DNA from: an uncultured Chloroflexus sp. | GTDB taxonomy: Bacteria; Chloroflexota; Chloroflexia; Chloroflexales; Chloroflexaceae | Direction of reading: 5' to 3' | DNA: 64,000 nt | Assembly (NCBI RefSeq): GCF_937951745.1 | Contig: NZ_CALFBQ010000027.1 | Span: 1-64,000 of the forward strand | In this document: positions 1-64,000 of the stretch, piece after piece | Position numbering within the stretch: the first letter of the stretch is position 1 | How the letters are laid out: the number at the start of each line of letters is the position of its first letter | Notes under the pieces: generated by a model | The model's database searches: none | What the model saw: the letters and a program-made list of their open reading frames with translations, nothing else | What the model was told of the DNA's origin: nothing | Program-made: the position numbers and the translations under genes

Positions 1-714
1 GGTCACGGAGCGCCGTTTGTGCTTATTCATGGCAATACCTACAGCGCAACAACGCAAGTACGTTTAGCGCAGCGCTTCGCCGATCAATTCACCGTCTATT
101 CATTTGACCTGCTTGGCCATGGCGGCTCGGCGCGCCCACCGGATCTGTTTACAACCCGCTACTTTGCGATGCAGGGGGAAGCGGTGGCCGATGCGTTAGC
201 CGGTCTGTTTCATGCGCCAGTGCCTGTGTTCGGAATGAGCGCTGGCGGGATCGGTGCGCTGAACGCGGTATGTATTCGGCCTGATTTGATCGCTGCATTG
301 ATTCTCGATGGCGTCTTCGCCCGGGTGACAACAGCGACCTATCAGGCGCACCGGCACGCAACCGCGAGCATGTCACCGAGTTGGCACCGGTATATGGCCG
401 GTCAGCATGGCGCTGACTGGTGGCCGATTCTCAATGCCGGTGTAGAGGCAGTGATCGAGCAATTGGCTAAGCAAGAGGCTTTAGTCACACCATGCCTTGA
501 TCAGATCAAGGTTCCTACCATCATCTTTCATGGCGGGAAGGATCCGTTTGTGCCTGATGAGCAAGCGCGCGCAGTGGCGGTCGGCATTCGCGGCGCGCGG
601 ATCGTCTATGAGCCGGAGGCCGGCCATTTGATTGCGTGGCGAAATCCCGACGCCTTTCGGGCCCGAGTAGGCCGATTCTTGGCCGAGCATGGGTTGATCG
701 AGGCGACTATGTGA
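1..714 (+). CDS. alpha/beta hydrolase, 5' end cut by window
   Basis: The open frame runs from the first base, so the true start lies outside the window; the GTG at 19 is internal, because the upstream codons read GHGAPFV and join the oxyanion-hole motif LIHGN. The nucleophile elbow FGMSAGG (GxSxG) is visible, as are a late Asp in GGKDPFVPDE and a catalytic His in EAGHLIAWRNP near the end. These form the Ser-Asp-His triad of the alpha/beta hydrolase fold. The C-terminal layout is that of small esterases and C-C hydrolases. The substrate cannot be named. The gene ends with TGA and runs toward the convergent transketolase gene. Confidence 0.85.
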   Translation, partial: GHGAPFVLIHGNTYSATTQVRLAQRFADQFTVYSFDLLGHGGSARPPDLFTTRYFAMQGEAVADALAGLFHAPVPVFGMSAGGIGALNAVCIRPDLIAALILDGVFARVTTATYQAHRHATASMSPSWHRYMAGQHGADWWPILNAGVEAVIEQLAKQEALVTPCLDQIKVPTIIFHGGKDPFVPDEQARAVAVGIRGARIVYEPEAGHLIAWRNPDAFRARVGRFLAEHGLIEATM

Positions 715-810
715 CAAGCAGTGCAATTTGTCAAGATCGCCACATAGGTGAAAGAACAATGAACGGGTGCGGTGGTCACCGCACCCGCGGCAGCAGGGTA
801 TCTGGCAGGA

Positions 811-2823
811 CTAGCCGTGCCGCGCCACTTGCTCTTTCACTGCCGCCACAACACGCTCGGCAGTCAGGCCAAATTCGGTGTAGAGGCGCTGGAACGGGGC
901 CGAAGCGCCGAAGCGATCGACACCAATAATCGCGCCGTCGCAGCCAACATAGCGTTCCCAACCGAGCGAACGGCCAGCCTCGATCACGACCCGCGCCTTG
1001 ACCGGCGGCGGCAACACCCGATCGCGATAGGACTGCTCTTGCTGATCGAACAGCTCGCGGCAGGGCATGCTGACCACCTGCACTGCAATACCCTCATGCG
1101 CCAATTGCTCTGCCGCAGTCAACGCAATCGACACTTCCGAGCCGGTGGCAATTATGATCGCTTGGGGCGAATCGGCGGCACGCAACACATAACCGCCGCA
1201 CAGCACGCCATCGGCAGCGCCGAGCTGGGTGCGGTCGAGCGTCGGAACATTTTGGCGCGATAGGATCAGCGCGGTGGGGCCATTGGTACGCTGGAGAGCT
1301 AAGCGCCATGCCATCGCCACCTCGTTGGCGTCTCCCGGACGCACTACCAACAGGTTGGGAATGGCACGCAACGACACCATCTGCTCGACCGGCTGGTGGG
1401 TGGGGCCATCTTCACCAACACCGATGCTATCGTGGGTAAAGACGTACACGACGCGCAACCCCATCAATGCCGCCAGCCGGATTGACGGGCGCATATAGTC
1501 GCTAAACACGAGGAAGGTGCCGCCATAGGGAATAATGCCGCCATGCAGCGCCATACCATTGAGGATTGCGCCCATCGCATGTTCACGCACGCCAAAGTGT
1601 AAATTGCGCGCGTTAAAATGATCGCCGCTAATCGACCCTAGCCCTTCTAGATAGGTAAAATCCGAGGTGTGAAGGTCAGCCGAACCACCGAGCAAACCGG
1701 GGATAATAGGAGCTAGCGCCTGCAACACTGCGCCAGATGCGGTACGAGTGCCTTTTGCCTTTGGATCAGGGGCAAAGACCGGCAACGCCGCTTCCCAGCC
1801 GTCGGGCAACCCACCCGCTTGCAAGAGGTCCCATTCGGCGGCCAATTCGGGATACGAAGCCCGATAGCGGCGCAGCATCGCCTCCCATTCGCGTTGGCGC
1901 ACCTCGCCGACTTCAACCGCCAACTGCATGTGGTCGTAAACCTCATTAGGCACGTAGAAGAGCGGCTCTTGCGGCCAACCGAGCGCCGCTTTGGTCAAGC
2001 GCACCCCCTCGACACCGAGCGGCTCGCCGTGGGCTTTGTGGCTGCCAGCGCGCGGACTGCCGTACCCGATCACCGTGCGGGTGATGATCAGCGAGGGCCG
2101 CTCGCCGTCTGCGATCGCTTCGGCCAAAGCTAAGGCCACCGACGAAATATTGTGACCATCGGCATACAACACTTGCCACCCGTAAGCGGCAAACCGCTCA
2201 GCCACGTTCTCGCTCCACGCTAGCTTGGTCGGCCCAACGAGCGAAATATCGTTGCTGTCGTACAGAACGATCAATTTGCCCAACCGCAGATGGCCGGCCA
2301 AGCTGGCTGCTTCATGCGAGATGCCCTCCATCAAATCGCCATCGCTGGCAATGACGTAGGTATAGTGATCAACGACCGGAAAGCCGGTCCGGTTAAACTT
2401 GGTCGCCAACCACCGCTCGGCAATCGCCATCCCAACCGCCGTGGCAATCCCTTGCCCCAGCGGGCCGGTGGTCATTTCAACTCCCGGTGTCTCGTGGTAC
2501 TCAGGATGACCGGGCGTGCGACTGCCCCACTGCCGAAACTGTTTTAGTTCCTCCAACGGCAGATCATAACCGGTGAGATGGAGCAAAGCGTAGAGCAGCA
2601 TCGAGCCGTGTCCAGCCGATAGCACAAAACGGTCACGGTTCGGCCAGCCCGGATCAGACGGGTTATGCTTGAGAAAACGAGTCCAGAGAACATAAGCTGC
2701 ATCGGCCATGCCGAGCGGCATACCGGGGTGGCCGCTGTTGGCTTGTTGGACGGCGTCGATGGCCAGCGCGCGGATAGCGTTAGCGCACAACTGGTCGATG
2801 GTAGTTGTCACGGGTTCGTTCAT
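811..2823 (-). CDS. tkt: transketolase
   Basis: A 670-residue protein, the usual full length. It starts with an [20 protein letters not shown]-type N terminus, carries the family signature [11 protein letters not shown], the thiamine diphosphate motif SDGDLMEG followed by SND, and the central pyrimidine-domain signature [13 protein letters not shown]. It transfers two-carbon ketol units between sugar phosphates in the cytoplasm, in the non-oxidative pentose phosphate pathway. It stands alone: a long non-coding stretch lies upstream, and it converges with the hydrolase gene. Nothing looks damaged. The alternative members of the family (DXP synthase, dihydroxyacetone synthase) fit the motifs less well. 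Confidence 0.97.
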
Positions 2824-3500
2824 GCGGCAATTTCTCCTATCTGTGCGCCGTCGGTGAGCGCCGGCGCATGTTCACCACTCTGTGGTTCATCATACCACTG
2901 CTTAGATGCAATGCTGCATGAACAGCAACGATACGATCGTGTGCCTGCGCCGGCAGCGACAGGGATTGGTCTGCTATTTTTGCGACACCTGCTGCGCAGG
3001 TTGATGGTCCTTACCGACCGGCTCCCGCTCCCACCAAGCAGTAGGAGCGGCAGAACCGGACGGTTGCCGGCACCGATCTTTGCCATCAACTACACCTACG
3101 CGCATGGGTTCTGTCCGCCCTCAAACATTGACAGCAGGGGAGCGGGGCGCACAAGAGCCTTTGTCATTGCAAGGGAGCGATGGCCTCCAGCGCGGCTGGA
3201 GGATGCCCGACCGAAGCAATCCCCCTGTTAGCATGCCTGAGGGGATGTCCGTTCGTGCTGGCGGGGATTGCTTTGCTGCGGGACAGAGCATTGCTCTACC
3301 CTTCCGCTCGCAATGACACGAGGGGAAGCGAGGCAGGGCGCCCGACCCTGAAAGATCGGACTACGTTTACGAAGCCTGCGGCGCAGGTTAGGCATGGTGA
3401 TCTACGAGTAGTGGCTTCAACGCACACCGGTACATTGCGCGACACCTTCGGCTACATTTGTTATGATAGAACCATAATGATTACGCCCCAACGAGGTGTT
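2824..3500. other. 677-base gene-less stretch
   Basis: The short open frames here have no family features or ribosome site and look like chance. The region holds the transketolase promoter somewhere on the minus strand, a hairpin-rich patch near 2989-3005 (ACCTGC...GCAGGT), a repeat element at 3162-3318, and a second CCTGCGGCGCAGG hairpin near 3379-3391. A TATGAT at 3462-3467 could be the -10 box of the gene starting at 3501; no good -35 box is at the right distance. Confidence 0.6.
3162..3318. repeat. REPIN/MITE-like element with TGTCATTGC inverted ends
   Basis: The 157-base element begins TGTCATTGC and ends GCAATGACA, a 9-base perfect terminal inverted repeat. Inside, GAAGCAATCCCC and GGGGATTGCTTTG form a second inverted pair. 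No open frame of note lies within. A partial relative (TGTCATTGCGAG ... GAAGCAATCTCC) lies at 16813-16892, so this is a dispersed family rather than a single palindrome. Elements of this general type are common non-autonomous repeats in bacterial intergenic DNA. Confidence 0.7.
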
Positions 3501-4001
3501 ATGGCCGAACCCTTACTCATCCTTGAAACTGATCCGGCAATTGAAGGCTTGTGGGTCGCAATCGAGACAGCGCGCGCGCAGAGCTACCCGCTCACCGGCG
3601 CAGCGTTCCGGCTTACGCGCGCGCCGCAAACACCCCTCGAGGCGTTAGATGCCGCTGCACGTGAACTCGACTTTCAACCGCTCGGATCGCACTGGATCGA
3701 GGTACCGCGGCGGATTGCCGTCAAGATTGCCACGCACATTATTGCCCACGATCTCGCCTACCCTGACGAGATTGTGCCAGCGGCGCAAGCAACGGAACTG
3801 GCCGGCAGGGTGTTGGCGCTAGTGGGGCCGCAGGCGCGCTACTTTACCAACGGCGCGGTAAGCGGCGAGTTTGCGATCTATGACATGCAGGGCAATGAAG
3901 TGATTGGTTGGCGCTCGCTGAGTGACGCGCCGTTTGACCATGGTCTATTTGCGCTGGATGATCGGCGTGTCATCGTGCTGTGGGCGGAAGATGCGCCGTA
4001 G
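3501..4001 (+). CDS. conserved hypothetical protein, 166 aa
   Basis: I do not recognise this family. The ATG at 3501 is preferred over an in-frame ATG at 3477 because GAGGTG lies five bases upstream of it and the possible -10 box at 3462-3467 would leave no leader for the earlier start. The protein is soluble, without signal peptide or membrane helix, and mixed alpha/beta in appearance: a helical first half (LEALDAAARELDF) and a second half with short alternating segments ending VIVLWAEDAP. The next gene follows on the same strand after about 50 bases with its own promoter-like box. It may be a small regulatory or structural domain; no function is assigned. Confidence 0.7.
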   Translation: MAEPLLILETDPAIEGLWVAIETARAQSYPLTGAAFRLTRAPQTPLEALDAAARELDFQPLGSHWIEVPRRIAVKIATHIIAHDLAYPDEIVPAAQATELAGRVLALVGPQARYFTNGAVSGEFAIYDMQGNEVIGWRSLSDAPFDHGLFALDDRRVIVLWAEDAP

Positions 4002-4037
4002 GCGAGCCATAACCTAGAAACGCCAGCTATTGTCACG

Positions 4038-4043
4038 TATAAT
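4038..4043 (+). promoter_or_regulatory. TATAAT -10 box, possibly leaderless transcript
   Basis: A perfect TATAAT ends only six bases before the GTG at 4050 and nine before the ATG at 4053. Initiation about seven bases after the box would put the first transcribed base on the start codon. No good -35 hexamer is present 17-18 bases upstream. No Shine-Dalgarno sequence is seen, which fits a leaderless message. Confidence 0.45.
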
Positions 4044-4052
4044 ACAAATGTG

Positions 4053-4841
4053 ATGAACCAACCTCGTTCCTTTAATCTATCCGCTTTAACCGCGCCCTTC
4101 CGCGTGCTATGGGATACATTACGCGATTTGTTCGATGAGTTTCTGTTGCTGACACTGGCTAATATTATGTGGGCGGCGATGAGCGTGCCACTCTTTAGTA
4201 TTGCCTATGTCGCCATGGTGAGCAACGCAGCGCTGCCGGCGGCAGCGGCGGCGCTGATTGGCGTTGGGCCAGCGGCCCCTGCGTTTGCCGGTTTGTACGT
4301 ACTGAGCAAACGGATTATAGAGGGACGGGCCAGTAAACTCAGCGACTTTTTTGCCGGGATGCGGGCTTATGCTGTGCCAGCATGGCGGCTGTACGGAGTA
4401 TGGATGGCCGGGTTGGTGTTGATTTTTTGGAATCTGGCCTTCTATGCTGGCGTTCCCGGCATCTTGGGCGGGGTACTGATCGGCTTTTTCCTTTACCTCT
4501 TTATGCTCTGGTCGGCGCTGATTATCTACGCCTTTCCGCTCATGGTGCTGATGGAACGGCCTTCGCTGAAGCAGATTGCGCGCAATGCACTGGTGATGAT
4601 TGTCAGCCGGCCAGTCTATACACTTGTAACCATGCTGCTGATGGGGTTCATCTTGATTCTGAGCAGTGTGGTGCTGCTGGTTCCCTTCTTGCTCTTTGCG
4701 GTTGCGCTGCTGGCGCTGTGGAGCACGCGGGCCACCCAGTTTCTGATTGACGAAGCGCGGGCGCGACAAGCCGCGGCTGCCGCCGAAACGGTGCCGCCGG
4801 CGGAAGAGCGGGGCCGGCGCGGGCAGGTGCGGCCTAAGTGA
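4053..4841 (+). CDS. DUF624/YesL-like membrane protein
   Basis: A polytopic inner-membrane protein of about 262 residues with five or six hydrophobic helices: near residues 30-60, 65-85, 110-135, 140-170 and 190-225. The N-terminal segment with LRDLFDEFLLLTLANIMW and the amphipathic LSDFFAGMRAY stretch resemble the YesL/DUF624 group, often found near carbohydrate uptake systems in Gram-positives; here no such neighbours exist. The C-terminal tail (RARQAAAAAET...RRGQVRPK) is charged and probably cytoplasmic. Start is either GTG 4050 or ATG 4053. Role unknown. Confidence 0.75.
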   Translation: MNQPRSFNLSALTAPFRVLWDTLRDLFDEFLLLTLANIMWAAMSVPLFSIAYVAMVSNAALPAAAAALIGVGPAAPAFAGLYVLSKRIIEGRASKLSDFFAGMRAYAVPAWRLYGVWMAGLVLIFWNLAFYAGVPGILGGVLIGFFLYLFMLWSALIIYAFPLMVLMERPSLKQIARNALVMIVSRPVYTLVTMLLMGFILILSSVVLLVPFLLFAVALLALWSTRATQFLIDEARARQAAAAAETVPPAEERGRRGQVRPK

Positions 4842-4843
4842 TG

Positions 4844-4906
4844 ACGCAAAGGCGCAAAGGATGGTAAATGCAAAGGCGCGAAGATCGCAAAGCACGCAAA
4901 GAGTTT
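4844..4906 (+). repeat. GCAAAGG-rich dispersed repeat
   Basis: Short units of the form CGCAAAGGCGCAAAGG recur through this 60-base patch between a membrane-protein gene and hisF. The same unit type occurs in opposite orientation at 59374-59417. This kind of GCAAAG-rich repeat is widespread in intergenic DNA of several phyla. It contains no gene. Confidence 0.65.
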
Positions 4907-4993
4907 GTTAATGTTATGATGCGCTGCCGGTGAGGCAAGAAGACGGTGCCGCTCAGCGGTCAAGGGTGCGTCAACACAAAGGCGATAGATAGT

Positions 4994-5773
4994 ATGTTAA
5001 CGCGACGGATTATACCTTGTCTTGATGTGAAGGCCGGGCGCGTGGTGAAGGGGGTCAAATTTCTCAACCACCGCGACGCCGGTGATCCGGTGGCGTTAGC
5101 GGCGGCCTATAATGCCGCCGGCGCCGATGAGTTGGTCTTCTACGATATTACCGCCTCGAGCGACGAGCGAGCGATCATGGTAGACGTGGTCGAACGCACC
5201 GCTGCCGAGGTATTTATTCCGCTAACGGTCGGTGGTGGCTTGCGCAGCGTCGAGGATATGTACCGGATGCTGCGGGCCGGCGCCGATAAGGTGAGCTTAA
5301 ACACGGCTGCAGTCTACAACCCGAACCTGATAGCCGAAGGCGCACGGCGGTTCGGCAGTCAATGCATTGTGCTGTCGGTCGATGCCAAACGGGTGAACGC
5401 ACCCGACGAACCGCCGCGCTGGGAAGTCTTTACCCACACCGGCGCGAACCCGCGCCCAACCGGCCTCGACGCGATCGAGTGGATCAAGCGCGGGATCGAT
5501 CTTGGCGCAGGTGAAATCTGCATCAACAGCATGGATGCTGACGGCGCGCGCACCGGCTACGATCTCGCACTGCTGCAAGCGATCACCACCATTTCACCGG
5601 TGCCGGTAATTGCGTCGGGCGGGGTTGGATCGCCGCACGATATGTACCGCGGGATTGTCGAAGGCGGCGCTGACGCAGTACTGGCGGCCTCGATCTTCCA
5701 CTTTGGCGACTATTCAGTCGCCGATGTCAAGCAGTATTTGGCTGAACACGGCGTCCCCGTGCGACGAACGTAG
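4994..5773 (+). CDS. hisF: imidazole glycerol phosphate synthase subunit HisF
   Basis: A 259-residue (beta/alpha)8 barrel, the normal HisF length when started at the ATG at 4994; the upstream in-frame ATG at 4946 adds 16 residues unlike the family. The two catalytic aspartates are present: D11 in CLDVKAG and D130 in LSVDAKR. Phosphate-binding loops VGGGLRS and ASGGVGS are intact. With HisH it converts PRFAR and glutamine-derived ammonia into IGP and AICAR in histidine synthesis, in the cytoplasm. No other his gene is adjacent, so the pathway is dispersed. The stop is a TAG, one of many normal amber terminators in this window. Confidence 0.96.
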
Positions 5774-5802
5774 GGCCATTGCGGCACAATGTTCCTACGG
5801 CG

Positions 5803-7785
5803 TCACGACACACCGATTAACGCCACCGCATCGATCTCGCTCCAACTGCCATCACGCTGGTCAAGCGTGATCCGTGCGCCAACAATCCGGGTGAGGGTCT
5901 GCTCAAACGTGATCGTGAGCGCAAACGGGCACTCAGACAGCGGGACAGGATCGGCGCGGTGAACCACCTTGGCCGTGCCTTGTTCGTCAATCAGTTCGAC
6001 CAGCGTGATGTAGCCGGGTTGGTAGTTCTGGTAGATGATCAAGCCGGTGGCGAAGACCGGTTCGGCAAAGGTGACGGTCAGCGTCTCGCGGCTGCCGGGA
6101 GTCGCCGGTGCCCACGCATTCGGGCTGTCTTGGCACTCTGGCACATCGGGCGGGCCAACCACGCCGCTGGGGTCGTAATCGGGCGCATAGAAGCTGCTGG
6201 CCGTAGCAGACGCCACCCACTGCTGCACCGTCTCGCTCGGCGGCGCTTCAGCGACCGGCGTGAGCGCCATTGCCGTTGCGAGGGCCGCAGCGTCGGTTTG
6301 TAAGCGAAACGCAGTCACCGCACTGTATTCACCGCTATTGTCACTCACCCAAACCACGCCACCGGGAGCGACGACAATCCCGTTGGGCAAGCTCAACTCG
6401 CCGGGGTTTGGAATGCTGCCGGGTGCAGCCGGTGCGCCGCCGCGAGCCACAATCGTACCGTCAGGAGCAAGCCGCAGAATCGTACCAGCATAGGTAGCAA
6501 GGTAGAGATAGCCGGCGCGGTCGATATCAAGCACCGGCCCGGCCAGTTGGGCAGGATCGGCGGGATCACCCCAACGGGCTAGCACGCTGCCATCAGGGGC
6601 CAATTTGACGATTGCGCCGGCAAAACTCTCGGCCAGATAGATCACGCCGCTGCGATCCACCACTAAATCCGCAGGCGCCAGATCAGGCGGCAAGGCAATC
6701 CGTTCCATCAACCGGCCTTCGGCGCTAAAGCGGACAATACTGCTAGCCGCCAAACCATCGGGACCGGGGCGGGCATCCAGCGCGTACACGCTGCCATCAG
6801 CACCGACAGCGATCCGTTGCGGCGCCGACAGGCCAAACTGGTCGGGCGCATCGCCGTGACCGCCCCACCGGCCTAGAAAGTCGCCAGCGGCGCTGAAGCG
6901 AACAATTGCGTTGCGTCCGTAATCAGCGACGTAGAGATCACCACTGGGGCCAAGCGCAACATCGTAAGCGTCGAGCAATTCATCGGCGCCGAAGGTGGTA
7001 CGCAGCGTGCCATCAGGGGCAAAGACCCAAATCCCGCGCCCGCTTTCAGCGAGATAGAGCGTGCCATCGGGCGCTGCCGCCAGCCCGCGCGCGGCGACAA
7101 ACCGGCTATTGGCCGGGCCGCTGCGACCACCCAGCCGCAGCACAAACCCCGGCGGCCCCGAACGCACAATTTGCGGCTGGGCAGCTACATCAACTAGCGT
7201 CGGGGTAGGGGTAAGCAACGGCAACACCTCCAGCGAAGCCACGATCCGTTCAATGAGCGGTTGTTCAGTTTCCCAGTTGGCGGCTGCCGCTTGAGCCAAC
7301 ACGCGCACCACCCGCATCTCATCAACTAACACCCACAATCGTCCGGCACTGGCCGGACTGCTGAGGTTGGCGGCCACCCCTTGGGCTGCACCGATCTGCA
7401 CCGCTTGGGTAGGGGAGATCGTGTAGCCAGCCGACTGGATCGCGCTGCTCGCCAGCTCAAACACCGTCTCTGGGTTTGCCGCCGCTGGGCCGTATTGTGC
7501 GGTCAGCGCCGCCAATGGCGTCGTATCGAGCACAATCACCGGCGCATCGATCACGCCAGCCGCAAGGGCAGCCGCGTTAGGCGCAATGCGCAGCGCGCCG
7601 CTTTCCACCCGACTCTGCCATCCATCCGGCAGGAGCAATTGTACGCCGAGTTCGGTAAACATTACTTCATTCAGCACGATTACCGTCGGGCTTGGCGTCA
7701 CTGGTGCCGGCGTTGGCGACGGCGGCGCGGCACAAGCAGCGATCAGATTGGTGAGCAGCAATGCGATAAGCAGAGGTAAACGCAT
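5803..7785 (-). CDS. NHL beta-propeller lipoprotein
   Basis: A 660-residue exported protein. The signal peptide ends in the lipobox LIAAC (Cys18), followed by a Pro/Thr-rich spacer. Residues about 40-190 form a PsbP/DUF1795-like domain (GVQLLLPDGWQSRV...). About residues 215-490 hold five or six NHL-type propeller blades, seen as repeated GxLYVADxGRNAIVRFSAxG patterns. The last 120 residues look like a discoidin-like beta-sandwich (ESGWAPA...LTVTFAEPVFATGLIIYQN), giving a likely ligand-binding tip. AAGGA six bases before the ATG supports the start. It probably sits on the outer face of the membrane and binds sugar or protein; the ligand is unknown. It converges with hisF. Confidence 0.85.
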   Translation of the reverse strand: MRLPLLIALLLTNLIAACAAPPSPTPAPVTPSPTVIVLNEVMFTELGVQLLLPDGWQSRVESGALRIAPNAAALAAGVIDAPVIVLDTTPLAALTAQYGPAAANPETVFELASSAIQSAGYTISPTQAVQIGAAQGVAANLSSPASAGRLWVLVDEMRVVRVLAQAAAANWETEQPLIERIVASLEVLPLLTPTPTLVDVAAQPQIVRSGPPGFVLRLGGRSGPANSRFVAARGLAAAPDGTLYLAESGRGIWVFAPDGTLRTTFGADELLDAYDVALGPSGDLYVADYGRNAIVRFSAAGDFLGRWGGHGDAPDQFGLSAPQRIAVGADGSVYALDARPGPDGLAASSIVRFSAEGRLMERIALPPDLAPADLVVDRSGVIYLAESFAGAIVKLAPDGSVLARWGDPADPAQLAGPVLDIDRAGYLYLATYAGTILRLAPDGTIVARGGAPAAPGSIPNPGELSLPNGIVVAPGGVVWVSDNSGEYSAVTAFRLQTDAAALATAMALTPVAEAPPSETVQQWVASATASSFYAPDYDPSGVVGPPDVPECQDSPNAWAPATPGSRETLTVTFAEPVFATGLIIYQNYQPGYITLVELIDEQGTAKVVHRADPVPLSECPFALTITFEQTLTRIVGARITLDQRDGSWSEIDAVALIGVS

Positions 7786-8079
7786 GCCGGTTCCTTAACT
7801 ATAAGCAATATGCAACGATGCTACCAGTAGATATACCACAGTCGCCGCAGGGTGATGATCACTGCGTCGGCAAAGGGTATGACAACATTGCAAGCCGAAC
7901 TGTCACGCCATTAACGTGAAGGTTATACCGGCCCGTTATACTCAACGCAGCAAGCTGGCATGTTTGAAGATCACCTGCTCAGCGGCATCATAACGATCAT
8001 CCGCATCGCCAGTATGACATTAATCAAACGACCATCAAGAGAACGGTCAAACGAGCCTATAGGCATGAGAGGATCAGGC

Positions 8080-9174
8080 GTGAAACAGGTCTTGCTCGCT
8101 GTCGCCGGAGTCATCCCTGCTGACCTTGAACAACAGATCGCAGCCGGACGTCGTCCACGCGCCGACTATCTTGAGCTAGCCCGCTACTGTGAGGCCGATC
8201 TCATTGACTACCGCATTGCTCACGCCGATAGTGGCATTGTTGGTCATCTCTGCGCGCAGTTGGGCGGGCCACACCTTGTGCTGGCGTTGGCCTGTTTTAT
8301 GCGCCGCCATCACTATCAGGCCATTGTGACCAGCAACGAACAGGTTGGTCTGCTGCTCACGGCCCTGCTCAAGCTCTTTAGTCTCAACCGCCGCCCGCGC
8401 CATCTCATACTAGGTCATCAATTATCCAATCCGAAGCATCAGGCGGTTTTTGATCGGCTTGGCGTTCAGAGCCACATTGACCGGCTGATCGTTGACTCAG
8501 CGTGGCCGCAACGCTTCATCAGCAAACGCCGGCAAATACCGCCGCAGCGGGCGCCATACCTACCGGCAGCAGTTGACGAACAATTCTTTCACCCGCGCCA
8601 CGCGCCACCGCGTCCCACGGTACGGCCACAGATCGGCGTGGTTGGTTTCAAACAGACCGATTACCACACCCTCCTGCGTGCAGTCGCCAAGCTTCACAGC
8701 GATGTCGTCGTGGCCGCTGCCGACCCATGGTTTACCCACCGTGACAGTAAGGGAATGCATCCGCTCCCGCCTAACGTGCGCGTGCAAACATTTACCCCTC
8801 TCGAATTACGTCAATTCTACCGCGATAGCCGGTTTGTAGTCATACTGCTCGAACCGGCAGATGTGCAGATTGGCAGTCGCGCCATCCTCGAAGCGATGGC
8901 GATGGAACGTGCGGTTATCTGTACGCGCATCACCGGTCAAAGTGACCTTGTTGTCGATGGTGCAAGCGGAATCTATGTACCGCCGCGCGATCCGGCAGCA
9001 TTGCGTGCCGCAATTGAACAACTACTGGCCGAACCGGGCAGGGCGGAGCGGATGGGACGTATGGGGCGGCAGATCGTTGAACAAAGGCTGAGTCTTGATC
9101 ACTATACCAGCCGTATGACCGATATCTTGTACGAAGCGTTGGCCGAAGCCGGCGTTGAGCCAGCGCCCAAGTAG
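8080..9174 (+). CDS. glycosyltransferase family 4-like (GT-B fold)
   Basis: The C-terminal half is typical of GT4-type transferases: IGVVGFKQTDYH, a fingertip loop, then IGSRAILEAMAMERAVICT with the conserved E(x7)E-type donor site, and the closing GIYVPPRDPAALRAAIEQLL. The GTG at 8080 is chosen because AGAGGA lies seven bases upstream and the protein then opens with KQVLLAVAGVIP, a natural first strand of a Rossmann half. Earlier in-frame starts at 7960, 8014 and 8065 lack ribosome sites. A TATACT at 7937-7942 may be the -10 box. It lacks membrane helices and is likely a cytoplasmic or peripheral enzyme; donor and acceptor are unknown. Confidence 0.85.
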   Translation: MKQVLLAVAGVIPADLEQQIAAGRRPRADYLELARYCEADLIDYRIAHADSGIVGHLCAQLGGPHLVLALACFMRRHHYQAIVTSNEQVGLLLTALLKLFSLNRRPRHLILGHQLSNPKHQAVFDRLGVQSHIDRLIVDSAWPQRFISKRRQIPPQRAPYLPAAVDEQFFHPRHAPPRPTVRPQIGVVGFKQTDYHTLLRAVAKLHSDVVVAAADPWFTHRDSKGMHPLPPNVRVQTFTPLELRQFYRDSRFVVILLEPADVQIGSRAILEAMAMERAVICTRITGQSDLVVDGASGIYVPPRDPAALRAAIEQLLAEPGRAERMGRMGRQIVEQRLSLDHYTSRMTDILYEALAEAGVEPAPK

Positions 9175-9462
9175 CAGGAGCAATCGTAACATCGCTCGAT
9201 CAATCCATCGGCAGCAGAAAGACGAGCCAACTCGCTCGATCCAACGGCTAGCACCGGTGTATACTACAGCCAATGCAGACTGGCATTGCAAGACCGAGGC
9301 GCGGGATGATGCCAGAACAGGAGATGAATCGCCTGCGCTGGAGCCTAAGCGACTCGCTAGGCACAAGCCGCCCGCTGCCAGATGACAGACGCCGCCTCCC
9401 GCCATTGCAATCTGACCCGGCGTCGATCACGATAGGCCTGAAGCACATAGAGGAAAATGATC

Positions 9463-9801
9463 ATGGACATCAAGCTGCGTCATGTCGGCACCGTAGCTAT
9501 TATCACTATCGCAGGCCGCTTCGACGCCTATACGGCGCCATCAGTGCAGCAGTGGCTCGAACAAGCGACCGCAGCCCCCGGTGCCCGTGTACTGGTGGAT
9601 CTCACCGATACCACCTTTGTCGACTCCACAGGATTAGCGACGCTCGTGGCAGCCCTAAAGCGATGCCAGCAAGGTCAAGGCGAATTTGCGCTCTGCGGAC
9701 TCCGCCGGCCAATTATGATGATTTTTGAACTAACCCGGCTTGATAAAGCGTTCAACATTTTTGTTGACACCGATCATGCGCTAGCGGTACTCAATGCGTA
9801 A
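9463..9801 (+). CDS. STAS-domain anti-sigma factor antagonist
   Basis: A 112-residue single STAS domain of the SpoIIAA/RsbV type. The regulatory serine is S55 in the motif VDSTGLATLV; its phosphorylation by an RsbW-type kinase and dephosphorylation by a PP2C phosphatase form a partner switch. The ATG at 9463 has GAGG nine bases upstream, a better spacing than the ATG at 9457. It is the first gene of a four-gene operon with the phosphatase, the kinase and a receiver protein, which supports the assignment. The target of the switch (sigma factor or other protein) is not in this window. Confidence 0.93.
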   Translation: MDIKLRHVGTVAIITIAGRFDAYTAPSVQQWLEQATAAPGARVLVDLTDTTFVDSTGLATLVAALKRCQQGQGEFALCGLRRPIMMIFELTRLDKAFNIFVDTDHALAVLNA

Positions 9802-9809
9802 ACACGCCC

Positions 9810-11337
9810 ATGATGCTGATCTCATCCCTCAGTTCACAATACAACCGCATACAGATCCTTGCCGAAGCGTGGCTAGCGCAAGGTGCGCAGGCCTTCAGCG
9901 TCTACGAACGTGGTCGCCTCTTGGCATCGTGGCCGGATGGACAGCGGATGCTACCGCCCGATCTGACGGCTCCGATCACCCGCTATAACGACGTTGTTGG
10001 TGAATTACACCTCAGCGGGCTGCGGGGCGAGATGGCTCGCCAGCGCTTGCAGGCTGAGGCGAGCCTGATCGGGGATATCTTGCAACTCGAACACGAATTG
10101 CAGTGCATGGCCGCCGATCTAGTCACCAGCCAAAATCAGCAGTTGGCACTCTACCGCCTCACCCAAGCGATGCGCGATCTGGTAACCATCCGCGAAAGCT
10201 TGGCAGCGATCGTCACCGAAGCGCAGCGGATGTTGAAGGGACGGGCCGGTTTTGCAATCTATGCGCCTGCGCAGCGTGATGATACGATTGTCGTGCAATC
10301 AACCGAGAGCGATCTCGACCCTGACCTCATCTGGCAACTATCCCGACAAGTGCAACGCGAGGATCGGCCACTGATCATCGGCGAAGATGATAGCAGATTC
10401 TCCTATCTGCCCGGCATACGCAACCTCTTGCTGCTGCCGATCCGGGTGCGCGGAGAGGTTATAGCTTGCCTTGGCATTGTCGATCGCGCTGACACCATTG
10501 GTACGCCGGAATTAAAACTGGGGCGCGCGATTGCCGATCAAGCGAGCGCCCAAATCGAACGCATCTTGCTCTACCAAGAGATGCTGGCACAGGCCCGGCT
10601 CCGTAGCGAGATGGATCGTGCCCGGCGAGTGCAGACCGCACTGCTCCCCCGGGTTTTGCCAGAGATAGCAGGGTTAGAGATCTACGCCGCTTCACGCCCG
10701 GCCCTGCAAGTCGGCGGCGATTTCTTTGATGTTATCAATCTGCCCAACCATCCGTTCATCTTCACGATTGGCGATGTGAGCGGCAAAGGCGTTTCAGCCG
10801 CTTTATTGATGTCAATGACGCGCACTGCGCTGCACAGCAAAGCGCGCTTCATGCCAGCGCCAACACCCGCGCTGGTCATGCGGCAATCGAACGCAGACCT
10901 CTACCATGATTTCACCCGCATCGGCGTCTTTGCCACCGTCTTCGTCGGCCAATATGTCGCCGAACAGCGCGCCATCACCTATGCTAATGCCGGCCATGCA
11001 CCCGTCATCTACCGTCCGCGCCACGGCGCCGCCACCTTGCTCTTGGCCGGCAACCCCCCCCATAGGAGTTGCGACCACTACTCAGGTGCAAGATGGTTAT
11101 CTACCTATGGAGCCGGGTGATCTGTTGATCGTCGCCACCGATGGCTTTCATGAAGCCCGCAATGCAGCGGACGAATTATTCGGCATCGATCGTTTACTCA
11201 TGGCAGTAAACGCACTGGCTGAACAATCGGCACGAGCGATCGCTGACGGGATCTTTCAGGTGGTGGAACACTTTAGCGCCGGCCACCCACAAGACGATGA
11301 TCAGACTTTGATCGTACTCAAAGGAGCAGCGACGTGA
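9810..11337 (+). pseudogene. GAF-PP2C (RsbU/SpoIIE-type) phosphatase, frameshifted at a poly-C run
   Basis: The first frame (9810-11120) encodes an N-terminal helical region, a GAF domain (about residues 130-260) and most of a PPM/PP2C phosphatase domain, with metal sites in QVGGDFFDV and IGDVSGKGVSAALLM. At 11054-11061 a run of eight C residues throws the frame: it continues as HRSCDHYSG and stops. The other frame continues the family correctly, PIGVATTTQ, then EPGDLLIVATDGFHEARN and the last metal Asp in DDDQTLIVLKG, ending at 11337. Seven C would restore a 508-residue phosphatase. The stop overlaps the kinase start. It would dephosphorylate the adjacent STAS protein. The cause may be sequence error, mutation or slippage. 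Confidence 0.85.
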
Positions 11338-11765
11338 GCCAGCAGCGCAGTGAAATGATCCGGCTGGATTTACCGGCCCAGTATGCCTATCTGCATCTGC
11401 TGAGCGAAACCATCGCTGCGCTATTACGGCAGGCAGGAGCGAATGATGAACTATTGGTGTACAATGTGCAGCTAGCAGCCCACGAAGTCTGTACAAATAT
11501 TATTCAGCACGCTTATCGGCATCGCAGTCATAGCGACAACCGCATCAGCATCGCGCTCACATTCCACCACCAACCGCCGCGGATCGAGATCGAGCTACAT
11601 GATACCGGTGAGTCGTTTACTCCAGAACTGGCATCGCATCCTCATCTGAGCGAGGCGCAGATTCACGGGTACGGATTATTTCTGATCCGGCATTTGATGG
11701 ACCACGTCGGCTATATCGCACATCCTGACGGAAATTGCTGGCGCCTAGTGAAGCGCCTTACGTAA
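11334..11765 (+). CDS. RsbW-like serine kinase (HATPase_c anti-sigma factor)
   Basis: A 143-residue GHKL ATPase. The N box is seen in LAAHEVCTNIIQHAY, the G1 box in IELHDTGESF, and the G2 region in IHGYGLFLIRHLMD. This is the compact layout of RsbW/SpoIIAB kinases, which phosphorylate the STAS partner and bind a target regulator. The GTG start overlaps the phosphatase stop in the sequence GTGA, so the two are translationally coupled. That coupling depends on the restored frame of the phosphatase, which argues that the shifted frame is the functional one. It lacks membrane helices and acts in the cytoplasm. Confidence 0.9.
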   Translation: MSQQRSEMIRLDLPAQYAYLHLLSETIAALLRQAGANDELLVYNVQLAAHEVCTNIIQHAYRHRSHSDNRISIALTFHHQPPRIEIELHDTGESFTPELASHPHLSEAQIHGYGLFLIRHLMDHVGYIAHPDGNCWRLVKRLT

Positions 11766-11778
11766 AGGAGACGAGACG

Positions 11779-12171
11779 ATGACCACCATCATGATTGTAG
11801 ATGACTATCTTCCGAGCCACCGCCTAATGAGCTTTGTGCTCAACCAATATGGCTACACTGTAGTGACGGCACTTGATGGCGAACAAGCACTCAACCGTCT
11901 CGCCACCGGTCAGGTTGATCTGGTCGTTACCGATCTGAAGATGCCCCGTATGGACGGGATCGAACTCGCTCGTGCCATACGCGCTGATGAACGCTACGCC
12001 GATCTGCCGATCATTATGGTGACCGGCAGTGTCAAAGAGCAAGATGAAGTCAAAGCGACCGGTGTTGGCGTCAATGCCTTCCTCACCAAACCGGTCGACT
12101 CTGATGATTTAGTGAACGAGGTTGATCGACTGCTCCAACGGACGCCGCCGCAGACGCCACAGCAGGCATAA
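11779..12171 (+). CDS. single-domain response regulator (CheY-like)
   Basis: A 130-residue receiver domain and nothing more. The acidic pocket D8-D9, phospho-acceptor D52 in VTDLKMPRMDG, T82 in MVTGS and K104 in FLTKPV are all in place. AAGGAG lies seven bases before the ATG. As the last gene of the partner-switching operon it probably feeds a phosphorelay signal into the phosphatase or kinase by contact, as no output domain is present. No histidine kinase is adjacent; the nearest one in the window, at 24939-26726, is of the NarX type and not obviously linked. Confidence 0.94.
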   Translation: MTTIMIVDDYLPSHRLMSFVLNQYGYTVVTALDGEQALNRLATGQVDLVVTDLKMPRMDGIELARAIRADERYADLPIIMVTGSVKEQDEVKATGVGVNAFLTKPVDSDDLVNEVDRLLQRTPPQTPQQA

Positions 12172-12175
12172 CCCC

Positions 12176-13519
12176 TTAGCTCTCCAGCACGCGCCAAAAA
12201 GTGCCAACCATAACCATACGACCAAGCATCGTCAGCACAAAGAGCATTGCCAACCCGCTCACAGCCAGCGGCCCCAAGGCAACGGTGACGCCGGTCATCG
12301 CTTGGCCGATGGTGCCGCCGGCCAACGATGCCAGCAGGGTGCCTAAGCCGGTGAGCAGGCTGAAGATCGCCATCGCCGCGCCCCGCTGTTCCGCCGGCGC
12401 CCGCGCCATCAAGAGGTTGCCTAACCCTTGATTCACCCCCGGCCAAAAGACGCCTGAAAAGATGGAGGTTAACCACAATGGCACGATATTGTCAGGGGTT
12501 GAGAGGATCCAACCTAAAGGCAGCGGTATTGTACCCATAACGCACGCCGTCACTACCAACCGGTAGCCGTAGCGATCCATCAACCAGCCGACCAGCGGTG
12601 AAAAGATGAGGGCAACCGCATTGGTGACAACGCCCGTAAGCGCTAGCAGCGAGAAATCGAGCCGTAGCGCAGTGAGACCGTAAGCGTTAAAGAAGGGTGC
12701 GGCAATGCCGGTAACCAAGGCCCAGCCGGTCGCCAACATGGTAAAATGCCGAAAGCTGGCCTCGCGCAACGGATCAAACAGAAACGCGCTTACGCCACTC
12801 CACGGACGCGGGGTGATTGGCGGTTCAGGTTGGCGTGCAATCAGCACCGCCGCGCCAAACGCAGCCAGCACCGCCACGCCAAAGATGACGGCATAGCCCT
12901 GCGCTGTAGCGCCATTGGCGCGAAACCAGTCGAGCACACGACCGGCGGCGTAGACGCTGACCATAGCGCTGATCCCAGCGACCGTGTTGCGGATGCCAAA
13001 ATAGCTGCCACGCCGGTTGGGCGGCACCAGATCGCTCATCCAACTCATCCACGCATTGCCGGCCATGCCGTTGAGACCATAGGAAAAGCCAAGGGCAATG
13101 AAAAAGACGGTTAATTGCCATGTTGTCGGCCAGCCAGTAAACGGCAAGCAGAGTAGAAATGCCCAGACCAGCCGGCCAGACAGCGCTGAATAGAATACAA
13201 CCGCGCGCCGATTGGCGAAACGGGCTTCGAGGTAGGCGCTGAGAAATTGAAAGAGCTGGCCAATAAACGGTAACGCCCCCAACAAGCCAATCTGGAAATT
13301 ATTAGCTCCAAGCAAGATGGCAAACCCGCTGAGGAAGACACTGCCGCCAATGGCGCCGGTGATACTGATGTGAATGTTGGCAATCGCCCCCTCCCAGATC
13401 GAGATGGTCAGGCCGCGCTGCATTTCCGATGGGAGTAACGGACGCGAGGCAGAGGGCGCGGTTGCGATGTGTTCGGTCGTTGCGGCGGCTTGGCCTGCAA
13501 CATTGGTTTGGCTGGTCAT
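12176..13519 (-). CDS. major facilitator superfamily transporter
   Basis: A 447-residue protein with twelve predicted membrane helices and the MFS loop motif between helices 2 and 3 (AYLEARFANRRAVVF). The N-terminal 35 residues are hydrophilic and cytoplasmic. Helix 1 begins at ISIWEGAIANIHISITGAIG. The loop NAWMSWMSDLVPPNRRGSYFG is like that of a group of uncharacterised MFS proteins found in thermophiles and Chloroflexota. Substrate unknown. It ends four bases from the receiver gene, tail to tail, with no room for a separate terminator. Confidence 0.88.
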   Translation of the reverse strand: MTSQTNVAGQAAATTEHIATAPSASRPLLPSEMQRGLTISIWEGAIANIHISITGAIGGSVFLSGFAILLGANNFQIGLLGALPFIGQLFQFLSAYLEARFANRRAVVFYSALSGRLVWAFLLCLPFTGWPTTWQLTVFFIALGFSYGLNGMAGNAWMSWMSDLVPPNRRGSYFGIRNTVAGISAMVSVYAAGRVLDWFRANGATAQGYAVIFGVAVLAAFGAAVLIARQPEPPITPRPWSGVSAFLFDPLREASFRHFTMLATGWALVTGIAAPFFNAYGLTALRLDFSLLALTGVVTNAVALIFSPLVGWLMDRYGYRLVVTACVMGTIPLPLGWILSTPDNIVPLWLTSIFSGVFWPGVNQGLGNLLMARAPAEQRGAAMAIFSLLTGLGTLLASLAGGTIGQAMTGVTVALGPLAVSGLAMLFVLTMLGRMVMVGTFWRVLES

Positions 13520-13579
13520 CGTAACAACCTCATAGAAGCATAGACGCGCTGCGAGCCAGAAACGGGTAAGCCAGTATGC

Positions 13580-13585
13580 TATAAT
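13580..13585 (+). promoter_or_regulatory. TATAAT -10 box of cvpA-mutS2
   Basis: A perfect TATAAT lies 55 bases before the cvpA ATG. No close match to TTGACA is found 16-18 bases upstream. Initiation near 13592 would give a leader of about 50 bases with GGGGGA ahead of the ATG. Confidence 0.5.
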
Positions 13586-13640
13586 CAGCTAACACATCTT
13601 TGCGCTATAGACAGGGATTAGCGCCGGGGGAAATAGAATT

Positions 13641-14192
13641 ATGAACGTCATCGATCTTCTCTTCGTTGTACTCTTCTTTGGCGCACTTGCGGTAGGTTTT
13701 TTTCAAGGCACTGTGCGTCTGCTGTTGATCATCCTCTCGTTTTATCTCGGCACCGTGCTGGCTAGCTTGTACTACCAAAGTTTGGCTGATATCTTCGTGC
13801 GTGAATTAGGCGGACAGCGCTTCGTCAGTCAATATGTTGCCTTCGCACTTATTCATCTGTTCAGCTTCATCGTGCTCACCTTTGTCGGCATTTACACCTT
13901 CCGCTATGTGCAAATCCCGCACCATTTGGAAATGATTGACCGCATCACCGGCACCGGTCTCGGCCTTGTGATCGGCGGAATGATACTGGGTCTGACCGCT
14001 GTGCTGCTCTGGAACCTCTTTATCGTGCGCGGTTTCGCCAACATTGATTACCCGATTACGCGCTGGCTCGGCGGGCAAATCGGCGCCTCGCTAATGTTGC
14101 GGTTCTTTGCCAATGCCGTCTTACCCAGCCTGTACGAGATTGTCGATCCAGTGTTGCCCGATGCCGCGCGGATCATCTTTCAAGTGCAGTAA
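13641..14192 (+). CDS. CvpA family membrane protein
   Basis: A 183-residue protein with four hydrophobic segments (about residues 1-40, 60-85, 105-130 and a weak one near 140-160). The opening NVIDLLFVVLFFGALAVGFFQGTVR is the CvpA signature: a short Asp-containing start, then a helix ending in GxxxG and Arg. CvpA proteins are inner-membrane proteins of poorly known role, named for colicin V production. The gene precedes mutS2 by about 60 bases, the common cvpA-mutS2 (yshB-yshD) order in Gram-positives, which supports both calls. Confidence 0.87.
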   Translation: MNVIDLLFVVLFFGALAVGFFQGTVRLLLIILSFYLGTVLASLYYQSLADIFVRELGGQRFVSQYVAFALIHLFSFIVLTFVGIYTFRYVQIPHHLEMIDRITGTGLGLVIGGMILGLTAVLLWNLFIVRGFANIDYPITRWLGGQIGASLMLRFFANAVLPSLYEIVDPVLPDAARIIFQVQ

Positions 14193-14253
14193 TCAACCTT
14201 GCGGCTGATGGCGCGATCGAAGCGCTAATGGTAGGCTGAACGCAGGAACGGCT

Positions 14254-16728
14254 GTGTTCAACGGTACGAGTATGTCAATCTCGGAATCATCGCTGCATAC
14301 GCTTGAATTTGACACGATCCGCGACCGCTTAGCGCACTATACCGCTTTTTCGGCCTCACGTGAACTGGCCTTAAGTCTGACTCCGGCCACCGATCTAGCC
14401 GAAGTGCGCCGGCGGCAGGCACTGACCACCGAGGCACGCTTGTTGTTGGAAGAGTGGCCAGAATTGAGCATTGGCGGGGCGCGTGATGTGCGGCGGGCAA
14501 CGCAGCACGCCGCGCGCGGCGGCATCCTCGATGGCGCTACCCTACGCGAGATTGCCGCGACCTTGCAAAGTGCAGCGTTCCTGCGCCAGCGCCTCAGTCG
14601 GCTCGACGAACGTTTTCCGCATCTGATCGAACTCGGCAATGCGTTGCCGGAGTTGCCGCAGGTGATCGAAGCGATCGAACGAGCGATCGGCGATGATGGG
14701 CAGGTGCTCGATAGCGCTAGCCCTACGCTGGCTCGCTTGCGCCACGACGTGCGAGTGGCCTTCAATCGCCTGCACGAGCGCTTGCAGAGCATGATCCATT
14801 CGAGCGCACTGGCCAATGCCTTGCAAGAACCGATTATCACCGTGCGGAACGGGCGGTATGTCATTCCGGTCAAGGCCAGCCACCGGCGCGAAGTGCGCGG
14901 CTTGGTGCATGACCAGTCCGGTTCGGGGGCAACACTCTACATTGAGCCGATGGCGGTGGTTGAGCTGAATAACCGCTGGCGCGAGTTGCAATCGGCGGAA
15001 GCGGAAGAGGTGCAGCGTATCCTCAGCGCACTCTCAGAGCAGGTTGGCGCGGCGGCGAGCACCATTACCAGCGCCGTCAATACCCTCGCCACGCTCGATC
15101 TGACGTTCGCGCTGGCCCGCTATGCGATCGCCACCCGCAGCATCGCGCCGGAGATTGTCGATTGGCGGCCCGACGATCCGCCGCCGGCTGAGCCGCCGTT
15201 CCGGCTGACCCGCGCCCGCCACCCGCTCTTGCCCGCCGCAACAGTGGTGCCGATCGATGTGTGGCTCGGCGGCGAGTTTTCCATCCTCCTCATTACCGGC
15301 CCTAATACCGGCGGCAAGACGGTGGCACTCAAGACAGCCGGCTTGCTAGCATTGATGGCGCAGGCCGGTATGCACATCCCTGCCGAGCAACCGTCGCGGC
15401 TGCCGGTGTTTCAATACATTTTTGCCGACATCGGCGACGAGCAAAGCATCGAACAGAGCCTGAGCACCTTCTCGTCACATATGGCGAATATTATTCGCGT
15501 GTTGCAGACGCTGGCTGAAACCCAACAGTTCCCAGCAGGCGACGATCAGGATTGGTTCGTTCATCGTCCGCCGGCGTTGGTGCTGTTTGATGAATTAGGT
15601 GCAGGTACTGATCCGGTAGAAGGTGCAGCTCTAGCACGCGCGATCATTGGCCGACTACTAGAGTTGGGGGTGCTGGCAATAGCTACGACCCATTACGCTG
15701 AGCTAAAGGCCTTTGCCTATGCGACACCGGGAGTGCAGAACGCCTCAGTCGAGTTTGATGTCGAGACATTGGCGCCCACCTACCGGCTGAGTATCGGCAT
15801 TCCCGGTCGCTCGAACGCACTGGCGATCGCGGCCCGGCTAGGGCTTGACCCGGCGCTGATCGAGCAGGCTCGCTCGTTCATTGACCGCAAAGAGGCGCAG
15901 GTCGAAGACCTGCTGGCCGGGATTCAACGCGAGCGTGACGCTGCCGCGGCAGCGTTGCAACGCGCTGAAGAACTGCGCGCCGACGCCGAGAAGTACCGTG
16001 ATCGGCTGGCTGCCGAGCAGCAGGCGTTTGCCGCCGAACGTGAGGCGGCGTTGGCGGCGGCCCGCCAAGAGATCGAAGCCGAACTGCGCGAAGTACGCCA
16101 GCACTTACGCCGGCTGCGCGAAGAATTCCGCTCAGTCAATATCTCGCGTCAATGGTTGGAAGAAGCGGAAAAGCGTTTGGCCGCCACCGCCGAACAATCC
16201 CAACAAGCTGTTGAAAAGCTGCGCCAAACCCATGCCCCGGCTGCGCCGCCCTCCCCCGCCGAACGCTCGCTGCAAGTCGGGGATACGGTGCATGTCGCTT
16301 CGATTGGTCTCAACGGCGAGATTGTCGCCATCGATGAGGAAGACGGCACTGCCACCGTGCAAGTTGGTGGCTTCCGTATGACGGTCAAGCTTGGCGAACT
16401 CAAGCGCCCCAAAGCGCAGGTCAGCGACGAGCGGCGCTACACCCCGCCCGAACGCAGCGTCAACCTGCCCAGCACCCCCGATGTCTCAATGACCTTTGAC
16501 ATGCGCGGCTGGCGCGTCGCCGAGGTCAGCAACCGGCTCGACCGCTACCTCAACGACGCCTATCTGGCCGGCTTACACCAAGTTCGCCTCATCCACGGCA
16601 AAGGCACCGGCGCGTTGCGCCAAGTCGTGCGTGATGTGCTGGCAACCCATCCGCTGGTGGCTTCGTTTAGCAGCGGCGGGCGCGACGGCGGCGAAGGGGT
16701 AACGATTGCTACGCTGGTTGAGCGGTAA
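14254..16728 (+). CDS. mutS2: endonuclease MutS2 / RqcU
   Basis: An 824-residue protein. The core and clamp region spans residues 1-320, with the Walker A GPNTGGKT at 349-356, the Walker B region VLFDELGAGTDPVEGAAL near 440-460, a long coiled coil (about 520-660, EEL/RAD/AEE repeats), a KOW-like segment, and a C-terminal Smr domain with FDMRGWRV and IHGKGTGALR. MutS2 lacks the mismatch-reading domain of MutS; it is reported to suppress recombination and, in Bacillus, to split collided ribosomes. Start may be GTG 14254 or ATG 14272. It follows cvpA as an operon. Confidence 0.96.
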   Translation: MFNGTSMSISESSLHTLEFDTIRDRLAHYTAFSASRELALSLTPATDLAEVRRRQALTTEARLLLEEWPELSIGGARDVRRATQHAARGGILDGATLREIAATLQSAAFLRQRLSRLDERFPHLIELGNALPELPQVIEAIERAIGDDGQVLDSASPTLARLRHDVRVAFNRLHERLQSMIHSSALANALQEPIITVRNGRYVIPVKASHRREVRGLVHDQSGSGATLYIEPMAVVELNNRWRELQSAEAEEVQRILSALSEQVGAAASTITSAVNTLATLDLTFALARYAIATRSIAPEIVDWRPDDPPPAEPPFRLTRARHPLLPAATVVPIDVWLGGEFSILLITGPNTGGKTVALKTAGLLALMAQAGMHIPAEQPSRLPVFQYIFADIGDEQSIEQSLSTFSSHMANIIRVLQTLAETQQFPAGDDQDWFVHRPPALVLFDELGAGTDPVEGAALARAIIGRLLELGVLAIATTHYAELKAFAYATPGVQNASVEFDVETLAPTYRLSIGIPGRSNALAIAARLGLDPALIEQARSFIDRKEAQVEDLLAGIQRERDAAAAALQRAEELRADAEKYRDRLAAEQQAFAAEREAALAAARQEIEAELREVRQHLRRLREEFRSVNISRQWLEEAEKRLAATAEQSQQAVEKLRQTHAPAAPPSPAERSLQVGDTVHVASIGLNGEIVAIDEEDGTATVQVGGFRMTVKLGELKRPKAQVSDERRYTPPERSVNLPSTPDVSMTFDMRGWRVAEVSNRLDRYLNDAYLAGLHQVRLIHGKGTGALRQVVRDVLATHPLVASFSSGGRDGGEGVTIATLVER

Positions 16729-17099
16729 GTCTACCGACTGGTGATCCAACAAATACGGGATATCCACGGAGGGTACGGATTGGCATAGAGCGGTGGTACG
16801 CTGCCCGGCTGCTGTCATTGCGAGCCACCCACGGCGATGAAGCAATCTCCTTGCAACGGGCTGGTTATGCTGTGCAACCCAGCAAGGAGACACTACTAAA
16901 CCCGGATTGATCTGGATCGCGCATAACCTTGGCAAGATAACTGCTGCACCGCACGGAGACAATGCAGCAAAGCGGGAGGAAATGCGGACATGGATAAACC
17001 CGGATTGAACAGATTTACACCGATCCGTGCCAATCCGTGTCTCATTCCATGTGATGATACAATATTCTTCAATACCCGCACGCCCGTCAAGGAACACGT
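16729..17099. other. 371-base gene-less stretch with repeat copy
   Basis: No credible gene. A partial copy of the TGTCATTGC repeat lies at 16813-16892, with TCTCCTTG and CAAGGAGA as inner arms. A patch at 17000-17045 has the form AATCCGTG repeated twice, a common intergenic repeat type. TACAAT at 17058-17063 may be the trpC -10 box. Confidence 0.6.
16813..16892. repeat. partial TGTCATTGC-family repeat
   Basis: It begins TGTCATTGCGAG, contains GAAGCAATCTCCTTG and closes with CAAGGAGA, giving an inner inverted repeat. It shares its left end and the GAAGCAATC core with the element at 3162-3318 but lacks the right terminal arm. Confidence 0.6.
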
Positions 17100-17912
17100 A
17101 TGAGCGAACCGACCATTCTGGAACAGATTCTGAACCATAAGCGGATCGAAGTGCGCCGCCAGCAAGCGAAAATCCCGCTGGCAGCCCTGCAAGACAAGAT
17201 ACAGCGCATGCCGCCAGTGCGCGACTTTGCCGCGGCGCTGCGCCGCTCGCCGGCCACAGCCTTGATCGCTGAGGTGAAGAAAGCCTCGCCGAGCCGTGGC
17301 GTGTTGCTGGCCAATTTCGACCATTTGGCCCTTGCCCGCACCTATGTCGCCAACGGCGCCGCAGCCATCTCGGTCTTGACCGACCAGCGCTTTTTTCAGG
17401 GCAGCTTGACCTATCTGGCCGGCATTCGCGCCTTGCCGGAGGTGCAAGCCGCCGGCACACCGCTGCTGCGCAAAGACTTTCTCATCGATCCGTATCAGGT
17501 GTACGAGGCGCGCGCGTATGGCGCCGATGCTGTCTTGTTGATTGTCGCCGCGCTTGATGATGCCACCCTGAGCGAGCTCTTCGCGCTGACCTACGAACTC
17601 AGCATGCATGCGTTGATCGAGGTGCATACCGTCGCCGAGTTGGAACGGGCGCTCCAGTTAAACCCGCCAATTATCGGCGTGAACAATCGCGATCTGCACC
17701 GCTTCGTTACCGACCGCGCAACCACGAAAGCCATCGCCGATCACCTGCCTGCCGGACCGCAGCGCCCGGCGCTGGTCAGCGAGAGTGGCATCTTCACGCC
17801 GGAACACGTGGCCGAAGTGCGCAGCTATGGCGCAGACGCGATCTTGGTTGGTGAGGCCTTGGTGACGGCTCCCGACATCGGCGCACAGGTACGCGCGTTG
17901 GCAATGGCGTAA
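17100..17912 (+). CDS. trpC: indole-3-glycerol phosphate synthase
   Basis: A 270-residue TIM barrel of normal length. Visible signatures are LIAEVKKASPSRG (catalytic Lys), LRKDFLIDPYQV, the INNRDL-type motif as VNNRDLHRF, and the phosphate loop VSESGIFTPE. It closes the indole ring from CdRP in tryptophan synthesis, in the cytoplasm. AAGGA lies seven bases before the ATG. No other trp gene is adjacent. The start is further supported by the family N terminus TILEQILNHKRIEVRRQQ. Confidence 0.96.
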   Translation: MSEPTILEQILNHKRIEVRRQQAKIPLAALQDKIQRMPPVRDFAAALRRSPATALIAEVKKASPSRGVLLANFDHLALARTYVANGAAAISVLTDQRFFQGSLTYLAGIRALPEVQAAGTPLLRKDFLIDPYQVYEARAYGADAVLLIVAALDDATLSELFALTYELSMHALIEVHTVAELERALQLNPPIIGVNNRDLHRFVTDRATTKAIADHLPAGPQRPALVSESGIFTPEHVAEVRSYGADAILVGEALVTAPDIGAQVRALAMA

Positions 17913-18086
17913 GCTTGCGATGCATTCGGCCCAGCGCTACCCGGCCCGCAGCATCCACAGCCATCTCTCCCAACGCGAACGCTGCCTGCTTACGCGTTGG
18001 TCATACCAGTGCATACCATAAAAAATGGGTGAAAATTCCAAGTTACCAGACGTGGAACGCCATCTTGACGATAAGGAGTGCGTACT

Positions 18087-18473
18087 GTGCGACAGTGCCC
18101 TAGCTGCGGTCATACCATCACCGGCGCTGAACGCTTCTGCCCAGCCTGTGGCCAGGCGCTGGCAGTAGCGGTCTGGCAACCAGCGCCAGCCATCGAAACT
18201 ACCCTGCCGATTGCGCCGGCCCGCAACAGCCGGTTGGCGATTGTCAGCCTGATCTGCGGCATCACGGCGTGGATTCTCTTCTTCATTCCATTATTGCTGG
18301 CTGTGCCGGCGATCATCTGCGGCCATCTTGGCCAGAGTGCCGTCAAGCGCGGCAACGGCCAGCTTACCGGCAGCGGGCTGGCCTTGTTCGGTTTAGCGCT
18401 GGGTTATGCCCACATTGCCTTGACCGTCGTGGCATTATGTTTGGCAGTAGCGGTGATGGCGGTAGGGGTGTGA
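18087..18473 (+). CDS. zinc-ribbon DUF4190-like membrane protein
   Basis: A 128-residue protein. The N terminus is a zinc ribbon with two CxxC pairs (QCPSCGHTI and FCPACGQAL). After a short linker come two membrane helices (LAIVSLICGITAWILFFIP and the C-terminal VALCLAVAVMAVGV) flanking GHLGQSAVKRGNGQLTGSG, the DUF4190 signature. The GTG at 18087 has AAGGAG eight bases upstream; the in-frame GTG at 18078 overlaps that site. Proteins of this plan are common in Chloroflexota and Actinomycetota. Function is unknown. Confidence 0.85.
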   Translation: MRQCPSCGHTITGAERFCPACGQALAVAVWQPAPAIETTLPIAPARNSRLAIVSLICGITAWILFFIPLLLAVPAIICGHLGQSAVKRGNGQLTGSGLALFGLALGYAHIALTVVALCLAVAVMAVGV

Positions 18474-18501
18474 CAGTCGTAGTGAACAAACCCACATAAA
18501 C

Positions 18502-18532
18502 ACCCCTCCCCCGCGCAGGCGAGAGGAGGGGT
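18502..18532. terminator. hairpin between convergent genes
   Basis: ACCCCTCC and GGAGGGGT form an 8-bp stem with a 15-base loop between the zinc-ribbon gene and hpf, which run tail to tail. No T run follows, so use as a terminator in both directions is an inference. A related GC-rich stem (CCCTTCCCC/GGGGAAGGG) lies at 62301-62337. Confidence 0.45.
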
Positions 18533-18556
18533 TGGCAGAGAGGGGCTGGGAGAGAG

Positions 18557-19144
18557 TTAGCCGATTTCCGGCACGATCACCCCGTAATTGCCATCGCGCC
18601 GGCGGTAGAGCACGCTGACCTGCATCGTCTCAGCGTTCTGGAAGATAAAGAAATTGTGACCAAGCAGCTCCATCTGCTCGATCGCATCATCAACGAACAT
18701 CGGGCGCAAGCGGAAGGTCTTGGTGCGGATCACCTTCGCTTCTGGTTCCGGTTCAGCCGGCGCAGCCGCAGCTTCCTCCTCGGCAATCGCCACCTCTTCA
18801 GCGGGTGTAAACCCATTGGTTGCGCGCCGCAACTCGCGGCTCCGCCGCCAATATTTCTCTTTATAGCGCGAAATCTGGCGCTGCAACACCTCCTGCACTT
18901 CATCGATGGCGGCATAGAGGTCGGGTGCGCGCTCTTCGGCGCGCAGGATCACGCCGTGCTCGGCAACTAGCGTCGTCTGCACCCGATAGATTTCGCCGGC
19001 ATTCCGCTGTTGTTCATGTTGGATTTCGACCGCGATGCTAGTAATGCCGTTAAGATAACGCCCCAATTTGGCGAGTTTCTCTTCGATGTGCTCGCGTTGA
19101 CGCTCTGAGATCTTGCCGTTCCGGCTCTTGATGGTGAGTTCCAT
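18557..19144 (-). CDS. hpf: ribosome hibernation promoting factor, long form
   Basis: A 195-residue long-type HPF. Residues 1-100 are the ribosome-binding domain (LTIKSRNGKISERQREHIEEKL, then VEIQHE and ADLYAAIDEV-like APDLYAAIDEVQEVLQRQ). A low-complexity Glu/Ala linker (about 115-135) leads to the C-terminal dimerisation domain (IRTKTFRLRPMFVDDAIEQMELLGHNFFIFQN ... GVIVPEIG). It joins 70S ribosomes into inactive 100S dimers in stationary or stressed cells. GGAGG precedes the ATG. The leader holds a hairpin at 19184-19209. Confidence 0.95.
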   Translation of the reverse strand: MELTIKSRNGKISERQREHIEEKLAKLGRYLNGITSIAVEIQHEQQRNAGEIYRVQTTLVAEHGVILRAEERAPDLYAAIDEVQEVLQRQISRYKEKYWRRSRELRRATNGFTPAEEVAIAEEEAAAAPAEPEPEAKVIRTKTFRLRPMFVDDAIEQMELLGHNFFIFQNAETMQVSVLYRRRDGNYGVIVPEIG

Positions 19145-19465
19145 CGCATTCCTCCATCCGCTGTTGCCAACCCGTCATTGGGTGGCCGGGCGATAAAAAC
19201 AACCCGGCCCCCGCCATCAGCACGGCGAGGACCGAGCTATTTCTCAAAAGGTCATCAGTTGCGGAGCATTGCGGCTGACCAAAGGGGTCATAAAGCCTCA
19301 CTCCTGAATGGGTGCTATTCCCGTGTAGCACTCGCTAAAAAGCTTTGCCAGTATTCTACTACGCCGCCAGCCGTCTCGCAAGATAGGAAGAGTGAGAAAC
19401 TGTTTACCATGCGTAATAATTAATCCGCTGCGGTGACTTGTTCGCTTCGGATCAAGCGATCACCC
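19145..19465. other. 321-base gap with hpf leader
   Basis: The stretch lies upstream of hpf and downstream of the metallo-beta-lactamase pair. A GGCCGGG/CCCGGCC hairpin with a 12-base loop lies at 19184-19209, about 40 bases before the hpf start, followed in transcript order by a small ACCC/GGGT hairpin. An AAAAAGCTTTGCCAGTATT motif at 19338-19356 is shared with 53536-53556. No gene is seen. Confidence 0.5.
19184..19209 (-). promoter_or_regulatory. hairpin in hpf 5' leader
   Basis: Seven paired bases GGCCGGG/CCCGGCC enclose a T-rich loop in the hpf leader, about 40 bases upstream of the ATG. It could slow or guard transcription entry; no riboswitch class is recognised. Confidence 0.35.
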
Positions 19466-20308
19466 TCACACCACCAATTCCATCCCCTCTGCTGCCGCGG
19501 CCACCTGTAGCGGGCTATCCTGAGCTGCGAGCTCGGCGCGGAGACGGATGACCATCGCATCAAGTTCATCGTCGGTGCGAGTAGGCGCGTGGTGAAACAG
19601 CAACAACCGTTCGACGCCGGCAGCTTGGGCCACTTCAATCGCGTCTTCGATCCGGCTATGGCCGTAGTCTTCTACTTGTTCGGCGCGCAAATAGGGTGCG
19701 CTATGGATAAGTATGTGCGCATGACGCGCAAACGCGATCGCCTCCGCGCGGATACTCTCTTCATTATAGCGCACATCGGTCATATAGACTAGCACCCGGC
19801 CCTCTTCTTCCAAGCGATAGGCCCAGATCGGCGAATGCTGGCGGCGCGAGAGGGGTAGGGCGCGCACCAGCAAGCGACCGATCATAAACGGTTCGGTTGA
19901 GATAGTGGTGAAACGGTGCGTTGCACCGATGTGCGCCAGACCGTAAACCGGTGAGTAGACTGGCGAGAGCATCCCGTCATACACCATCTGCAACGAGCCG
20001 CGCGTGCTGTCAGGGCCATAAATATCGAGTCGATTGCCGGGAATATGCACCACACCGGGGAAGGGCAAACCGAGAATATGGTCCCAATACGTATGGCTGA
20101 TGAGCAGCGTCAGGGTACCGCGTCCACGGCCAAACTCACCCTGCATCAACTCATCGCCCAGCATACAGAAGCCGGTGCCGGTATCAAGCACGACTAATTC
20201 GCCATGATCGCCCGTGACGGCAGTGCAGCAGGTATTGCCGCCGTACCGCAGCATAGCGGCGTGCGGCGTCGGCACGTAGCCGCGCACCCCCCAAAACCGC
20301 ACCTTCAT
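19466..20308 (-). CDS. metallo-beta-lactamase-fold protein, degenerate active site
   Basis: A 280-residue paralogue of the gene just upstream (MKVRFWGVRGYVPTPHAAMLRYGGNT against MRVRIWGTRGSYPVAHASMLRYGGNT). The metal motif HxHxDH reads H72-T-Y74-W-D76-H77, so the second His is Tyr. The bridging Asp of the partner (LIYDAQF) is Ser here (LIHSAPY), and FHHDP is FHHAP. Loss of at least two metal ligands suggests a pseudoenzyme. The ATG overlaps the upstream stop in ATGA, giving coupled expression, and the stop-proximal GAGGAA of the upstream gene is its ribosome site. It may regulate or pair with the active copy. Confidence 0.85.
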   Translation of the reverse strand: MKVRFWGVRGYVPTPHAAMLRYGGNTCCTAVTGDHGELVVLDTGTGFCMLGDELMQGEFGRGRGTLTLLISHTYWDHILGLPFPGVVHIPGNRLDIYGPDSTRGSLQMVYDGMLSPVYSPVYGLAHIGATHRFTTISTEPFMIGRLLVRALPLSRRQHSPIWAYRLEEEGRVLVYMTDVRYNEESIRAEAIAFARHAHILIHSAPYLRAEQVEDYGHSRIEDAIEVAQAAGVERLLLFHHAPTRTDDELDAMVIRLRAELAAQDSPLQVAAAAEGMELVV

Positions 20309-21210
20309 GGCTTCCTCCACAACTCCATGCCTTCAAAGGCTGCCGTCACCAACAATCCCGGCGCGGCCAACACTTGCTGTTCAGCCACAATCCGATCCAG
20401 TTCCTCATCGGTGCGATGAGGATCGTGGTGAAACAAGATCAACTGGCGCACCTGCGCCTCTTCAGCGATTTCGCGGGCTTGGGTTGCGCTGCTATGCCCC
20501 CAATGCGGAAAGCGCGCGTATTGGGCATCGGTGAATTGGGCATCGTAAATGAGCCAATCAGCGCGGTAGGCCAATTCAAGAATTGCCGCTTTCATCGCTG
20601 CTAATTCGCGCAATTCACTCTGGCTACGCGCCGTAGGTTGGCCAGTCCACTCAATTCGCTCCTCGCCGAAGAGCACCGTATGGAAGGGGCCGGTATCGGG
20701 AATAAAGGTCAGCACGCCATCGGACGTTTCTAGCCGGTAAGCGAGCGCGCGGTACGGATGGTTGGCGAGCGCCGTGCGCACCTGTACCGGGCCCAATTCA
20801 AAGCAGTGCCCGGCGCCAATTTCAAAAAAGTTAATCTGCGCGCGCAAATCATCCATATTCAGCGGCAACAGCGGATCACTCAACGCACCGGCCAACGTGG
20901 TGCGCAAACTCGACTGCGTGCGGGCCAAGCCATAAATATCGAGTTTCAAATCGGGATCAAACAGGGGTGCAAAGAACGGAAAACCTATGATATGATCCCA
21001 ATGGGTATGGGTAATCAAGAGATCGAGTTGCCGTGGCACTTGCTCTTGAGCAAACGAATCGCCTAACATCCGCAGGCCAGTGCCGGCATCGAGAATAATA
21101 TGGCGCCCTTCCGCCACTACCTCCACACAGGTAGTATTCCCGCCATACCGCAGCATACTGGCGTGGGCAACTGGATACGAGCCGCGCGTGCCCCAGATAC
21201 GAACTCTCAT
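20305..21210 (-). CDS. metallo-beta-lactamase-fold hydrolase
   Basis: A 301-residue MBL-fold protein related to the CheY-associated/RNase Z-like group of open-loop hydrolases. The metal motif THTHWDH (H68, H70, D72, H73) is complete; D in LIYDAQFTDAQY and H in LILFHHDPHRTDEEL supply later ligands. The start at MRVRIWGTRGS is chosen because homologous paralogue starts there; the longer frame to 21279 adds 23 residues with no family match. It is first of a two-gene operon with a degenerate copy. Substrate is unknown; phosphodiester or lactone hydrolysis are possibilities. Confidence 0.88.
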   Translation of the reverse strand: MRVRIWGTRGSYPVAHASMLRYGGNTTCVEVVAEGRHIILDAGTGLRMLGDSFAQEQVPRQLDLLITHTHWDHIIGFPFFAPLFDPDLKLDIYGLARTQSSLRTTLAGALSDPLLPLNMDDLRAQINFFEIGAGHCFELGPVQVRTALANHPYRALAYRLETSDGVLTFIPDTGPFHTVLFGEERIEWTGQPTARSQSELRELAAMKAAILELAYRADWLIYDAQFTDAQYARFPHWGHSSATQAREIAEEAQVRQLILFHHDPHRTDEELDRIVAEQQVLAAPGLLVTAAFEGMELWRKP

Positions 21211-21359
21211 CGATGCGCCCGTATATGTTGTCGTACCCTGAAAAGTGCTGCGCAACGTAATTGCAGCTTTGCATTTCACAGTTTACAGCATAAACGTAGT
21301 TTGTGAATGCTTTTTAGAGGATCATTTTACCAGCCAAGCGCAATTAGAAAGGTTAGATT

Positions 21360-22112
21360 ATGGCTCGTTTTCGGGTTGGCGTACAACTCCATCCACAACA
21401 TACCACGTGGGAATCGTACCGTGATGCCGTGCGCTATGCCGAAGCGATCGGCTGCGATACGATCTGGAATTGGGATCACTTCTTTCCGCTTTATGGTCCG
21501 CCAGACGGCCCACACTTCGAGGGATGGACGCTCTTGACCGCGATGGCGACCATCACCCAGCGCGCCGAGATCGGCTGTTTGGTAACGTGCAACAGCTATC
21601 GTAATCCGGCGCTGCTCTCAAATATGGCCAAAACGGTTGATCATATCAGCGGGGGTCGGCTGATTCTTGGACTGGGTGCCGGCTGGTTTGAACGTGATTA
21701 TGCCGAGTTTGGCTATACCTTCGGCACTGCTGCCGATCGCTTGCGCGCGTTGCGCGAAGCATTGCCGATCATCAAAGCACGCTGGGAGGTCGATCAGCCG
21801 CCGCCACTGCGCCGCATCCCGATCTTGATCGGCGGCGGCGGTGAAAAAGTCACGCTGCGGATCACTGCGGAACACGCCGATATCTGGCACGGCTTCGGGC
21901 CGGTCGAAAACTTCAAGCGCAAGAATGAGGTTCTCAACCAGTGGTGCGCTCAGGTAGGCCGCGATCCAGCCACAATTGAGCGCAGCGTCTCACCGCGCGC
22001 AGGCGAGCCAATCGAGCCATACCTTGCAGCAGGCGCAACGCATATCATTATCGGTATGGGTGAGCCGTGGAACTTCGCGCCGGTGGAGGAGCTGCTCAAG
22101 CTGCGCGATTAA
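21360..22112 (+). CDS. LLM-class flavin/F420-dependent oxidoreductase
   Basis: A 250-residue luciferase-like TIM barrel. The signatures are [59 protein letters not shown] in outline, and [20 protein letters not shown], which is the cofactor-edge motif of F420/FMN-dependent LLM enzymes. The TIGR03560-type group is the closest I recognise by pattern. A ribosome site GAAAGG lies nine bases upstream of the ATG. The reaction and substrate cannot be told. The PPOX-fold protein at 23623-24012 is another possible F420 user. Confidence 0.87.
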
Positions 22113-22190
22113 CAGGCGATGCTCAGGCGCACTGAGAAGACGGGGAAGTAGACCATGCCCTTGACCTCGGTGCGCCTTAGCGCATGGCGT

Positions 22191-23162
22191 TCACCGCAAC
22201 GTTGCATACCATTCGGTATAGAGTTCTTGAAAACTCTTGCCGTAAAGCCCGCGGTAATTGGCCGAACCGGGAGCGCGCCCACGACCACTGGCATACAACT
22301 CGTTGAACTTATCCCAGCCGTAGGTTTGGGCCAGATATTCGACAAACCCAGCCCACATCTCGTAGGCGACCATCGAATCGGCGCTACTGGCCAAGGCCGC
22401 CAGATTGCCGCGATAACCGGCTTGATAGAGCTCGCGCGCGCGGGCCTGAAACGACGACGAATCGGACAGGCTGAGCCAATATTCGCCCGAAATCCACGTC
22501 GCCAAGCCTTCCAACAAGACCAGATCAGAGCGGCTCTGCGCTTCGCGGCCATACGCTTCGGCCTGCAAGGCATGCGCCAGCTCGTGGGTGGCGATCACTA
22601 GTGCCTTATAGGTATCGTCGTTGGGGCCGTAGAAAAGGCGAATATTCGTGCGATCGTGGGTGTAGGCAATGCCGCGCGTATCGCTCGTCGGGGCTAAAGC
22701 CGGATTGTAGAACCCCATCGAGACGCGATCGGTCAGTTGGACATCAAATCGGCGTTGCAGATAGCCAAGCGCGTACTCGATCTTGACCGCCAAGTCACGC
22801 ACTTGATCGGCGCGAAACGTACCCCTGCCAACGTAGAAATCGATCCGGCGTCCGGCATAAACAAATTCACCGGGCAAGACTGGGCCGTGACCGGGCAGGA
22901 AGCTGGTTGGCGCGGTTTTGACATCAAACGACTCGAGAAACTCGCGCCGGGCAAGGGTGGGGGTTAGGGTTGGTTCTGGGATCGGCGATGGCGAAGGCGT
23001 TACGGTAGGGAGCAGTGCTACCGTTGGCGTCTCAAGCGGCGGGAGATCGGCCACCTTCGGCGTTGGAGGCGGAGCAGGCGGCGTTGCCGCCATCAAGGCC
23101 ACCAGCAGCAACAAGGCTAGCACGGGCAGGAGCACAAGCAGAGCGCGATTCAGTCGTTTCAC
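22191..23162 (-). CDS. membrane-anchored gluzincin metallopeptidase
   Basis: A 323-residue protein. An N-terminal signal anchor (residues 7-26, Leu-rich) is followed by a Pro/Thr-rich linker to about residue 70, placing the enzyme outside. The zinc site is H193-E-L-A-H197 with the third ligand E218 in LLEGLATWISG, the gluzincin order; this resembles the peptidase MA-like group. The remaining C terminus is helical and ends ELYTEWYATLR. No inhibitor or partner is adjacent. It probably cleaves cell-surface or environmental proteins; the substrate is unknown. Confidence 0.85.
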   Translation of the reverse strand: MKRLNRALLVLLPVLALLLLVALMAATPPAPPPTPKVADLPPLETPTVALLPTVTPSPSPIPEPTLTPTLARREFLESFDVKTAPTSFLPGHGPVLPGEFVYAGRRIDFYVGRGTFRADQVRDLAVKIEYALGYLQRRFDVQLTDRVSMGFYNPALAPTSDTRGIAYTHDRTNIRLFYGPNDDTYKALVIATHELAHALQAEAYGREAQSRSDLVLLEGLATWISGEYWLSLSDSSSFQARARELYQAGYRGNLAALASSADSMVAYEMWAGFVEYLAQTYGWDKFNELYASGRGRAPGSANYRGLYGKSFQELYTEWYATLR

Positions 23163-23622
23163 GCAATCTCTCTCCTGTGTCGCGCAACGAGGCGCTAAGA
23201 GCCATAGATTGCCATCGTTCGCTCTCTTATATCACCACATGCGCGCAACTGTCAAATGGCTTGATGGCTATGAGGCGCGCAACTGGTTGGACATTTGACA
23301 TCTGGTACCAACTGGTCGAGCGAGCTGCGCGTTGGCAGGGCACGTGCTGAACGATGAAGACGCCGGCTGGCTAGGAATGCCGCAGGCAGCGCAGCAATCC
23401 CCTTGCTAACACGAGCGGCTGCTATTCTGATGTTGCGCCACTATTGCAGGGAACTGCTGCGGACGATCGGCATCCTCGCAACGACAGGATGCAAGCAACT
23501 CCGGCCTATTGCACGGCCATGCTAGTATGCTGCACCCTGAGCGGCACCCAGTTGGGGCCATCATCATAGGGCAGCGATGCATAGAGGGGAGCCGCACTAC
23601 CGTGCGGCTCGACAGTGATCAT
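23163..23622. other. 460-base gene-less stretch
   Basis: No credible gene. GCAGCAATCCCC near 23391-23402 is a fragment of the TGTCATTGC repeat family. A hairpin repeat at 23589-23610 lies just beyond the stop of the PPOX gene. The rest holds GCGCAACTG repeats and nothing recognisable. Confidence 0.5.
23589..23610. repeat. GAGCCGCAC hairpin repeat
   Basis: GAGCCGCAC and GTGCGGCTC pair perfectly over nine bases around a four-base loop. An identical stem occurs at 62374-62395. At both sites it lies close downstream of a minus-strand gene end, so it could serve as a terminator. Confidence 0.65.
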
Positions 23623-24012
23623 TTATTCGGCTGGGGAAATTTCAATCCACGCCCGTTCGACGCCACGCACATTCATGAAAAAATCGAACATTGCCTTCAT
23701 CAGGCCATACTTATTATCGAGGGCTTCACGCGCCACCTTGGTCTCTTCAGGGGGCAAAATGCGCGCCCGCGCCGGCACGGTCGGCCCCAACGGCTTACCG
23801 GCGCGATCAGATGGCCCAACTTCGACGTGCGGATTGTTACGGATGCGCTTGACCTTGCCGGCATTAGCAGTAGTCATCACGTACAACTTGCCATTGCGCT
23901 CGGCAAACCAAACCGGTGTCACCACCGGCTGGCCATTTTTGCGAAACGTGATCAAATTGGCATATTCGTGCCGGTAAAGACCGGCGAAATAGGGTGTCGT
24001 CTGCTCGGCCAC
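23623..24012 (-). CDS. PPOX-class (split beta-barrel) F420/flavin-binding protein
   Basis: A 129-residue split-barrel protein of the pyridoxamine phosphate oxidase-like superfamily. The strands ANLITFRKNGQPVVTPVWF and GKLYVMTTANAGKVKRIRNNPHVEV are the classic cofactor-phosphate binding region, closest to the deazaflavin (F420)-dependent TIGR03618/TIGR03666 groups. The GTG at 24012 follows GGAGGAAACA directly and is a better start than the 36-base-longer frame. Its gene lies 51 bases after ksgA and may be cotranscribed. Which cofactor is used is not settled by sequence alone. Confidence 0.86.
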   Translation of the reverse strand: MAEQTTPYFAGLYRHEYANLITFRKNGQPVVTPVWFAERNGKLYVMTTANAGKVKRIRNNPHVEVGPSDRAGKPLGPTVPARARILPPEETKVAREALDNKYGLMKAMFDFFMNVRGVERAWIEISPAE

Positions 24013-24063
24013 TGTTTCCTCCAGAAGTATAGACTTGCGAACCAACAATTGGCTCTCTTAGTA

Positions 24064-24936
24064 CTATACCCCCGATTCGATCAAAACAGCGAGCAAGTTC
24101 GCCCATTCGGCCAATGTCACTGTTTCGGCGCGGCGTTGGGGATCAATCCCGGCAGTACGCAGCGCCGCCACCACTTGTTCGCGAGTAATATCGACCCCTA
24201 ACGCGGCTAACCCGCTCGGCAAGGCATTGCCCAATTGTTTGCGGGCATGGAGGAAACCGGCCTTAATCAAACGGAAGAGGGCATTGACATCAGCGACCGT
24301 CACCGCTGGCTGCGGGCGACGTTGCAAGCGCACAATCGCCGAGTCAACGGCGGGCGCGGGGAAAAAGCTACTGGCGGGCACGCGGGCCACAATCGCGGGT
24401 TCAGCGTAAAACTGGATCGCATGGGTCAACACGCTATAGTCACCGGGGCCGGCGCAGATACGCTGGGCGACCTCCCATTGTACCAGCAACACACTTAGCT
24501 CAGGCGGAACAGTCGCTTCGAGGAAATGGCGCAGCAGCGGCGCTGTAATTGCATAGGGGATATTGGCGACCAGTTTGTAAGGCGGCGCAGCACCAGCGCG
24601 ATCCAGCAGATCTGCCGGAGCTAGCTCAAGCACATCACCCTGCACCAGAAAGAGATTGGCACGATCGCGGAACTCAGCGGCCAACCGGTCAGCCAAACGG
24701 CGATCGAGTTCAACGCAAATCACCCGGCCTGCCCGGGCCAGCAATTCCCACGTCAACACGCCCAAACCCGGCCCCACTTCGATAACGGTATCGGATGGGG
24801 TTAGCGCGGCTTCAGCGACGATGGTTGCCAACCCATGGCCATCGAGCAGAAAATTCTGGCCCATGCCACGGGTTGGGCGCAGATTAAGCGCACGCAACGC
24901 GGCGCGGATCCGTTGTGGATTGAGATAGGGGTTCAC
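24064..24936 (-). CDS. rsmA: 16S rRNA dimethyladenosine transferase
   Basis: A 290-residue KsgA/RsmA. The SAM-binding motif I is VIEVGPGLGVLT; the catalytic motif IV is NIPYAI; target region FPAPAVDSAIVRL is typical. It dimethylates A1518 and A1519 of 16S rRNA during small-subunit assembly. The start ATG lies two bases after the stop of the histidine kinase gene, so the two are probably cotranscribed, an unusual pairing. Length and motifs are normal. Confidence 0.96.
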   Translation of the reverse strand: MNPYLNPQRIRAALRALNLRPTRGMGQNFLLDGHGLATIVAEAALTPSDTVIEVGPGLGVLTWELLARAGRVICVELDRRLADRLAAEFRDRANLFLVQGDVLELAPADLLDRAGAAPPYKLVANIPYAITAPLLRHFLEATVPPELSVLLVQWEVAQRICAGPGDYSVLTHAIQFYAEPAIVARVPASSFFPAPAVDSAIVRLQRRPQPAVTVADVNALFRLIKAGFLHARKQLGNALPSGLAALGVDITREQVVAALRTAGIDPQRRAETVTLAEWANLLAVLIESGV

Positions 24937-24938
24937 GA

Positions 24939-26726
24939 TTATTCAACCGGCACAAAGATGGTGATGCGCGTGCCCTTGCCGGGTGTCGAATCAATCTCGG
25001 CCCGACCGCCGGCTAACCGGGCCCGCTCATCAATATTCAAGAGACCAAAACTACCGCGCTTCTCATAGCTTTTGAGCAAGGCCGCTTTATCAAAGCCAAC
25101 ACCATCATCTTCGATCACCACTTCCAGCATCTTATCTTGCACCTGCCGCAAACGTACCCAAATATGAGCGGCATTAGCGTGCTTAATCGCATTGGTGACT
25201 GATTCTTGGATCATGTTAAACAACGCGCCTTCCACTTTTGAACCGAGACGGAGCTGATCAATATCGCTGGCTGCGAGAATGATAGCCGTCTTACCGGCTT
25301 TAGCGCGCAACCGATCCAGATATTGCTCTAACGCCACCTTCAAGCCCTGCGTTTCGAGCATTAGCGGGCGCAGCTCAAACAGCATTGTGCGCACCTCATA
25401 GTTGGTACGCTTAGCAATCGTGCTCAACTCATCAAGTTCGGCCAACGCTTGAGCCGGATCGCGATCAAGCAGGCGTTTAATATACTCGGCCTTCATCGTA
25501 ATGACGGCCATCGATTGGGCCGGACCATCGTGCAGATCGCGCGCCAACTGGTGACGCACCTCCTCTTCGCGCGAGAGCAACTTTTCTCGTTCTTCTTTGA
25601 GATCGAAAATTAGTTGCGCATTATGCAGCGCAACGATGGCATAATTTGTCAACGCCATTAACATCTCGGTCTGATCCGTTTGCAGCATGTAATCGGTGGC
25701 AACTACAAACAGACCATAGGCGCGCATCCCCACTTGGAGGGGAATCAGGGCCGCTGAGACACAATCACGCAGCGCACTGATCTCTTGCAACGACGGAAAC
25801 TGGGCAAAGGAGGTAATTGTCTGGGCCGTATTGGCGCGCAATGCCACCGCCAAGCCAGCATCCATCTGCAAGGTACGATTCAGATCACCCGGCGCCAGAT
25901 TGGAGCCAAAGGCGACATACAGCTCATTCGGCTGGCCAGAGGAGAGTAACACCACACCAGCGCGGTAGGGCACAATTTTACGGCTTTCACGCAGCAGCGC
26001 ATCAAGCACCTGCCGGTAATCGGCGGTCGATCCCAACGCCAGCGCCACTTGGTAGAGCGAGCGCATCTGATCGCGGTAGACATTTGCCTCTTGCAACGCC
26101 CGTTCAGCCTCTTGTTGGGCCTGCGCAACGCGATAGCGATTAGTTTCGCTCTGGCGTTCAGCCAGATTCCCCGTCACCCATGGCACGATCGCCAGTGTCA
26201 AGCCACGCAACGCCAGCGCCACGTAATCGAGCATAGTCATCAACGCTTCAGGCGCAATCAGCCGGCGCCAGCCGATGAACGCCGCAATATACGCCACGGC
26301 GGCCAGTGCGCCCGAAAGGACGCCGATGTGGAGCGGCTGTCGGATGGCAGCATAGGTCAGCGGCACCAAATAGAGCGGAAAAAAGATCACAACCCGCTCG
26401 CCACCCAAAAAGGCCATCAACGAAATGAAGGCAATATCAAACAGGTACGACAGGCTCACGAGACCGGCAGCGGGGGGCACAAACGCCAACAAGGTAAAAA
26501 TTAGCGCAAAGCCGGCATACAGCCAAAAGATCAAATCTAAAGCCTCGAGTGCGCCATTGATCGGCCAAAGACTACCATTAGTCAGGAATTGGGTGACAAC
26601 ACCGAGCAAGATAATCATGACCCAGCGCGCCATCGCATAGAAGCGCTCGCCACCGAGTGGACTCCATGCCGACGTTGTGCGTGGTGATGACGATGATTGC
26701 ATTGACGATTGCGCCGAACTGGCCAT
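24939..26726 (-). CDS. membrane sensor histidine kinase, NarX/HisKA_3 type with GAF
   Basis: A 595-residue kinase. Six membrane helices span about residues 33-185. A short coiled coil (200-225) joins a GAF domain (about 225-375). The HisKA_3 phospho-acceptor is H399 in ARDLHDGPAQ, followed by the conserved region and a HATPase_c domain with NMIQESVTNAIKHAN (N box), DDGVGFD (G1) and GSFGLLNIDERARLAGG (G2). No response regulator is adjacent; the partner must be elsewhere. Signal unknown; the membrane block or GAF may sense redox state or light-related cues. It heads the kinase-ksgA pair. Confidence 0.93.
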   Translation of the reverse strand: MASSAQSSMQSSSSPRTTSAWSPLGGERFYAMARWVMIILLGVVTQFLTNGSLWPINGALEALDLIFWLYAGFALIFTLLAFVPPAAGLVSLSYLFDIAFISLMAFLGGERVVIFFPLYLVPLTYAAIRQPLHIGVLSGALAAVAYIAAFIGWRRLIAPEALMTMLDYVALALRGLTLAIVPWVTGNLAERQSETNRYRVAQAQQEAERALQEANVYRDQMRSLYQVALALGSTADYRQVLDALLRESRKIVPYRAGVVLLSSGQPNELYVAFGSNLAPGDLNRTLQMDAGLAVALRANTAQTITSFAQFPSLQEISALRDCVSAALIPLQVGMRAYGLFVVATDYMLQTDQTEMLMALTNYAIVALHNAQLIFDLKEEREKLLSREEEVRHQLARDLHDGPAQSMAVITMKAEYIKRLLDRDPAQALAELDELSTIAKRTNYEVRTMLFELRPLMLETQGLKVALEQYLDRLRAKAGKTAIILAASDIDQLRLGSKVEGALFNMIQESVTNAIKHANAAHIWVRLRQVQDKMLEVVIEDDGVGFDKAALLKSYEKRGSFGLLNIDERARLAGGRAEIDSTPGKGTRITIFVPVE

Positions 26727-26786
26727 AACAGTATTCGCAAACAGTGAAGCGGCGACACGAACTAGCGCGCCGCCGCCGTGCTGAGA

Positions 26787-27746
<960 letters not shown>

Positions 27747-27805
27747 TTATGGAATGCGACGGAGTGCGTCGTTGCCATCCCTGCGCATTGTAGCATATTG
27801 CGAGC

Positions 27806-28756
27806 TTAGTGCGTGGATGCAACCATTTGTAAATGGTTAAGAACGGACGACAGATCGGGCGGCAAGGGCGCAGTGAATTGCCGCCATTGCCCATCACGCG
27901 GGTGAAACAGGCCCAACTCGCCGGCATGCAAAAACTGGCGTGATAGGTACAGATGCGCGCGGCGCGGGCCATAGACCGGATCGCCAACGATCGGATAGCC
28001 GAGATGGCGCAAATGCACTCGGATCTGGTGCGTGCGACCGGTTTCGAGTTGCACTTCGAGCAAACTATAATCGCCAAAAGTCGCAATCACCCGATAATGG
28101 GTACGCGCCGGGCGGCCATCACTCACCACTGCCATGCGCAGCCGGTCACGCGGATCGCGGCCAATCGGCGCATCAATCGTGCCAGTGACTGGCGGTCGCC
28201 CGATCACCAGCGCCCGATAGATTTTGCGCATGCGTCGCGCCTGTTGTTGTTCAACCAACGCGCGCAGGGCGTCATCGTGACGGGCAATGACTAACAAGCC
28301 AGACGTGTCGCGATCAAGACGATGGACAATGCCGGGGCGTACCTCGCCGCCAATCGCCAAATCGGGGTAGCGGGCCAAGAGGGCGTTCACCAGCGTGCCG
28401 CGCGCATGGCCCGGTGCCGGATGCACGACCATGCCGGCTGGTTTGTTGATCACGGCAATATCGGCATCTTCGTACACCACGTCAAGCGGGATCGGTTCGG
28501 CCACCAGTTCGGTCGGTACGGGCGGTGGAATGGTGACGTGAATGGCCATCCCGGGGCGCACCGGCTGGCTGGCGCGAGTAGGCCGGCCCGCGCAGAGCAC
28601 CATGCCCTGCTCGATTAAGCGTTGCACTTGCGCCCGCGACAGATCGGGCAAGGTCGCCGCTAAAAACCGGTCGATCCGCTCACCACTTACCTCGGCAGGA
28701 ACGATCACCACCCGCTCATCAGAATCGAGCCATTCCAATGTACTGGCGTCATTCAT
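27806..28756 (-). CDS. rluD: ribosomal large-subunit pseudouridine synthase, RluD type
   Basis: A 316-residue protein with an N-terminal S4 RNA-binding domain (about residues 18-80, GERIDRFLAATLPDLSRAQVQRLIEQG) and a RluA-family catalytic domain with HRLDRDTSGLLVIA, whose Asp is the catalytic residue. It isomerises uridines in 23S rRNA helix 69 or a related site. The ATG overlaps the upstream lspA stop in ATGA, so it is coupled. An lspA-rluD order is common in Gram-positive bacteria; here it follows two lspA copies. Confidence 0.95.
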   Translation of the reverse strand: MNDASTLEWLDSDERVVIVPAEVSGERIDRFLAATLPDLSRAQVQRLIEQGMVLCAGRPTRASQPVRPGMAIHVTIPPPVPTELVAEPIPLDVVYEDADIAVINKPAGMVVHPAPGHARGTLVNALLARYPDLAIGGEVRPGIVHRLDRDTSGLLVIARHDDALRALVEQQQARRMRKIYRALVIGRPPVTGTIDAPIGRDPRDRLRMAVVSDGRPARTHYRVIATFGDYSLLEVQLETGRTHQIRVHLRHLGYPIVGDPVYGPRRAHLYLSRQFLHAGELGLFHPRDGQWRQFTAPLPPDLSSVLNHLQMVASTH

Positions 28757-29337
28757 GACGGCGACTCCGAATTGCGATTGCGCGGCTCGGCAGGCAGTGG
28801 CATTTCGGGATCATGGCTCAACAACTCGCTGAGCAAACTATCATCAACTGGCTCTGGTTCGACTGGTGCCGGTTCATCGCCAATGAAGATGATGTGAAAG
28901 GCCAATGCCGCGACTCCGAGTGAGATCGTGCTATCGGCTAGATTGAACACCGGCCACCAACCAATCTGAATAAAATCAACCACATACCCCTGCCGGATCC
29001 GGTCGAAGAGGTTGGAAATCCCGCCGCCGAAGATCAATCCGACCGCAACTGTTACCCACCGCGACTCAGCGGGGAGGATGTGCTGATACGTGTAGGCCAG
29101 CAAGATGAGCACCAAGCCAGCGCCAACCGAGAGGACACCGCCTTGGTCGGGGAAGAGGCCAAAGGCAACTCCAGTATTCTCGTGATAGGCGAGCTGCACC
29201 CAATCAAAGAGCAGTGGAATCGGGCGATTGGTACGCATCAGCACATCGCTCAACCAAACCTTGCTCAGTTGGTCGAGCAGAAAGATCGGTAGCGCCACCA
29301 GAAAGAGCAACATCCAACGGGTGCGCATCGCCATCAC
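28753..29337 (-). CDS. lspA: lipoprotein signal peptidase, second tandem copy
   Basis: A 194-residue four-helix aspartic peptidase. Family motifs are present: NTGVAFGLF, SNLFDRIRQGYVVDF and FNLADS, so both catalytic Asp residues are kept. Compared with the first copy it has SNLFDR instead of GNVIDR and a 45-residue acidic C-terminal tail (EPAPVEPEPVDDSLLSELL), predicted cytoplasmic. It overlaps the upstream lspA stop and the downstream rluD start by a few bases each. It removes signal peptides from prolipoproteins after lipid addition. Two copies in one operon are uncommon and may share substrates. Confidence 0.92.
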   Translation of the reverse strand: MMAMRTRWMLLFLVALPIFLLDQLSKVWLSDVLMRTNRPIPLLFDWVQLAYHENTGVAFGLFPDQGGVLSVGAGLVLILLAYTYQHILPAESRWVTVAVGLIFGGGISNLFDRIRQGYVVDFIQIGWWPVFNLADSTISLGVAALAFHIIFIGDEPAPVEPEPVDDSLLSELLSHDPEMPLPAEPRNRNSESPS

Positions 29338-29843
29338 TGTGACATCATCGCTTGCCGCACACGGCGGAGAGCGATCTCATCAAGCGCGTATTGCAACATC
29401 AAGAGGACCGCACCAACCGTAATCGCACTATCGGCGAGATTAAAGATTGGGAACCAACCGACCTGAATAAAATCGACCACATACCCCAACCGGATCCGAT
29501 CGATCACATTGCCCAACGCGCCGCCGAGGATTAACCCCATCGCGATCTGCACTAACCGGCGCCGGTTGGGCAATTGCGTCACATAGAGATAGATCGCGCC
29601 GGTAATGATCACCAACGCCACGATGGTCAACATATCTGACTTGCCTTGGAATAGGCTAAACGCAATCCCCGTATTATGTGAATACGCCAGCCGGACATCG
29701 TCGCCAATCAGCGGAATAAAGCGGGTCATCGTTTCAGGGCCAAGGGTGACGACGATCCAGCGCTTTGACGCTTGATCGAGCGCAACCGCCAGCGCGGCGA
29801 CGAGCAATGGCGTGATCCAGCGAGCTTGCACCAGTGACTTCAC
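29334..29843 (-). CDS. lspA: lipoprotein signal peptidase, first tandem copy
   Basis: A 169-residue signal peptidase II with four membrane helices. The catalytic pair is in GNVIDRIRLGYVVDFIQVGW and FNLADSAI; the N-terminal motif NTGIAFSLF is present. The GTG start has GGAAGG upstream. It is the promoter-proximal gene of the lspA-lspA-rluD operon and looks like the standard enzyme. Several lipobox proteins in this window (5803-7785, 46428-47720, 54567-56186) are likely clients. Confidence 0.94.
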   Translation of the reverse strand: MKSLVQARWITPLLVAALAVALDQASKRWIVVTLGPETMTRFIPLIGDDVRLAYSHNTGIAFSLFQGKSDMLTIVALVIITGAIYLYVTQLPNRRRLVQIAMGLILGGALGNVIDRIRLGYVVDFIQVGWFPIFNLADSAITVGAVLLMLQYALDEIALRRVRQAMMSQ

Positions 29844-29884
29844 GATTGCATCCCTTCCTCACGAATTCAATCTCGTTTTATCTC

Positions 29885-29890
29885 ATTATA
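29885..29890 (-). promoter_or_regulatory. TATAAT -10 box of the lspA operon
   Basis: A perfect TATAAT on the minus strand lies 42 bases before the lspA GTG. The -35 region is not recognisable. It shares the 136-base divergent gap with the nuclease gene at 29980. Confidence 0.5.
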
Positions 29891-29979
29891 ACGTAGGGCG
29901 CTGGAAATGGATGGGTAATAACGCTTTGTTAATATATTTGTACTATGTGTTCTCGTTGTACTTGACAGGAGCTTCCGGC

Positions 29980-31056
29980 GTGACTCGACGTTCTAACACT
30001 CGTTCCCGCGCTGCTAGCGAGGAGTTTGACCCGATCAGTGGCTTGTTAGCAATTGGGGTGATTTTGGGCAGCATCTTGTTATCGCTTCCCTTGTTATGGA
30101 CGATAACCGTGATGGTTGCTGGGATGACGATTGTCTTCTTTATTAACCACTGGTTACGCGAACAGCGCATCCAAAAGTTACGCCGCCAGCAGTTGCTTGA
30201 TCTTTCACCGAGTGAGTTTGAGCAGCGAGTTGCGCTATTGTTGGAAGATCTGGGTTGGAAGAAGGTCACGGTGCGAGGCGGCAGCGGCGATCGCGGTGTA
30301 GACATCACCGCCGAGCGCGATGGCTTACGCTTTATCATTCAATGCAAACGCTACACAAAACCGGTCGGCCCCAAATACGTGCGCGATCTGGTCGGCGCGC
30401 TGCAAATTCAGCAAGCGGATCGCGCCATCTTAGTGGCAACCAGTGCCTTTACTCGCCAGTCACAGCTCGAAGCACGCGGGCAAGCCGTTGAATTGTGGGA
30501 CGACCGGATCCTGTTGCAACGCATTGACGAAGCGGAACGGTTGCGAGCAACGCAGCAACCACAGCGCAGCCGCCAAACTGCTCTCTTATTCGCCAGCGCA
30601 CTGGTTCTAAATCTGGTGCTAGCCGGGGTTGCACTCTTGTTTGATGGCCTACCTGTGAACAATGCCGAAGCACAGATTAGGCAAACCAGCTTCTTTGGCA
30701 TCACCGCTAATGCGCCATTATCTAACCAGACTGTAGCGGAAGCGGCGTCAGCGACCGCCACCCCACGCCCTACCCGCACCCCGCAACTGGCGGCTACACC
30801 ACAACCAACGCCGACCCCAACCCTTCCAACCGCCACCGTGTTTAACGGCGGCAATGTGCGGGCTGAGCCAAACTTGAAAGGCACAGTCTTGGACCATATC
30901 CATGCCTATGAAACAGTGATCTTGCTTGGGCGAAGCGCCGATGGGATCTGGATCCGAATCATTAACCCCCGCCAGCAAGAGGGCTGGGTGCATCGCACAC
31001 TCCTGACGCTCGCTCCGGCAATTGAGGCGGAGTTGCCGGTGATTGCGTCGAATTGA
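29980..31056 (+). CDS. membrane-anchored Mrr-type nuclease with SH3b domain
   Basis: A 358-residue protein. Two membrane helices (about residues 20-40 and 42-58) form a hairpin. A Mrr_cat/RecB-like nuclease domain follows (about 75-185), with GDRGVD (D108) and IIQCKRY (Q121-C-K123) giving the PD-(D/E)xK core. A third helix (201-221) leads, after a Thr/Pro-rich linker, to a bacterial SH3 domain (about 285-345, NVRAEPNLKGTVLDHI, EGWVHRTLL). The predicted layout puts the nuclease inside and SH3 outside. GTG 29980 has CAGGAG eight bases upstream and avoids overlap with lspA. No methylase or restriction partner is adjacent. Confidence 0.85.
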   Translation: MTRRSNTRSRAASEEFDPISGLLAIGVILGSILLSLPLLWTITVMVAGMTIVFFINHWLREQRIQKLRRQQLLDLSPSEFEQRVALLLEDLGWKKVTVRGGSGDRGVDITAERDGLRFIIQCKRYTKPVGPKYVRDLVGALQIQQADRAILVATSAFTRQSQLEARGQAVELWDDRILLQRIDEAERLRATQQPQRSRQTALLFASALVLNLVLAGVALLFDGLPVNNAEAQIRQTSFFGITANAPLSNQTVAEAASATATPRPTRTPQLAATPQPTPTPTLPTATVFNGGNVRAEPNLKGTVLDHIHAYETVILLGRSADGIWIRIINPRQQEGWVHRTLLTLAPAIEAELPVIASN

Positions 31057-31088
31057 GGCCGGGAGGGGAGATAGGGAGGAGGGTAGAG

Positions 31089-31649
31089 ATGCGCCGTATC
31101 CGGTATCAGGTAGCTTGTAGCCTTGATGGGTATATTGCCGGCCCGCAAGGCGACACGAGTTGGATTCCGGATGAGCCGGCGATCGAATTCGGCGCATTGT
31201 TTGCCGAATTCGAAACCCTCTTGATGGGGCGTAAGACCTTTGCCGGCTTACCACTCGCCGATCCTGAGTATGGCCAGTTGTACGCCAGCAAAGAGCTGGT
31301 TGTGGTTTCGACCACGCTCACGGCGGCTGATCATCGAAACGTGACCATCATCAACGAACTGAGCCATCACTCTATTGAACAGTTGCGCCAGCGTCCCGGC
31401 AAAGACATTTGGCTGTTTGGCGGCGGCGAGCTGTTTCGCCACTTGTTGGCGTTAGATGTGGTTGATACAATTGAGCTAGCTATCGCGCCGGTGTTATTGG
31501 GCAATGGCATCCCATTCTTGCCCGCGCCGGGACCATCACGCCAGCTCACGCTCACGGAGCAACGCCGGTATGAACAATCCGGAATCGTCTGGCTGAGTTA
31601 CCGGATTGAGCCGGCAGCTCCTCAAGAAAGCCGTTTCTTAGGTTGTTAA
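31089..31649 (+). CDS. RibD C-terminal / DHFR-fold protein
   Basis: A 186-residue protein opening RRIRYQVACSLDGYIAGPQGDTSW, the signature of the RibD_C/dihydrofolate reductase-like family. LLMGRKTFAGL and IWLFGGGELFRHLL are the NADPH-binding and family motifs. It may be a reductase of a pterin, flavin precursor or unrelated substrate; many members have unknown roles. The ATG at 31089 follows a GGGAGGAGGG patch. It converges with the tadC gene through a strong hairpin. Confidence 0.88.
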   Translation: MRRIRYQVACSLDGYIAGPQGDTSWIPDEPAIEFGALFAEFETLLMGRKTFAGLPLADPEYGQLYASKELVVVSTTLTAADHRNVTIINELSHHSIEQLRQRPGKDIWLFGGGELFRHLLALDVVDTIELAIAPVLLGNGIPFLPAPGPSRQLTLTEQRRYEQSGIVWLSYRIEPAAPQESRFLGC

Positions 31650-31676
31650 AGTACCGGCCCGGTTAACAAACGCTGA

Positions 31677-31712
31677 TATGGAGTGCGGTAGTTTCGACTA
31701 CCGCACTCCATA
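31677..31712. terminator. 16-bp perfect hairpin with TTCG loop, bidirectional terminator
   Basis: Arms TATGGAGTGCGGTAGT and ACTACCGCACTCCATA pair perfectly around TTCG. It lies between two convergent gene ends. Sequence-related stems (GGAGTGC...GCACTCC) recur at 32569-32599, 32644-32668 and a half-site near 54247, so it is also a dispersed repeat that may serve as terminator. Confidence 0.75.
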
Positions 31713-31716
31713 AATA

Positions 31717-32469
31717 TCACCACAACGCAAACACCTCGCTGCCCACCACCATCACAAACAGCAAGTTCAACAAAATCCCAACCACGAGACTGATCGCGGC
31801 CAACAAGAGCAAGTACATGGTGCGCCGGCGGATGAGGCGACGAAACTCGCCTTGCAACAACGCTTCGAGGGTCTGTTGTTGGGCAGCCAGCACCATTTCA
31901 ACCGGCGTGCCTTCAGTTTCGGCTTGAGCCAGCGCAGCAGTGGCATCAATCAGCTCACGGCAACGATAGCGGCGGGCAACCTCGGCCAGCGCCGCAAAGG
32001 GTCGCATGCGCTGCTCTTCACCGAGTTCGATCGCGGTGGCGACCACTTCGCGCATAGGCGCTTGGCGCGGCGCGGCCTGTGCGCAGTAGCGGCGCAAGAG
32101 CGTGCTCGGCGCTTCAAAGCTGCCAAGCGCGACGCGGATGAAGCCTATCAACCCCGGCGTCAACCGGCGCAGCTCTTGCTCCATGCGCTCACGGGCGCGG
32201 CGCGGCTGGCGCGGCCACACCAAGCCAAGCGCCAAATAGGCGGCCAGCGCCAAGCCGAGCCAGATCGGGCCGCCACTGAGCGCCGCGCCCGCACAGAGTA
32301 ATGCCAATGCTGTGCCGCCGGTCTGGCCGATGATCAACCGTTGCCGTTCGTCAAACGATGGTGTGGCAATGGGTTTCCCGCGCAATACCACGCCAAGCGC
32401 AGCCAGCAGCGCGCCGCACAACGCGGCCAGCAACGCCGGCGCAGCGGGAGTAGTTAGGACATGAGGCAT
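31717..32469 (-). CDS. tadC: TadC-like pilus assembly membrane protein (T2SS F domain)
   Basis: A 250-residue protein with N-terminal helices (about residues 8-28 and 50-80) and a C-terminal helix (about 220-245, LLLLAAISLVVGILLNLLFVMVV), between which lies a helical T2SSF-like domain. It is the last gene of the tad cluster, after tadB, as in other loci. The ATG at 32469 has GGAG upstream; the longer frame to 32499 does not. TadB and TadC form the inner-membrane platform that the TadA ATPase drives to assemble Flp pili. Confidence 0.8.
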   Translation of the reverse strand: MPHVLTTPAAPALLAALCGALLAALGVVLRGKPIATPSFDERQRLIIGQTGGTALALLCAGAALSGGPIWLGLALAAYLALGLVWPRQPRRARERMEQELRRLTPGLIGFIRVALGSFEAPSTLLRRYCAQAAPRQAPMREVVATAIELGEEQRMRPFAALAEVARRYRCRELIDATAALAQAETEGTPVEMVLAAQQQTLEALLQGEFRRLIRRRTMYLLLLAAISLVVGILLNLLFVMVVGSEVFALW

Positions 32470-32568
32470 GTATCGTACTCCTTTCGAACATATCTTCATC
32501 TGGTTCCTCAGACTTCACCTCTCGCGCCGTTCCCACAAGCTGGAGATAGGTGGCAAAGCGGGCCATTG

Positions 32569-32599
32569 TGGAGTGCAGCAGTCAAACTGCCGCACTCCA
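32569..32599. repeat. GGAGTGCGGCAGT-family hairpin repeat
   Basis: TGGAGTGCAGCAGT and ACTGCCGCACTCCA pair over 14 bases with one mismatch and a three-base loop. A second, shorter hairpin GTGCGGC/GCCGCAC lies at 32644-32668. Both lie between tadB and tadC. Confidence 0.65.
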
Positions 32600-32721
32600 T
32601 AGCATTGCTGGCGCTTTGGGTAGCGCACTGTCAACCGCGTGCGGCGGCAAGACTGCCGCACTCCGTAGCATTGCCCGATTTCACCTACCGACAAGACATA
32701 TGCCATACTCGCTAACCCGCC

Positions 32722-33639
32722 CTAATACTCCACATCTTCCACCCGCGAGAACCAGATGCCGCCGGCAATGGGGGCCAGCAGGGCCAATCCGACCATCACT
32801 GCAAAGACCATCCCCAGCGGGGTGCTGTACGCAATGCGCACTCGTTCCCACTGGGTGGCAATCAAGTAGACAGCCATCAATACACCGGCCCCGCCAACGG
32901 CCAAACCGCTATAGCGCATCTGGGCCAGCTCGGTAAGCGCCTCTTCGCGACGACGTTCCGAGGCTTGCAAGGCGGCATAGGCCGCAGCGCAGCGGCGGGC
33001 TTGCAGGTCTTGCGGTTGGTCGGCGGCGACAGCAAGGTGGTTGAGCAGGGTCGCATGGCGGGCCGCCGAAGTTTGCCCGGCCAGTGCCGCAATCACTTGG
33101 CGCATAGTGGCAATGCTGCCATCGGCCAAAGGCGCACCTTGTTGCCGGATCAGCCACGACCATTCGCTCTGCAACGGGCCAGCAGTCATATCGGCGAGCA
33201 ACCGCTCGAACGCAGTGCGCAATCCCAAACCGCCGCCGAGCAGGGCACTAAGCCGGCCAATCGCGGGAGTCAGTTCTCGCTCGAGCTGCTGGTTATAGCG
33301 CTGAGAGGCTAGTACAAAACCTACCCGTACTGCGAGCGCCGCTGCTGCCGGTGCTGCCGCCAACCCCATCCAGAGGGAACCGATGAAACCAAGCACTGCA
33401 CTCACAAGGGCTGCTGCGCCGGCAGCTATCAAGAGCGCCGTGGCCGGTTTTAGCAGTGCTGGACGCCACACTAAGGCTGGATCGAGCGCCGCCGGCGATC
33501 GCTGCTGGACCAGCCGGGCCAGCCAGCGCGCCAACGGTTGGCGCAAAACGAAGGTTGCGGTCAGTGTGATCAGTGCGGCTAGCAACGCCGGTGCTGCGCG
33601 CAGCAGCCACGCTGTTTCGGGATGGGTGAGTGTTTCCAT
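32722..33639 (-). CDS. tadB: TadB-like pilus assembly membrane protein (T2SS F domain)
   Basis: A 305-residue protein with helices near residues 12-32, 65-105 and 240-300. The T2SSF-like middle section includes LERELTPAIGRLSALLGGGLGLRTAFERLLADM, the usual TadB signature region. It sits between the large TadA-like ATPase and tadC. In the Tad system it forms, with TadC, the inner-membrane platform for pilin extension. The gap to tadC (about 250 bases) is filled by hairpin repeats, so tadC may be partly uncoupled. Confidence 0.82.
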   Translation of the reverse strand: METLTHPETAWLLRAAPALLAALITLTATFVLRQPLARWLARLVQQRSPAALDPALVWRPALLKPATALLIAAGAAALVSAVLGFIGSLWMGLAAAPAAAALAVRVGFVLASQRYNQQLERELTPAIGRLSALLGGGLGLRTAFERLLADMTAGPLQSEWSWLIRQQGAPLADGSIATMRQVIAALAGQTSAARHATLLNHLAVAADQPQDLQARRCAAAYAALQASERRREEALTELAQMRYSGLAVGGAGVLMAVYLIATQWERVRIAYSTPLGMVFAVMVGLALLAPIAGGIWFSRVEDVEY

Positions 33640-33802
33640 ATTGGCTGAACCCTTTCACTTACTCAATCTGTCGGAATCTGCTGGTACCAGCGAGCAGATG
33701 TCTGCCGTGTTCACGGGCGATTACTTCAGTTGACAAGGCATGGCGTTGCAATACCCTGCTATGCCTCGCAATGACCGCAGGCACCCTGCGGTTGCATTTA
33801 CG

Positions 33803-35788
33803 CTACGCACTTTGCGCCTGCAACGCTGCTTCACGCATACGCAACGCGGCGGCTACCGGCGTCAATGCCGCTGTGCCGACTTCACCGCTAGCAACAAGTG
33901 CATTGAGCGCAGCGTAACGCGCGTGCAACAATGCCAACGCCGTCTCATCGCTGAGGCGCGCCGGTTCAAAGTTGGTCAACAAATCGAGCGCATCGCGGGC
34001 GCGGCCCTGCGCCAATGCCTGTTCAGCGCGGTTAATGGCCACACCAGCCTCGTGATCGGTGCGCTGGCCGACAGCGATTGCCGCTACCAACACCGGCCAG
34101 CCGCCGGCTGGCGCAAACGCGGCGTAACGTTCGAGATCGGAACTCAGCTCGTCGTAAAGCGTCGCTGCCACCGCCCAGCGTCGCGCGGCCAAGGCCGTAT
34201 TGATCTGCTCATACGCGGCACGGGCCGCCTCAGCCGCTTGTTGTTGTCGCCGTGGATCCATGGCAAGGGACTGACGGGCCGCATGCACCAACCGCTCATC
34301 GTTGCGCTCAGCCCATGCCCGCCGCAAGATGGCCAACGCGCGCTCGGACGCACCGGCTTGGCGGGCCAACGCAGCTTGTACCAACGCTTCATCAACTACG
34401 GCCCGGCTACTCGCCACGGCGCGGGGCCGCTCGGCTAGCTTGAGCAACGCCAGACGTTGCGCCAGCAGCTCAGGCGTCTGATCAGCGCCACGCCAGACCA
34501 ACCGATCTCCATCAGCACGGGCCGCACAATGCCAGCGCACCCCATCAGCGGTTGGTTCAACCCATGCCAAGCGGATAAGTCTTGGCCGCAAGCCTGTAGC
34601 CGTCTCGTCACAGCCATCGAGCAACGCCACCTCATCAATATAGCGACGACCAGCCGCGCGGCTGAGATGGATCACGACATTGAAGTTGTCACAGATGTCT
34701 TCCAGCGCATTAGTGCGCCGGCCTTCGTAGAGGTACGCCCCCGGCATCGCGGCACAGTCAGCCAACCGGCTCAAGGCGCGCAAGGCTGTGCGCGCGTGAA
34801 TCGTGGTGACCACCGCATGGCCACTGACAGCGACCGCGAGGATAGCGCCAGCTTCAGCGGCGCGTGTCTCACCCGGCGCTACCAGTGAAGGCGTCTGGCG
34901 CAAGACTTCCCGCGCCGCTCGCCCAAACGCCAACGGATCGAGGCTAGTCTGCACCAGTTCGCGCGTCCACGCTGCATGGCGAACGTTGATTTCAAGCGTG
35001 TTGTCTTCGATTGTAATCACGTGCGGTTCACCCGGCCATGAATTGACAATCGCTTCCAGCAGCGCCGTCTTGCCGCAGCCAGTCTCGCCGGCGATCAGAA
35101 ACGAACAACGAGCGCGCACCAGCAATTGCAGCAGCGCAAACAAAGGTTCATCACACGCGCCGCGACGCAAAATATCGGCCAGCGTCCACGCAGTGCGACG
35201 ACCGCGCCGGATACAGATCAGCGCAGTGTCGTCAGGTGTACACGGCGGAATAGTCACGTGCATACGGGTACCGTGCGCAAGCGGCAAAGTATCTTGCGGG
35301 CGGCTGCGGTCGAGCGGCACTGCCAGCCGCGACGCCAGCACCAAGGCGCGATCCAGCGCTTGGCGCGGCGAGCTAAAGCGTTCCGGCGCAAGGGTGAAGT
35401 CAGCCCCCTCTTCCTGCACCATAATGCGGTCACCGATAATCTTCACCTCTTGGATCCGCTCGTCATCCAGATAGGGTTGGGCTGGTCCCCAACCAATCGT
35501 ATCGTGAAAGAGGCGGAGCAGGCTGGTATCGTCGGTGGGCAAACCAGCCAACGGCCCGCCGCGTTCGGTCTGGGTACCGATGGCAACCCGTAGCACGCGC
35601 AGCACCGCCGGATCACGCTCGGCAGCCGGCGCTACCGGGTCAAGCAGATCGGGTGGCAGCTCGGCGAGCAGAATCTCGCGCGCCGCTTGCAACGCCGTCG
35701 CCGCCGGATCGACTGTTGTCTGCTGCGGCATCAAATCGGCCAACCCACCCTCTTCAATCACTGTGAGAGGCCGGTACGCAGGATGCAT
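33803..35788 (-). CDS. TadA/CpaF-family secretion ATPase with helical C-terminal extension
   Basis: A 661-residue member of the type II/IV secretion ATPase family. The Walker A GETGCGKT is at 234-241; the His box TIHARTALRAL is near 329. The Walker B segment reads SLVAPGETRAAEA, where the usual hydrophobic-Asp pattern before GE(V/I)R is lost, so ATP hydrolysis may be altered. About 230 extra residues at the C terminus form TPR-like helical pairs (QINTALAARRWAVAATLYDEL, GRARDALDLLTNF). A second, standard TadA is in the same cluster. It may drive a different step (retraction or a second substrate), or act as a regulatory partner. Confidence 0.85.
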   Translation of the reverse strand: MHPAYRPLTVIEEGGLADLMPQQTTVDPAATALQAAREILLAELPPDLLDPVAPAAERDPAVLRVLRVAIGTQTERGGPLAGLPTDDTSLLRLFHDTIGWGPAQPYLDDERIQEVKIIGDRIMVQEEGADFTLAPERFSSPRQALDRALVLASRLAVPLDRSRPQDTLPLAHGTRMHVTIPPCTPDDTALICIRRGRRTAWTLADILRRGACDEPLFALLQLLVRARCSFLIAGETGCGKTALLEAIVNSWPGEPHVITIEDNTLEINVRHAAWTRELVQTSLDPLAFGRAAREVLRQTPSLVAPGETRAAEAGAILAVAVSGHAVVTTIHARTALRALSRLADCAAMPGAYLYEGRRTNALEDICDNFNVVIHLSRAAGRRYIDEVALLDGCDETATGLRPRLIRLAWVEPTADGVRWHCAARADGDRLVWRGADQTPELLAQRLALLKLAERPRAVASSRAVVDEALVQAALARQAGASERALAILRRAWAERNDERLVHAARQSLAMDPRRQQQAAEAARAAYEQINTALAARRWAVAATLYDELSSDLERYAAFAPAGGWPVLVAAIAVGQRTDHEAGVAINRAEQALAQGRARDALDLLTNFEPARLSDETALALLHARYAALNALVASGEVGTAALTPVAAALRMREAALQAQSA

Positions 35789-36098
35789 GTATCTCCTCCA
35801 TCTATAGTGGTTCGCATTTAGCTACCCAAGCCGGGCGGCTCAGGTCATTCAGGGCGGGCAGGCGACTAGCAATGCCGGTGCCTCCTACCCAAGGCCATCC
35901 CTCCCAAAAGTGAAAAGCATACCTAAAAGGGAGCGGCAACACCGACCATGAAGCGCATGAGCGTCGCGTTGGCGACAGTGCGGTTGGCTGATTGCTTGAT
36001 CGCAGCGATGTTACTGATCCATATTGCGCACGATGACGGCGAGGGCTACGCCCCGCGCAACAATAGGCATACACCTTGCCAAGCCCGCCACTCCAGCG
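35789..36098. other. 310-base gap inside the tad cluster
   Basis: No credible gene on either strand. I looked for a short Flp pilin here and found none: the minus-strand 90-residue frame is Arg/Ser-rich and has no helix. GGAGGAG before 35788 is the ribosome site of the downstream ATPase. The gap may hold an internal promoter. Confidence 0.5.
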
Positions 36099-37358
36099 TT
36101 ACGACAGCGCTGGCGCAGCAGCGCGCTGGCCTAACACCTGTTCGCTCAACCGTACCCACCAACCAACCCGCGGCAACGGCAGGCGCGGCTTCAAGCCGGC
36201 ATGCGCGCACAGCGACTCAACCACCTGATGGGTAGCGCGGGCAAACCGGCTTTGCGGGCCAAGATCGAGCATCGAAACGTAGCCATCATGTTCATCGGCA
36301 AGACTGGCGAGGCGCGGTTCGCGCGGCAAAACGCCGAGATTGCCCACCCGCGGGTAACGGCGGGCAAAGAGATCAGCCACCATGCTGATCGTCACCGTTA
36401 CCCCGCGCTCCGGCTCCATAAAGAGCAGTGAGCAACGTTCGAGCCGCTCTGGGGCCAATTCGGTAAAGTGTTCGAGCATGTGACCGACACCCATGCGTTC
36501 ACGAGCGCCGGGCGGGGTGGGCAAGATAACGCTGCCACCGGCTTGCAAAACGTGGGTAGCATAAGGCCGACGTAGATAGTCAGGCGGGGTATCAATCAAC
36601 ACCACATCGTACCCTTCCAGCGCCACAATCCCCTGATACAGCCCTTGCCAATCGGGCAGGCGTAGATCATTCTCGGCCCGCGCCACCGCATGCGAACCGA
36701 TCAGCAAGTCGATCCGCCCCCACCCTTGCTGATTGGCACGAGTATGTTCAGGCTGAAAGATGAAAGGCTGAATACCAGTCGGATTCCAATATGACGGCCC
36801 GCGCTGCACAAGATGAAGGTAGGACGGAGCGCTAGCCGGGATGCGAAACGCCGGCACCAAGCCGGGGTTTGAGATATCGCTATCCCACACTAGCACATCA
36901 AGCCCGCGCCGGCGCAGTCCTTCAGCCAACACACAGGTCGCGAAGGTCTTGCCAATACCACCTTTTGCAGCGCCAATCGCAATCACCGGCAGGCGCTGCG
37001 CGCCACCCCCGCGCCGCCGGCCAATCTGCGCACCAATCCAATCGGCCAGCGTCGCAGGATTACGTTCAGCGGTCGCCGGTAAACCGGCAGCCAACGCATC
37101 GGGCAACGCTGCCCGCGCTGGGCCGGCCAACCCCAGCATCACCCGTGTCCCCACCTGTTGGGCGCGAGCGGCCAAATCCCACAGATCGGCCAGCGGTGTC
37201 CCGCGACTATCGTCAAGGAAGATGGCATCTGGCGGTCGTGAACCGGCCAGCAACCGTTGCACCTGATCGATCCGTGATGGCGCTAATACCGCTACGTCAC
37301 GCAATTGCTCAACTTCAGCCTGCAAACCATCGATCGCGCTAAAGATGATAAGTTCCAT
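36099..37358 (-). CDS. cpaE: TadZ/CpaE-like pilus localisation ATPase
   Basis: A 419-residue protein with an N-terminal receiver-like domain (about residues 1-115, lacking a clear phospho-acceptor set) and a MinD/ParA-type ATPase domain with the deviant Walker A AKGGIGKTFA and LVWDSDISNPGL. VLIDTPPDYLR is the Walker B-like site. TadZ/CpaE proteins place the pilus machine, often at a pole. The ATG at 37358 has AAAGGAG upstream; the frame to 37394 is a weaker start. It lies between two ATPase genes of the cluster, in standard position. Confidence 0.85.
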   Translation of the reverse strand: MELIIFSAIDGLQAEVEQLRDVAVLAPSRIDQVQRLLAGSRPPDAIFLDDSRGTPLADLWDLAARAQQVGTRVMLGLAGPARAALPDALAAGLPATAERNPATLADWIGAQIGRRRGGGAQRLPVIAIGAAKGGIGKTFATCVLAEGLRRRGLDVLVWDSDISNPGLVPAFRIPASAPSYLHLVQRGPSYWNPTGIQPFIFQPEHTRANQQGWGRIDLLIGSHAVARAENDLRLPDWQGLYQGIVALEGYDVVLIDTPPDYLRRPYATHVLQAGGSVILPTPPGARERMGVGHMLEHFTELAPERLERCSLLFMEPERGVTVTISMVADLFARRYPRVGNLGVLPREPRLASLADEHDGYVSMLDLGPQSRFARATHQVVESLCAHAGLKPRLPLPRVGWWVRLSEQVLGQRAAAPALS

Positions 37359-37429
37359 AGGGGTTGCTCCTTTTGAGAATTGATAAACCACCATCGTTGT
37401 GGGTGGTTGGTCACAGCGGCGCTATGCTG

Positions 37430-38632
37430 CTACAACCGTCCCGCTCCCCATCCGGCATTGACGTAGCCGGCGCGCGCTAACCGTTCGCTGGCGCGGTCGT
37501 AACGGAGGAGCGGGTTAGTCGGGAAGGGATCGCCACTCTGGCCTTGTGCCCCTTGCGGCAAGACCTCTTCAATGGCCAACACACCACGCTTCCCGTTGGG
37601 AGCACGCCCAATTAACACTACCAACAGATTCACCACATCAGAGGTAATCAGACCGCGCACGATCTGCGCTGCCGCCTGCCCGGCGCCGGTCGTCTCGTGG
37701 GCCAAGCCGATCAGCGCCATCCGCTCTAGATTGCGCAACGCGCCCTGCACGGTCGCCGCATGGATGGTGCCCAAGCCGGGGTGGCCAGTCGCGGCGGCTT
37801 GTAACATCGCCATTGCTTCGCCGCCGCGCACCTCACCAACGATGATGTAGTTGGGCTTTTGGCGCAAGGCAAACGTCACCGCCCGGCTAAAACCGCCCGT
37901 TTCAGCCGGCGCTTCAATGTGCAAGCTGTTCGCGCTTCGCGGCAACTCGCCGCCATCTTCAATTACCACCAGCCGCATCCGCGCCCCGATCGCTTGGCTG
38001 AGCGCCGCCGCCAGCGTTGTTTTGCCGCTGCCAGTTGCCCCTGCGATCAATAGCGAAGCACCGCCGTTCAGTGCTGCTAGCAACAAATCGCTCGCCTCAC
38101 GGCTGATCACATTGCTCTGCACCAGATCATCGAGCGTTGCCCAGCGTTCGGGCAACAGCCGGATCGAAAGGCTTGGACCGGCTGGGGAGGCCCGCTGATT
38201 CGTGATTGCATAGCGCAAACCATCCACCACGCCTTGGGCAAACGCTGGCACCTCAACAGCGCCGCCATGGCAGCGTTGCACCAGTTGGCGTTGCGTCCAC
38301 TCAATCCACGCCGGATGGACTATCACGCCGGTGTTGACCATCATGCCGCGTTGGACAACAAAGAAAGGCGAATCGGGCGGGCCGTTGAAGAGAATGTCCG
38401 AGACCGCATGCTCCGGATCGCGCCAGATTTCGAGCGGGCCGTACCATGCCACCTCATGCCACTGGATCGCGCCATCAAAACCGAGCCGCGCGAAGGCTTC
38501 TGCCGGCGGCAGATGCCAGCAATCGCGTAAACGCCCGCTGCGCAGCAGCATGCGCAACTCGTCGACGATCGCGGCACCAGAGGTTGGCAAAGAAGCCGGC
38601 GTGTGCGTCAAGGTATCCCAACCGCTCTGCAT
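37430..38632 (-). CDS. cpaF: TadA/CpaF pilus assembly ATPase
   Basis: A 400-residue standard TadA/CpaF. The Walker A GATGSGKT is at 198-205, the Walker B IIVGEVRGGEA is complete, and the His box TIHAATVQGAL follows. It powers pilin polymerisation in the cytoplasm with TadB/TadC. The ATG at 38632 follows GGAAGGAGG with ideal spacing. The longer frame to 38701 has no such site. It lies between the CpaB-like gene and TadZ. Confidence 0.9.
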   Translation of the reverse strand: MQSGWDTLTHTPASLPTSGAAIVDELRMLLRSGRLRDCWHLPPAEAFARLGFDGAIQWHEVAWYGPLEIWRDPEHAVSDILFNGPPDSPFFVVQRGMMVNTGVIVHPAWIEWTQRQLVQRCHGGAVEVPAFAQGVVDGLRYAITNQRASPAGPSLSIRLLPERWATLDDLVQSNVISREASDLLLAALNGGASLLIAGATGSGKTTLAAALSQAIGARMRLVVIEDGGELPRSANSLHIEAPAETGGFSRAVTFALRQKPNYIIVGEVRGGEAMAMLQAAATGHPGLGTIHAATVQGALRNLERMALIGLAHETTGAGQAAAQIVRGLITSDVVNLLVVLIGRAPNGKRGVLAIEEVLPQGAQGQSGDPFPTNPLLRYDRASERLARAGYVNAGWGAGRL

Positions 38633-38661
38633 CAGTGAACCTCCTTCCGTGATCCTTGTCG

Positions 38662-38682
38662 GTTGCGGCAGCCGAGCTGCCG
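38662..38682. repeat. TGCGGCAGC hairpin
   Basis: TGCGGCAGC and GCTGCCGCA pair perfectly over nine bases with a three-base loop, followed by GTCCATAG as in the other members of the GGAGTGCGGCAGT family. It lies between cpaB and cpaF and could act as an mRNA processing or attenuation site. Confidence 0.55.
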
Positions 38683-38723
38683 CAGTCCATAGCCATGGCA
38701 CTCGCGTGCGCCCACACCAGCAC

Positions 38724-39530
38724 CTACTTATCGGCTTCAGCGGGCATAACCGGCGCAGTCAACTCGCTTACCGTAAACTGGCCAATGTCAAGCCGCTCAA
38801 GCACGGGTAAGATCGGCGCATCGCTGCTGTAACGTTCGCCCCACAGCGGCAGGCCAGCGGCTTGCAAGGCCCAAATCGCATGCGATTGGTACGGGGTCAG
38901 TTCGAGGTAGGCCACCTGCGCTTCGGCATCGACATAGAGCACGCGCGCGCCGCTGAGCAGTCGGCAAGCATACGGACGCAACGGCAAAGGAGATGCCGGC
39001 GGCTGCACCGTTGGCACGCGGCCCTCGGCGGCGCTGCGCGCTTGATCGCACACATCGGGCGAACCGTTGGGATCATTGAAACCGATATTGAGCCGATCGT
39101 GATGGGTCAGCGGGCCAATGGTTTCAGTGCTAAACGGCACTGGCACCATCCCCGGCGTCAAGGCCTCGCCATTCGGATAGACCGGCTGAGCCGGCGGACG
39201 CTCCGTGATCATCGACGGTTGCAACAGATCATTGGCGGCGAGATTGCGAGTCGCATACTGGCCAACCGCAAGCGATGGCGCACTGATCCCCGCCAGTTGG
39301 GCCGGACGATGGCGCGGCAACAGCACTACCGCCAGATCGTCGGCGCTTAGCCGCTGGCCGTAGGGCACATTGCGCGCCAGAATGACAACCGGCTCGCTAC
39401 TTCCAGCTTCTAGAAAGGCCAGCACGGTGAACACAGCGGTGATAATCAAACCGAGACCGATCAAGATCGCCGGGAGCGGATTGGCACGGCGACGGGCGAG
39501 CGCCTGATTGAGCGTGCCAAGAGCAGACAT
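38724..39530 (-). CDS. cpaB: CpaB/RcpC-like SAF-domain pilus assembly protein
   Basis: A 268-residue protein with an N-terminal membrane anchor (about residues 18-42, LPAILIGLGLIITAVFTVLAFLEAG) and a SAF domain (PVVILARNVPYGQRLSADDLAVVLLP, then QYATRNLAANDLLQPSMI), the signature of CpaB/RcpC. CpaB links the inner-membrane machine to the cell-envelope exit of Flp pili. No secretin (CpaC/RcpA) gene is near, which suits a single-membrane cell envelope. It lies between the TadE-like genes and cpaF. Confidence 0.86.
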   Translation of the reverse strand: MSALGTLNQALARRRANPLPAILIGLGLIITAVFTVLAFLEAGSSEPVVILARNVPYGQRLSADDLAVVLLPRHRPAQLAGISAPSLAVGQYATRNLAANDLLQPSMITERPPAQPVYPNGEALTPGMVPVPFSTETIGPLTHHDRLNIGFNDPNGSPDVCDQARSAAEGRVPTVQPPASPLPLRPYACRLLSGARVLYVDAEAQVAYLELTPYQSHAIWALQAAGLPLWGERYSSDAPILPVLERLDIGQFTVSELTAPVMPAEADK

Positions 39531-39554
39531 ACGAGTTCTCCTTTCGATACGAGC

Positions 39555-40067
39555 TTACGGTTGGCCCAAACGATCGATGGTGTCAGCCGCGCGGATGCGA
39601 GGACGCACTTCGCCCAAACCGAATAATCCGCGCAGAGTTGGTTGCAATTCGGCGCAAAGCAGTGGCGTTGCACTAGCTACGCCAGCGCATGCCCCGCCTT
39701 GCGGTAAGACTGTCCAGCGCGCAGTAGCTGCCAGCGAAACCGGATCAATCCCGGTCAATTGCGTCGCTTGCATGTTGGCGAGCAGAAATTGATGCGCTAC
39801 TTTGACAATATCCGCGCACTGACTAGGAGCGTGAATGGTCACCGCTTGGCAGGTTCGGTTGCCACGCAGGGCCTGCCCATTGCGCGCTAAAGCGGCATAC
39901 TCGATCTGCTGCACCGCCGAGCGGGTAGCCTGCTGGAGTGCATCTTCCATCACCGCCACCGCCAGCCAGAGATTGGCAAACTCGATCACCACCATCACAA
40001 AGAGCACCAACACCGGCAACATCAATGCCAGTAGCGGCAATGCTTGACCCAAACGGCGACAGTGCAT
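39555..40067 (-). CDS. TadE/TadG-like minor pseudopilin
   Basis: A 170-residue protein with one N-terminal helix (about residues 8-32, LPLLALMLPVLVLFVMVVIEFANLWL) ending in the TadE-like E-F-A-N motif, then a soluble domain with Cys pairs (NRTCQAVTIHAPSQCADI). The gene follows the 136-residue TadE-like gene after nine bases and precedes cpaB. In Tad systems such proteins are minor pilins cleaved by a prepilin peptidase and help assembly. No peptidase gene is seen here. Confidence 0.8.
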   Translation of the reverse strand: MHCRRLGQALPLLALMLPVLVLFVMVVIEFANLWLAVAVMEDALQQATRSAVQQIEYAALARNGQALRGNRTCQAVTIHAPSQCADIVKVAHQFLLANMQATQLTGIDPVSLAATARWTVLPQGGACAGVASATPLLCAELQPTLRGLFGLGEVRPRIRAADTIDRLGQP

Positions 40068-40076
40068 GCGGGCCTC

Positions 40077-40487
40077 CTACTGCTGATCACGTTCGGCTGC
40101 GCGAGTGGCGCGAGCGCGTACCACGATCTCGTCGCCGAAGGGCAACAGGGCGACCGGCATCCATAGCGCGGCGCGATACCGAACCTCGACCGTAATCGGG
40201 TCATACCGGCGGCACGGCTGGCGCGGGCACGAGATCACCACTTCACTCGCGGTCGGCTCAATCCCAAGGCTGCCGGCCAAGGCTTGACGAGCCGCCGTTT
40301 CGGTAACGGTGCGATTGCCGCCAGTGAGTGCGGCCTGATGCGCCGCTGCACGCGCCGCTTGGCTAACGGCATAGTGGGTAAGCAGTATCTGACCGATCGA
40401 GAAGAGACCGACGACCAAGGTCAATAAGATCGGCAAGGCTAGCGCCATCTCGATGAGGGTTTGGCCGCGCCGGTGAGCTTGTCGCAT
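40077..40487 (-). CDS. tadE: TadE-like minor pseudopilin
   Basis: A 136-residue protein opening RRGQTLIEMALALPILLTLVVGLFSIGQILL, the TadE signature: basic start, Gly-Gln-x-x-x-E, then one membrane helix. The periplasmic-side part has a Cys pair (SCPRQPCRRY). AAAGGA lies ten bases before the ATG. It is paired with the next TadE/TadG-like gene and belongs to the tad operon. Confidence 0.85.
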   Translation of the reverse strand: MRQAHRRGQTLIEMALALPILLTLVVGLFSIGQILLTHYAVSQAARAAAHQAALTGGNRTVTETAARQALAGSLGIEPTASEVVISCPRQPCRRYDPITVEVRYRAALWMPVALLPFGDEIVVRARATRAAERDQQ

Positions 40488-40709
40488 CGCGCAAATCCTT
40501 TCGCTACATCTTGCCTAGACCGAACATGACGAACGAAGCGGTTGGGTTGATTGCACGACCCTCCTTTCCTCACATCAAAGCTTGTAAGCATGCAGCGTGA
40601 TCATCACTATTGGGTGGTGAACGGTTACGTAAGCGTTTCGTTTTCATCGTGTGGGTCGATTAGCGGCAGACAGCGCCAGCGAGCATTGCCTGCCGCAACG
40701 GATGGCCAA
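40488..40709. other. 222-base gap before tadE with strong ribosome site
   Basis: On the minus strand a very good AAAGGAGG (about 40561-40568) precedes a GTG and a 13-codon frame that ends in TAG and is in frame with the tadE ATG. It could be a chance frame or a small leader. No other feature is seen. Confidence 0.3.
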
Positions 40710-41270
40710 TTAATTGCCCGGCGCAACGAGTGAGCGCGGCGCCAGCAGGTTGATCTCGATCTGACCGGTTACAAGCTGGCGCGCCGGATTGGGCAGCGGG
40801 GCGACCCGCACTGGCGGTAGCGGCACCCCGCCAATGTTGCCCGGCGCTTGATTGACGATCTGCACTTCTAGCTCGATCTGAATCGTGAGCCGGGCGCGAT
40901 CAAGCACGTCAGCCGTGTAGAGGTAGACATCAGGGCGCATCGCCGGCGCCGGCGGGCGGCTCCAGTAGAGATGGAGTTGATCATCGAGATCGCGTTCGCG
41001 TAGCACGCTGGCGCCAAGCTGATCGCGGCTCTGGCCGCCAAGATAGCGATAGATGCAGCCGGTCAGCAGTTGCGGGGTGAGAAGCGGGCGCGCTCCCGGA
41101 CGACAACCGGCTATGCCGCGGCTGTCGGCAGCACGCGGATCAAAGCGTTGCCCACCCACTGCAACCTCGGCCAAACTCCAACCCACGACGCGCGCTTGGT
41201 AGGCATACGGCCACGGTAATGGCTCATCGGCAAAGGTCAGGTTCGCCAGTTGCGGAGTCAGATCAAGCAC
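40710..41270 (-). CDS. C-terminal part of the surface protein, after an in-frame TAG
   Basis: A 186-residue frame that lies exactly in the same frame as the 1323-residue surface-protein gene upstream: the TAG at 41283-41285 is followed by CCA TCG GGC GAG and then this GTG. It has no signal peptide, no membrane helix and no convincing ribosome site of its own, so as an independent gene it would make an unexported orphan in a cluster of exported proteins. A beta-rich domain seems to begin before the TAG (GDLRVAIRSTLDP) and to continue after it (LTIQIELEVQIVN). It is best read as the tail of the upstream protein, either recoded or cut by a nonsense mutation. Confidence 0.6.
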   Translation of the reverse strand: MLDLTPQLANLTFADEPLPWPYAYQARVVGWSLAEVAVGGQRFDPRAADSRGIAGCRPGARPLLTPQLLTGCIYRYLGGQSRDQLGASVLRERDLDDQLHLYWSRPPAPAMRPDVYLYTADVLDRARLTIQIELEVQIVNQAPGNIGGVPLPPVRVAPLPNPARQLVTGQIEINLLAPRSLVAPGN

Positions 41271-41282
41271 CTCGCCCGATGG

Positions 41283-44200
41283 CTACGCAATTGCCGTGCC
41301 ATCCGAGAGGTAAATACCATTCGTTTGGTTCGCGTCGTTCGTCGCCGGATCGAGCGTCGAGCGAATAGCCACCCGCAAATCACCACCTGCTGCGCCGATG
41401 GTAGAGGGCGGCGGCACCACATTGATCGTAAGCGCGGCGACATTGTCAACGGGATCATCCGCTGGCGTGCTGGTCGAGATGCGGGCCGTCGCCGGCAAGA
41501 CCGCGCCGGCAGGCACGCTCGTCTGCACCACAACCTCGATAATACCGGCAGCTTGCGAATTCAGCGTCCCTAGATCCCAGCGCAATCGGCGACCGGTTTG
41601 GCTCGTAGACGGACGGCTAGACCCCACTAGTTGCACATCAGCCGGAAGCTCCAGTTCAAGCATCGTATTAGCAGCAGCGCGAGTTTGGACAGGGCGACGG
41701 CGATACAGGTTGCCGTAGTCAATCGTGTAGGCAAACACGCTGCCCTGCCCGACAATGCTGGCAGGCGCGCGCAATTGCACAAATGGGTTAGGACGCACGA
41801 TCGTGACCATGGCGCTGGCCGTGTTATCAGCCTGATACGCGGGTAGTTCGGGGGTGGTCGTCGCAATGGTGGCCTGCGCCGCCAGTTGATCAACCGCGAT
41901 CGTCGCCGGCAGAGTGAGACCAATGCGCAACTCGCCGCTCGCCGCCGGCAGCACTTCGCCAAGGGCACAGGTTAGCTGATAGCCATTACGCTGGCAGATC
42001 GGCGGCAAGGTGGTGAGCGTCGCTGTGCTCGGCACATCAACCGTGATCGTCACAGCACGAGCCAGCCCATTGCCAAGGTTGCGGTAGCCAACCACCAGCT
42101 CGGTCGCCTCACCCGCGGCTGCCGGCGCCGGCGCAAAGGCGAGACTGACTGACGGATTGGGACGCACATGGGCCGTGCTCGCCGTCGCCGTATTATCTGT
42201 CAGTGAGTCACCGGCAGTCGTGGTCGTGACAGTGGCCCGGTTATCAAGCCGGTCGGCTGCGGTTGGCCGTGGCTTTGTCTGCACACTAACAATAACCTCT
42301 TCATTTGGCGCAATGCTGCTAATCGTGCAGCGCAATGTATGCTGCGCCCCTTCGTAGCGGCATGTTCCCGCCGGTGCGCGCAAGATGCTAGTAAAATCAA
42401 CCTGCGCCGGCAAGGGATCGGCGATCGTCACATTAGCCGCCGGTGCGCTGCCGCGATTCACCACCCGCAGGGTGTAGAACAGTGCATCACCGCTGAGCAC
42501 CGCTACCGGCGCTTCTTTGCTGATGCTAAGTTCAGCTCTGATGAGACGGGTATGATGGCTGGCACGATTGTTCGTCAGATCATTGTCTGGCGGGTTAGCA
42601 CTGATTGTCGCCACAGCGGTAATAGTCTGACTCAGACTGGCGCCAAGGGCGGTTGGTGCGCGCCCACGAACCTCGATCGTGCCGCTTGCGTTGGGTGCAA
42701 GCTGCGCAAATTGCCAGACCAGTACCGAACCACTCTGGCTGGGTGGCCGACTAGCACTGAGAAACGTTACCCCAGACGGCAACTCCATCCGCACTTCGAC
42801 GTTGGCAGCGGTACGATTGCCAGTATTGTGATAGGTCATCGTATAGGACAGTTCATCATTAACAATTGCTTCAGCCAACCCATGTAGTGAGATACGGAGA
42901 TCCATGTGAGTTTGGCCCAGCAACCCAACATCAATATCAGGTCGAATCGCACCGTGGGTTAGCTCTATCACTGCACTCGAGCCGGTTTGTTGGTCAATAT
43001 CGCTATCACGCTGCGGATTACCACCGCGACCAGACGACGTGAAGGAATACTCTGTCGGTAACACTGCCACCACACGGTATCGACCGGGTTCGAGGTTTGT
43101 AAAGGCATAGCGACCTTGGGCATCACTCACAACGGTGCGGGGGTAGGGTTGCACCGCCGGTGCTGGGCCGGGTAATCGCTCTAGACGCAACACCACGCCG
43201 GCTATACCGGATTCGTTGGTGTCTTGCACACCATTACCATTGTGATCGAGCCAAACCCAATCACCGATCGTCGCCGGTTGAAATTGGCGGGTCAGGCCGA
43301 TATCGACGTGACGAACCGTCTCTTCGCGCAATGGCAGGGGCAATGCGGCGCCGGTCACGCCATTGCCGGTATGCTGGCCGGCAAACTCAACCACACCAAA
43401 AACCGGATGGGCATCGCTATCACGGGTATCATCGGCACCAGCATTCATAGGCGCATACACCATGCCGGCTAACGGGCGGCCAACCGCAAACTCAGTCGGT
43501 GCCACGCGAATTCGCAATGCACGGTTCGGCGGCACGGCGATGGTATAACTCCCGTCAGCCGCCGTAGTGACTGCACCTAGCGGCAAAGGTTCATCCGAAG
43601 CCATTACTTCAAGCTTTACGTTGCTTAGCGGCGGTTCATTCGTATCACGAATGCCATTCCCGTCAGTGTCATGCCAAAGCTGACCGCTAATAAACGCATA
43701 CGTACAAAGGAGTTCCAGATCGCCTAATGATGTAGATTTATTGCTACCGGGCGGGATTAAGGTAATGGTTCGAGATGGATGTGGCTGGTTCGCCTCATAC
43801 ATCATCAAGCCAGCCGAATTGTTACCAAGCAATGAGGTGGCGACTATCGTTTCTGTACCATTAGGACGCGGAATGGCGAGGAGGCTACCCATGTGGTTCT
43901 CGACGTGGGCTGGATGCTCCCCAGAGTAGTGATGTATATGATCGTTAAGCCAGTCACTATGATCGGCTAGGTACTTATGATCTGTTTGATTTGGATTAAC
44001 TAGATCGATACGCGACCCGTTCGAGAGCGAAAGCGTCCACGCTCCCTGCATCAACTGGTAATTAAGCGTATCGCCTTGGCTGATAGAGGTATAGTGTTCA
44101 ACAGGCGGTGGACCGAAGAAGGTCAGGTCACCAATCCGATCACGCAAGGCGAGACGTAAGAACTGATTGTCAGGGCTAAACGCAAGATCGGTAAGGAAAG

Positions 44201-45254
44201 GCTGAGCATGAAAAATAGCACGACTTTTTCGATATACCTGTAATCTTTCGAGTTGCTCATTCCACGGATTCCAGCCATAAATCTGATCATTTGGTTTTAA
44301 CGATCGCAATACCTCCATGTACGTTGAAGAGCGGAAACGATTTTGGAACGTCTCAGTCATCAGTTCTTGCGTGATAATCAAGCTCCAGTCACCTGTATCA
44401 ACCGTCAAAGCAAGCACATGGGCTGAAGGTTTTCCAAATGAAGCCGCAGTATCGGTAACGCCAACAAACAATTGCACACTACGATTATCCGAAATAGGTG
44501 CAAATTCGAGGGCGAAAGGACGCAGATTGGGTAGAATTCGCTGATCTGAGCTAATTAACTGGAAAGGTATGGCTATTGGCGTCAAACGACGGGGAAGCGC
44601 TTGGGTAATATCGTAGCGTTCAATGTGTCGTGCCGCGAGGTTTACGATGTACAGAGTAGCTCCATCTGGACTGATCTCCATATCACCCAATCCAGTTTTG
44701 CCGACTGCACTCAATACGGCTGTATCGTTCCGATCCGGCGAAAGTCTATCTTGACCTGCATTGGGTATAACAAACGACGCCCGCCATTGACCTTCGTTAA
44801 AGCGATATTCATAGACTCCACCCGGACCAAGTGGGCCAAAACTCGTAAATCGGCGGGTGAAGGCGGAGGCAAACAACCGTGGCATGCCGCTAATTGCGCC
44901 ATCATCGTAAGCAAGACCGTAGACTGAACCAATACCGGTATGTTGGGCAATGCGTTGTTGATGTCCGGCATTAGTTGTGCCAATTGGCGCAAGTGGCTGT
45001 TTAACCCCACTTATCGTTACCCGAACAAGTGCCGGATCATTCGCCGACACCGGTGCATAGATGGTGTCAGCAAAACAGGTCGTCGCTAGCGACAGATCGT
45101 CGTTTAGGCAAGGCACCACACTCGCAAAGCCGGTTATACCGGTTTGAGCGACAGCCGGTAACGGTGTCAGTGATGGTAACGTTACAAAGAGGATGGCCAC
45201 AACCAACCCAATCAACCAGCGTAGATGGCGACACATAGGGATACGATTGTTCAC
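41283..45254 (-). CDS. large secreted SdrD_B/DUF11 surface protein
   Basis: A 1323-residue exported protein to the TAG. The GTG at 45254 has AGGAGG four bases upstream; a signal peptide follows (LIGLVVAILFVTLPSLTPL, cleavage near AVA-Q). The first 450 residues look like a propeller (GLGDMEISPDGATLYIVN, FLTDLAFSPDNQFLRLAL). Two SdrD_B-like calcium-binding repeats follow (DTDGNGIRDTNEPPL and DHNGNGVQDTNESGI), then four DUF11-type Ig-like repeats, each with a conserved (N)TATAS/ASTS-type end. It probably stands on the cell surface as an adhesin. It precedes the tad genes on the same strand. An in-frame TAG ends this frame. Confidence 0.85.
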   Translation of the reverse strand: MNNRIPMCRHLRWLIGLVVAILFVTLPSLTPLPAVAQTGITGFASVVPCLNDDLSLATTCFADTIYAPVSANDPALVRVTISGVKQPLAPIGTTNAGHQQRIAQHTGIGSVYGLAYDDGAISGMPRLFASAFTRRFTSFGPLGPGGVYEYRFNEGQWRASFVIPNAGQDRLSPDRNDTAVLSAVGKTGLGDMEISPDGATLYIVNLAARHIERYDITQALPRRLTPIAIPFQLISSDQRILPNLRPFALEFAPISDNRSVQLFVGVTDTAASFGKPSAHVLALTVDTGDWSLIITQELMTETFQNRFRSSTYMEVLRSLKPNDQIYGWNPWNEQLERLQVYRKSRAIFHAQPFLTDLAFSPDNQFLRLALRDRIGDLTFFGPPPVEHYTSISQGDTLNYQLMQGAWTLSLSNGSRIDLVNPNQTDHKYLADHSDWLNDHIHHYSGEHPAHVENHMGSLLAIPRPNGTETIVATSLLGNNSAGLMMYEANQPHPSRTITLIPPGSNKSTSLGDLELLCTYAFISGQLWHDTDGNGIRDTNEPPLSNVKLEVMASDEPLPLGAVTTAADGSYTIAVPPNRALRIRVAPTEFAVGRPLAGMVYAPMNAGADDTRDSDAHPVFGVVEFAGQHTGNGVTGAALPLPLREETVRHVDIGLTRQFQPATIGDWVWLDHNGNGVQDTNESGIAGVVLRLERLPGPAPAVQPYPRTVVSDAQGRYAFTNLEPGRYRVVAVLPTEYSFTSSGRGGNPQRDSDIDQQTGSSAVIELTHGAIRPDIDVGLLGQTHMDLRISLHGLAEAIVNDELSYTMTYHNTGNRTAANVEVRMELPSGVTFLSASRPPSQSGSVLVWQFAQLAPNASGTIEVRGRAPTALGASLSQTITAVATISANPPDNDLTNNRASHHTRLIRAELSISKEAPVAVLSGDALFYTLRVVNRGSAPAANVTIADPLPAQVDFTSILRAPAGTCRYEGAQHTLRCTISSIAPNEEVIVSVQTKPRPTAADRLDNRATVTTTTAGDSLTDNTATASTAHVRPNPSVSLAFAPAPAAAGEATELVVGYRNLGNGLARAVTITVDVPSTATLTTLPPICQRNGYQLTCALGEVLPAASGELRIGLTLPATIAVDQLAAQATIATTTPELPAYQADNTASAMVTIVRPNPFVQLRAPASIVGQGSVFAYTIDYGNLYRRRPVQTRAAANTMLELELPADVQLVGSSRPSTSQTGRRLRWDLGTLNSQAAGIIEVVVQTSVPAGAVLPATARISTSTPADDPVDNVAALTINVVPPPSTIGAAGGDLRVAIRSTLDPATNDANQTNGIYLSDGTAIA

Positions 45255-45349
45255 GGTGCCTCCTGCGTCGGTTTGAAGCATGCACTCACCTATAGCGACG
45301 CGCACCGCGTCACTCAGTGAGTGCAAACTATGTTGCGAACAACGGTCTT

Positions 45350-46168
45350 TTATCGGCCAACGAGGGGAACGTAGACAGTATGCGAGACGGTGGATGTAAT
45401 CATCACTGGATCAATCGCTCGACCATTGCCGGCGCGATCAAACAATTGAATACGTAAAGCTGAGGCTTGTTGTGGTGGTGCCTCGAATAACACGTTTAGT
45501 CCAAATGGCGTGCTGGTGGCAGCGAGTGTCGCTGCTGACCCTGCTTGCACTTCAGACGCCTCCAACACGTGGTAAACCGGTTCGCCAAGTTCAACACCAT
45601 CTGAGGTAACAAACTGCCACTCAACCGCCCACGGCAGAGGAGCATGTGCATCGTTAAATTGCCCGGTAATAGTTAATCTTGTGCCATCTTCGACAACTGT
45701 CGCTGTGGCACGAATATCTGCCAGTGTTGGCGGCGTTACATCGCGCACAATAGAGACATCGTGTACAACTACATTTGAAACCCGATCGAACAGGGCCATA
45801 GAAAGGCTAATCGGTCGTTCCACCGCTGGCAAGGGATATTCCGCTTCATATCGATCCGGAACATCCGCTTCAAAGATATACAAGACTGTCTGATCAATGC
45901 TAATACCTCCATCTCGCAGTCCAGCACACTCATTATCGCCAATGATGCTGACGAGTATTGTATCTTGATTGGTATATCCGCTCATTGCTCGCTGCGGCGT
46001 GACTAAGTTTATCTGAACATCCACCGAGTTATCCTTGAAAAACCCTCCCTGAAGTGAAATAAGGTTACCCCCTTGATCACGTATCTGGGCATGTAGCTCA
46101 TATTGCTGACACACAACCCCAGTATCTGGCGGCGCTTGAATGATGATATTGCCATAGCCGGCATACAC
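45350..46168 (-). CDS. beta-rich secreted protein, downstream of an in-frame TAG
   Basis: A 272-residue frame with Ig-like beta domains (IRDQGGNLISLQGG, VTPPTLADIRATATVV, ALRIQLFDRAGNGR) and the C-terminal end VSHTVYVPLVGR, an end type I recall from exported Chloroflexus proteins. It has no signal peptide of its own. It is in the same frame as the short frame 46184-46411, which carries a signal peptide and ends in TAG; five sense codons separate that TAG from this GTG. The two parts look like one secreted protein of 353 codons including the amber codon. Confidence 0.65.
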   Translation of the reverse strand: MYAGYGNIIIQAPPDTGVVCQQYELHAQIRDQGGNLISLQGGFFKDNSVDVQINLVTPQRAMSGYTNQDTILVSIIGDNECAGLRDGGISIDQTVLYIFEADVPDRYEAEYPLPAVERPISLSMALFDRVSNVVVHDVSIVRDVTPPTLADIRATATVVEDGTRLTITGQFNDAHAPLPWAVEWQFVTSDGVELGEPVYHVLEASEVQAGSAATLAATSTPFGLNVLFEAPPQQASALRIQLFDRAGNGRAIDPVMITSTVSHTVYVPLVGR

Positions 46169-46183
46169 AAAAACTATCGGCTG

Positions 46184-46411
46184 CTAGGGGTCTGCATCAG
46201 TAGGCGGCTCATTCCAGCGCCAACGCACCTCGTTAAAACCAACCGGTAATTGCGAAAATTCTACGATAACATTTCCATCACTACGAACTTGACGAAATAC
46301 GTACATAATTATCTCTGACTGCGCCGCCACTGGTTGCACTACCCAAGAGCAGAACCAGATCAGGCCAAGGAAAAGAAACAGCATAGGATGACGACGGTTA
46401 TGGAAAGACAT
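46184..46411 (-). CDS. signal-peptide N-terminal part of the same protein, ends in TAG
   Basis: A 75-residue frame. AAGGAG lies seven bases before the ATG at 46411. The signal peptide is clear: MSFHNRRHP, hydrophobic MLFLFLGLIWFCSWVV and the cleavage region VAAQS. The mature part (MYVFRQVRSDGNVIVEFSQL) is only about 45 residues before the TAG at 46184-46186, too short for a normal secreted domain. The frame continues past the TAG without shift into the beta-rich 272-residue segment. Gap to the upstream lipoprotein gene is 16 bases, suggesting one operon. Confidence 0.6.
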   Translation of the reverse strand: MSFHNRRHPMLFLFLGLIWFCSWVVQPVAAQSEIIMYVFRQVRSDGNVIVEFSQLPVGFNEVRWRWNEPPTDADP

Positions 46412-46427
46412 CGTAAAGCTCCTTATC

Positions 46428-47720
46428 CTAGCGCGTAAGTACATACCGCGCGACATCACGGCCCAAGGTCATTCCCTGCATGCCATCCATAAACCAATGC
46501 ACACCACCGATGATTCGTGAGCGGGTAGCATCAGCGGCACGCTCGACGAGCAGGTCTTTGTGGTGTGGGAAGGTGACAATTAGCAGATTGGCCGCCGCCG
46601 AGCTAAAAGCGGCATGGCCCGACGGGTACGAAGGGTGGGGTGGGGTGGGCAACACCGGTTGCCATACCGGATCGACTTCAGCCATCCATTGTTCGGGCCG
46701 CTGGAAGCCATACAGGTATTTGTTATACCAACACGCGACAGCAGTATCGTGCATCGCGACGCCGAGATGGGCAAGGAGCGACGCCGTCTGCATTTCATCG
46801 AGCTTGTTGACTAACGCCATCGTAATCGCCGTCTCAAACCAGAGACCGGCAGGCGTGACGGTACCCACATCGGCGTGCCAATACCATGCCAGTTCGCGAT
46901 GCTCATCAGTCAGCACTTTCTGCCCTGCTCGAAAGTTAGTGCGTTCGCGCTCCATCTCTTCACTGTCCCACGCTGGCGGTGGCGGTAACACAATGGCATC
47001 ACCGGCGGGCAGGGCAACCGTCTTGACCGTGCCCCAATGCGGGTCAAGCGGGAGCTTGTTCGTGTTCCACCCACCACTTGCCGGCAAGGCAATCTCATAC
47101 ACCGCATTGCTGCCATCCTGCTGCGCCCACGCGACCACCTCGTGCCCCACCGCTTGCCCAATCTGGAAGCTGCGCGCGAGTTGTTCCGGCGGCACCGGAT
47201 CGCGCAGCCACAGCCCATGCCAACGTGACACGTAGACATACCCCTCAATAATCTCGTTGTGTTGGGGATGGAGATAGCGCAACACCGGCCACATCGCGCC
47301 GGCCAGCAGCGCAGGGTTATCAACCGGCTGCTCCTGTGCGGCTTCACGCCCGACCATTAATGCATCGTTGAGCGCCACCGATACCAGCATCAATTCACGG
47401 GCGGCCCGATTGGGCGGCAGCCCATCACGGGCAATTAATTTGAGCGTGGTCTTGAGCCATTCGACGGCAACTGTGTGTGCCGTGTTCGTTGGTGGCGCTG
47501 GCGGCAAGTCGGCAAATGGTGCGTTTGCTGCGGCAGCTAATACCGCGCTCGTATCGGTCATTAACCAAAGCCGCGGCTTCAATGGGCTAATTAGCCTGCC
47601 ACTCGCCACAGGAGCTTGGGTAGGCGCTGGCGTGGGCCGGGATGGTTCGGGGGCGCTGGTCAATGGCGCAGCGCAGGCGGTCAGGACGAAGAGCAAGACG
47701 AACAGGTGGACGAATCGCAT
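46428..47720 (-). CDS. vanadium haloperoxidase/PAP2-like lipoprotein
   Basis: A 430-residue exported lipoprotein (lipobox LLFVLTAC, then a Pro/Thr-rich spacer). The vanadium-dependent haloperoxidase/PAP2 phosphatase motifs are in order: YGFQRPEQWM (K/RxxxxxxRP-like), PSYPSGHAAFSSA (PSGH) and SRIIGGVHWFMD (SRxxxxxHxxxD). It is either a haloperoxidase or an acid phosphatase outside the membrane; the sequence does not decide. It heads the run of secreted-protein genes before the tad cluster. A ribosome site GAGGTG precedes the ATG. Confidence 0.88.
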   Translation of the reverse strand: MRFVHLFVLLFVLTACAAPLTSAPEPSRPTPAPTQAPVASGRLISPLKPRLWLMTDTSAVLAAAANAPFADLPPAPPTNTAHTVAVEWLKTTLKLIARDGLPPNRAARELMLVSVALNDALMVGREAAQEQPVDNPALLAGAMWPVLRYLHPQHNEIIEGYVYVSRWHGLWLRDPVPPEQLARSFQIGQAVGHEVVAWAQQDGSNAVYEIALPASGGWNTNKLPLDPHWGTVKTVALPAGDAIVLPPPPAWDSEEMERERTNFRAGQKVLTDEHRELAWYWHADVGTVTPAGLWFETAITMALVNKLDEMQTASLLAHLGVAMHDTAVACWYNKYLYGFQRPEQWMAEVDPVWQPVLPTPPHPSYPSGHAAFSSAAANLLIVTFPHHKDLLVERAADATRSRIIGGVHWFMDGMQGMTLGRDVARYVLTR

Positions 47721-47936
47721 GCGACACCTCAGCGGTACAAAAATGTGTGCTCATATATGAAACCGCGCGAGATGCCAAAAGGATTCGCAGAAATTTCGAG
47801 CAATTGTTGAATGTCTCACTCTGGGGTAAACAAGCAGCAGTTGGCGGCTCAGTGCAGGTGACGCTGCGCGCGCAAGAGATTTGCCATCTGCGCGCTGCTA
47901 CAACCGCGACATACTGATTGAAAAGACATAACAGCC

Positions 47937-47960
47937 CCTCTCTCATCAATTGTGGAGAGG
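47937..47960. terminator. weak hairpin after pyrG
   Basis: CCTCTC and GAGAGG pair over six bases with a 12-base loop, about 35 bases beyond the pyrG stop. No T run follows. The rest of the 273-base gap to the haloperoxidase-like gene holds nothing recognisable. Confidence 0.3.
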
Positions 47961-47993
47961 AGCTCTTTATCAGGTTATACGCTTTAACAAAGG

Positions 47994-49695
<1,702 letters not shown>

Positions 49696-49846
49696 GCTGG
49701 CGCTCGCTTGCACTGTGCCGAAGCGGATTGCATGCCACACAATCGCTATTTACCGGATAGTCACACGTCCTATGATGAGCAGCATGTGTCTGCCGCACGT
49801 TTACACTTCAATTTTTCAGTATACCACATGTAAGCAGTATGAATGG

Positions 49847-50518
49847 TCAACTATGAGCCGGGCGCAGGATAACGATCCGGGTCTGCTCCTCATCGGCAGG
49901 CAAGGCATTCGCATTAACCACCAGCTTTTCTTCGGGGGTATATTCTTTCATACCCATTTCGCTCACAAACTTTTCGAGCGGCGCCAGCGGCGGGTCGAAA
50001 TCGATCTGCCCCATCGCGTAATGCATTGGGATTACAAAACGAGGTTCGATCTGGCTGATCACATTACTAGCCATAGCCGGCCCAATCGTCTCGCCGCCGC
50101 CTACCGGCACAAACAGCACATCGACGTTCGAGCCAATCTCTTCAAGCTGGCTCGTGGTCAATTCGTGGCCAAGATCGCCGAGATGGCAGAAGACCAAATC
50201 ATCGAGATGGATGATATACACGGTATTGAAGCCGCGTTCAGCACCTTTCACTGTGTCGTGGAAGGTGCGCACGCCGGTAATCAGTACCCCGCCAATCTCA
50301 TACTCGCCGGGGCCATCAACCACAAAGACGCGATCGCGCAGGGGGCGCACCGCAGCCACGTGATCGTGGTCAGGATGATGATGGCTAACGGTGACGATCG
50401 TCGCGGTTGGCCGGCCTAGGTCGAAACCGATCGAGCGATGGTAGGGATCGCACACGATGGTGCCATCGCGACCGCGCAAGCGAAAACAGGCATGACCGAG
50501 ATATTGTACTTCTGCCAT
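49847..50518 (-). CDS. UPF0173 metal-dependent hydrolase (MBL fold)
   Basis: A 223-residue metallo-beta-lactamase-like protein of the UPF0173/YtkL group. MAEVQYLGHACFRLRGRDGTIVCDP is the family opening, and SHHHPDHDHV holds the metal ligands; later His residues in HLGDLGH and IPMHY complete the site. The ATG at 50518 follows AAGGA; the longer frame to 50713 is not family-like. The role of the family is unclear. It is alone between pyrG and recX. Confidence 0.92.
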   Translation of the reverse strand: MAEVQYLGHACFRLRGRDGTIVCDPYHRSIGFDLGRPTATIVTVSHHHPDHDHVAAVRPLRDRVFVVDGPGEYEIGGVLITGVRTFHDTVKGAERGFNTVYIIHLDDLVFCHLGDLGHELTTSQLEEIGSNVDVLFVPVGGGETIGPAMASNVISQIEPRFVIPMHYAMGQIDFDPPLAPLEKFVSEMGMKEYTPEEKLVVNANALPADEEQTRIVILRPAHS

Positions 50519-51088
50519 AGTGAAATCCTTAACATCGTCAGGCGACCGTAACCGAGTATGTACCGTGACGCACTTCTTATTTTCTGTTGGCAAGCTGTTG
50601 CCGGCTGCAAAATGATCCGATGCAGCCACATCATATCCAGCAAGCCGGTGTCTGTCCAATAGCACAGATAGCGTTTTGGGAAGGCAATCCGCTGTTGTCA
50701 CTGCCATTCCCACTGCTCATCCTCGCACCTGCAAGCGAAAGACAGAGAATCGCTGCGCCTCCTGATGACCGAAACAGACGCTAACCCAACCGGATTCGCC
50801 AGAAGACGCTATCCCTGTGCAGGGCAGGAATGTGCGCCAAACGCGATCGAGACACGAGACACTGCTGCTGCGGCCCGGCCTCTCCCGAATGCTCCACCTG
50901 CGGGTGGGTCGCCCGGCGCATGTGCCTTGTATCAGCGCGTTGCTTGCCACGGGTCCACCTGCAGATGGGTCACCCATACTCCAGCGCTACGCTTGCGGAT
51001 CGTCTCTCGGTGTTTGTGCCAGACTAAATCACGCCTTGCGAAACAATGTTGGCCCAGTCTACCTTGACGCTATAGCTCATCGGCCATC
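50519..51088. other. 570-base gene-less stretch
   Basis: Several overlapping short plus-strand frames are low-complexity and unlike any family. An imperfect direct repeat CCACCTGCGGGTGGGTC / CCACCTGCAGATGGGTC lies near 50900 and 50957. Nothing else is recognised. Confidence 0.5.
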
Positions 51089-51757
51089 TTACCAATCTGG
51101 CCCATCCTCCCCCAGATGCAATTCACGCCAAAGGCGAGCAAGGATGGGCCGGATCAGATCGGCGGCAAATCCGCGGCGTAGCAGATAACCACCGAAGCGG
51201 CGTTGAAAGGCGGCCCAATCGGCAACCTTCGCATAGCGCGGCAGAACAGCACGCGCGACTGCCTCGGCCCGCTCACGCTCGCTCATACCATCATCTTCCG
51301 CCGCTAACGCTTCATCGATAATCGCCGGCTCAATCCCCTTGTGGCGCAATTCGGCCCGCAAGGCGCGATTGCCGCGAGGACGCAAGGCGCGCCGGTTAGC
51401 GACCCAGCGACTGGCAAAATCAGCGTCATTAAGCAGACCCAATTCGTGCAGCCGGGCAATCGCGCGCGTACACGTCGCCTCGTCAAAACCTTTGCGCTGC
51501 AGATAACGCCACATTTCAGCAGTCGAACGCGGTCGCCGCTCAAGCTGCTGCAACGCTTTCTGCAATGCCTGATCAGCCTGCTCGCTGGCAACGAGGCGTT
51601 CCCATGCCGTCTCATCAAGCTGCACGCCTACCGCCAAACGCTCGCGCACCAGCGTATTGAGGCTAATGCCCAGCGCAAACTCGCCGTCAATGAAGACATT
51701 GACACGCTGCGGGTCATTGCTTTGCTGGCGAATAGCGGTGATGGTACCGGTTGGCAT
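51089..51757 (-). CDS. recX: regulatory protein RecX
   Basis: A 222-residue helical protein with three tandem RecX-type repeats, seen in RSTAEMWRYLQRKGFDEATCTRAIARLHELGLLNDADFA, then RPRGNRALRAELRHKGIEPAIIDEAL and the last FQRRFGGYLLRRGFAADLIRPIL. It modulates RecA filaments. The gene follows recA on the same strand after about 320 bases. The N-terminal 45 residues (GTITAIRQQSNDPQRVNVFIDGEFALGI) are the beta-rich extension seen in many RecX. Confidence 0.92.
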   Translation of the reverse strand: MPTGTITAIRQQSNDPQRVNVFIDGEFALGISLNTLVRERLAVGVQLDETAWERLVASEQADQALQKALQQLERRPRSTAEMWRYLQRKGFDEATCTRAIARLHELGLLNDADFASRWVANRRALRPRGNRALRAELRHKGIEPAIIDEALAAEDDGMSERERAEAVARAVLPRYAKVADWAAFQRRFGGYLLRRGFAADLIRPILARLWRELHLGEDGPDW

Positions 51758-52080
51758 AGCGCAGGTCTAGCTCGTTCGCAACTAGCAGGAGTTGGATATG
51801 TTGGCGCAGGCAGCAGTGCATTGCGCTTCCTGCGACACCCAAACCGGGAAAAGGACCCTCTCGGCGGCGCACCGTAACGATTGCACTACGCGCGCAGCCA
51901 TCACCGCGCCGCGTAAGCAGCGACTGCACGCGGTGACAATGCGCCCGCATAGCAGTGGTGCGCTCGCGTCCATCGCGCCGCGTAAGCAGCGACTGCACCC
52001 TGCCCACACCGCCCCAAGAACGATGAACGCCGCTAGCCACACTCTCGCCAACGGCGCTCACCCTGCCTACAACGCGAACG
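51758..52080. other. 323-base gap between recA and recX
   Basis: No credible gene. It contains two 25-base direct repeats (see 51905-51998) and a degenerate third copy near 51868. The gap could carry a terminator or processing sites that separate recA from recX. Confidence 0.5.
51905..51998. repeat. two 25-base direct repeats, period 69
   Basis: The sequence CGCGCCGCGTAAGCAGCGAC followed by TGCAC occurs at 51905-51929 and again, unchanged, at 51974-51998. A degenerate form (GCGCACCGTAACGATTGCAC) lies just upstream. The copies lie between recA and recX. Confidence 0.7.
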
Positions 52081-53136
52081 CTACTCTTCAAAAATACCGT
52101 CATCGTCGCCGACATCGGCGCTCGGCGCAATCACTGACGGATTGGTCAACGCTTGCGCTTTTATCAAGCGTTCGATCTCATCGGTCAGGGCCGGATTATT
52201 CTTGAGAAACTCGCGCACATTTTCGCGCCCTTGGCCGAGCCGATCTTCACCGAGATAGAACCACGCACCGCTCTTGCGGATGATGCCCAACTCAGTGCCG
52301 ATGTCAATGATATTGCCTTCGCGCGAGATGCCTTCGTTGGCCAGAATATCGAATTCGGCCTGCCGGAAGGGCGGCGCGACTTTGTTCTTGATCACCTTTA
52401 CCCGCACCCGCGAACCGATCGCCTCTTGCCCTTGCTTGAGCGTCTCGATCCGCCGAATGTCAAGCCGCACCGAGGCATAGAACTTGAGCGCCTGCCCGCC
52501 AGTGGTCGTTTCCGGCGAGCCGAACATCACGCCAATCTTCATCCGCAACTGGTTGATAAAGATGACAACCGTGCGACTCTTGCTGATCGCGCCCGACAAT
52601 TTGCGCAACGCTTGGCTCATTAGGCGAGCTTGCATACCGGGCATCGAATCGCCCATATCGCCTTCAATTTCGGCCCGCGGCACCAAGGCGGCGACCGAGT
52701 CGATCACAATCACGTCGATCGCGTTCGAGCGCACCAGCATTTCGCAGATCTCAAGCGCCTGCTCGCCGGTGTCGGGCTGTGATACCAGCAGGTCATTGGT
52801 ATTGACGCCACACCGCGCTGCGTAGACGGGGTCAAAAGCGTGTTCGGCGTCGATAAAGGCGCAGACGCCACCCATCTTCTGCGCTTCGGCGATAATGTGT
52901 TGGGCCAGCGTAGTTTTGCCGCTGCTCTCAGGGCCAAAAATCTCGATCACGCGCCCGCGCGGTACGCCGCCGATGCCCAGCGCAATGTCGAGGGCAATCG
53001 AACCGGTGGGAATGGCTTCGATGGCCAGCCGGTTCCCAACCTCTCCCATCTTCATGATGGAGCCTTTGCCAAACTTTCGATCGATCTGCGACATTGCCGC
53101 CGCGAGCGCTTTTTCTTTCTCCGGGGTGATTGCCAT
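52081..53136 (-). CDS. recA: recombinase RecA
   Basis: A 351-residue RecA: N-terminal helix ([20 protein letters not shown]), Walker [20 protein letters not shown]1/L2 DNA loops ([31 protein letters not shown]) and an acidic C-terminal tail. It forms filaments on single-stranded DNA for recombination and induction of the SOS response. The ATG at 53136 with GGAGGAG upstream is preferred; an in-frame GTG at 53166 also has a ribosome site, so a 10-residue longer form is possible. A promoter with a palindromic operator lies upstream. Confidence 0.97.
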
Positions 53137-53229
53137 CGCGGGCGCTCCTCCATTATTCGTACCCACTCGTATGCTCCTCTTGCTACTCTACTCGATGGGG
53201 AGGGCGCTGTCAACGCCGTTGCCTGCCCC

Positions 53230-53260
53230 GTACATATGTGCTATAATAGCACAAGTGTAC
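53230..53260. promoter_or_regulatory. palindromic operator candidate (LexA-like) at recA
   Basis: Arms TGTGCTAT and ATAGCACA pair perfectly around a single central base (53237-53253). The symmetry extends outward as GTACA/TGTAC with two mismatches. It overlaps the -10 box of the recA promoter, so a bound repressor would block initiation. It does not match the Bacillus/actinobacterial GAAC-N4-GTTC box or the proteobacterial CTGT-N8-ACAG box. Confidence 0.6.
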
Positions 53261-53271
53261 GACTATGACAA
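53243..53271 (-). promoter_or_regulatory. recA promoter
   Basis: On the minus strand TTGTCA (53266-53271) and TATTAT (53243-53248) are separated by exactly 17 bases, the best sigma-70-type promoter in this window. Initiation is expected near 53236, about 100 bases before the recA start. Confidence 0.75.
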
Positions 53272-53675
53272 GAGGGGCGCGATTTTTTCCTCCCTATTAG
53301 TATACCGCTGCAAACAGCAAAACGATGCGGAGATGGCGGGCCATTCGTCACAATCGTTCAGCTATCGGCCATCCGCTGAACGAACTGACGGTGCGACAAG
53401 GTGAGAGGGGGTGGCAAGCCGCATACCTTCACAAGCATGCTTGCACACCATCAGGTGGGTTATCGAGCAATCCTCGCAAGCATACGGAGCAGGCCGGGCT
53501 TGGTGCGCAAGCCGCCTCACCGCGCTCATACCGCCAAAAAGCTTTTTGCAGTATTGGTAACGAAACGCTTTTCGCAGTTTTTTGCGGCAATGATTCAATG
53601 GCCTTTTTTGATGAATCTGCCCCGCAAACATGGTATAGTGCAGATAGTTGTACCAGCATCGTCAGAGGTGAGACA

Positions 53676-54167
53676 ATGGTCAAACGCATTCCGCCCGGCC
53701 CCGGCCAAGAATCGGTCTGGGACTATCCACGCCCGCCGCGGCTCGAACCGACCTCGCGCCGGATCCGGGTGATCTTTGCCGGGATCACGCTGGTCGATAG
53801 CCGGCGCGCAATCCGGGTGCTCGAAACCAGCCATCCGCCGGTCTATTATGTTCCGCCCGCCGATGTGCAGATGGCCTTCCTCCGCCCCAATCTGGCTCGA
53901 TCATTCTGCGAATTCAAGGGCATCGCCACCTATTACGATGTGGTGGTTGGCGAGCGCAGCGCTGTACAAGCGGCGTGGTCGTACCTTGACCCCACGCCTG
54001 ATTTCGCGTCCATCCGCGGGTATCTCGCCTTCTACGCCGCTCCGATGGATGCCTGCTATGTTGATGATGAACAGGTGACGCCCCAACCGGGCGGATTTTA
54101 CGGCGGATGGATTACGAGCGATATTGTCGGGCCGTTCAAGGGCGGTTCCGGCACGTGGGGATGGTAG
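53676..54167 (+). CDS. DUF427 family protein
   Basis: A 163-residue protein of the DUF427 (PF04248) family: SRRIRVIFAGITLVDSRRAIRVLETSHPPVYYVPPADV, then FCEFKGIATYYDVVVG and AWSYLDPTPDFASIRGYLAFYAAPMDACYVDDE. Its role is unknown; members are small beta proteins often in Actinobacteria and Chloroflexota. The ATG at 53676 has AGAGGTGAG upstream. TATAGT at 53634-53639 may be the -10 box. It lacks a signal peptide. Confidence 0.9.
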   Translation: MVKRIPPGPGQESVWDYPRPPRLEPTSRRIRVIFAGITLVDSRRAIRVLETSHPPVYYVPPADVQMAFLRPNLARSFCEFKGIATYYDVVVGERSAVQAAWSYLDPTPDFASIRGYLAFYAAPMDACYVDDEQVTPQPGGFYGGWITSDIVGPFKGGSGTWGW

Positions 54168-54566
54168 AGCTGCTCTCGCCCCGACACGGGAGGAGCTGAG
54201 CGTAACTGGTGGCTATAGCCGAGAATGCCTGATGCGATAGTTGGGCTGCCGCACTCCATTCAGGCACTGTCGCTGCGCTTATGCGACAGGGCTGCGCTTG
54301 CCCCGATGGAGGCCGAGCGGTGCGCCACCGGCGGTCTTGGCCGGGGATGGATGATACGCAGTTGGACCGCCGCACGTCATACGAGCATAGCGCAAAGGCT
54401 ATGTATGCACTATAACGACCTTAGCTCGCCGGTCACACGAGTGCAACCGCCGGTATTTTGCGCGATGCATTGCATGCACGCTGGCAATGACACAGATAGG
54501 CCTGTACCCCTTTCATAGGAGGTGGCACTAGCCGAGAACCACGTTTTGAAGAGAAAGGACGAACCG
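54168..54566. other. 399-base gene-less stretch with hairpins
   Basis: It holds CTGTCGC/GCGACAG (a 7-bp stem near 54268-54290), a half-copy of the GCCGCACTCCAT repeat near 54247, and a GGCAATGACA repeat end near 54483. The operon promoter must lie here, but no clear -10/-35 pair was found. Confidence 0.5.
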
Positions 54567-56186
54567 ATGAATCAATCAGACGAGCGGCTGCACGTGTTGC
54601 AGATAGCCCGATCTGAGGTATTGGCCGGGCGGATGAGCCGCCGCGCATTTCTACGCCTTGGGTTGGCGCTCGGCTTATCAGCCGGTGCAACGGCGCTAGC
54701 AGCCTGCGGCGGAACTGCGCCAGCGTCTGCCCCCACCGCCGCACCAGCTCCTGCCGGCAGCGGCCCCAGCGGGAGGCTGCGCGTGGCGAGCGAAATTCCG
54801 GTGCAGCTTGACCCGGCGTTCGCTTCGTCAGACGCTGAAATCCTCATTCTGAACCACGTGTACGACTATCTGGTTGATATCGACGCCGGCAATAACGTCA
54901 TTCCCCGCCTTGCCCGCGAATGGACGATCAGCGACGATGGTTTACGCTACCGATTGACTCTCGCCAGTGGCGTCACTTTTCACGATGGTAGTCCGCTCAC
55001 TGCTGCCGATGTGGTATGGACATTCAATCGCCTGCGCGATGCGTCGCTGCAATTGCCAACTGCCGACCTCTACGCCAACATTGCCGATATTGCCGCCGAC
55101 GGCGAGAATGCTGTTGTCTTTACGCTATCCGCTCCTAATCCGTTCTTCCTCTACGATCTATCCGATAATCACGCATTGATCCTCCGAGCCGGCACGGCGA
55201 ATCCGGCCACGACCTTTAACGGCACTGGCCCCTTTAAGGTAGTGGAGTATCGCACCGAGAACCGGATCGATCTAGCGGCCAATCCGGCTTATTTCCAAAC
55301 CGGCAAGCCGGCGGTCGCCGACCTTGAGATCATCTTTTTCGCCGATCAAGCAGCGGCGGTTGATGCACTGCGCGGCGGGCAGGTCGATCTGGTGTTGCGT
55401 ATGCCAACGCCGCTGTTCCAAACCCTGCAACAGACAGCGGGGATCGTAGCGGTGCAGACGCCGACCAACGGCTTTGATCTGGTGCGGTTGCGCGCCGACC
55501 GGGAGCCGGGCAACAAGCCCGAGGTGATCCGCGCCCTGAAACTGGCTACTGACCGCCAAGCGATCTTCCGCCAAGTGAAAGCCGGCTTGGGCGCAGTGGG
55601 CCGCGACAGCCCGATTGGGCCACTCTTCAGCACCTACTACTCTGAAGAAACGCCGCTCCCGGCACGCGATCCGGCGGCAGCGCGTGCGTTGCTCGCGAGC
55701 GCAGGCTATCCTGACGGGTTGAAACTCGATCTGCACGTGCCCGATTCGGGTGATCGCCCCGATTTGGCGGTGGTGTTGAAGGAGCAGTGGGCTGAAGCCG
55801 GGATCGACATTAATGTGATCGTCGAGCCAGAAAGCGTCTACTACGGCGATAACGGCTGGCTAGAGGTCGATCTAGGCATTACCGGCTGGGGTTCGCGTCC
55901 GGTGCCGCAGTTTTACCTCGACGTGATGCTGGTGAGCGGTGCAGTGTGGAATGAAAGCCATTTTAGCGACGCCGAATTTGACGCGCTGGCCGCCACTGCC
56001 CGCACGACGCTTGACGAAGCCGAGCGTGCGCACGCCTACCGTGAGATTCAGCGCATTTTGATCGAGCGCGGCCCAATCATCATTCCCTACTTCTTTGCCC
56101 AGCTCAGCGCCCACCGTGAAGGATTGCGCGGATATGTGGCAAAGGCGTTTCCGGGCCGCACCGATCTGGCGGCAATTGCAGTGTAA
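54567..56186 (+). CDS. ABC transporter substrate-binding lipoprotein (peptide/nickel type)
   Basis: A 539-residue SBP_bac_5 protein. A twin-arginine signal (SRRAFLRLGLALGLSAGATALAACGG) carries a lipobox, so it is likely Tat-exported and lipid-anchored. Family markers are the GxLxVA opening, LAREWTISDDGLRYRLTLASGVTFHDGSPLTAADVVWTFNRL in outline, and the C-terminal RGPIIIPYFFAQ. It collects peptides, nickel or other ligands for the permease and ATPase genes that follow. The ATG at 54567 follows AAAGGAC. Ligand not identifiable. Confidence 0.93.
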   Translation: MNQSDERLHVLQIARSEVLAGRMSRRAFLRLGLALGLSAGATALAACGGTAPASAPTAAPAPAGSGPSGRLRVASEIPVQLDPAFASSDAEILILNHVYDYLVDIDAGNNVIPRLAREWTISDDGLRYRLTLASGVTFHDGSPLTAADVVWTFNRLRDASLQLPTADLYANIADIAADGENAVVFTLSAPNPFFLYDLSDNHALILRAGTANPATTFNGTGPFKVVEYRTENRIDLAANPAYFQTGKPAVADLEIIFFADQAAAVDALRGGQVDLVLRMPTPLFQTLQQTAGIVAVQTPTNGFDLVRLRADREPGNKPEVIRALKLATDRQAIFRQVKAGLGAVGRDSPIGPLFSTYYSEETPLPARDPAAARALLASAGYPDGLKLDLHVPDSGDRPDLAVVLKEQWAEAGIDINVIVEPESVYYGDNGWLEVDLGITGWGSRPVPQFYLDVMLVSGAVWNESHFSDAEFDALAATARTTLDEAERAHAYREIQRILIERGPIIIPYFFAQLSAHREGLRGYVAKAFPGRTDLAAIAV

Positions 56187-56234
56187 GATGGGCAAGAGCG
56201 AGCATCCTTTGGTGTTGAGAGTCGTGCGAGAACC

Positions 56235-57062
56235 ATGAATGTTCAGCGACTAGGCCGCGCTTTTTTCGCCGATCCGGCGACTGCGGCTGGGACGATCATT
56301 GTCACCGTTTTTCTGGTGCTAGCCCTGTTTGGGCCATTGATTGCGCCGCATAGCCCGACCGCGCAAAATGCCGATCTCATCCGCCAACCGCCGTCGCTGA
56401 GCCACCCCTTCGGAACCGACCGGCTGGGCCGCGATCTGTTCAGCCGGATCGTGTACGGCGCGCGCGATATTCTGGCGCTGGCCGGCGGCGGCACTGTTTT
56501 GGCGGTGATCATAGGCGCGTTCATTGGGATCAGTGTCACTTATCTGGGAGGCTGGCTAGAGGAGACGGTCTTTCGCCTGTTTGACGGCTTGCTCGCCCTA
56601 CCAGCCCTCTTGCTCGCCCTGATCTTGCTTGGCGCAACCGGCCCTTCACGCGCAAACGTGCTGCTGGTGATGATATTGGTGTATACCCCAATCGTGGCCC
56701 GCGTGGTACGGAGCGTGGTCTTGGCGCTGAAATCACGTGGCTTTATCGAAGCGGCGCGCATGCGCAATGAACGGCTGGGCTACATTCTCTGGCGCGAATT
56801 GTTGCCGCTAGTGGCGCCAACGCTGGCGGTTGAAGCGGCGTTGCGCTTTTCTTACGCGATCTTTCTGGTTGCCTCGCTCGGTTTTCTTGGCGTCGGCGTG
56901 CAGCCACCCAGCCCTGACTGGGGCCTGATGGTGCTGGAAGCGCGCAATGAATTCGCCCTTGCGCCGTGGTCATTATACGTCCCGGCAGCCGCGATCGCGT
57001 TGCTGGTAATTGGGGTTAATCTGATGGCTGAAGGGGTGCGTCGGGCGATCAGCGACTCATGA
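56235..57062 (+). CDS. ABC transporter permease, DppC/OppC type
   Basis: A 275-residue permease with an N-terminal OppC_N segment (FFADPATAAGTIIVTVFLVLALFGPLIAPHSP) and a BPD_transp_1 domain containing the EAA-like loop EAARMRNERLGYILWRELLP. Five or six membrane helices are visible. It is the DppC-type subunit. The expected DppB-type partner gene is absent between it and the substrate-binding gene, and between it and the ATPase gene. The remaining operon order is normal. Confidence 0.92.
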   Translation: MNVQRLGRAFFADPATAAGTIIVTVFLVLALFGPLIAPHSPTAQNADLIRQPPSLSHPFGTDRLGRDLFSRIVYGARDILALAGGGTVLAVIIGAFIGISVTYLGGWLEETVFRLFDGLLALPALLLALILLGATGPSRANVLLVMILVYTPIVARVVRSVVLALKSRGFIEAARMRNERLGYILWRELLPLVAPTLAVEAALRFSYAIFLVASLGFLGVGVQPPSPDWGLMVLEARNEFALAPWSLYVPAAAIALLVIGVNLMAEGVRRAISDS

Positions 57063-57132
57063 GCGACGAACATCGGTGCTGAGCCGGCACGTAGATCTGC
57101 ACCCTTGCGGCCTGCATTGGGCAAGAGCAGTC

Positions 57133-59130
57133 ATGACAACTTCCGTCCTCTCGGTCGAGAACCTTTCGGTTGAATACTACACTGGCCGGCAACGGCTGCC
57201 GGTATTACGCGAGATCAGCCTGAGCGTCGCCGCCGGCGAGACATTGGGCATCGTCGGCGAGAGCGGCAGCGGCAAGAGCACCCTTGGCTTGGCCATCCTG
57301 CGCGCGTTGCCGGCGAATGGCCGGATCAGCGTCGGGCGCGTGCTGCTCGATGGCATCGATCTAGCCCAAACGCAAGGGGCAACCCTGCGCACGCTCTGGA
57401 AGCGCGCCCTGCGACTGGTGCCACAAAATCCACTGGCGGCGCTCAACCCCACCCTGCGTATCGGCGAGCAACTGATCGAAGCGATGAGCGGCAAACATCC
57501 TGTCGCTGAAGCACAAGCCGCCGCTCTGTTGGCGCGGGTGCAAATCGCTGATCCGGTGCGAGTGATGCGCAGCTACCCCCACGAACTCAGCGGCGGGATG
57601 CAGCAGCGCGTCATGATCGCGATGGCGTTGCACGGAGCGCCTCGCTTGCTCGTGCTCGACGAACCGACCACAAGTCTCGATGTGACAACCGAAGCTGCTG
57701 TGATTGATTTGCTGGCCGATCTGATTGCCGAACGGCAGCCGGCGTCGCTCTTCATTTCACATAACCTCGGCCTTGTCGCACGCATCGCCACGCGCACCGC
57801 CGTGCTCTACGCTGGCGAACTGGTCGAAATTGCACCCACTGCCACCCTGTTCCAACAGCCGCGCCATCCCTACACTCAAGGATTGTTGCGCAGCCTGCCG
57901 CACCCCGGTCTACGCTACGACTACCATCCCTTGCAATCGATCGAGGGGGCTATTCCGGTCCCCGGTGCGCTACCGGACGGCTGCGTCTTTGCGCCCCGTT
58001 GCCCGTTGGCCAATGATCGTTGCCGGCACGAGCGACCACCGTTGCTGGCGATTGCGCCCGATCACGCCACCCGTTGCCATTACTGGTCTCACCTCACCTT
58101 CGACCTCGCGCTGCCAGCTCCGGTAACTGCCACCGCACTGCCAGACAGAGCGCCGTTGTTGACCACGCATCGTCTCACCAAAACGATTGCGCAACGCCGA
58201 TCGCTGGTTGATGCCGCGCGCGGCAAGGCTGCGCCGGCGGTACAGGCGTTGGCAGCAGTCGATCTGACCGTGCATCGCAACCGCACGCTAGGAGTCGTCG
58301 GTGAGAGCGGTAGCGGCAAAACCACGCTGGCCCGCTGCATTATTGGCTTAACCCCGCCGTCGGGGGGCACAATCGAATTACTTGGCATACCGCTAGCGCC
58401 GCACATTCAACAGCGACCGCGCGAACAGGTGCGGCGCTTGCAAATGGTGCTGCAAAATCCGCAAGAGGCGCTCAACCCGGCCCTACCAATTGGCGAGGCG
58501 CTCATCAGGCCAATGATCCGGCTAGGAGGTCTCGATGGCAAAACGGCGGCGAAGCAGGTGTCTGATCTCTTGCGGCTCGTGAACTTGCCGCCCGACTATG
58601 CCAACCGCCGCCCGCATCAACTGAGCGGCGGTGAGAAGCAACGGGTGGCAATTGCCCGCGCACTGGCAGCCACGCCCGATCTGCTTGTGCTCGACGAAGC
58701 GGTCTCGGCGCTTGATGTCTCGGTGCAGGCGGCGGTATTGAACATACTGGCCGACATCAAAGAACGCACCGGCATCACCTATTTGTTCATCACGCACGAT
58801 TTAGCAGTGGTGAGCTACTTGGCCGACGATGTCGTGGTGATGTATCGCGGCGAGATCGTCGAGGAAGGCCCAGTGGCATCAGTGCTCAACCCGCCGCTGC
58901 ATCCGTACACCGAAGCCTTGCTAGCGGCAACCAACCCGCACGGCGTGCGCCTCCGCGAAGCCGAGGCGATGGCGCCGGCCACCGGGTGCCCCTTCCAGCC
59001 CCGCTGCCCGCGCGCGCTCGACGATATTTGCCGCACTGAGAAACCACCGTGGCGCGAGGCCGGCAATGGCCATCGCCTGCGCTGCCATATCCCGTTAGAG
59101 GAACTGCGCGCTATGCAGATGAGCGGTTGA
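57133..59130 (+). CDS. fused double ABC ATPase, DppD-DppF type
   Basis: A 665-residue protein with two complete ABC ATPase halves. The first has Walker A GESGSGKS, signature LSGGMQQR and Walker B LLVLDEPTT; the second has GESGSGKT, LSGGEKQR and LLVLDEAVS. Each half ends with an oligopeptide/HPY C-terminal Cys motif (GCVFAPRCPLANDRC and GCPFQPRCPRALDDIC). It thus joins the two ATPases of a Dpp/Opp importer. The ATG at 57133 is preferred over 57076. It is the third gene of the operon. Confidence 0.94.
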   Translation: MTTSVLSVENLSVEYYTGRQRLPVLREISLSVAAGETLGIVGESGSGKSTLGLAILRALPANGRISVGRVLLDGIDLAQTQGATLRTLWKRALRLVPQNPLAALNPTLRIGEQLIEAMSGKHPVAEAQAAALLARVQIADPVRVMRSYPHELSGGMQQRVMIAMALHGAPRLLVLDEPTTSLDVTTEAAVIDLLADLIAERQPASLFISHNLGLVARIATRTAVLYAGELVEIAPTATLFQQPRHPYTQGLLRSLPHPGLRYDYHPLQSIEGAIPVPGALPDGCVFAPRCPLANDRCRHERPPLLAIAPDHATRCHYWSHLTFDLALPAPVTATALPDRAPLLTTHRLTKTIAQRRSLVDAARGKAAPAVQALAAVDLTVHRNRTLGVVGESGSGKTTLARCIIGLTPPSGGTIELLGIPLAPHIQQRPREQVRRLQMVLQNPQEALNPALPIGEALIRPMIRLGGLDGKTAAKQVSDLLRLVNLPPDYANRRPHQLSGGEKQRVAIARALAATPDLLVLDEAVSALDVSVQAAVLNILADIKERTGITYLFITHDLAVVSYLADDVVVMYRGEIVEEGPVASVLNPPLHPYTEALLAATNPHGVRLREAEAMAPATGCPFQPRCPRALDDICRTEKPPWREAGNGHRLRCHIPLEELRAMQMSG

Positions 59131-59373
59131 TGGTAGAGGAAATGGCCACAAGCAAAAGGCACAAACCGATCTGATTAGCTCTGCCTGTCGTTGCCCTCAC
59201 CCCCCGGCCCCTGCTCTACCGCGCGGCGAGAGTGGCGAGCCGCGTGCGACTTCGTATTGTCGTCTCCGCCCCCCCAGTGGGGGAGAGGGAGGGGGTAGAG
59301 GCTGCCTGATGCTTACCGCCGAGGACGCAGCAGATGATGCCAAATCCCGCTGCGTGCTCTGCGGCCCTTGCAC

Positions 59374-59417
59374 CTTTGCGTTAAAAATCTCTGCGCCTTT
59401 GCTCCCTTTGCGCCTTG
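59374..59417 (-). repeat. GCAAAGG-rich dispersed repeat
   Basis: On the minus strand this reads as units of GGCGCAAAGG, GCAAAGGCGCAGAG and AACGCAAAGG. It is the same family as 4844-4906. Confidence 0.6.
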
Positions 59418-59441
59418 GTATTCCCCTCTTCCACCCAGTCG

Positions 59442-59447
59442 TATAAT
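59442..59447 (+). promoter_or_regulatory. TATAAT -10 box of the alcohol dehydrogenase gene
   Basis: A perfect TATAAT lies 40 bases before the ATG. No good -35 box is seen. AAGGAC is the ribosome site. Confidence 0.5.
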
Positions 59448-59487
59448 GAGCGTAGCAGTGCTCTTTTGACAGATAAAGGACAGGGCG

Positions 59488-60642
59488 ATGCAAGACTTTT
59501 TTGAATTCAGCCTTGGCGCGCGCGTGCTCTATCAGATCGGGCTGGCCTCTGAATTAGGGCAGGTGATCAGCAATGCGTTGCCGCAGCGCCGCGCGTTCAT
59601 TGTGGCCGACAAGGGGGTGGTGCAAGCCGGTTTGCTCGAGCCGATCAAGGCTGGCATTGACCCCGTTGAGATTGTCGGCGTGTTTGATGATGTGCCGGCC
59701 AATTCATCGGTGGCGAAAGTAGCTGAAGCCGCCGCGCAGGCTCGCGCCGCCGGCGCCGATCTGCTTATTGCTGTTGGCGGCGGCAGCCCGATCGATACCG
59801 CAAAAGGCGTTCGCATCGTGCTCACACTGGGAGGATCGATCCCGGATTACGAAGGCTACAACGTGATCGAGACGCCGCTATCGCCGCTGGTAGCTATTCC
59901 AACCACTGCCGGCACCGGTAGCGAAGTGACTCCGATCGCAGTGATTCTGGACGAAGCGGAGCACCGCAAAATCAGCATTGTCAGCCGCTATGTCACCCCC
60001 GATCTCGCCATTCTCGATCCGATGATGACCCGTACCTTGCCGCCGCGCCTCACTGCGGCTACCGGTATGGATGCGCTGTCGCACGCGATTGAGACATACG
60101 TCTCGACTGAAAACAACCCCTTCAGCGATAGTCTGGCGCTGGCGGCGATCGACATGATCGCCACGCACTTGCGCGACGCAGTGCATGACGGTGACAACAT
60201 CGAAGCGCGCAGCCAATTGCTGATTGCCGCAGCTATGGCCGGCATCGCCTGCGGCAACAGCTTGTTTGGCGTTGTCCATGCTCTTTCGCATGCGGTGGGT
60301 GGCAAATTCCCGGTGCATCACGGCACCGCCAACGCCATTTTCCTACCGCCAGCGATGCGTTTCAACAGCGAAGTAGCGCCTGAGCGCTATGTGCGGATTG
60401 CACGCGCGATGGGGGTGAATGTGGGAGGGCGCAATAATGCCGAGGTGATTGCCGACGGCATTGCCGCCGTGCGTACCCTGACCGCTGACTGCGGCTTGCC
60501 AACTCGGCTGCGCGATGTTGGCGTGCCGCGCGAGGCTTTGCCCGAATTGGCTGAGCTGGCCGCCGTCGAGCCGGCAATCTTCAACAATCCACGCCCAGCT
60601 ACGCCGGAAGAGTTGTTGGCGATGCTGGAAGAGGTGTGGTGA
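59488..60642 (+). CDS. iron-containing alcohol dehydrogenase
   Basis: A 384-residue group III alcohol dehydrogenase. GGGSPIDTAKG binds the cofactor; the metal ligands are in GMDALSHAIETYVS (Asp and His) and HALSHAVGGKFPVHHGTANA (His residues). PTTAGTGSEVTPIAV is the family signature. Substrate may be 1,3-propanediol, lactaldehyde, ethanol or a succinic-semialdehyde-type compound; neighbours do not tell. It is a single-gene unit with its own promoter and downstream hairpin. Confidence 0.94.
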   Translation: MQDFFEFSLGARVLYQIGLASELGQVISNALPQRRAFIVADKGVVQAGLLEPIKAGIDPVEIVGVFDDVPANSSVAKVAEAAAQARAAGADLLIAVGGGSPIDTAKGVRIVLTLGGSIPDYEGYNVIETPLSPLVAIPTTAGTGSEVTPIAVILDEAEHRKISIVSRYVTPDLAILDPMMTRTLPPRLTAATGMDALSHAIETYVSTENNPFSDSLALAAIDMIATHLRDAVHDGDNIEARSQLLIAAAMAGIACGNSLFGVVHALSHAVGGKFPVHHGTANAIFLPPAMRFNSEVAPERYVRIARAMGVNVGGRNNAEVIADGIAAVRTLTADCGLPTRLRDVGVPREALPELAELAAVEPAIFNNPRPATPEELLAMLEEVW

Positions 60643-60657
60643 GCGTATGAGGGATGA

Positions 60658-60682
60658 AGAGCGGCAGTAAAGCTGCCGCTCT
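60658..60682 (+). terminator. hairpin after the alcohol dehydrogenase gene
   Basis: AGAGCGGCAG and CTGCCGCTCT pair perfectly over ten bases around TAAAG, 15 bases after the stop. A T-rich tract is absent. Confidence 0.55.
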
Positions 60683-60825
60683 CGTCGTGCTGCCGTTGTC
60701 GGCGAGCAATTGCCCCGCTTGCGTATGTATCCTTCACGAGGTAGGGAAATGGGAGACGGCTTCACGCGGATAGCGCGGGGCATCACCTCATTTAGAAGCA
60801 GGCGATAGAAATCGGCCCTCGCTGC

Positions 60826-62064
60826 TTACACCACCGGTTCGGTGTCGGGCGCAGCCACCATCCGCCCGCGCTCGGCCCAGCGCATTAAGCCCAACGCGCC
60901 GAGCGCCAGCGCGGCAAAGCCGATGGCTAACGGCGTCACAGTGCCGTTGTAAGCCTGCCCGATGATCGCGCCAAGCGGGATAGCGACAAAGGTTGAGAGG
61001 GAGCCAACGACTGCCGCACCGACACCAGCAATATGACCGAGTGGTTCCATCGCCATCGCGTTCATATTGCCAAAGAGGATGCCAAGGCAGAAGAAGCACG
61101 GAACGAAGTAGGCCAGCAAGAGCCACAACGGAGGTTGGCCGCCGGTCGCCAGCGCCACCCCCGCAAAGACCAGCGTCACGCTCACAAAGACCAGCAACGC
61201 GATGGTTAGCAACGGTCGCATGCCGTAACGCAGGACGAGCCGGCCATTGGTGAATGAAGCTAACCCGATGGCGAGCGCATTGATGGCGAAAAACAACGGA
61301 AAGAGCGGGCCTAGCCCATACTGAATCTGAAAGATCTGTTGCGCCGAGCTGAGATAGCTCTGCAAGACGGCGGCTACCACCCCAGCCATAAGCGTATAAC
61401 CGAGCGCAATGCGGTGGCTGAGCACTTCGCGGAAGACATGACTAATCCGACCGAGCGACAATGGCGCGCGCCGTTCAACAGGCAGCGTTTCGGGTTGGCG
61501 CAACCCGAACCAAACCAGCGCCACTACCCCCAACAGGAACAGAATGACAAAGATGGCTCGCCACGCGGCTACTAGCAAGATCACCTGCCCCAGCGCCGGT
61601 GCAACGATCGGCACAATGATGAACACGGCCATAATAAACGACATCACCCGCGCCATCGCCCGCCCGGCAAACCGATCACGGATCAACGCCATCGAAACGC
61701 CGCGCGGCCCGGCCACCCCCAACCCTTGCAACAATCGTCCGGCCAACATCATTGGAACGTTGACAGCCACAATGGCAAGCAGCGACCCGGCAAAAAAGAG
61801 GGCAAAACCGAGGTAAATGGCCGGCTTGCGCCCGATGCTATCCGAGAGCGGCCCGTAGAGCAGTTGGCCGATCGCCAAGCCCACAAAGACCATCGTCACT
61901 ACCAACTGATTGTCATTGTCGCGCTGGACGCCTAGATCGGCGCCGATCTGGGCCAACGCCGGCAGCATCACATCAATCGACATCGCCACCAGCGAGGTCA
62001 TTAGCGCCATCATTGCCACAAATTCGCCCATGCGCGGGCCGGATTGGCTAGATTCGGTTGCCAT
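60826..62064 (-). CDS. Bcr/CflA-family MFS drug efflux transporter
   Basis: A 412-residue protein with twelve membrane helices. The N-terminal MALMTSLVAMSIDVMLPALAQIGADL and the loop LLYGPLSDSIGRKPAIYLG are typical of the Bcr/CflA (DHA1) group; motif C is seen in LQGLGVAGPRGVSMALIRDRF. It likely expels drugs or related compounds using the proton gradient. The ATG at 62064 is used; GTG at 62070 is possible. It stands alone between two hairpin-rich gaps. Confidence 0.92.
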   Translation of the reverse strand: MATESSQSGPRMGEFVAMMALMTSLVAMSIDVMLPALAQIGADLGVQRDNDNQLVVTMVFVGLAIGQLLYGPLSDSIGRKPAIYLGFALFFAGSLLAIVAVNVPMMLAGRLLQGLGVAGPRGVSMALIRDRFAGRAMARVMSFIMAVFIIVPIVAPALGQVILLVAAWRAIFVILFLLGVVALVWFGLRQPETLPVERRAPLSLGRISHVFREVLSHRIALGYTLMAGVVAAVLQSYLSSAQQIFQIQYGLGPLFPLFFAINALAIGLASFTNGRLVLRYGMRPLLTIALLVFVSVTLVFAGVALATGGQPPLWLLLAYFVPCFFCLGILFGNMNAMAMEPLGHIAGVGAAVVGSLSTFVAIPLGAIIGQAYNGTVTPLAIGFAALALGALGLMRWAERGRMVAAPDTEPVV

Positions 62065-62300
62065 AGACACCTGTGCAGTGTAAAGAGGTACGGCAGTGAT
62101 GCGAGGCTGTGGAATACTCCTTCATTATCGCTGCTTTCATGATTTCTGACAAGTCCATTATTAGATGCGTATAGAAATAGGGCGGAATGAATGCCGCCCT
62201 TCATGCAGTGCGCGCGGCACCTCGTAGGGCGGCATTTGTTCCGCTCCATCAACCACCTCGCATGCCCCGCCCCTACGACGGCTAGGCGTGTTCCCCCTCA

Positions 62301-62337
62301 CCCTTCCCCTCTCCCCCGCGGAGCGAGGGGGGAAGGG
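62301..62337. repeat. C-rich hairpin repeat
   Basis: CCCTTCCCC and GGGGAAGGG form a 9-bp stem. The interior CCCCCGCGGAGCGAG resembles that of the hairpin at 18502-18532. Confidence 0.5.
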
Positions 62338-62373
62338 GGGACTCGCCATGCGTTCATCTTCCGGGCCATAGCC

Positions 62374-62395
62374 GAGCCGCACGGTCGTGCGGCTC
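62374..62395. repeat. GAGCCGCAC hairpin repeat
   Basis: The 9-bp stem is identical to that at 23589-23610; the loop differs (GGTC). It lies 39 bases beyond the stop of the DUF2064 transferase gene. Confidence 0.65.
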
Positions 62396-62433
62396 TACGG
62401 TTATGCGATACGTTCTATTCTCGCGCCCAGCGG

Positions 62434-63105
62434 CTAACCTTGCTCGGCAAGGTTGTTCAGCAACTCAGTCAACACTAGCCGGGTATGGCGCAGTGGAGTC
62501 GGATCGGTGCGCAACCGGCGCAGATCGGCGATGGTGTCAATGTCGTACCACGGATCGATGAGTGCCGTGCGCAGGCCTAGTTGCTCGGCGATGGCGAGGG
62601 TATCACGCAACACGGTAGGGGTGCTCATAGGTACGCCGGTGAACAAGGCCGGGGCGGGCCGGCGTAACCCTACCAAATAGTAACCGCCATCTTCCGCCGG
62701 CCCTAATACCAGATCAGCGCCGCTAGCCAGCGCCGTGACGGCCTGCGCGATATGGGCTGGCGGCAAGCTGGGACTGTCGCTGCCGATCACCAAAACTGCC
62801 GGCACACCTTCACCCAACACAGCATTGGTCACGGCGGCCAGCCGCTCGCCAAGATCAACGCCGGTTTGCGGACGGCGAGCGATATCAGGGGCCAGTGCCG
62901 CAAAATAATCAGCGGCCTCAGCCGGCGCATAAGCAATCAGCGGCTGCATACCGGGTACGGTGCGCAATAACTCGACCAGATCGCGTAGGAACGCGGCATA
63001 GAGCGCCGCTGCCTGCGCCGGGGTTAATGGCGGGCAAAGGCGCGTCTTGACCCGGCCCGCTTCAGGGCGGCGAGCCATCATCACGAGGACGGGAGGCGCG
63101 CTCAC
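62434..63105 (-). CDS. DUF2064/TIGR04282 nucleotidyl- or glycosyltransferase
   Basis: A 223-residue GT-A-fold protein of the rSAM/selenodomain-associated transferase 1 family (TIGR04282): LVMMARRPEAGRVKTRLCPPL is the nucleotide-binding opening and VIGSDSPSLPPAHI and LGPAEDGGYYLVGL the later signatures. The GTG at 63105 is chosen because it keeps the family N terminus, and its GTGA overlaps the stop of the read-through frame of the radical SAM gene. The family travels with TIGR04167 radical SAM genes, as here. Role: probably modification of a small metabolite such as arsenosugar precursors. Confidence 0.9.
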   Translation of the reverse strand: MSAPPVLVMMARRPEAGRVKTRLCPPLTPAQAAALYAAFLRDLVELLRTVPGMQPLIAYAPAEAADYFAALAPDIARRPQTGVDLGERLAAVTNAVLGEGVPAVLVIGSDSPSLPPAHIAQAVTALASGADLVLGPAEDGGYYLVGLRRPAPALFTGVPMSTPTVLRDTLAIAEQLGLRTALIDPWYDIDTIADLRRLRTDPTPLRHTRLVLTELLNNLAEQG

Positions 63106-63122
63106 GGCGCGCTGATCGTCCC
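63086..63122 (-). promoter_or_regulatory. bacterial SECIS-like hairpin after the TGA
   Basis: On the minus strand, beginning three bases after the TGA: GGGACG pairs with CGTCCT (one G-U), a symmetric 4x4 internal loop follows, then GCGCGC pairs with GCGCGC around the loop CGTGA. The apical loop begins 19 bases after the TGA and has G as its second base. These fit the published ranges for bacterial SECIS elements (loop 16-37 bases away, G in the first two loop positions). Confidence 0.6.
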
Positions 63123-63125
63123 TGT

Positions 63126-64000
63126 TCAGGTGGAACCGGCGGCGGCGGTGCATGCGTAACAATGAGCAGCAGTGCGAATTTCGCGGTTAGCAATATCGGA
63201 CAGCGTCACATCCAAAATCGTTTGCGGCAACGCTATATCAAGCATCTGGTTAAAGTCACAGTCATAAAGTCGGCCATCCCATCCGACTGAGAGCGTCGTG
63301 CGGCACATCAAGCCAGCCACCGTCGCCGGATTGAACGACTGCACCAGCAACTGGATATAGTCGTCGAGTTGGCCGCTCTCGTGCAGGTAGGCCAGATAGC
63401 GGCTAATCGGCACATTGGTGAGCGTGTAGAGGCGGTTAAAAACAATGCCGTAGCGCTCGGCTAATTCAGAACGCCAGCGCACTTCAAGAGTCGCTTGGGG
63501 TTCGGGAAGATGGGGCCCGGTCGGATTAGCAATCAGGTTGAGCAGCAACCCACTACCGGCTTGGCCATAGCCCAACGCATTCAATTCGCGCAGAGTGGCG
63601 ATTGACAGAGCAAAGACGCCATCGCCGCGTTGGCCATCGGTGCCGGCGGGATCGGGGGCCGGCAATGAGGCGATGATCTCAACCTGCTGTTCGGCGAAAA
63701 AGCGGGGCAAGTAGCGATAGTTAGGCAATTGGGCAATTGTCAAATTGCAGCGATCGATCACGTGACACCCTAGCGCGCGCGCTCGCCGGACAATCTCGGC
63801 AAACGCGGGATGCAGCTCCGGCGCGCCGCCGGTAATATCGAGCACCGGAATCTGCCAGCGCGCGAGCAGATCAAGACAAGCGGCGACCACATCCGGCGGC
63901 ATTATCTCGGTGCGATCGGGGCCGGCATCGACGTGGCAATGGCGGCAGGTTTGGTTACAGCGCCGCCCGACATTGATCTGCAACACTTCAACCCGCGATC
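63126..64000 (-). CDS. ArsS/rSAM_SeCys-type radical SAM protein, 5' part outside window
   Basis: The visible part starts beyond the window edge. The radical SAM cluster motif is CNQTCRHC (CxxxCxxC) in NVGRRCNQTCRHCHVDAGP, typical of TIGR04167/ArsS, a family reported in arsenosugar synthesis. DITGGAPELHPAF is the GGE-like SAM motif. The C terminus reads HCYACTAAAGST and meets TGA at 63126-63128. In relatives this site is followed by Cys or Sec, then about a dozen residues. Past the TGA the frame is open for seven codons (TGTISAP) to a TGA that overlaps the next start. A selenocysteine at the first TGA is likely; see findings. Confidence 0.88.
   Translation of the reverse strand, partial: SRVEVLQINVGRRCNQTCRHCHVDAGPDRTEIMPPDVVAACLDLLARWQIPVLDITGGAPELHPAFAEIVRRARALGCHVIDRCNLTIAQLPNYRYLPRFFAEQQVEIIASLPAPDPAGTDGQRGDGVFALSIATLRELNALGYGQAGSGLLLNLIANPTGPHLPEPQATLEVRWRSELAERYGIVFNRLYTLTNVPISRYLAYLHESGQLDDYIQLLVQSFNPATVAGLMCRTTLSVGWDGRLYDCDFNQMLDIALPQTILDVTLSDIANREIRTAAHCYACTAAAGST

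Follow-up and report, generated by a model that had tools for sequence, protein, structure and literature searches.

The window, meaning the whole 64,000-nucleotide stretch of DNA analysed here, carries on its minus strand two genes, c1 and c2, for related proteins of the metallo-β-lactamase (MBL) fold (Table 1). An initial annotation had described them as a coupled pair in which the second gene has lost metal ligands. Direct inspection of the sequence bears out the coordinates and strand of both genes and their ATGA overlap, and the motif pairs THTHWDH/SHTYWDH, LIYDAQF/LIHSAPY and FHHDP/FHHAP are all present as read. The two proteins are 38% identical, and both score above the gathering cut-off of 27 bits for PF12706 (Lactamase_B_2), c1 with 68.4 and c2 with 48.8 bits.

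Table 1. Genes and features of the c1/c2 locus (window positions)
Feature	Position	Strand	Remarks
c1, MBL-fold hydrolase, 301 aa	20305..21210	minus	start ATG at 21210; coordinates include stop
c2, degenerate MBL-fold partner, 280 aa	19466..20308	minus	
ATGA, overlap of c2 start codon and c1 stop codon	20305..20308	minus	
GGAGG, ribosome-binding-like site for c2, within the end of c1	20314..20318	minus	sequence
c2 HTYWDH motif, residues 72-77	20078..20095	minus	
c2 loop S115-Y122 (SPVYSPVY) with invariant Y118, candidate trans-acting loop	19943..19966	minus	
c1 stretch 3' of the bridging Asp, residues 173-216, with insert absent from c2	20563..20694	minus	

The counts below refer to an alignment of 30 c1 and 30 c2 sequences from 33 pairs (those of genomes G062, G063 and G064 stand outside the counts); contig ends cut one c1 (L004) and one c2 (L022) in this set. 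The genes are adjacent in 30/30 pairs, with a spacing of -4 in 23, -1 in five and +2 in two, and a Shine-Dalgarno-like 4- or 5-mer lies no more than 18 nt upstream of c2 in 23 pairs. Promoter and terminator scans of the locus gave no clear element. Upstream of c1 and divergent from it, at 21360-22112 of the window, lies a gene for an F420-dependent LLM-class (luciferase-like) oxidoreductase (TIGR03856, 401 bits), found in the same arrangement in 22 of 28 named loci. A GTPase gene, presumably RsgA-like, lies convergently downstream of the pair in 14 of the 16 loci examined. These two neighbours gave no functional hint for c1 or c2.

Metal ligands and conserved acids

The ligand set of c1 is complete (H68, H70, D72, H73, H151, D172 and H261, plus H239), and all seven MBL ligands (HxHxDH, the motif-III His, the motif-IV Asp and the motif-V His) occur in 30/30 c1. 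For comparison, we gathered 55 other relatives from across the phylum, comprising 25 from the class (one truncated) and the best 30 loci from 400 genomes; 54 of these keep the seven-ligand set, the exception being the truncated one. The set deviates in 29 of the 30 c2, that of the window included, and for the remaining one (L029) the outcome varies with the alignment of the motif-III loop. Ligand loss in c2 is thus more than chance would produce, and by sequence the window pair consists of one protein with a complete metal site and one without.

In the c2 of the window, Tyr at residue 74 replaces the second His, S203 and A241 each replace an Asp, and H72, D76, H77, D178, H217 and H239 are retained. 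Loss of the second His, as first proposed, holds for this protein and for 26 of the 30 c2, but His is still there in the other four; among orthologues searched for restored residues these four have the His, while the Ser and the Ala are never reversed (30/30). The Asp of LIYDAQF, which the initial annotation called bridging, proves not to be the bridging metal ligand. By motif it corresponds to the acid in the HEAT motif of RNase BN, which we take to be E232, and the true bridging Asp lies in FIPDTGP of c1 (D172), the counterpart of what is presumably D212 in FGDTGP of E. coli RNase BN. This match was made on the DTGP motif, since in the MAFFT alignment the flexible arm of RNase BN throws its bridging Asp out of place. 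We also assume the division of the MBL ligands between site 1 and site 2. Motif roles were assigned after RNase Z, as given in passages of PMC2942849, and the description of RNase J1 in part of PMC7864078 agrees with the site 1 assignment.

The other ligand positions of c2 are largely intact: the first His is kept in 28/30 (Gln once, Ser once), the Asp and third His of HxHxDH in 30/30 each, the bridging Asp (YMTD) in 29/30 (His in one), the motif-V His in 29/30 (Gln in one) and the GHS-motif His in 28/30. The motif-III His (H151 of c1) is absent from its column, a position that shifts between alignments. The next residue is His in 22/30, Asn in three, Ala in two and Gln, Cys and Asp once each, so that c2 has probably, though not certainly, lost this ligand function. 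All four site-2 ligands (D76, H77, D178 and H239) are present in 28/30 c2, and what c2 has lost is mainly ligands of metal site 1 together with two conserved acids. The acid of the HEAT motif is Asp in 55/55 relatives and 30/30 c1 and Ser in 30/30 c2; the acid following HH is Asp or Glu in 53/55 relatives (one Arg, one gap) and Ala in 30/30 c2.

The four c2 that keep the second His (L027-L030) branch off deepest in the c2 clade, and they differ in their other ligands. L027 is without the first His, L028 without the first His and the bridging Asp (D to H), and L030 without the motif-V His (H to Q) and the GHS His. L029 is complete but for a clear motif-III His, which one alignment supplies as well, and the metal site of this early-branching protein may still be complete. 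Since both acids are gone from all 30 c2, deep branches included, and the ligand losses differ by lineage, the simplest reading would be that the acids disappeared first, already in the c2 ancestor, with the metal ligands following along several routes. The deep-branch sequences come from draft metagenome-assembled genomes (MAGs), in which single-letter errors are possible.

Distribution, selection and ancestry

Of 158 class genomes, 33 match the c2 profile (E below 1e-100) and the identical 33 match the c1 profile (E below 1e-140), so that the two genes are never found apart; confinement of the pair to this strain is thereby ruled out. All carriers belong to one family (f1), from which 41 genomes were sampled. 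Six of its eight genomes without both genes are less than 90% complete (G009, G014, G016, G022, G031 and G061), and two (G021 and G024) are not. In a collection of species genomes, two c2 patterns yielded 28 loci among 49 pattern matches, 27 of them with Chloroflexota titles and one titled as a Gracilibacteria MAG. The latter (L062, JAAUTF010000037.1, Candidatus Gracilibacteria) has a Chloroflexales c1/c2 locus with its neighbours, and the bin is probably mislabelled or mixed. The genome of the window resembles Chloroflexus, and the named loci nearest to the window pair are those of a Chloroflexota MAG (96%), C. islandicus (93%) and Chloroflexus MAGs. A link to phototrophy was considered and rejected: PF00124 reaction-centre genes are present in 64/158 genomes, including seven of the eight f1 genomes without the pair, and many genomes of another family, f4, have PF00124 yet no c1/c2.

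Median dN/dS is 0.041 for c1 and 0.051 for c2 (Nei-Gojobori, 21 pairs of seven Chloroflexus genomes, L004 excluded), values that are only rough because dS is saturated, near 1.9. Purifying selection acts on c2 as on c1. The c2 reading frame is open in all 30, and 129 of its 280 positions are identical in 28 or more of the 30 sequences; conservation reaches 45/71 positions in the pocket loops (picked by homology by the analyst) versus 84/209 elsewhere. C48 and P205 of c2 are invariant and absent from all 55 relatives, and H88 occurs in three of the 55. That selection maintains the putative enzyme and pseudoenzyme as a pair is well supported by their shared set of genomes, their unbroken adjacency and the low dN/dS of both. 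Mirror-tree distances of c1 and c2 correlate with r 0.903 (378 pairs, 28 genomes, the truncated L004 and L022 left out), but any two vertically inherited genes give such a value, which is therefore no evidence of contact.

In trees, c1 forms one clade and c2 another. c1 groups with the HLHWDH relatives (SH-aLRT 81) and c2 falls elsewhere, on weak forks (16); forcing the two together costs only 1.2 log units, with a p-AU of 0.466 (tree of 10/30 c1, 10/30 c2, 16/25 class and 30/30 phylum relatives). In a tree with RNase BN as outgroup (16 c1, 16 c2, 25 relatives) the RNase BN end branch is five changes per column long, and for this reason the kinship of c1 and c2 was not judged from the root. 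That one copy arose from the other by duplication is neither shown nor rejected by these trees, and given the p-AU value the 'tandem copy' of the initial annotation is to be read as a tandem paralogue.

Fold, loop residue and possible joint function

AlphaFold2 models give an MBL fold for both proteins (pLDDT 85.0 for c1, 84.2 for c2), and for both the best match by Z is RNase Z (E. coli, B. subtilis). Against 2cbn, c1 reaches Z 27.7 over 248 residues and c2 Z 26.0 over 242, each at 2.4 A; YhfI follows with Z 25.9 (c1) and 24.3 (c2). pLDDT falls below 50 at residues 115-121 of c2 and at 175-182 and 186-188 of c1, despite invariant residues there. The c1 insert region is conserved (PFHT, LF, W188, G190, P192); the insert follows motif IV, is also absent from most class relatives and has a shorter version in the peroxiredoxin fusions described below. 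Such conserved segments of low confidence (c2 115-121, c1 175-188) would fit segments ordered by a partner, although low pLDDT could also stem from shallow alignments (40 and 38 rows).

A canonical RNase Z role for c1 found no support, with 76.6 bits (c2, 56.1) far under the TIGR02651 cut-off of 292.95 and no tRNase Z arm between motifs III and IV in either protein. Both also fall below the cut-off of 400 for the Rv1339-type phosphodiesterase model NF041851, with 59.4 (c1) and 27.7 bits (c2). The genome of the window holds no RNase Z match over the TIGR02651 cut-off, an absence that says little since five of 14 control genomes are equally without one; the frame that comes nearest, of 260 aa, lies at C18:31872-32555 (75 and 54 bits). 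The fold neighbours of c1 cut phosphodiesters. For c1 itself a phosphodiester would be the most likely substrate, with cyclic nucleotides among the candidates, although no other step of our explanation is as weak. Ten matches to the class III cyclase domain (PF00211), spread over eight reading frames of the genome, make cyclic nucleotides plausible, but nothing links these nucleotides to c1.

Among relatives, the fusions hint at signalling or stress. L039, from a relative within the same taxonomic order, encodes at 4754-9445 a 1563-aa protein in which an MBL domain (HTHWDH, FHHDP) is joined to STAS, protein kinase, AAA_16 and TPR domains. In a different family within the class, an AhpC/TSA-like peroxiredoxin is fused to a c1-like MBL domain (L099, 395-1861, minus strand), and L100-L103 have the same fusion, with Pfam confirmation for L099 only. 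Phage homologues of c1 are few, with 11 among 50,697 phage records at E up to 1 and a best identity of 26%.

The position of c2 Y118 is Leu in 30/30 c1, which are of the HTHWDH type, and Tyr in 30/30 c2. It is aromatic in 29 of 30 HxHWDH relatives (Tyr in 16/17 HTHWDH, Phe in 10/10 HLHWDH, Tyr in 3/3 HYHWDH), Phe in the sole HFHPDH relative and Tyr in the sole HTHLDH relative; all 23 HxHHDH relatives have Ser, Thr, Asn, Ala, Val or Ile there, so the residue is dispensable in the family as a whole. Set against the aromatic HxHWDH relatives, the two proteins seem to divide metal site and loop Tyr between them, as would be expected if c1 kept the metals and c2 the loop. In the Apyc1 homodimer a residue of the opposing protomer, situated in this loop, is catalytic according to passages of PMC9117128, whose wording would fit one such residue or two. 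Counted from its second Met, which we believe to be the numbering of that source, BSP38 Apyc1 has Glu at residue 74 and Tyr at 112, in YSDTY; residues 118-122 of c2 read YSPVY. MAFFT sets Apyc1 Y116 opposite c2 Y118 and leaves Y112 in a gap, and only a shift of four residues joins YSDTY to YSPVY. Pairing Y118 with Y112 is no more than suggestive; their location in one and the same loop is firmer.

In these green filamentous phototrophs, Chloroflexus and its kin, sister genes that overlap, with c2 strongly conserved despite its lost catalytic residues, suggest joint work around one active site. We consider it moderately probable that c1 is a di-metal hydrolase like RNase Z and the class-II phosphodiesterases, that c2, translated from the same mRNA, is its dedicated pseudoenzyme partner, and that the two assemble as a heteromer with a single working active site, in c1. 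The heteromer itself we infer from homodimeric relatives, namely YhfI and Apyc1 (parts of PMC9293780 and PMC9117128) and, with RNase Z, all three (parts of PMC9117128 and PMC3714273); c1 and c2 would pair in the geometry of their subunits. The c2 loop, with Y118 and its neighbours, would be lent to the c1 active site in the manner of the opposing Apyc1 protomer, leaving c1 free to lose its own aromatic and c2 its metal site. A stronger form, in which reciprocal loss split an ancestral homodimeric phosphodiesterase into two obligate partners that build one active site across their interface and are inactive singly, we regard as somewhat unlikely. Co-inheritance and adjacency, for their part, would equally fit two separately acting proteins.

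Such independence is what we would expect if c2 were still an enzyme using one metal, at site 2, on a substrate of its own, cotranscribed with c1 but unbound to it. Class B2 β-lactamases work with site 2 alone. The retained site-2 ligands and the better conserved pocket loops speak for such a reading, and S. epidermidis RNase J2, with one metal and activity, offers a precedent (part of PMC7864078). The loss from every c2 of two acids that nearly all relatives keep, and of a site-2 ligand from L028 and L030, which retain the gene, make it an unlikely reading. If c2 were instead a regulator, its dead pocket would bind a small ligand, for instance a nucleotide, and tune c1 allosterically. Conserved pocket loops, a retained fold and the residues C48, P205 and H88 would suit that role; yet no ligand is named by any evidence and an interface explains the loops equally well, and we hold it to be distinctly improbable. 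It is hardly conceivable that c2 is a decaying copy heading for loss. Its ligand losses do vary among deep lineages, as under relaxed constraint on the metal site, but an open frame in 30/30, a dN/dS of about 0.05 within the genus, its 129 conserved positions and its presence wherever c1 is refute decay for the gene as a whole. The pseudoenzyme-partner interpretation is a fair lead, strengthened without proof.

If c1 and c2 act as enzyme and pseudoenzyme, they would represent a known theme in bacterial form. RNase J1/J2 of Firmicutes are likewise a bacterial pair of MBL paralogues, but they have a β-CASP fold, J2 is still active and, to our knowledge, their genes are not an overlapping pair. 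The phosphodiesterases Rv1339, YhfI, CpdA and phage Apyc1 share PF12706, the motif [T/S]HxHxDH and the fold, and differ in having one gene and two active subunits. MBL enzymes form heterodimers with MBL pseudoenzymes in CPSF73/CPSF100 and INTS11/INTS9 (parts of PMC7980224 and PMC4819959); these are β-CASP nucleases of eukaryotic RNA machines with C-terminal dimerisation domains, whereas c1 and c2 are too short for a β-CASP or such a domain. In the long form of tRNase Z (ELAC2, tRNase ZL) the metal-less of two RNase Z-like units serves the other, as described in part of PMC3714273. c1 and c2 resemble it in having two related RNase Z-like MBL units with a metal site in one only. Unlike this eukaryotic enzyme, a single fused chain with the dead unit first and a flexible arm, they are two bacterial genes, the active one first, and have no arm separating motif III from motif IV.

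Literature searches found nothing for Chloroflexus with the MBL fold, nothing beyond electrochemistry for Chloroflexus aurantiacus with cyclic AMP and phosphodiesterase, and eukaryotic cases only for MBL with pseudoenzyme and heterodimer; no comparable bacterial pair turned up in print, subscription literature lying mostly outside the search. MBL enzyme/pseudoenzyme pairs have so far come mainly from eukaryotic RNA processing, and c1/c2 would add a compact bacterial example of just two genes, in which the split between metal site and loop Tyr sharpens the theme. With deep branches that differ in their ligand losses, the order of decay may be readable here, making the pair a simple system on the transition from homodimer to obligate heterodimer. 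Other tandem MBL paralogues occur in a genome without c1/c2 (L109, 3-857 and 1040-1882, minus strand), where the upstream paralogue stops short of the motif-V His.

Follow-up and report, generated by a model that had tools for sequence, protein, structure and literature searches.

Two adjacent genes coding for surface proteins in an uncultured Chloroflexus sp. have, with a probability of about 0.8, been broken by recent and independent nonsense mutations of the same kind, each turning a tryptophan codon (TGG) into an amber stop (TAG). Both genes are found on the minus strand of the window, by which we mean the whole 64,000-nucleotide stretch of contig NZ_CALFBQ010000027.1 that was analysed, where they are flanked by intact genes for a PAP2-superfamily lipoprotein on one side and for a Tad pilus on the other (Table 1).

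Table 1. Coordinates of the two interrupted genes and of the features around them in the window
Feature	Position	Strand	Remarks
Tad pilus genes, intact, downstream of gene 2	31717..40487	-	
Gene 2, surface protein with SdrD-B/DUF11 repeats, interrupted frame starting with GTG (~1513 codons)	40710..45254	-	
Second in-frame TAG, in gene 2	41283..41285	-	TGG (Trp) in 6/6 relatives covering the site
Conserved hairpin in the gene 1-gene 2 spacer, immediately 5′ of the gene 2 ribosome site	45277..45329	-	z -3.5
Gene 1, secreted three-domain Ig/FnIII-like protein (predicted), interrupted frame	45350..46411	-	353 codons plus TAA
In-frame TAG of gene 1	46184..46186	-	Trp in 7/7 orthologues
Gene 1 signal peptide, ~residues 1-31	46319..46411	-	Hydrophobic helix 8-24; AQ/S-type end conserved in orthologues
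Gene 1 ribosome-binding site AAGGAG	46419..46424	-	Sequence
PAP2-superfamily lipoprotein gene, intact, upstream of gene 1	46428..47720	-	

The frame of gene 1 opens at ATG 46411-46409 with a signal peptide reading ...VVQPVAAQS, continues for 75 sense codons to TAG 46186-46184, and then resumes for another 277 sense codons up to TAA 45352-45350; apart from that TAG, neither a second stop nor a frameshift was found between 46411 and 45350. An earlier note, made from the letters alone, had described this layout (ribosome site, signal peptide, TAG end and 277 open codons past it), and its coordinates hold on the minus strand. Its claim that a single gene is split by the TAG is likewise borne out, as homology runs unbroken across the stop and each orthologue is one frame. 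Judged from the sequences, the frame past the TAG is not open by mere chance, given this unbroken homology and the retention in the window of 37 of the 39 downstream residues on which the other seven proteins all agree; the 7 upstream invariant positions are all kept too, and intact orthologues behave alike.

A search of 41 relatives with the read-through translation of gene 1 as query recovered the gene from six further Chloroflexus genomes, in each as one stop-free frame of ~350 residues; on contigs, the window protein alone gave no match and the gene 1 alignment as query retrieved five loci. The orthologues used here thus comprise six whole genomes, one of them C. islandicus isl-2, and the MAG SKYG21. 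In the codon alignment, the column of the TAG is TGG in all six whole genomes and codes for Trp in SKYG21 as well. As all seven orthologues have Trp at this position, the gene 1 TAG is a derived TGG-to-TAG change; no indel adjoins the column, and a frameshift or bypass at the TAG was hence rejected. The sense codon for which the earlier note proposed to look is therefore present, and the arrangement that it named as contrary to a split gene, namely orthologues with two separate genes, was sought among them and not found. This bears on the idea that the two halves now act as separate functional genes, with re-initiation beyond the stop, as at GTG 46168: a GTG does lie there, 15 bases past the TAG, but it has no ribosome-binding site, the second part has no signal peptide and the gene is single in every orthologue, so that we regard this reading as the most improbable of those considered.

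Where the flanks could be read, gene 1 of the orthologues is preceded by a PAP2-family gene and followed by an SdrD/DUF11 gene, as in the window. C. islandicus isl-2 (contig NZ_LWQS01000049.1) and six other Chloroflexus-group genomes display the order PAP2, gene 1, hairpin, SdrD/DUF11 and, where read, Tad, and the loci of seven genomes of the group share with the window the gene 1 signal peptide and a similar C-terminal end. Their frames are intact with Trp at both sites, whereas the window has TAG at both. One relative, G005, bears gene 1 twice, in two differing versions that each lie at the end of a contig (L066 on G005:C308 and L067 on G005:C304), one adjoining PAP2 and the other the SdrD gene; these are either tandem copies or two strains within one MAG. 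The genome of the window itself gave only one match to gene 1, and a second intact copy was accordingly rejected.

The lesion in gene 2, at 41283-41285, came to light when every frame in the syntenic region of C. islandicus was compared with the window, and was absent from the earlier note, which had only the gene 1 TAG. Past this stop the frame remains open for 190 codons and reaches the same end as in C. islandicus; gene 2 is intact in all six comparable relatives, each with TGG at the site. The protein is thereby deprived of its last 189 residues, a segment that is ~80% identical to distant relatives vs 64-68% for the preceding one; a Pfam search with it gave nothing, and its predicted structure has a mean pLDDT of 40. 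Both genes therefore display, as do nonsense pseudogenes, a derived stop in place of an ancestral sense codon in a frame that is otherwise homologous.

On the branch leading to the window, the post-stop codons of gene 2 have undergone 5 nonsynonymous and 16 synonymous changes (dN/dS ~0.11), the values for the two nearest branches being 0.07 (C. islandicus) and 0.19 (G005). Selection on these codons has been strongly purifying along the branch of the window itself, which argues that the lesion in gene 2 is recent. Each gene has a single lesion and no further decay was seen. This state admits two explanations, namely that the stops arose recently or that translation of the frames continues. A recent nonsense mutation, one of the two explanations offered in the earlier note, is supported for gene 1 by the orthologous Trp codons and the undecayed downstream frame.

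Some of these features would also be expected of a sequencing or consensus error, or of an allele carried by the minority of a mixed population, such that the true genome or most cells have TGG at one or both sites: each site differs by one base from an invariant Trp codon, the codons farther downstream show full purifying selection, the assembly is in 94 contigs, and the window also has a frameshift at a run of eight Cs in an unrelated gene. However, substitution errors are unlikely to strike the Trp codons of two adjacent genes when ~180 compared gene pairs yield no other Trp-to-TAG change, and the homopolymer difference is another type of error that may even be real slippage; we therefore hold this explanation to be improbable, albeit the most serious of the alternatives. 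The unrelated gene (9810-11337, plus strand), which we read as a probable SpoIIE/RsbU-like phosphatase, loses its frame at ~11054-11061, its C. islandicus counterpart being one 507-codon frame; this is either slippage-type variation or a homopolymer error.

The other prospect, that the frames are still translated, was addressed through the decoding apparatus and a survey of stop usage and interrupted frames in 1.24 Mb of the source genome, window included. TAG terminates 102 of 385 coding-like genes, about a quarter, RF1 is encoded (prfA, 506 bits), and a tRNA search of the genome gave 48 hits, one of them tRNA-Trp (CCA) and none with a CUA anticodon. A reassignment of TAG to a sense codon is rejected on these grounds, as is the amber suppressor tRNA for which the earlier note had suggested a search. 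Nor is there a genome-wide excess of interrupted genes: the 48 stop-interrupted coding-like frames amount to 3.9 per 100 kb, a rate lying between those of two relatives (5.3 and 2.5). Among gene pairs compared with two relatives (103 and 79, gene 1 being left out as it falls under the identity cut-off), gene 2 presents the only Trp-to-TAG change within a true coding frame; the other flagged internal stops that were inspected lie, in our reading, near misplaced starts, at match ends or in shadow frames.

Programmed read-through, the other explanation in the earlier note, thus fares poorly. In its extended form, regulated amber read-through at both UAGs would let two co-regulated surface proteins each be made in a short and a full-length form, and it could account for the same lesion in two adjacent genes, for the openness and conservation of both frames and for the placement of each TAG at a formerly invariant Trp. 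Yet no relative has a stop at either site, no RNA structure beyond chance was detected 3′ of the TAGs (fold z +1.0 and +0.5), their 3′ contexts differ (CAGCCG vs CCATCG), and the 45-residue half-domain makes no evident product. Taken with the ordinary use of TAG as a stop, the presence of RF1, the lack of a CUA tRNA among the hits and the unexceptional rate of interrupted frames, this renders it very unlikely; neither general nor programmed read-through has positive support, and we found no paper on read-through in Chloroflexus. A CUA tRNA could nevertheless be encoded in sequence missing from the assembly, which is 99.4% complete. Even less probable is the more specific proposal of a matched amber pair, both stops being read through, that jointly throttles two co-operating surface proteins of the pilus locus; were it true, it would amount to recoding used as a switch in a bacterium that has no dedicated suppressor tRNA.

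An AlphaFold2 model of the read-through gene 1 product (mean pLDDT 83) displays a signal helix followed by an all-beta region, predicted to form three tandem Ig/FnIII-like beta-sandwich domains. In Foldseek searches its nearest solved structures are the Ig repeats of adhesins, namely SiiE (2yn3) and an ice-binding adhesin (4p99), with E-values down to 2e-8 and TM-scores below 0.45 over the whole chain. These adhesin repeats are tandem beta-sandwich domains like those predicted here; by contrast, a PDB sequence profile found no similarity to solved structures. Thus, with its signal peptide and modeled domains, gene 1 would qualify as a secreted Ig/FnIII-like protein with a putative role in adhesion; Pfam and NCBIfam searches assigned it to no family, and IMG/VR searches gave nothing. 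SdrD-B and DUF11 domains, on the other hand, are recognizable in gene 2. The gene 1 proteins also share a C-terminal motif, (V/I/L)(Y/H/F)(V/I/L)P(L/F)xxR (45353-45380, minus strand, in the window), that may act as a sorting signal in the secreted proteins of Chloroflexus.

Gene 1 and the N-terminal part of gene 2 lie in a variable part of the locus. The PAP2 protein is 93-95% identical to those of the two nearest genomes and groups with C. islandicus and G005 in its tree. In contrast, the gene 1 protein is 37-43% identical to its orthologues (39-43% to the two nearest genomes), the gene 2 N-terminus is 52-53% identical to the two nearest genomes, and the trees of both place the window away from C. 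islandicus and G005, in the case of gene 1 with other species. This disagreement, seen along with a hypervariable block at 43700-46430 between flanks of 84-92% DNA identity to the nearest genomes, makes the segment at 43.7-46.4 kb look like an exchanged or fast-diversifying surface-protein block. The hairpin between the genes, with paired changes at 7 of its 18 pairs across seven genomes, has no Rfam match and no other occurrence with a convincing E-value in the 1.24 Mb; it may act in cis as a regulatory RNA on gene 2.

Directly downstream of gene 2, the Tad genes, intact in comparison with C. islandicus, code for two TadE-like proteins, a SAF/CpaB-like protein, a TadA-like ATPase, a MinD/TadZ-like protein, a second ATPase-like protein and two TadB/TadC-like membrane proteins (for the last three, the names come from sequence only). 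Tad genes occur in Chloroflexales, whose surface motility has been proposed to be powered by Tad pili (PMC7332563). From their position, we infer that genes 1 and 2 act with the Tad pilus.

Under the preferred reading of two recent nonsense mutations, translation would most likely end at each TAG, such that gene 1 would yield a mature fragment of ~45 residues, less than one Ig-like domain, and gene 2 a protein minus its well-conserved end, both presumably non-functional. By our rough estimate, two random nonsense hits among ~100 genes would be adjacent with a chance of ~2%, which points to shared selection or to a link in function; the same improbability weighs against the independence of the two identical lesions and leaves room for a common cause. 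The two proteins probably cooperate as adhesins that belong to the Tad pilus or sit next to it, and the loss of one would have eased selection on the other, unless both fell to a single selection. This would be a linked loss in which two conserved surface proteins next to a Tad cluster were disabled alike while the pilus genes stayed intact, and, given the motility role proposed for these pili, the strain would offer a natural test of the contribution of both proteins to aggregation or gliding.

The event itself is of an ordinary class, recent nonsense inactivation, to which the twin in the adjacent gene adds interest. As in bacterial pseudogenes formed by recent nonsense mutation, a single derived stop sits in a conserved, recently selected frame; unlike them, here two neighbouring genes share the identical Trp-to-amber change.

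Follow-up and report, generated by a model that had tools for sequence, protein, structure and literature searches.

A probable selenoprotein form of ArsS in Chloroflexus with a SECIS-like hairpin that overlaps the arsS stop codon

Introduction

The radical SAM family TIGR04167 (rSAM_SeCys), which NCBI names 'arsenosugar biosynthesis radical SAM (seleno)protein ArsS', has a Sec form that already figures among the predicted selenoprotein families (GxxU; AAR34688.1) (PMC13188914, PMC9312934). Adenosylation of arsenic in oxo-arsenosugar synthesis has been reported for ArsS (as cited in PMC12159101). The hairpins that accompany Sec codons in bacteria are described by the bSECIS rule, which calls for a G in the first two positions of the loop and a spacing of 16-37 nt from the UGA (PMC13188914).

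Here we describe an arsS-like gene at one edge of the window, the whole 64,000-nt stretch of Chloroflexus DNA that was analysed. The original prediction, made from this DNA alone, was that an in-frame TGA near the 3' end of the gene is read as Sec. The literature searches that we made found no paper on arsS in Chloroflexus. Since TIGR04167 already counts as a predicted selenoprotein family, the gene is a further example of that family and is mostly ordinary.

Results

The arsS-like frame and its in-frame UGA

The gene, its two UGA codons and its neighbour lie at the following positions.
63102 to 64000, minus strand: 3' part of an arsS-like radical SAM (seleno)protein gene (TIGR04167, 409.6 bits; Pfam DUF3641 and Radical_SAM).
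63126 to 63128, minus strand: UGA, probable Sec codon, in the column of the invariant TIGR04167 Cys (from ortholog codons and TGY in the outgroups).
63102 to 63104, minus strand: UGA that ends arsS, inside the apical loop of the SECIS-like hairpin (frame end in orthologs; the C terminus matches the model end).
62434 to 63105, minus strand: TIGR04282/DUF2064 glycosyltransferase-like gene (TIGR04282, 187.5 bits against a cut-off of 134 bits; DUF2064, 116.3 bits).

The minus-strand frame reads HCYACTAAAGST, then the first TGA, TGTISAP and the second TGA. This frame, both TGAs and the overlap of the second TGA with the GTG of the next gene in GTGA had been predicted, and sequence and coordinates proved exact. 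The gene starts about 148 bases past the window edge, at about C27:64148, probably at the ATG of MAAIRLIPTL..., and the whole frame was read on locus L001. The part within the window covers model positions 9-303 of the 303 in TIGR04167. In the profile search, the score with the UGA taken as a residue (409.6 bits) falls to 400.8 bits when the frame is cut at the UGA (curated cut-off, 300 bits); the alignment reaches position 303 of 303 when the UGA is read through and ends at 298 when it is cut. This alignment check places the TGA on the Cys/Sec column, where the original prediction expected it.

The product also matches Pfam PF04055 (Radical_SAM) and PF12345 (DUF3641). Its radical SAM CxxxCxxC motif is CNQTCRHC, the cysteines of which are invariant in our alignment. 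The protein thus resembles TIGR04167 members in its full-length match over the cut-off and in its C-terminal CxxC...GSx(C/U), but the C terminus is CYACTAAAGST-U here as opposed to the usual C(Y/F)GCTAGxGSS-C. Near the protein end, the second Cys of the C-terminal CxxC precedes the Sec position by eight residues.

The UGA column in relatives and outgroups

We collected orthologs from this genome and 60 relatives, among which 12 genomes hold a complete arsS copy. The codon at the Cys/Sec column is TGA in 11 of these 12 and TGT in the twelfth (G017); a partial copy in G001 has TGA at the same column. The codons downstream of the UGA are conserved in the relatives, and in all 11 complete UGA-type orthologs the frame stops at the second UGA. 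Relatives that stop at the first position with TAA or TAG would, according to the original prediction, have told against Sec; among the intact copies of this genome and its 60 relatives there are none. Outgroup loci of other phyla (Planctomycetota, Bacteroidota, Nitrospirota, Acidobacteriota, Myxococcota and others) carry a Cys codon, TGT or TGC, in 80 of 80 cases, within a CxxC...GSxC motif that is mostly CxxCTAGxGSSC; these are the best 80 of more than 589 loci ranked by similarity, so that Cys is common at this column and an absence of Sec elsewhere is not implied.

These codons bear on the simplest alternative, namely that the first UGA is an ordinary stop, in which case the protein would be eight residues shorter and would lose the Cys/Sec residue. 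Unless recoded, a UGA terminates translation, and recoding of even the dedicated Sec codon of E. coli fdhF is only 30-40% efficient (PMC4513850), so a shorter arsS product is to be expected here too. As an explanation of the locus, an ordinary stop has to contend with intact relatives that always carry UGA or a Cys codon and never UAA or UAG, with the conservation of the downstream codons, with Cys in all of the best 80 of more than 589 outgroup loci, and with a hairpin that covaries (see below).

A draw of 400 genomes of the phylum Chloroflexota yielded four from a second family in which the codon at this column is likewise TGA, in a C terminus of the form CFGC..GAGSG-U and similar. Downstream of the TGA, all four have a CGUG loop between the arms of an inverted repeat, and this hairpin is part of the minimum-energy fold in two of them. 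The second lineage (L156, L158, L159 and L160) has small genomes of 1.7-2.1 Mb, and its loop is without a UGA.

A SECIS-like hairpin 3' of the UGA

The hairpin and its conserved part are as follows.
63083 to 63125, minus strand: SECIS-like hairpin, whole fold including the lower helix, directly 3' of the UGA (-21.1 kcal/mol).
63096 to 63112, minus strand: conserved SECIS core, with the upper stem 63107-63112/63096-63101 and the loop CGUGA at 63102-63106 (covariation and RNA model).

Folding the 46 bases that begin with the UGA (63083-63128) recovered the two-part hairpin of the original prediction. Its lower helix begins three bases after the UGA, and its upper stem of 6 bp (GCGCGC/GCGCGC) closes the five-base loop CGUGA at a distance of 19 nt from the UGA. 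The fold has z = -2.43, and 4 of 200 shuffles of the region are as stable. It agrees with the bSECIS rule and resembles the consensus in its place directly 3' of the UGA, its small apical loop with G second and then U, and its spacing. Unlike the consensus, the loop here includes the arsS stop as well and, in this genus, the probable start of the neighbour.

The CGUGA loop is invariant across the 11 UGA-type sequences, and three of the six upper-stem pairs show compensatory changes among them (G-C/C-G/U-A, C-G/U-A and G-C/U-A/A-U). Paired bases fill 93% of the upper-stem cells. The covariation score is 0.400 as against a shuffle mean of 0.139, is reached by 0 of 500 shuffles and does not exceed 0.167 once the partner column is shifted. 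With sequences that are few and related, the covariation by itself gives good, not overwhelming, support. A covariance model built from ten relatives, with the window left out, gives the arsS site its best score anywhere in the 4.25-Mb genome (40.7 bits, with 20.6 bits for the runner-up), a lead to which protein homology contributes. In some relatives the fold has little thermodynamic support (z = -0.11 in G018 and +1.18 in G001). The Cys form in G017 (L022, TGT) is without the hairpin: the region has z = +1.86, and 199 of 200 shuffles equal or exceed it in stability.

The lower helix was considered as a conserved element and dropped, since it is not kept in other genera and only the upper stem is common to the relatives. 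Rfam gave no match at the gathering score in the window and, near arsS, only weak chance matches. Further along, between the DUF2064 gene and an MFS-type gene, lies a G+C-rich inverted repeat (62282-62350) that also drew weak chance matches from Rfam and looks like an intergenic repeat.

Sec machinery in this genome and its congeners

The genome carries a tRNA-Sec with anticodon UCA, selA (568 bits) and selB (303 bits; 333 bits with its C-terminal part). The original prediction had named all of these, together with selD, as genes to be sought, and had held that a lack of selB and tRNA-Sec would speak against Sec; both are present, and it is selD that a TIGR00476 profile search of the genome did not find in this assembly. 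Two of the three matches to the tRNA-Sec model over the cut-off are tRNA-Ser and were rejected, as were two weak TIGR00476 matches, which sequence and context identify as hypE and purM. Because selD was not found, the Sec machinery is incomplete on the evidence in hand.

The congeners suggest where the gene may be. selD scores over the cut-off in all five near-complete congeners that bear selA (G002, G003, G005, G006 and G007), and these selD genes themselves carry an in-frame UGA. Three of the congeners were inspected for gene order (G002, G003 and G007), and each has selD next to a PAS-domain gene region. Contig C39 of the present assembly (G000, bases 1-465, locus L067) begins inside this PAS-domain region, about 0.2-0.9 kb short of the expected selD. 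As the contig begins beside the position that selD has in the congeners, we consider it likely from synteny that selD of this genome lies in an assembly gap.

Another congener shows what accompanies loss of the Sec genes. In G004, which is without selA and selD, arsS persists at the same syntenic place only as a pseudogene interrupted by gaps and stops, and the UGA is replaced by CGA (L177, G004:C1:2361500-2368500, about 2389-3287, minus strand). The GUGA and an intact DUF2064 frame persist there, and the stem of the hairpin has decayed. G017, with the Cys form, keeps selA, and no selD match was found in its assembly. One genome, G035, is discordant in that it has the UGA and no selA match; its assembly consists of 1,640 contigs with 7% contamination.

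The missing selD fits an ordinary stop at the first UGA, but the presence of tRNA-Sec, selA and selB does not, nor does the decay of the whole of arsS in G004, where the Sec genes are gone. Together with the codons of the relatives and the covarying hairpin, this makes an ordinary stop extremely unlikely. A second alternative is that the UGA is read as some other amino acid, through a reassigned code or read-through by a near-cognate tRNA. An open frame past the UGA does not by itself identify the residue inserted. Against a residue other than Sec, however, the same frame terminates at a UGA eight codons further on, the genome has a tRNA-Sec with the UCA anticodon as well as selA and selB, and a hairpin of the SECIS type belongs to the Sec route only; we see next to no chance that this alternative is correct.

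Overlap of the hairpin loop with the arsS stop and the probable DUF2064 start

The gene that follows arsS was predicted to be a DUF2064 gene of the same rSAM/selenodomain set, and its TIGR04282 and DUF2064 scores bear this out. Like other members of TIGR04282/DUF2064 (arsenosugar-associated glycosyltransferase), it is adjacent to arsS, on the same strand and over the cut-off. It differs in that its start is probably the GUG at 63103-63105, within the SECIS loop, giving a stop/start overlap of GUGA; a later GUG-AUG-AUG is a possible alternative start. The UGA inside the loop has no SECIS of its own. The arrangement of loop, stop and start is the same in G002, G003 and G007, and the loci of other genera have no DUF2064 gene after arsS.

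Since the probable DUF2064 GUG lies in the loop in this genus, the hairpin could in principle be kept for the translation of the next gene, by sequestering its start codon, and not as a SECIS. Three observations make this very unlikely. Loop CGUGA and the covarying stem are also kept in the genera that have no DUF2064 gene downstream, where the 3' arm lies past the stop. In G001 the hairpin loop is CGGGA, still within the bSECIS rule, and the GUGA overlap stands apart from the hairpin on its 3' side. Finally, in G004 the stem has decayed even though GUGA and the downstream gene persist.

Discussion

We conclude that the gene almost certainly encodes an ArsS/rSAM_SeCys radical SAM enzyme of the selenoprotein type, with UGA 63126-63128 decoded as Sec. 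The decoding is inferred from homology, the identity of the column, the covarying hairpin, the codons of the relatives and the presence of tRNA-Sec, selA and selB, which support the original prediction on its central point. SelB carrying Sec-tRNA-Sec would bind the hairpin, with its CGUGA loop, just 3' of the UGA, and Sec would be inserted at the position that cysteine has in the Cys forms. Translation would then proceed through the hairpin for seven more codons and end at the loop UGA, at which stop/start coupling probably initiates the DUF2064 gene. Sec would probably act together with the neighbouring CxxC, and, judging by its place near the C-terminal end, a role as a ligand or redox residue is plausible.

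A search for ArsM (NF008823) gave no match over the cut-off in the genome (best, 52 bits vs 263). With no ArsM over the cut-off despite the presence of arsS and TIGR04282, 'arsenosugar' is only a label, and one that may fail to hold in this genome.

For annotation, gene callers that take UGA 63126-63128 as a stop lose a probable functional residue and may misplace the start of DUF2064. Two features are likely to be of specialist interest: the arsS stop and probable DUF2064 start that share the hairpin loop, and the natural series of copies with probable Sec, with Cys or in decay. The relatives form a clean natural experiment, with probable Sec accompanied by a SECIS, Cys without one, and a decayed arsS where the Sec genes were lost. 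With SECIS loop, stop and start superimposed, the locus is a compact case of overlapping translation signals that lends itself to testing. It is conceivable, if rather unlikely, that the SECIS hairpin hides the DUF2064 GUG and that only Sec-inserting ribosomes that reach the loop UGA open the hairpin and restart. If such Sec-dependent coupling were true, DUF2064 output would follow the selenium supply via one shared five-base loop.
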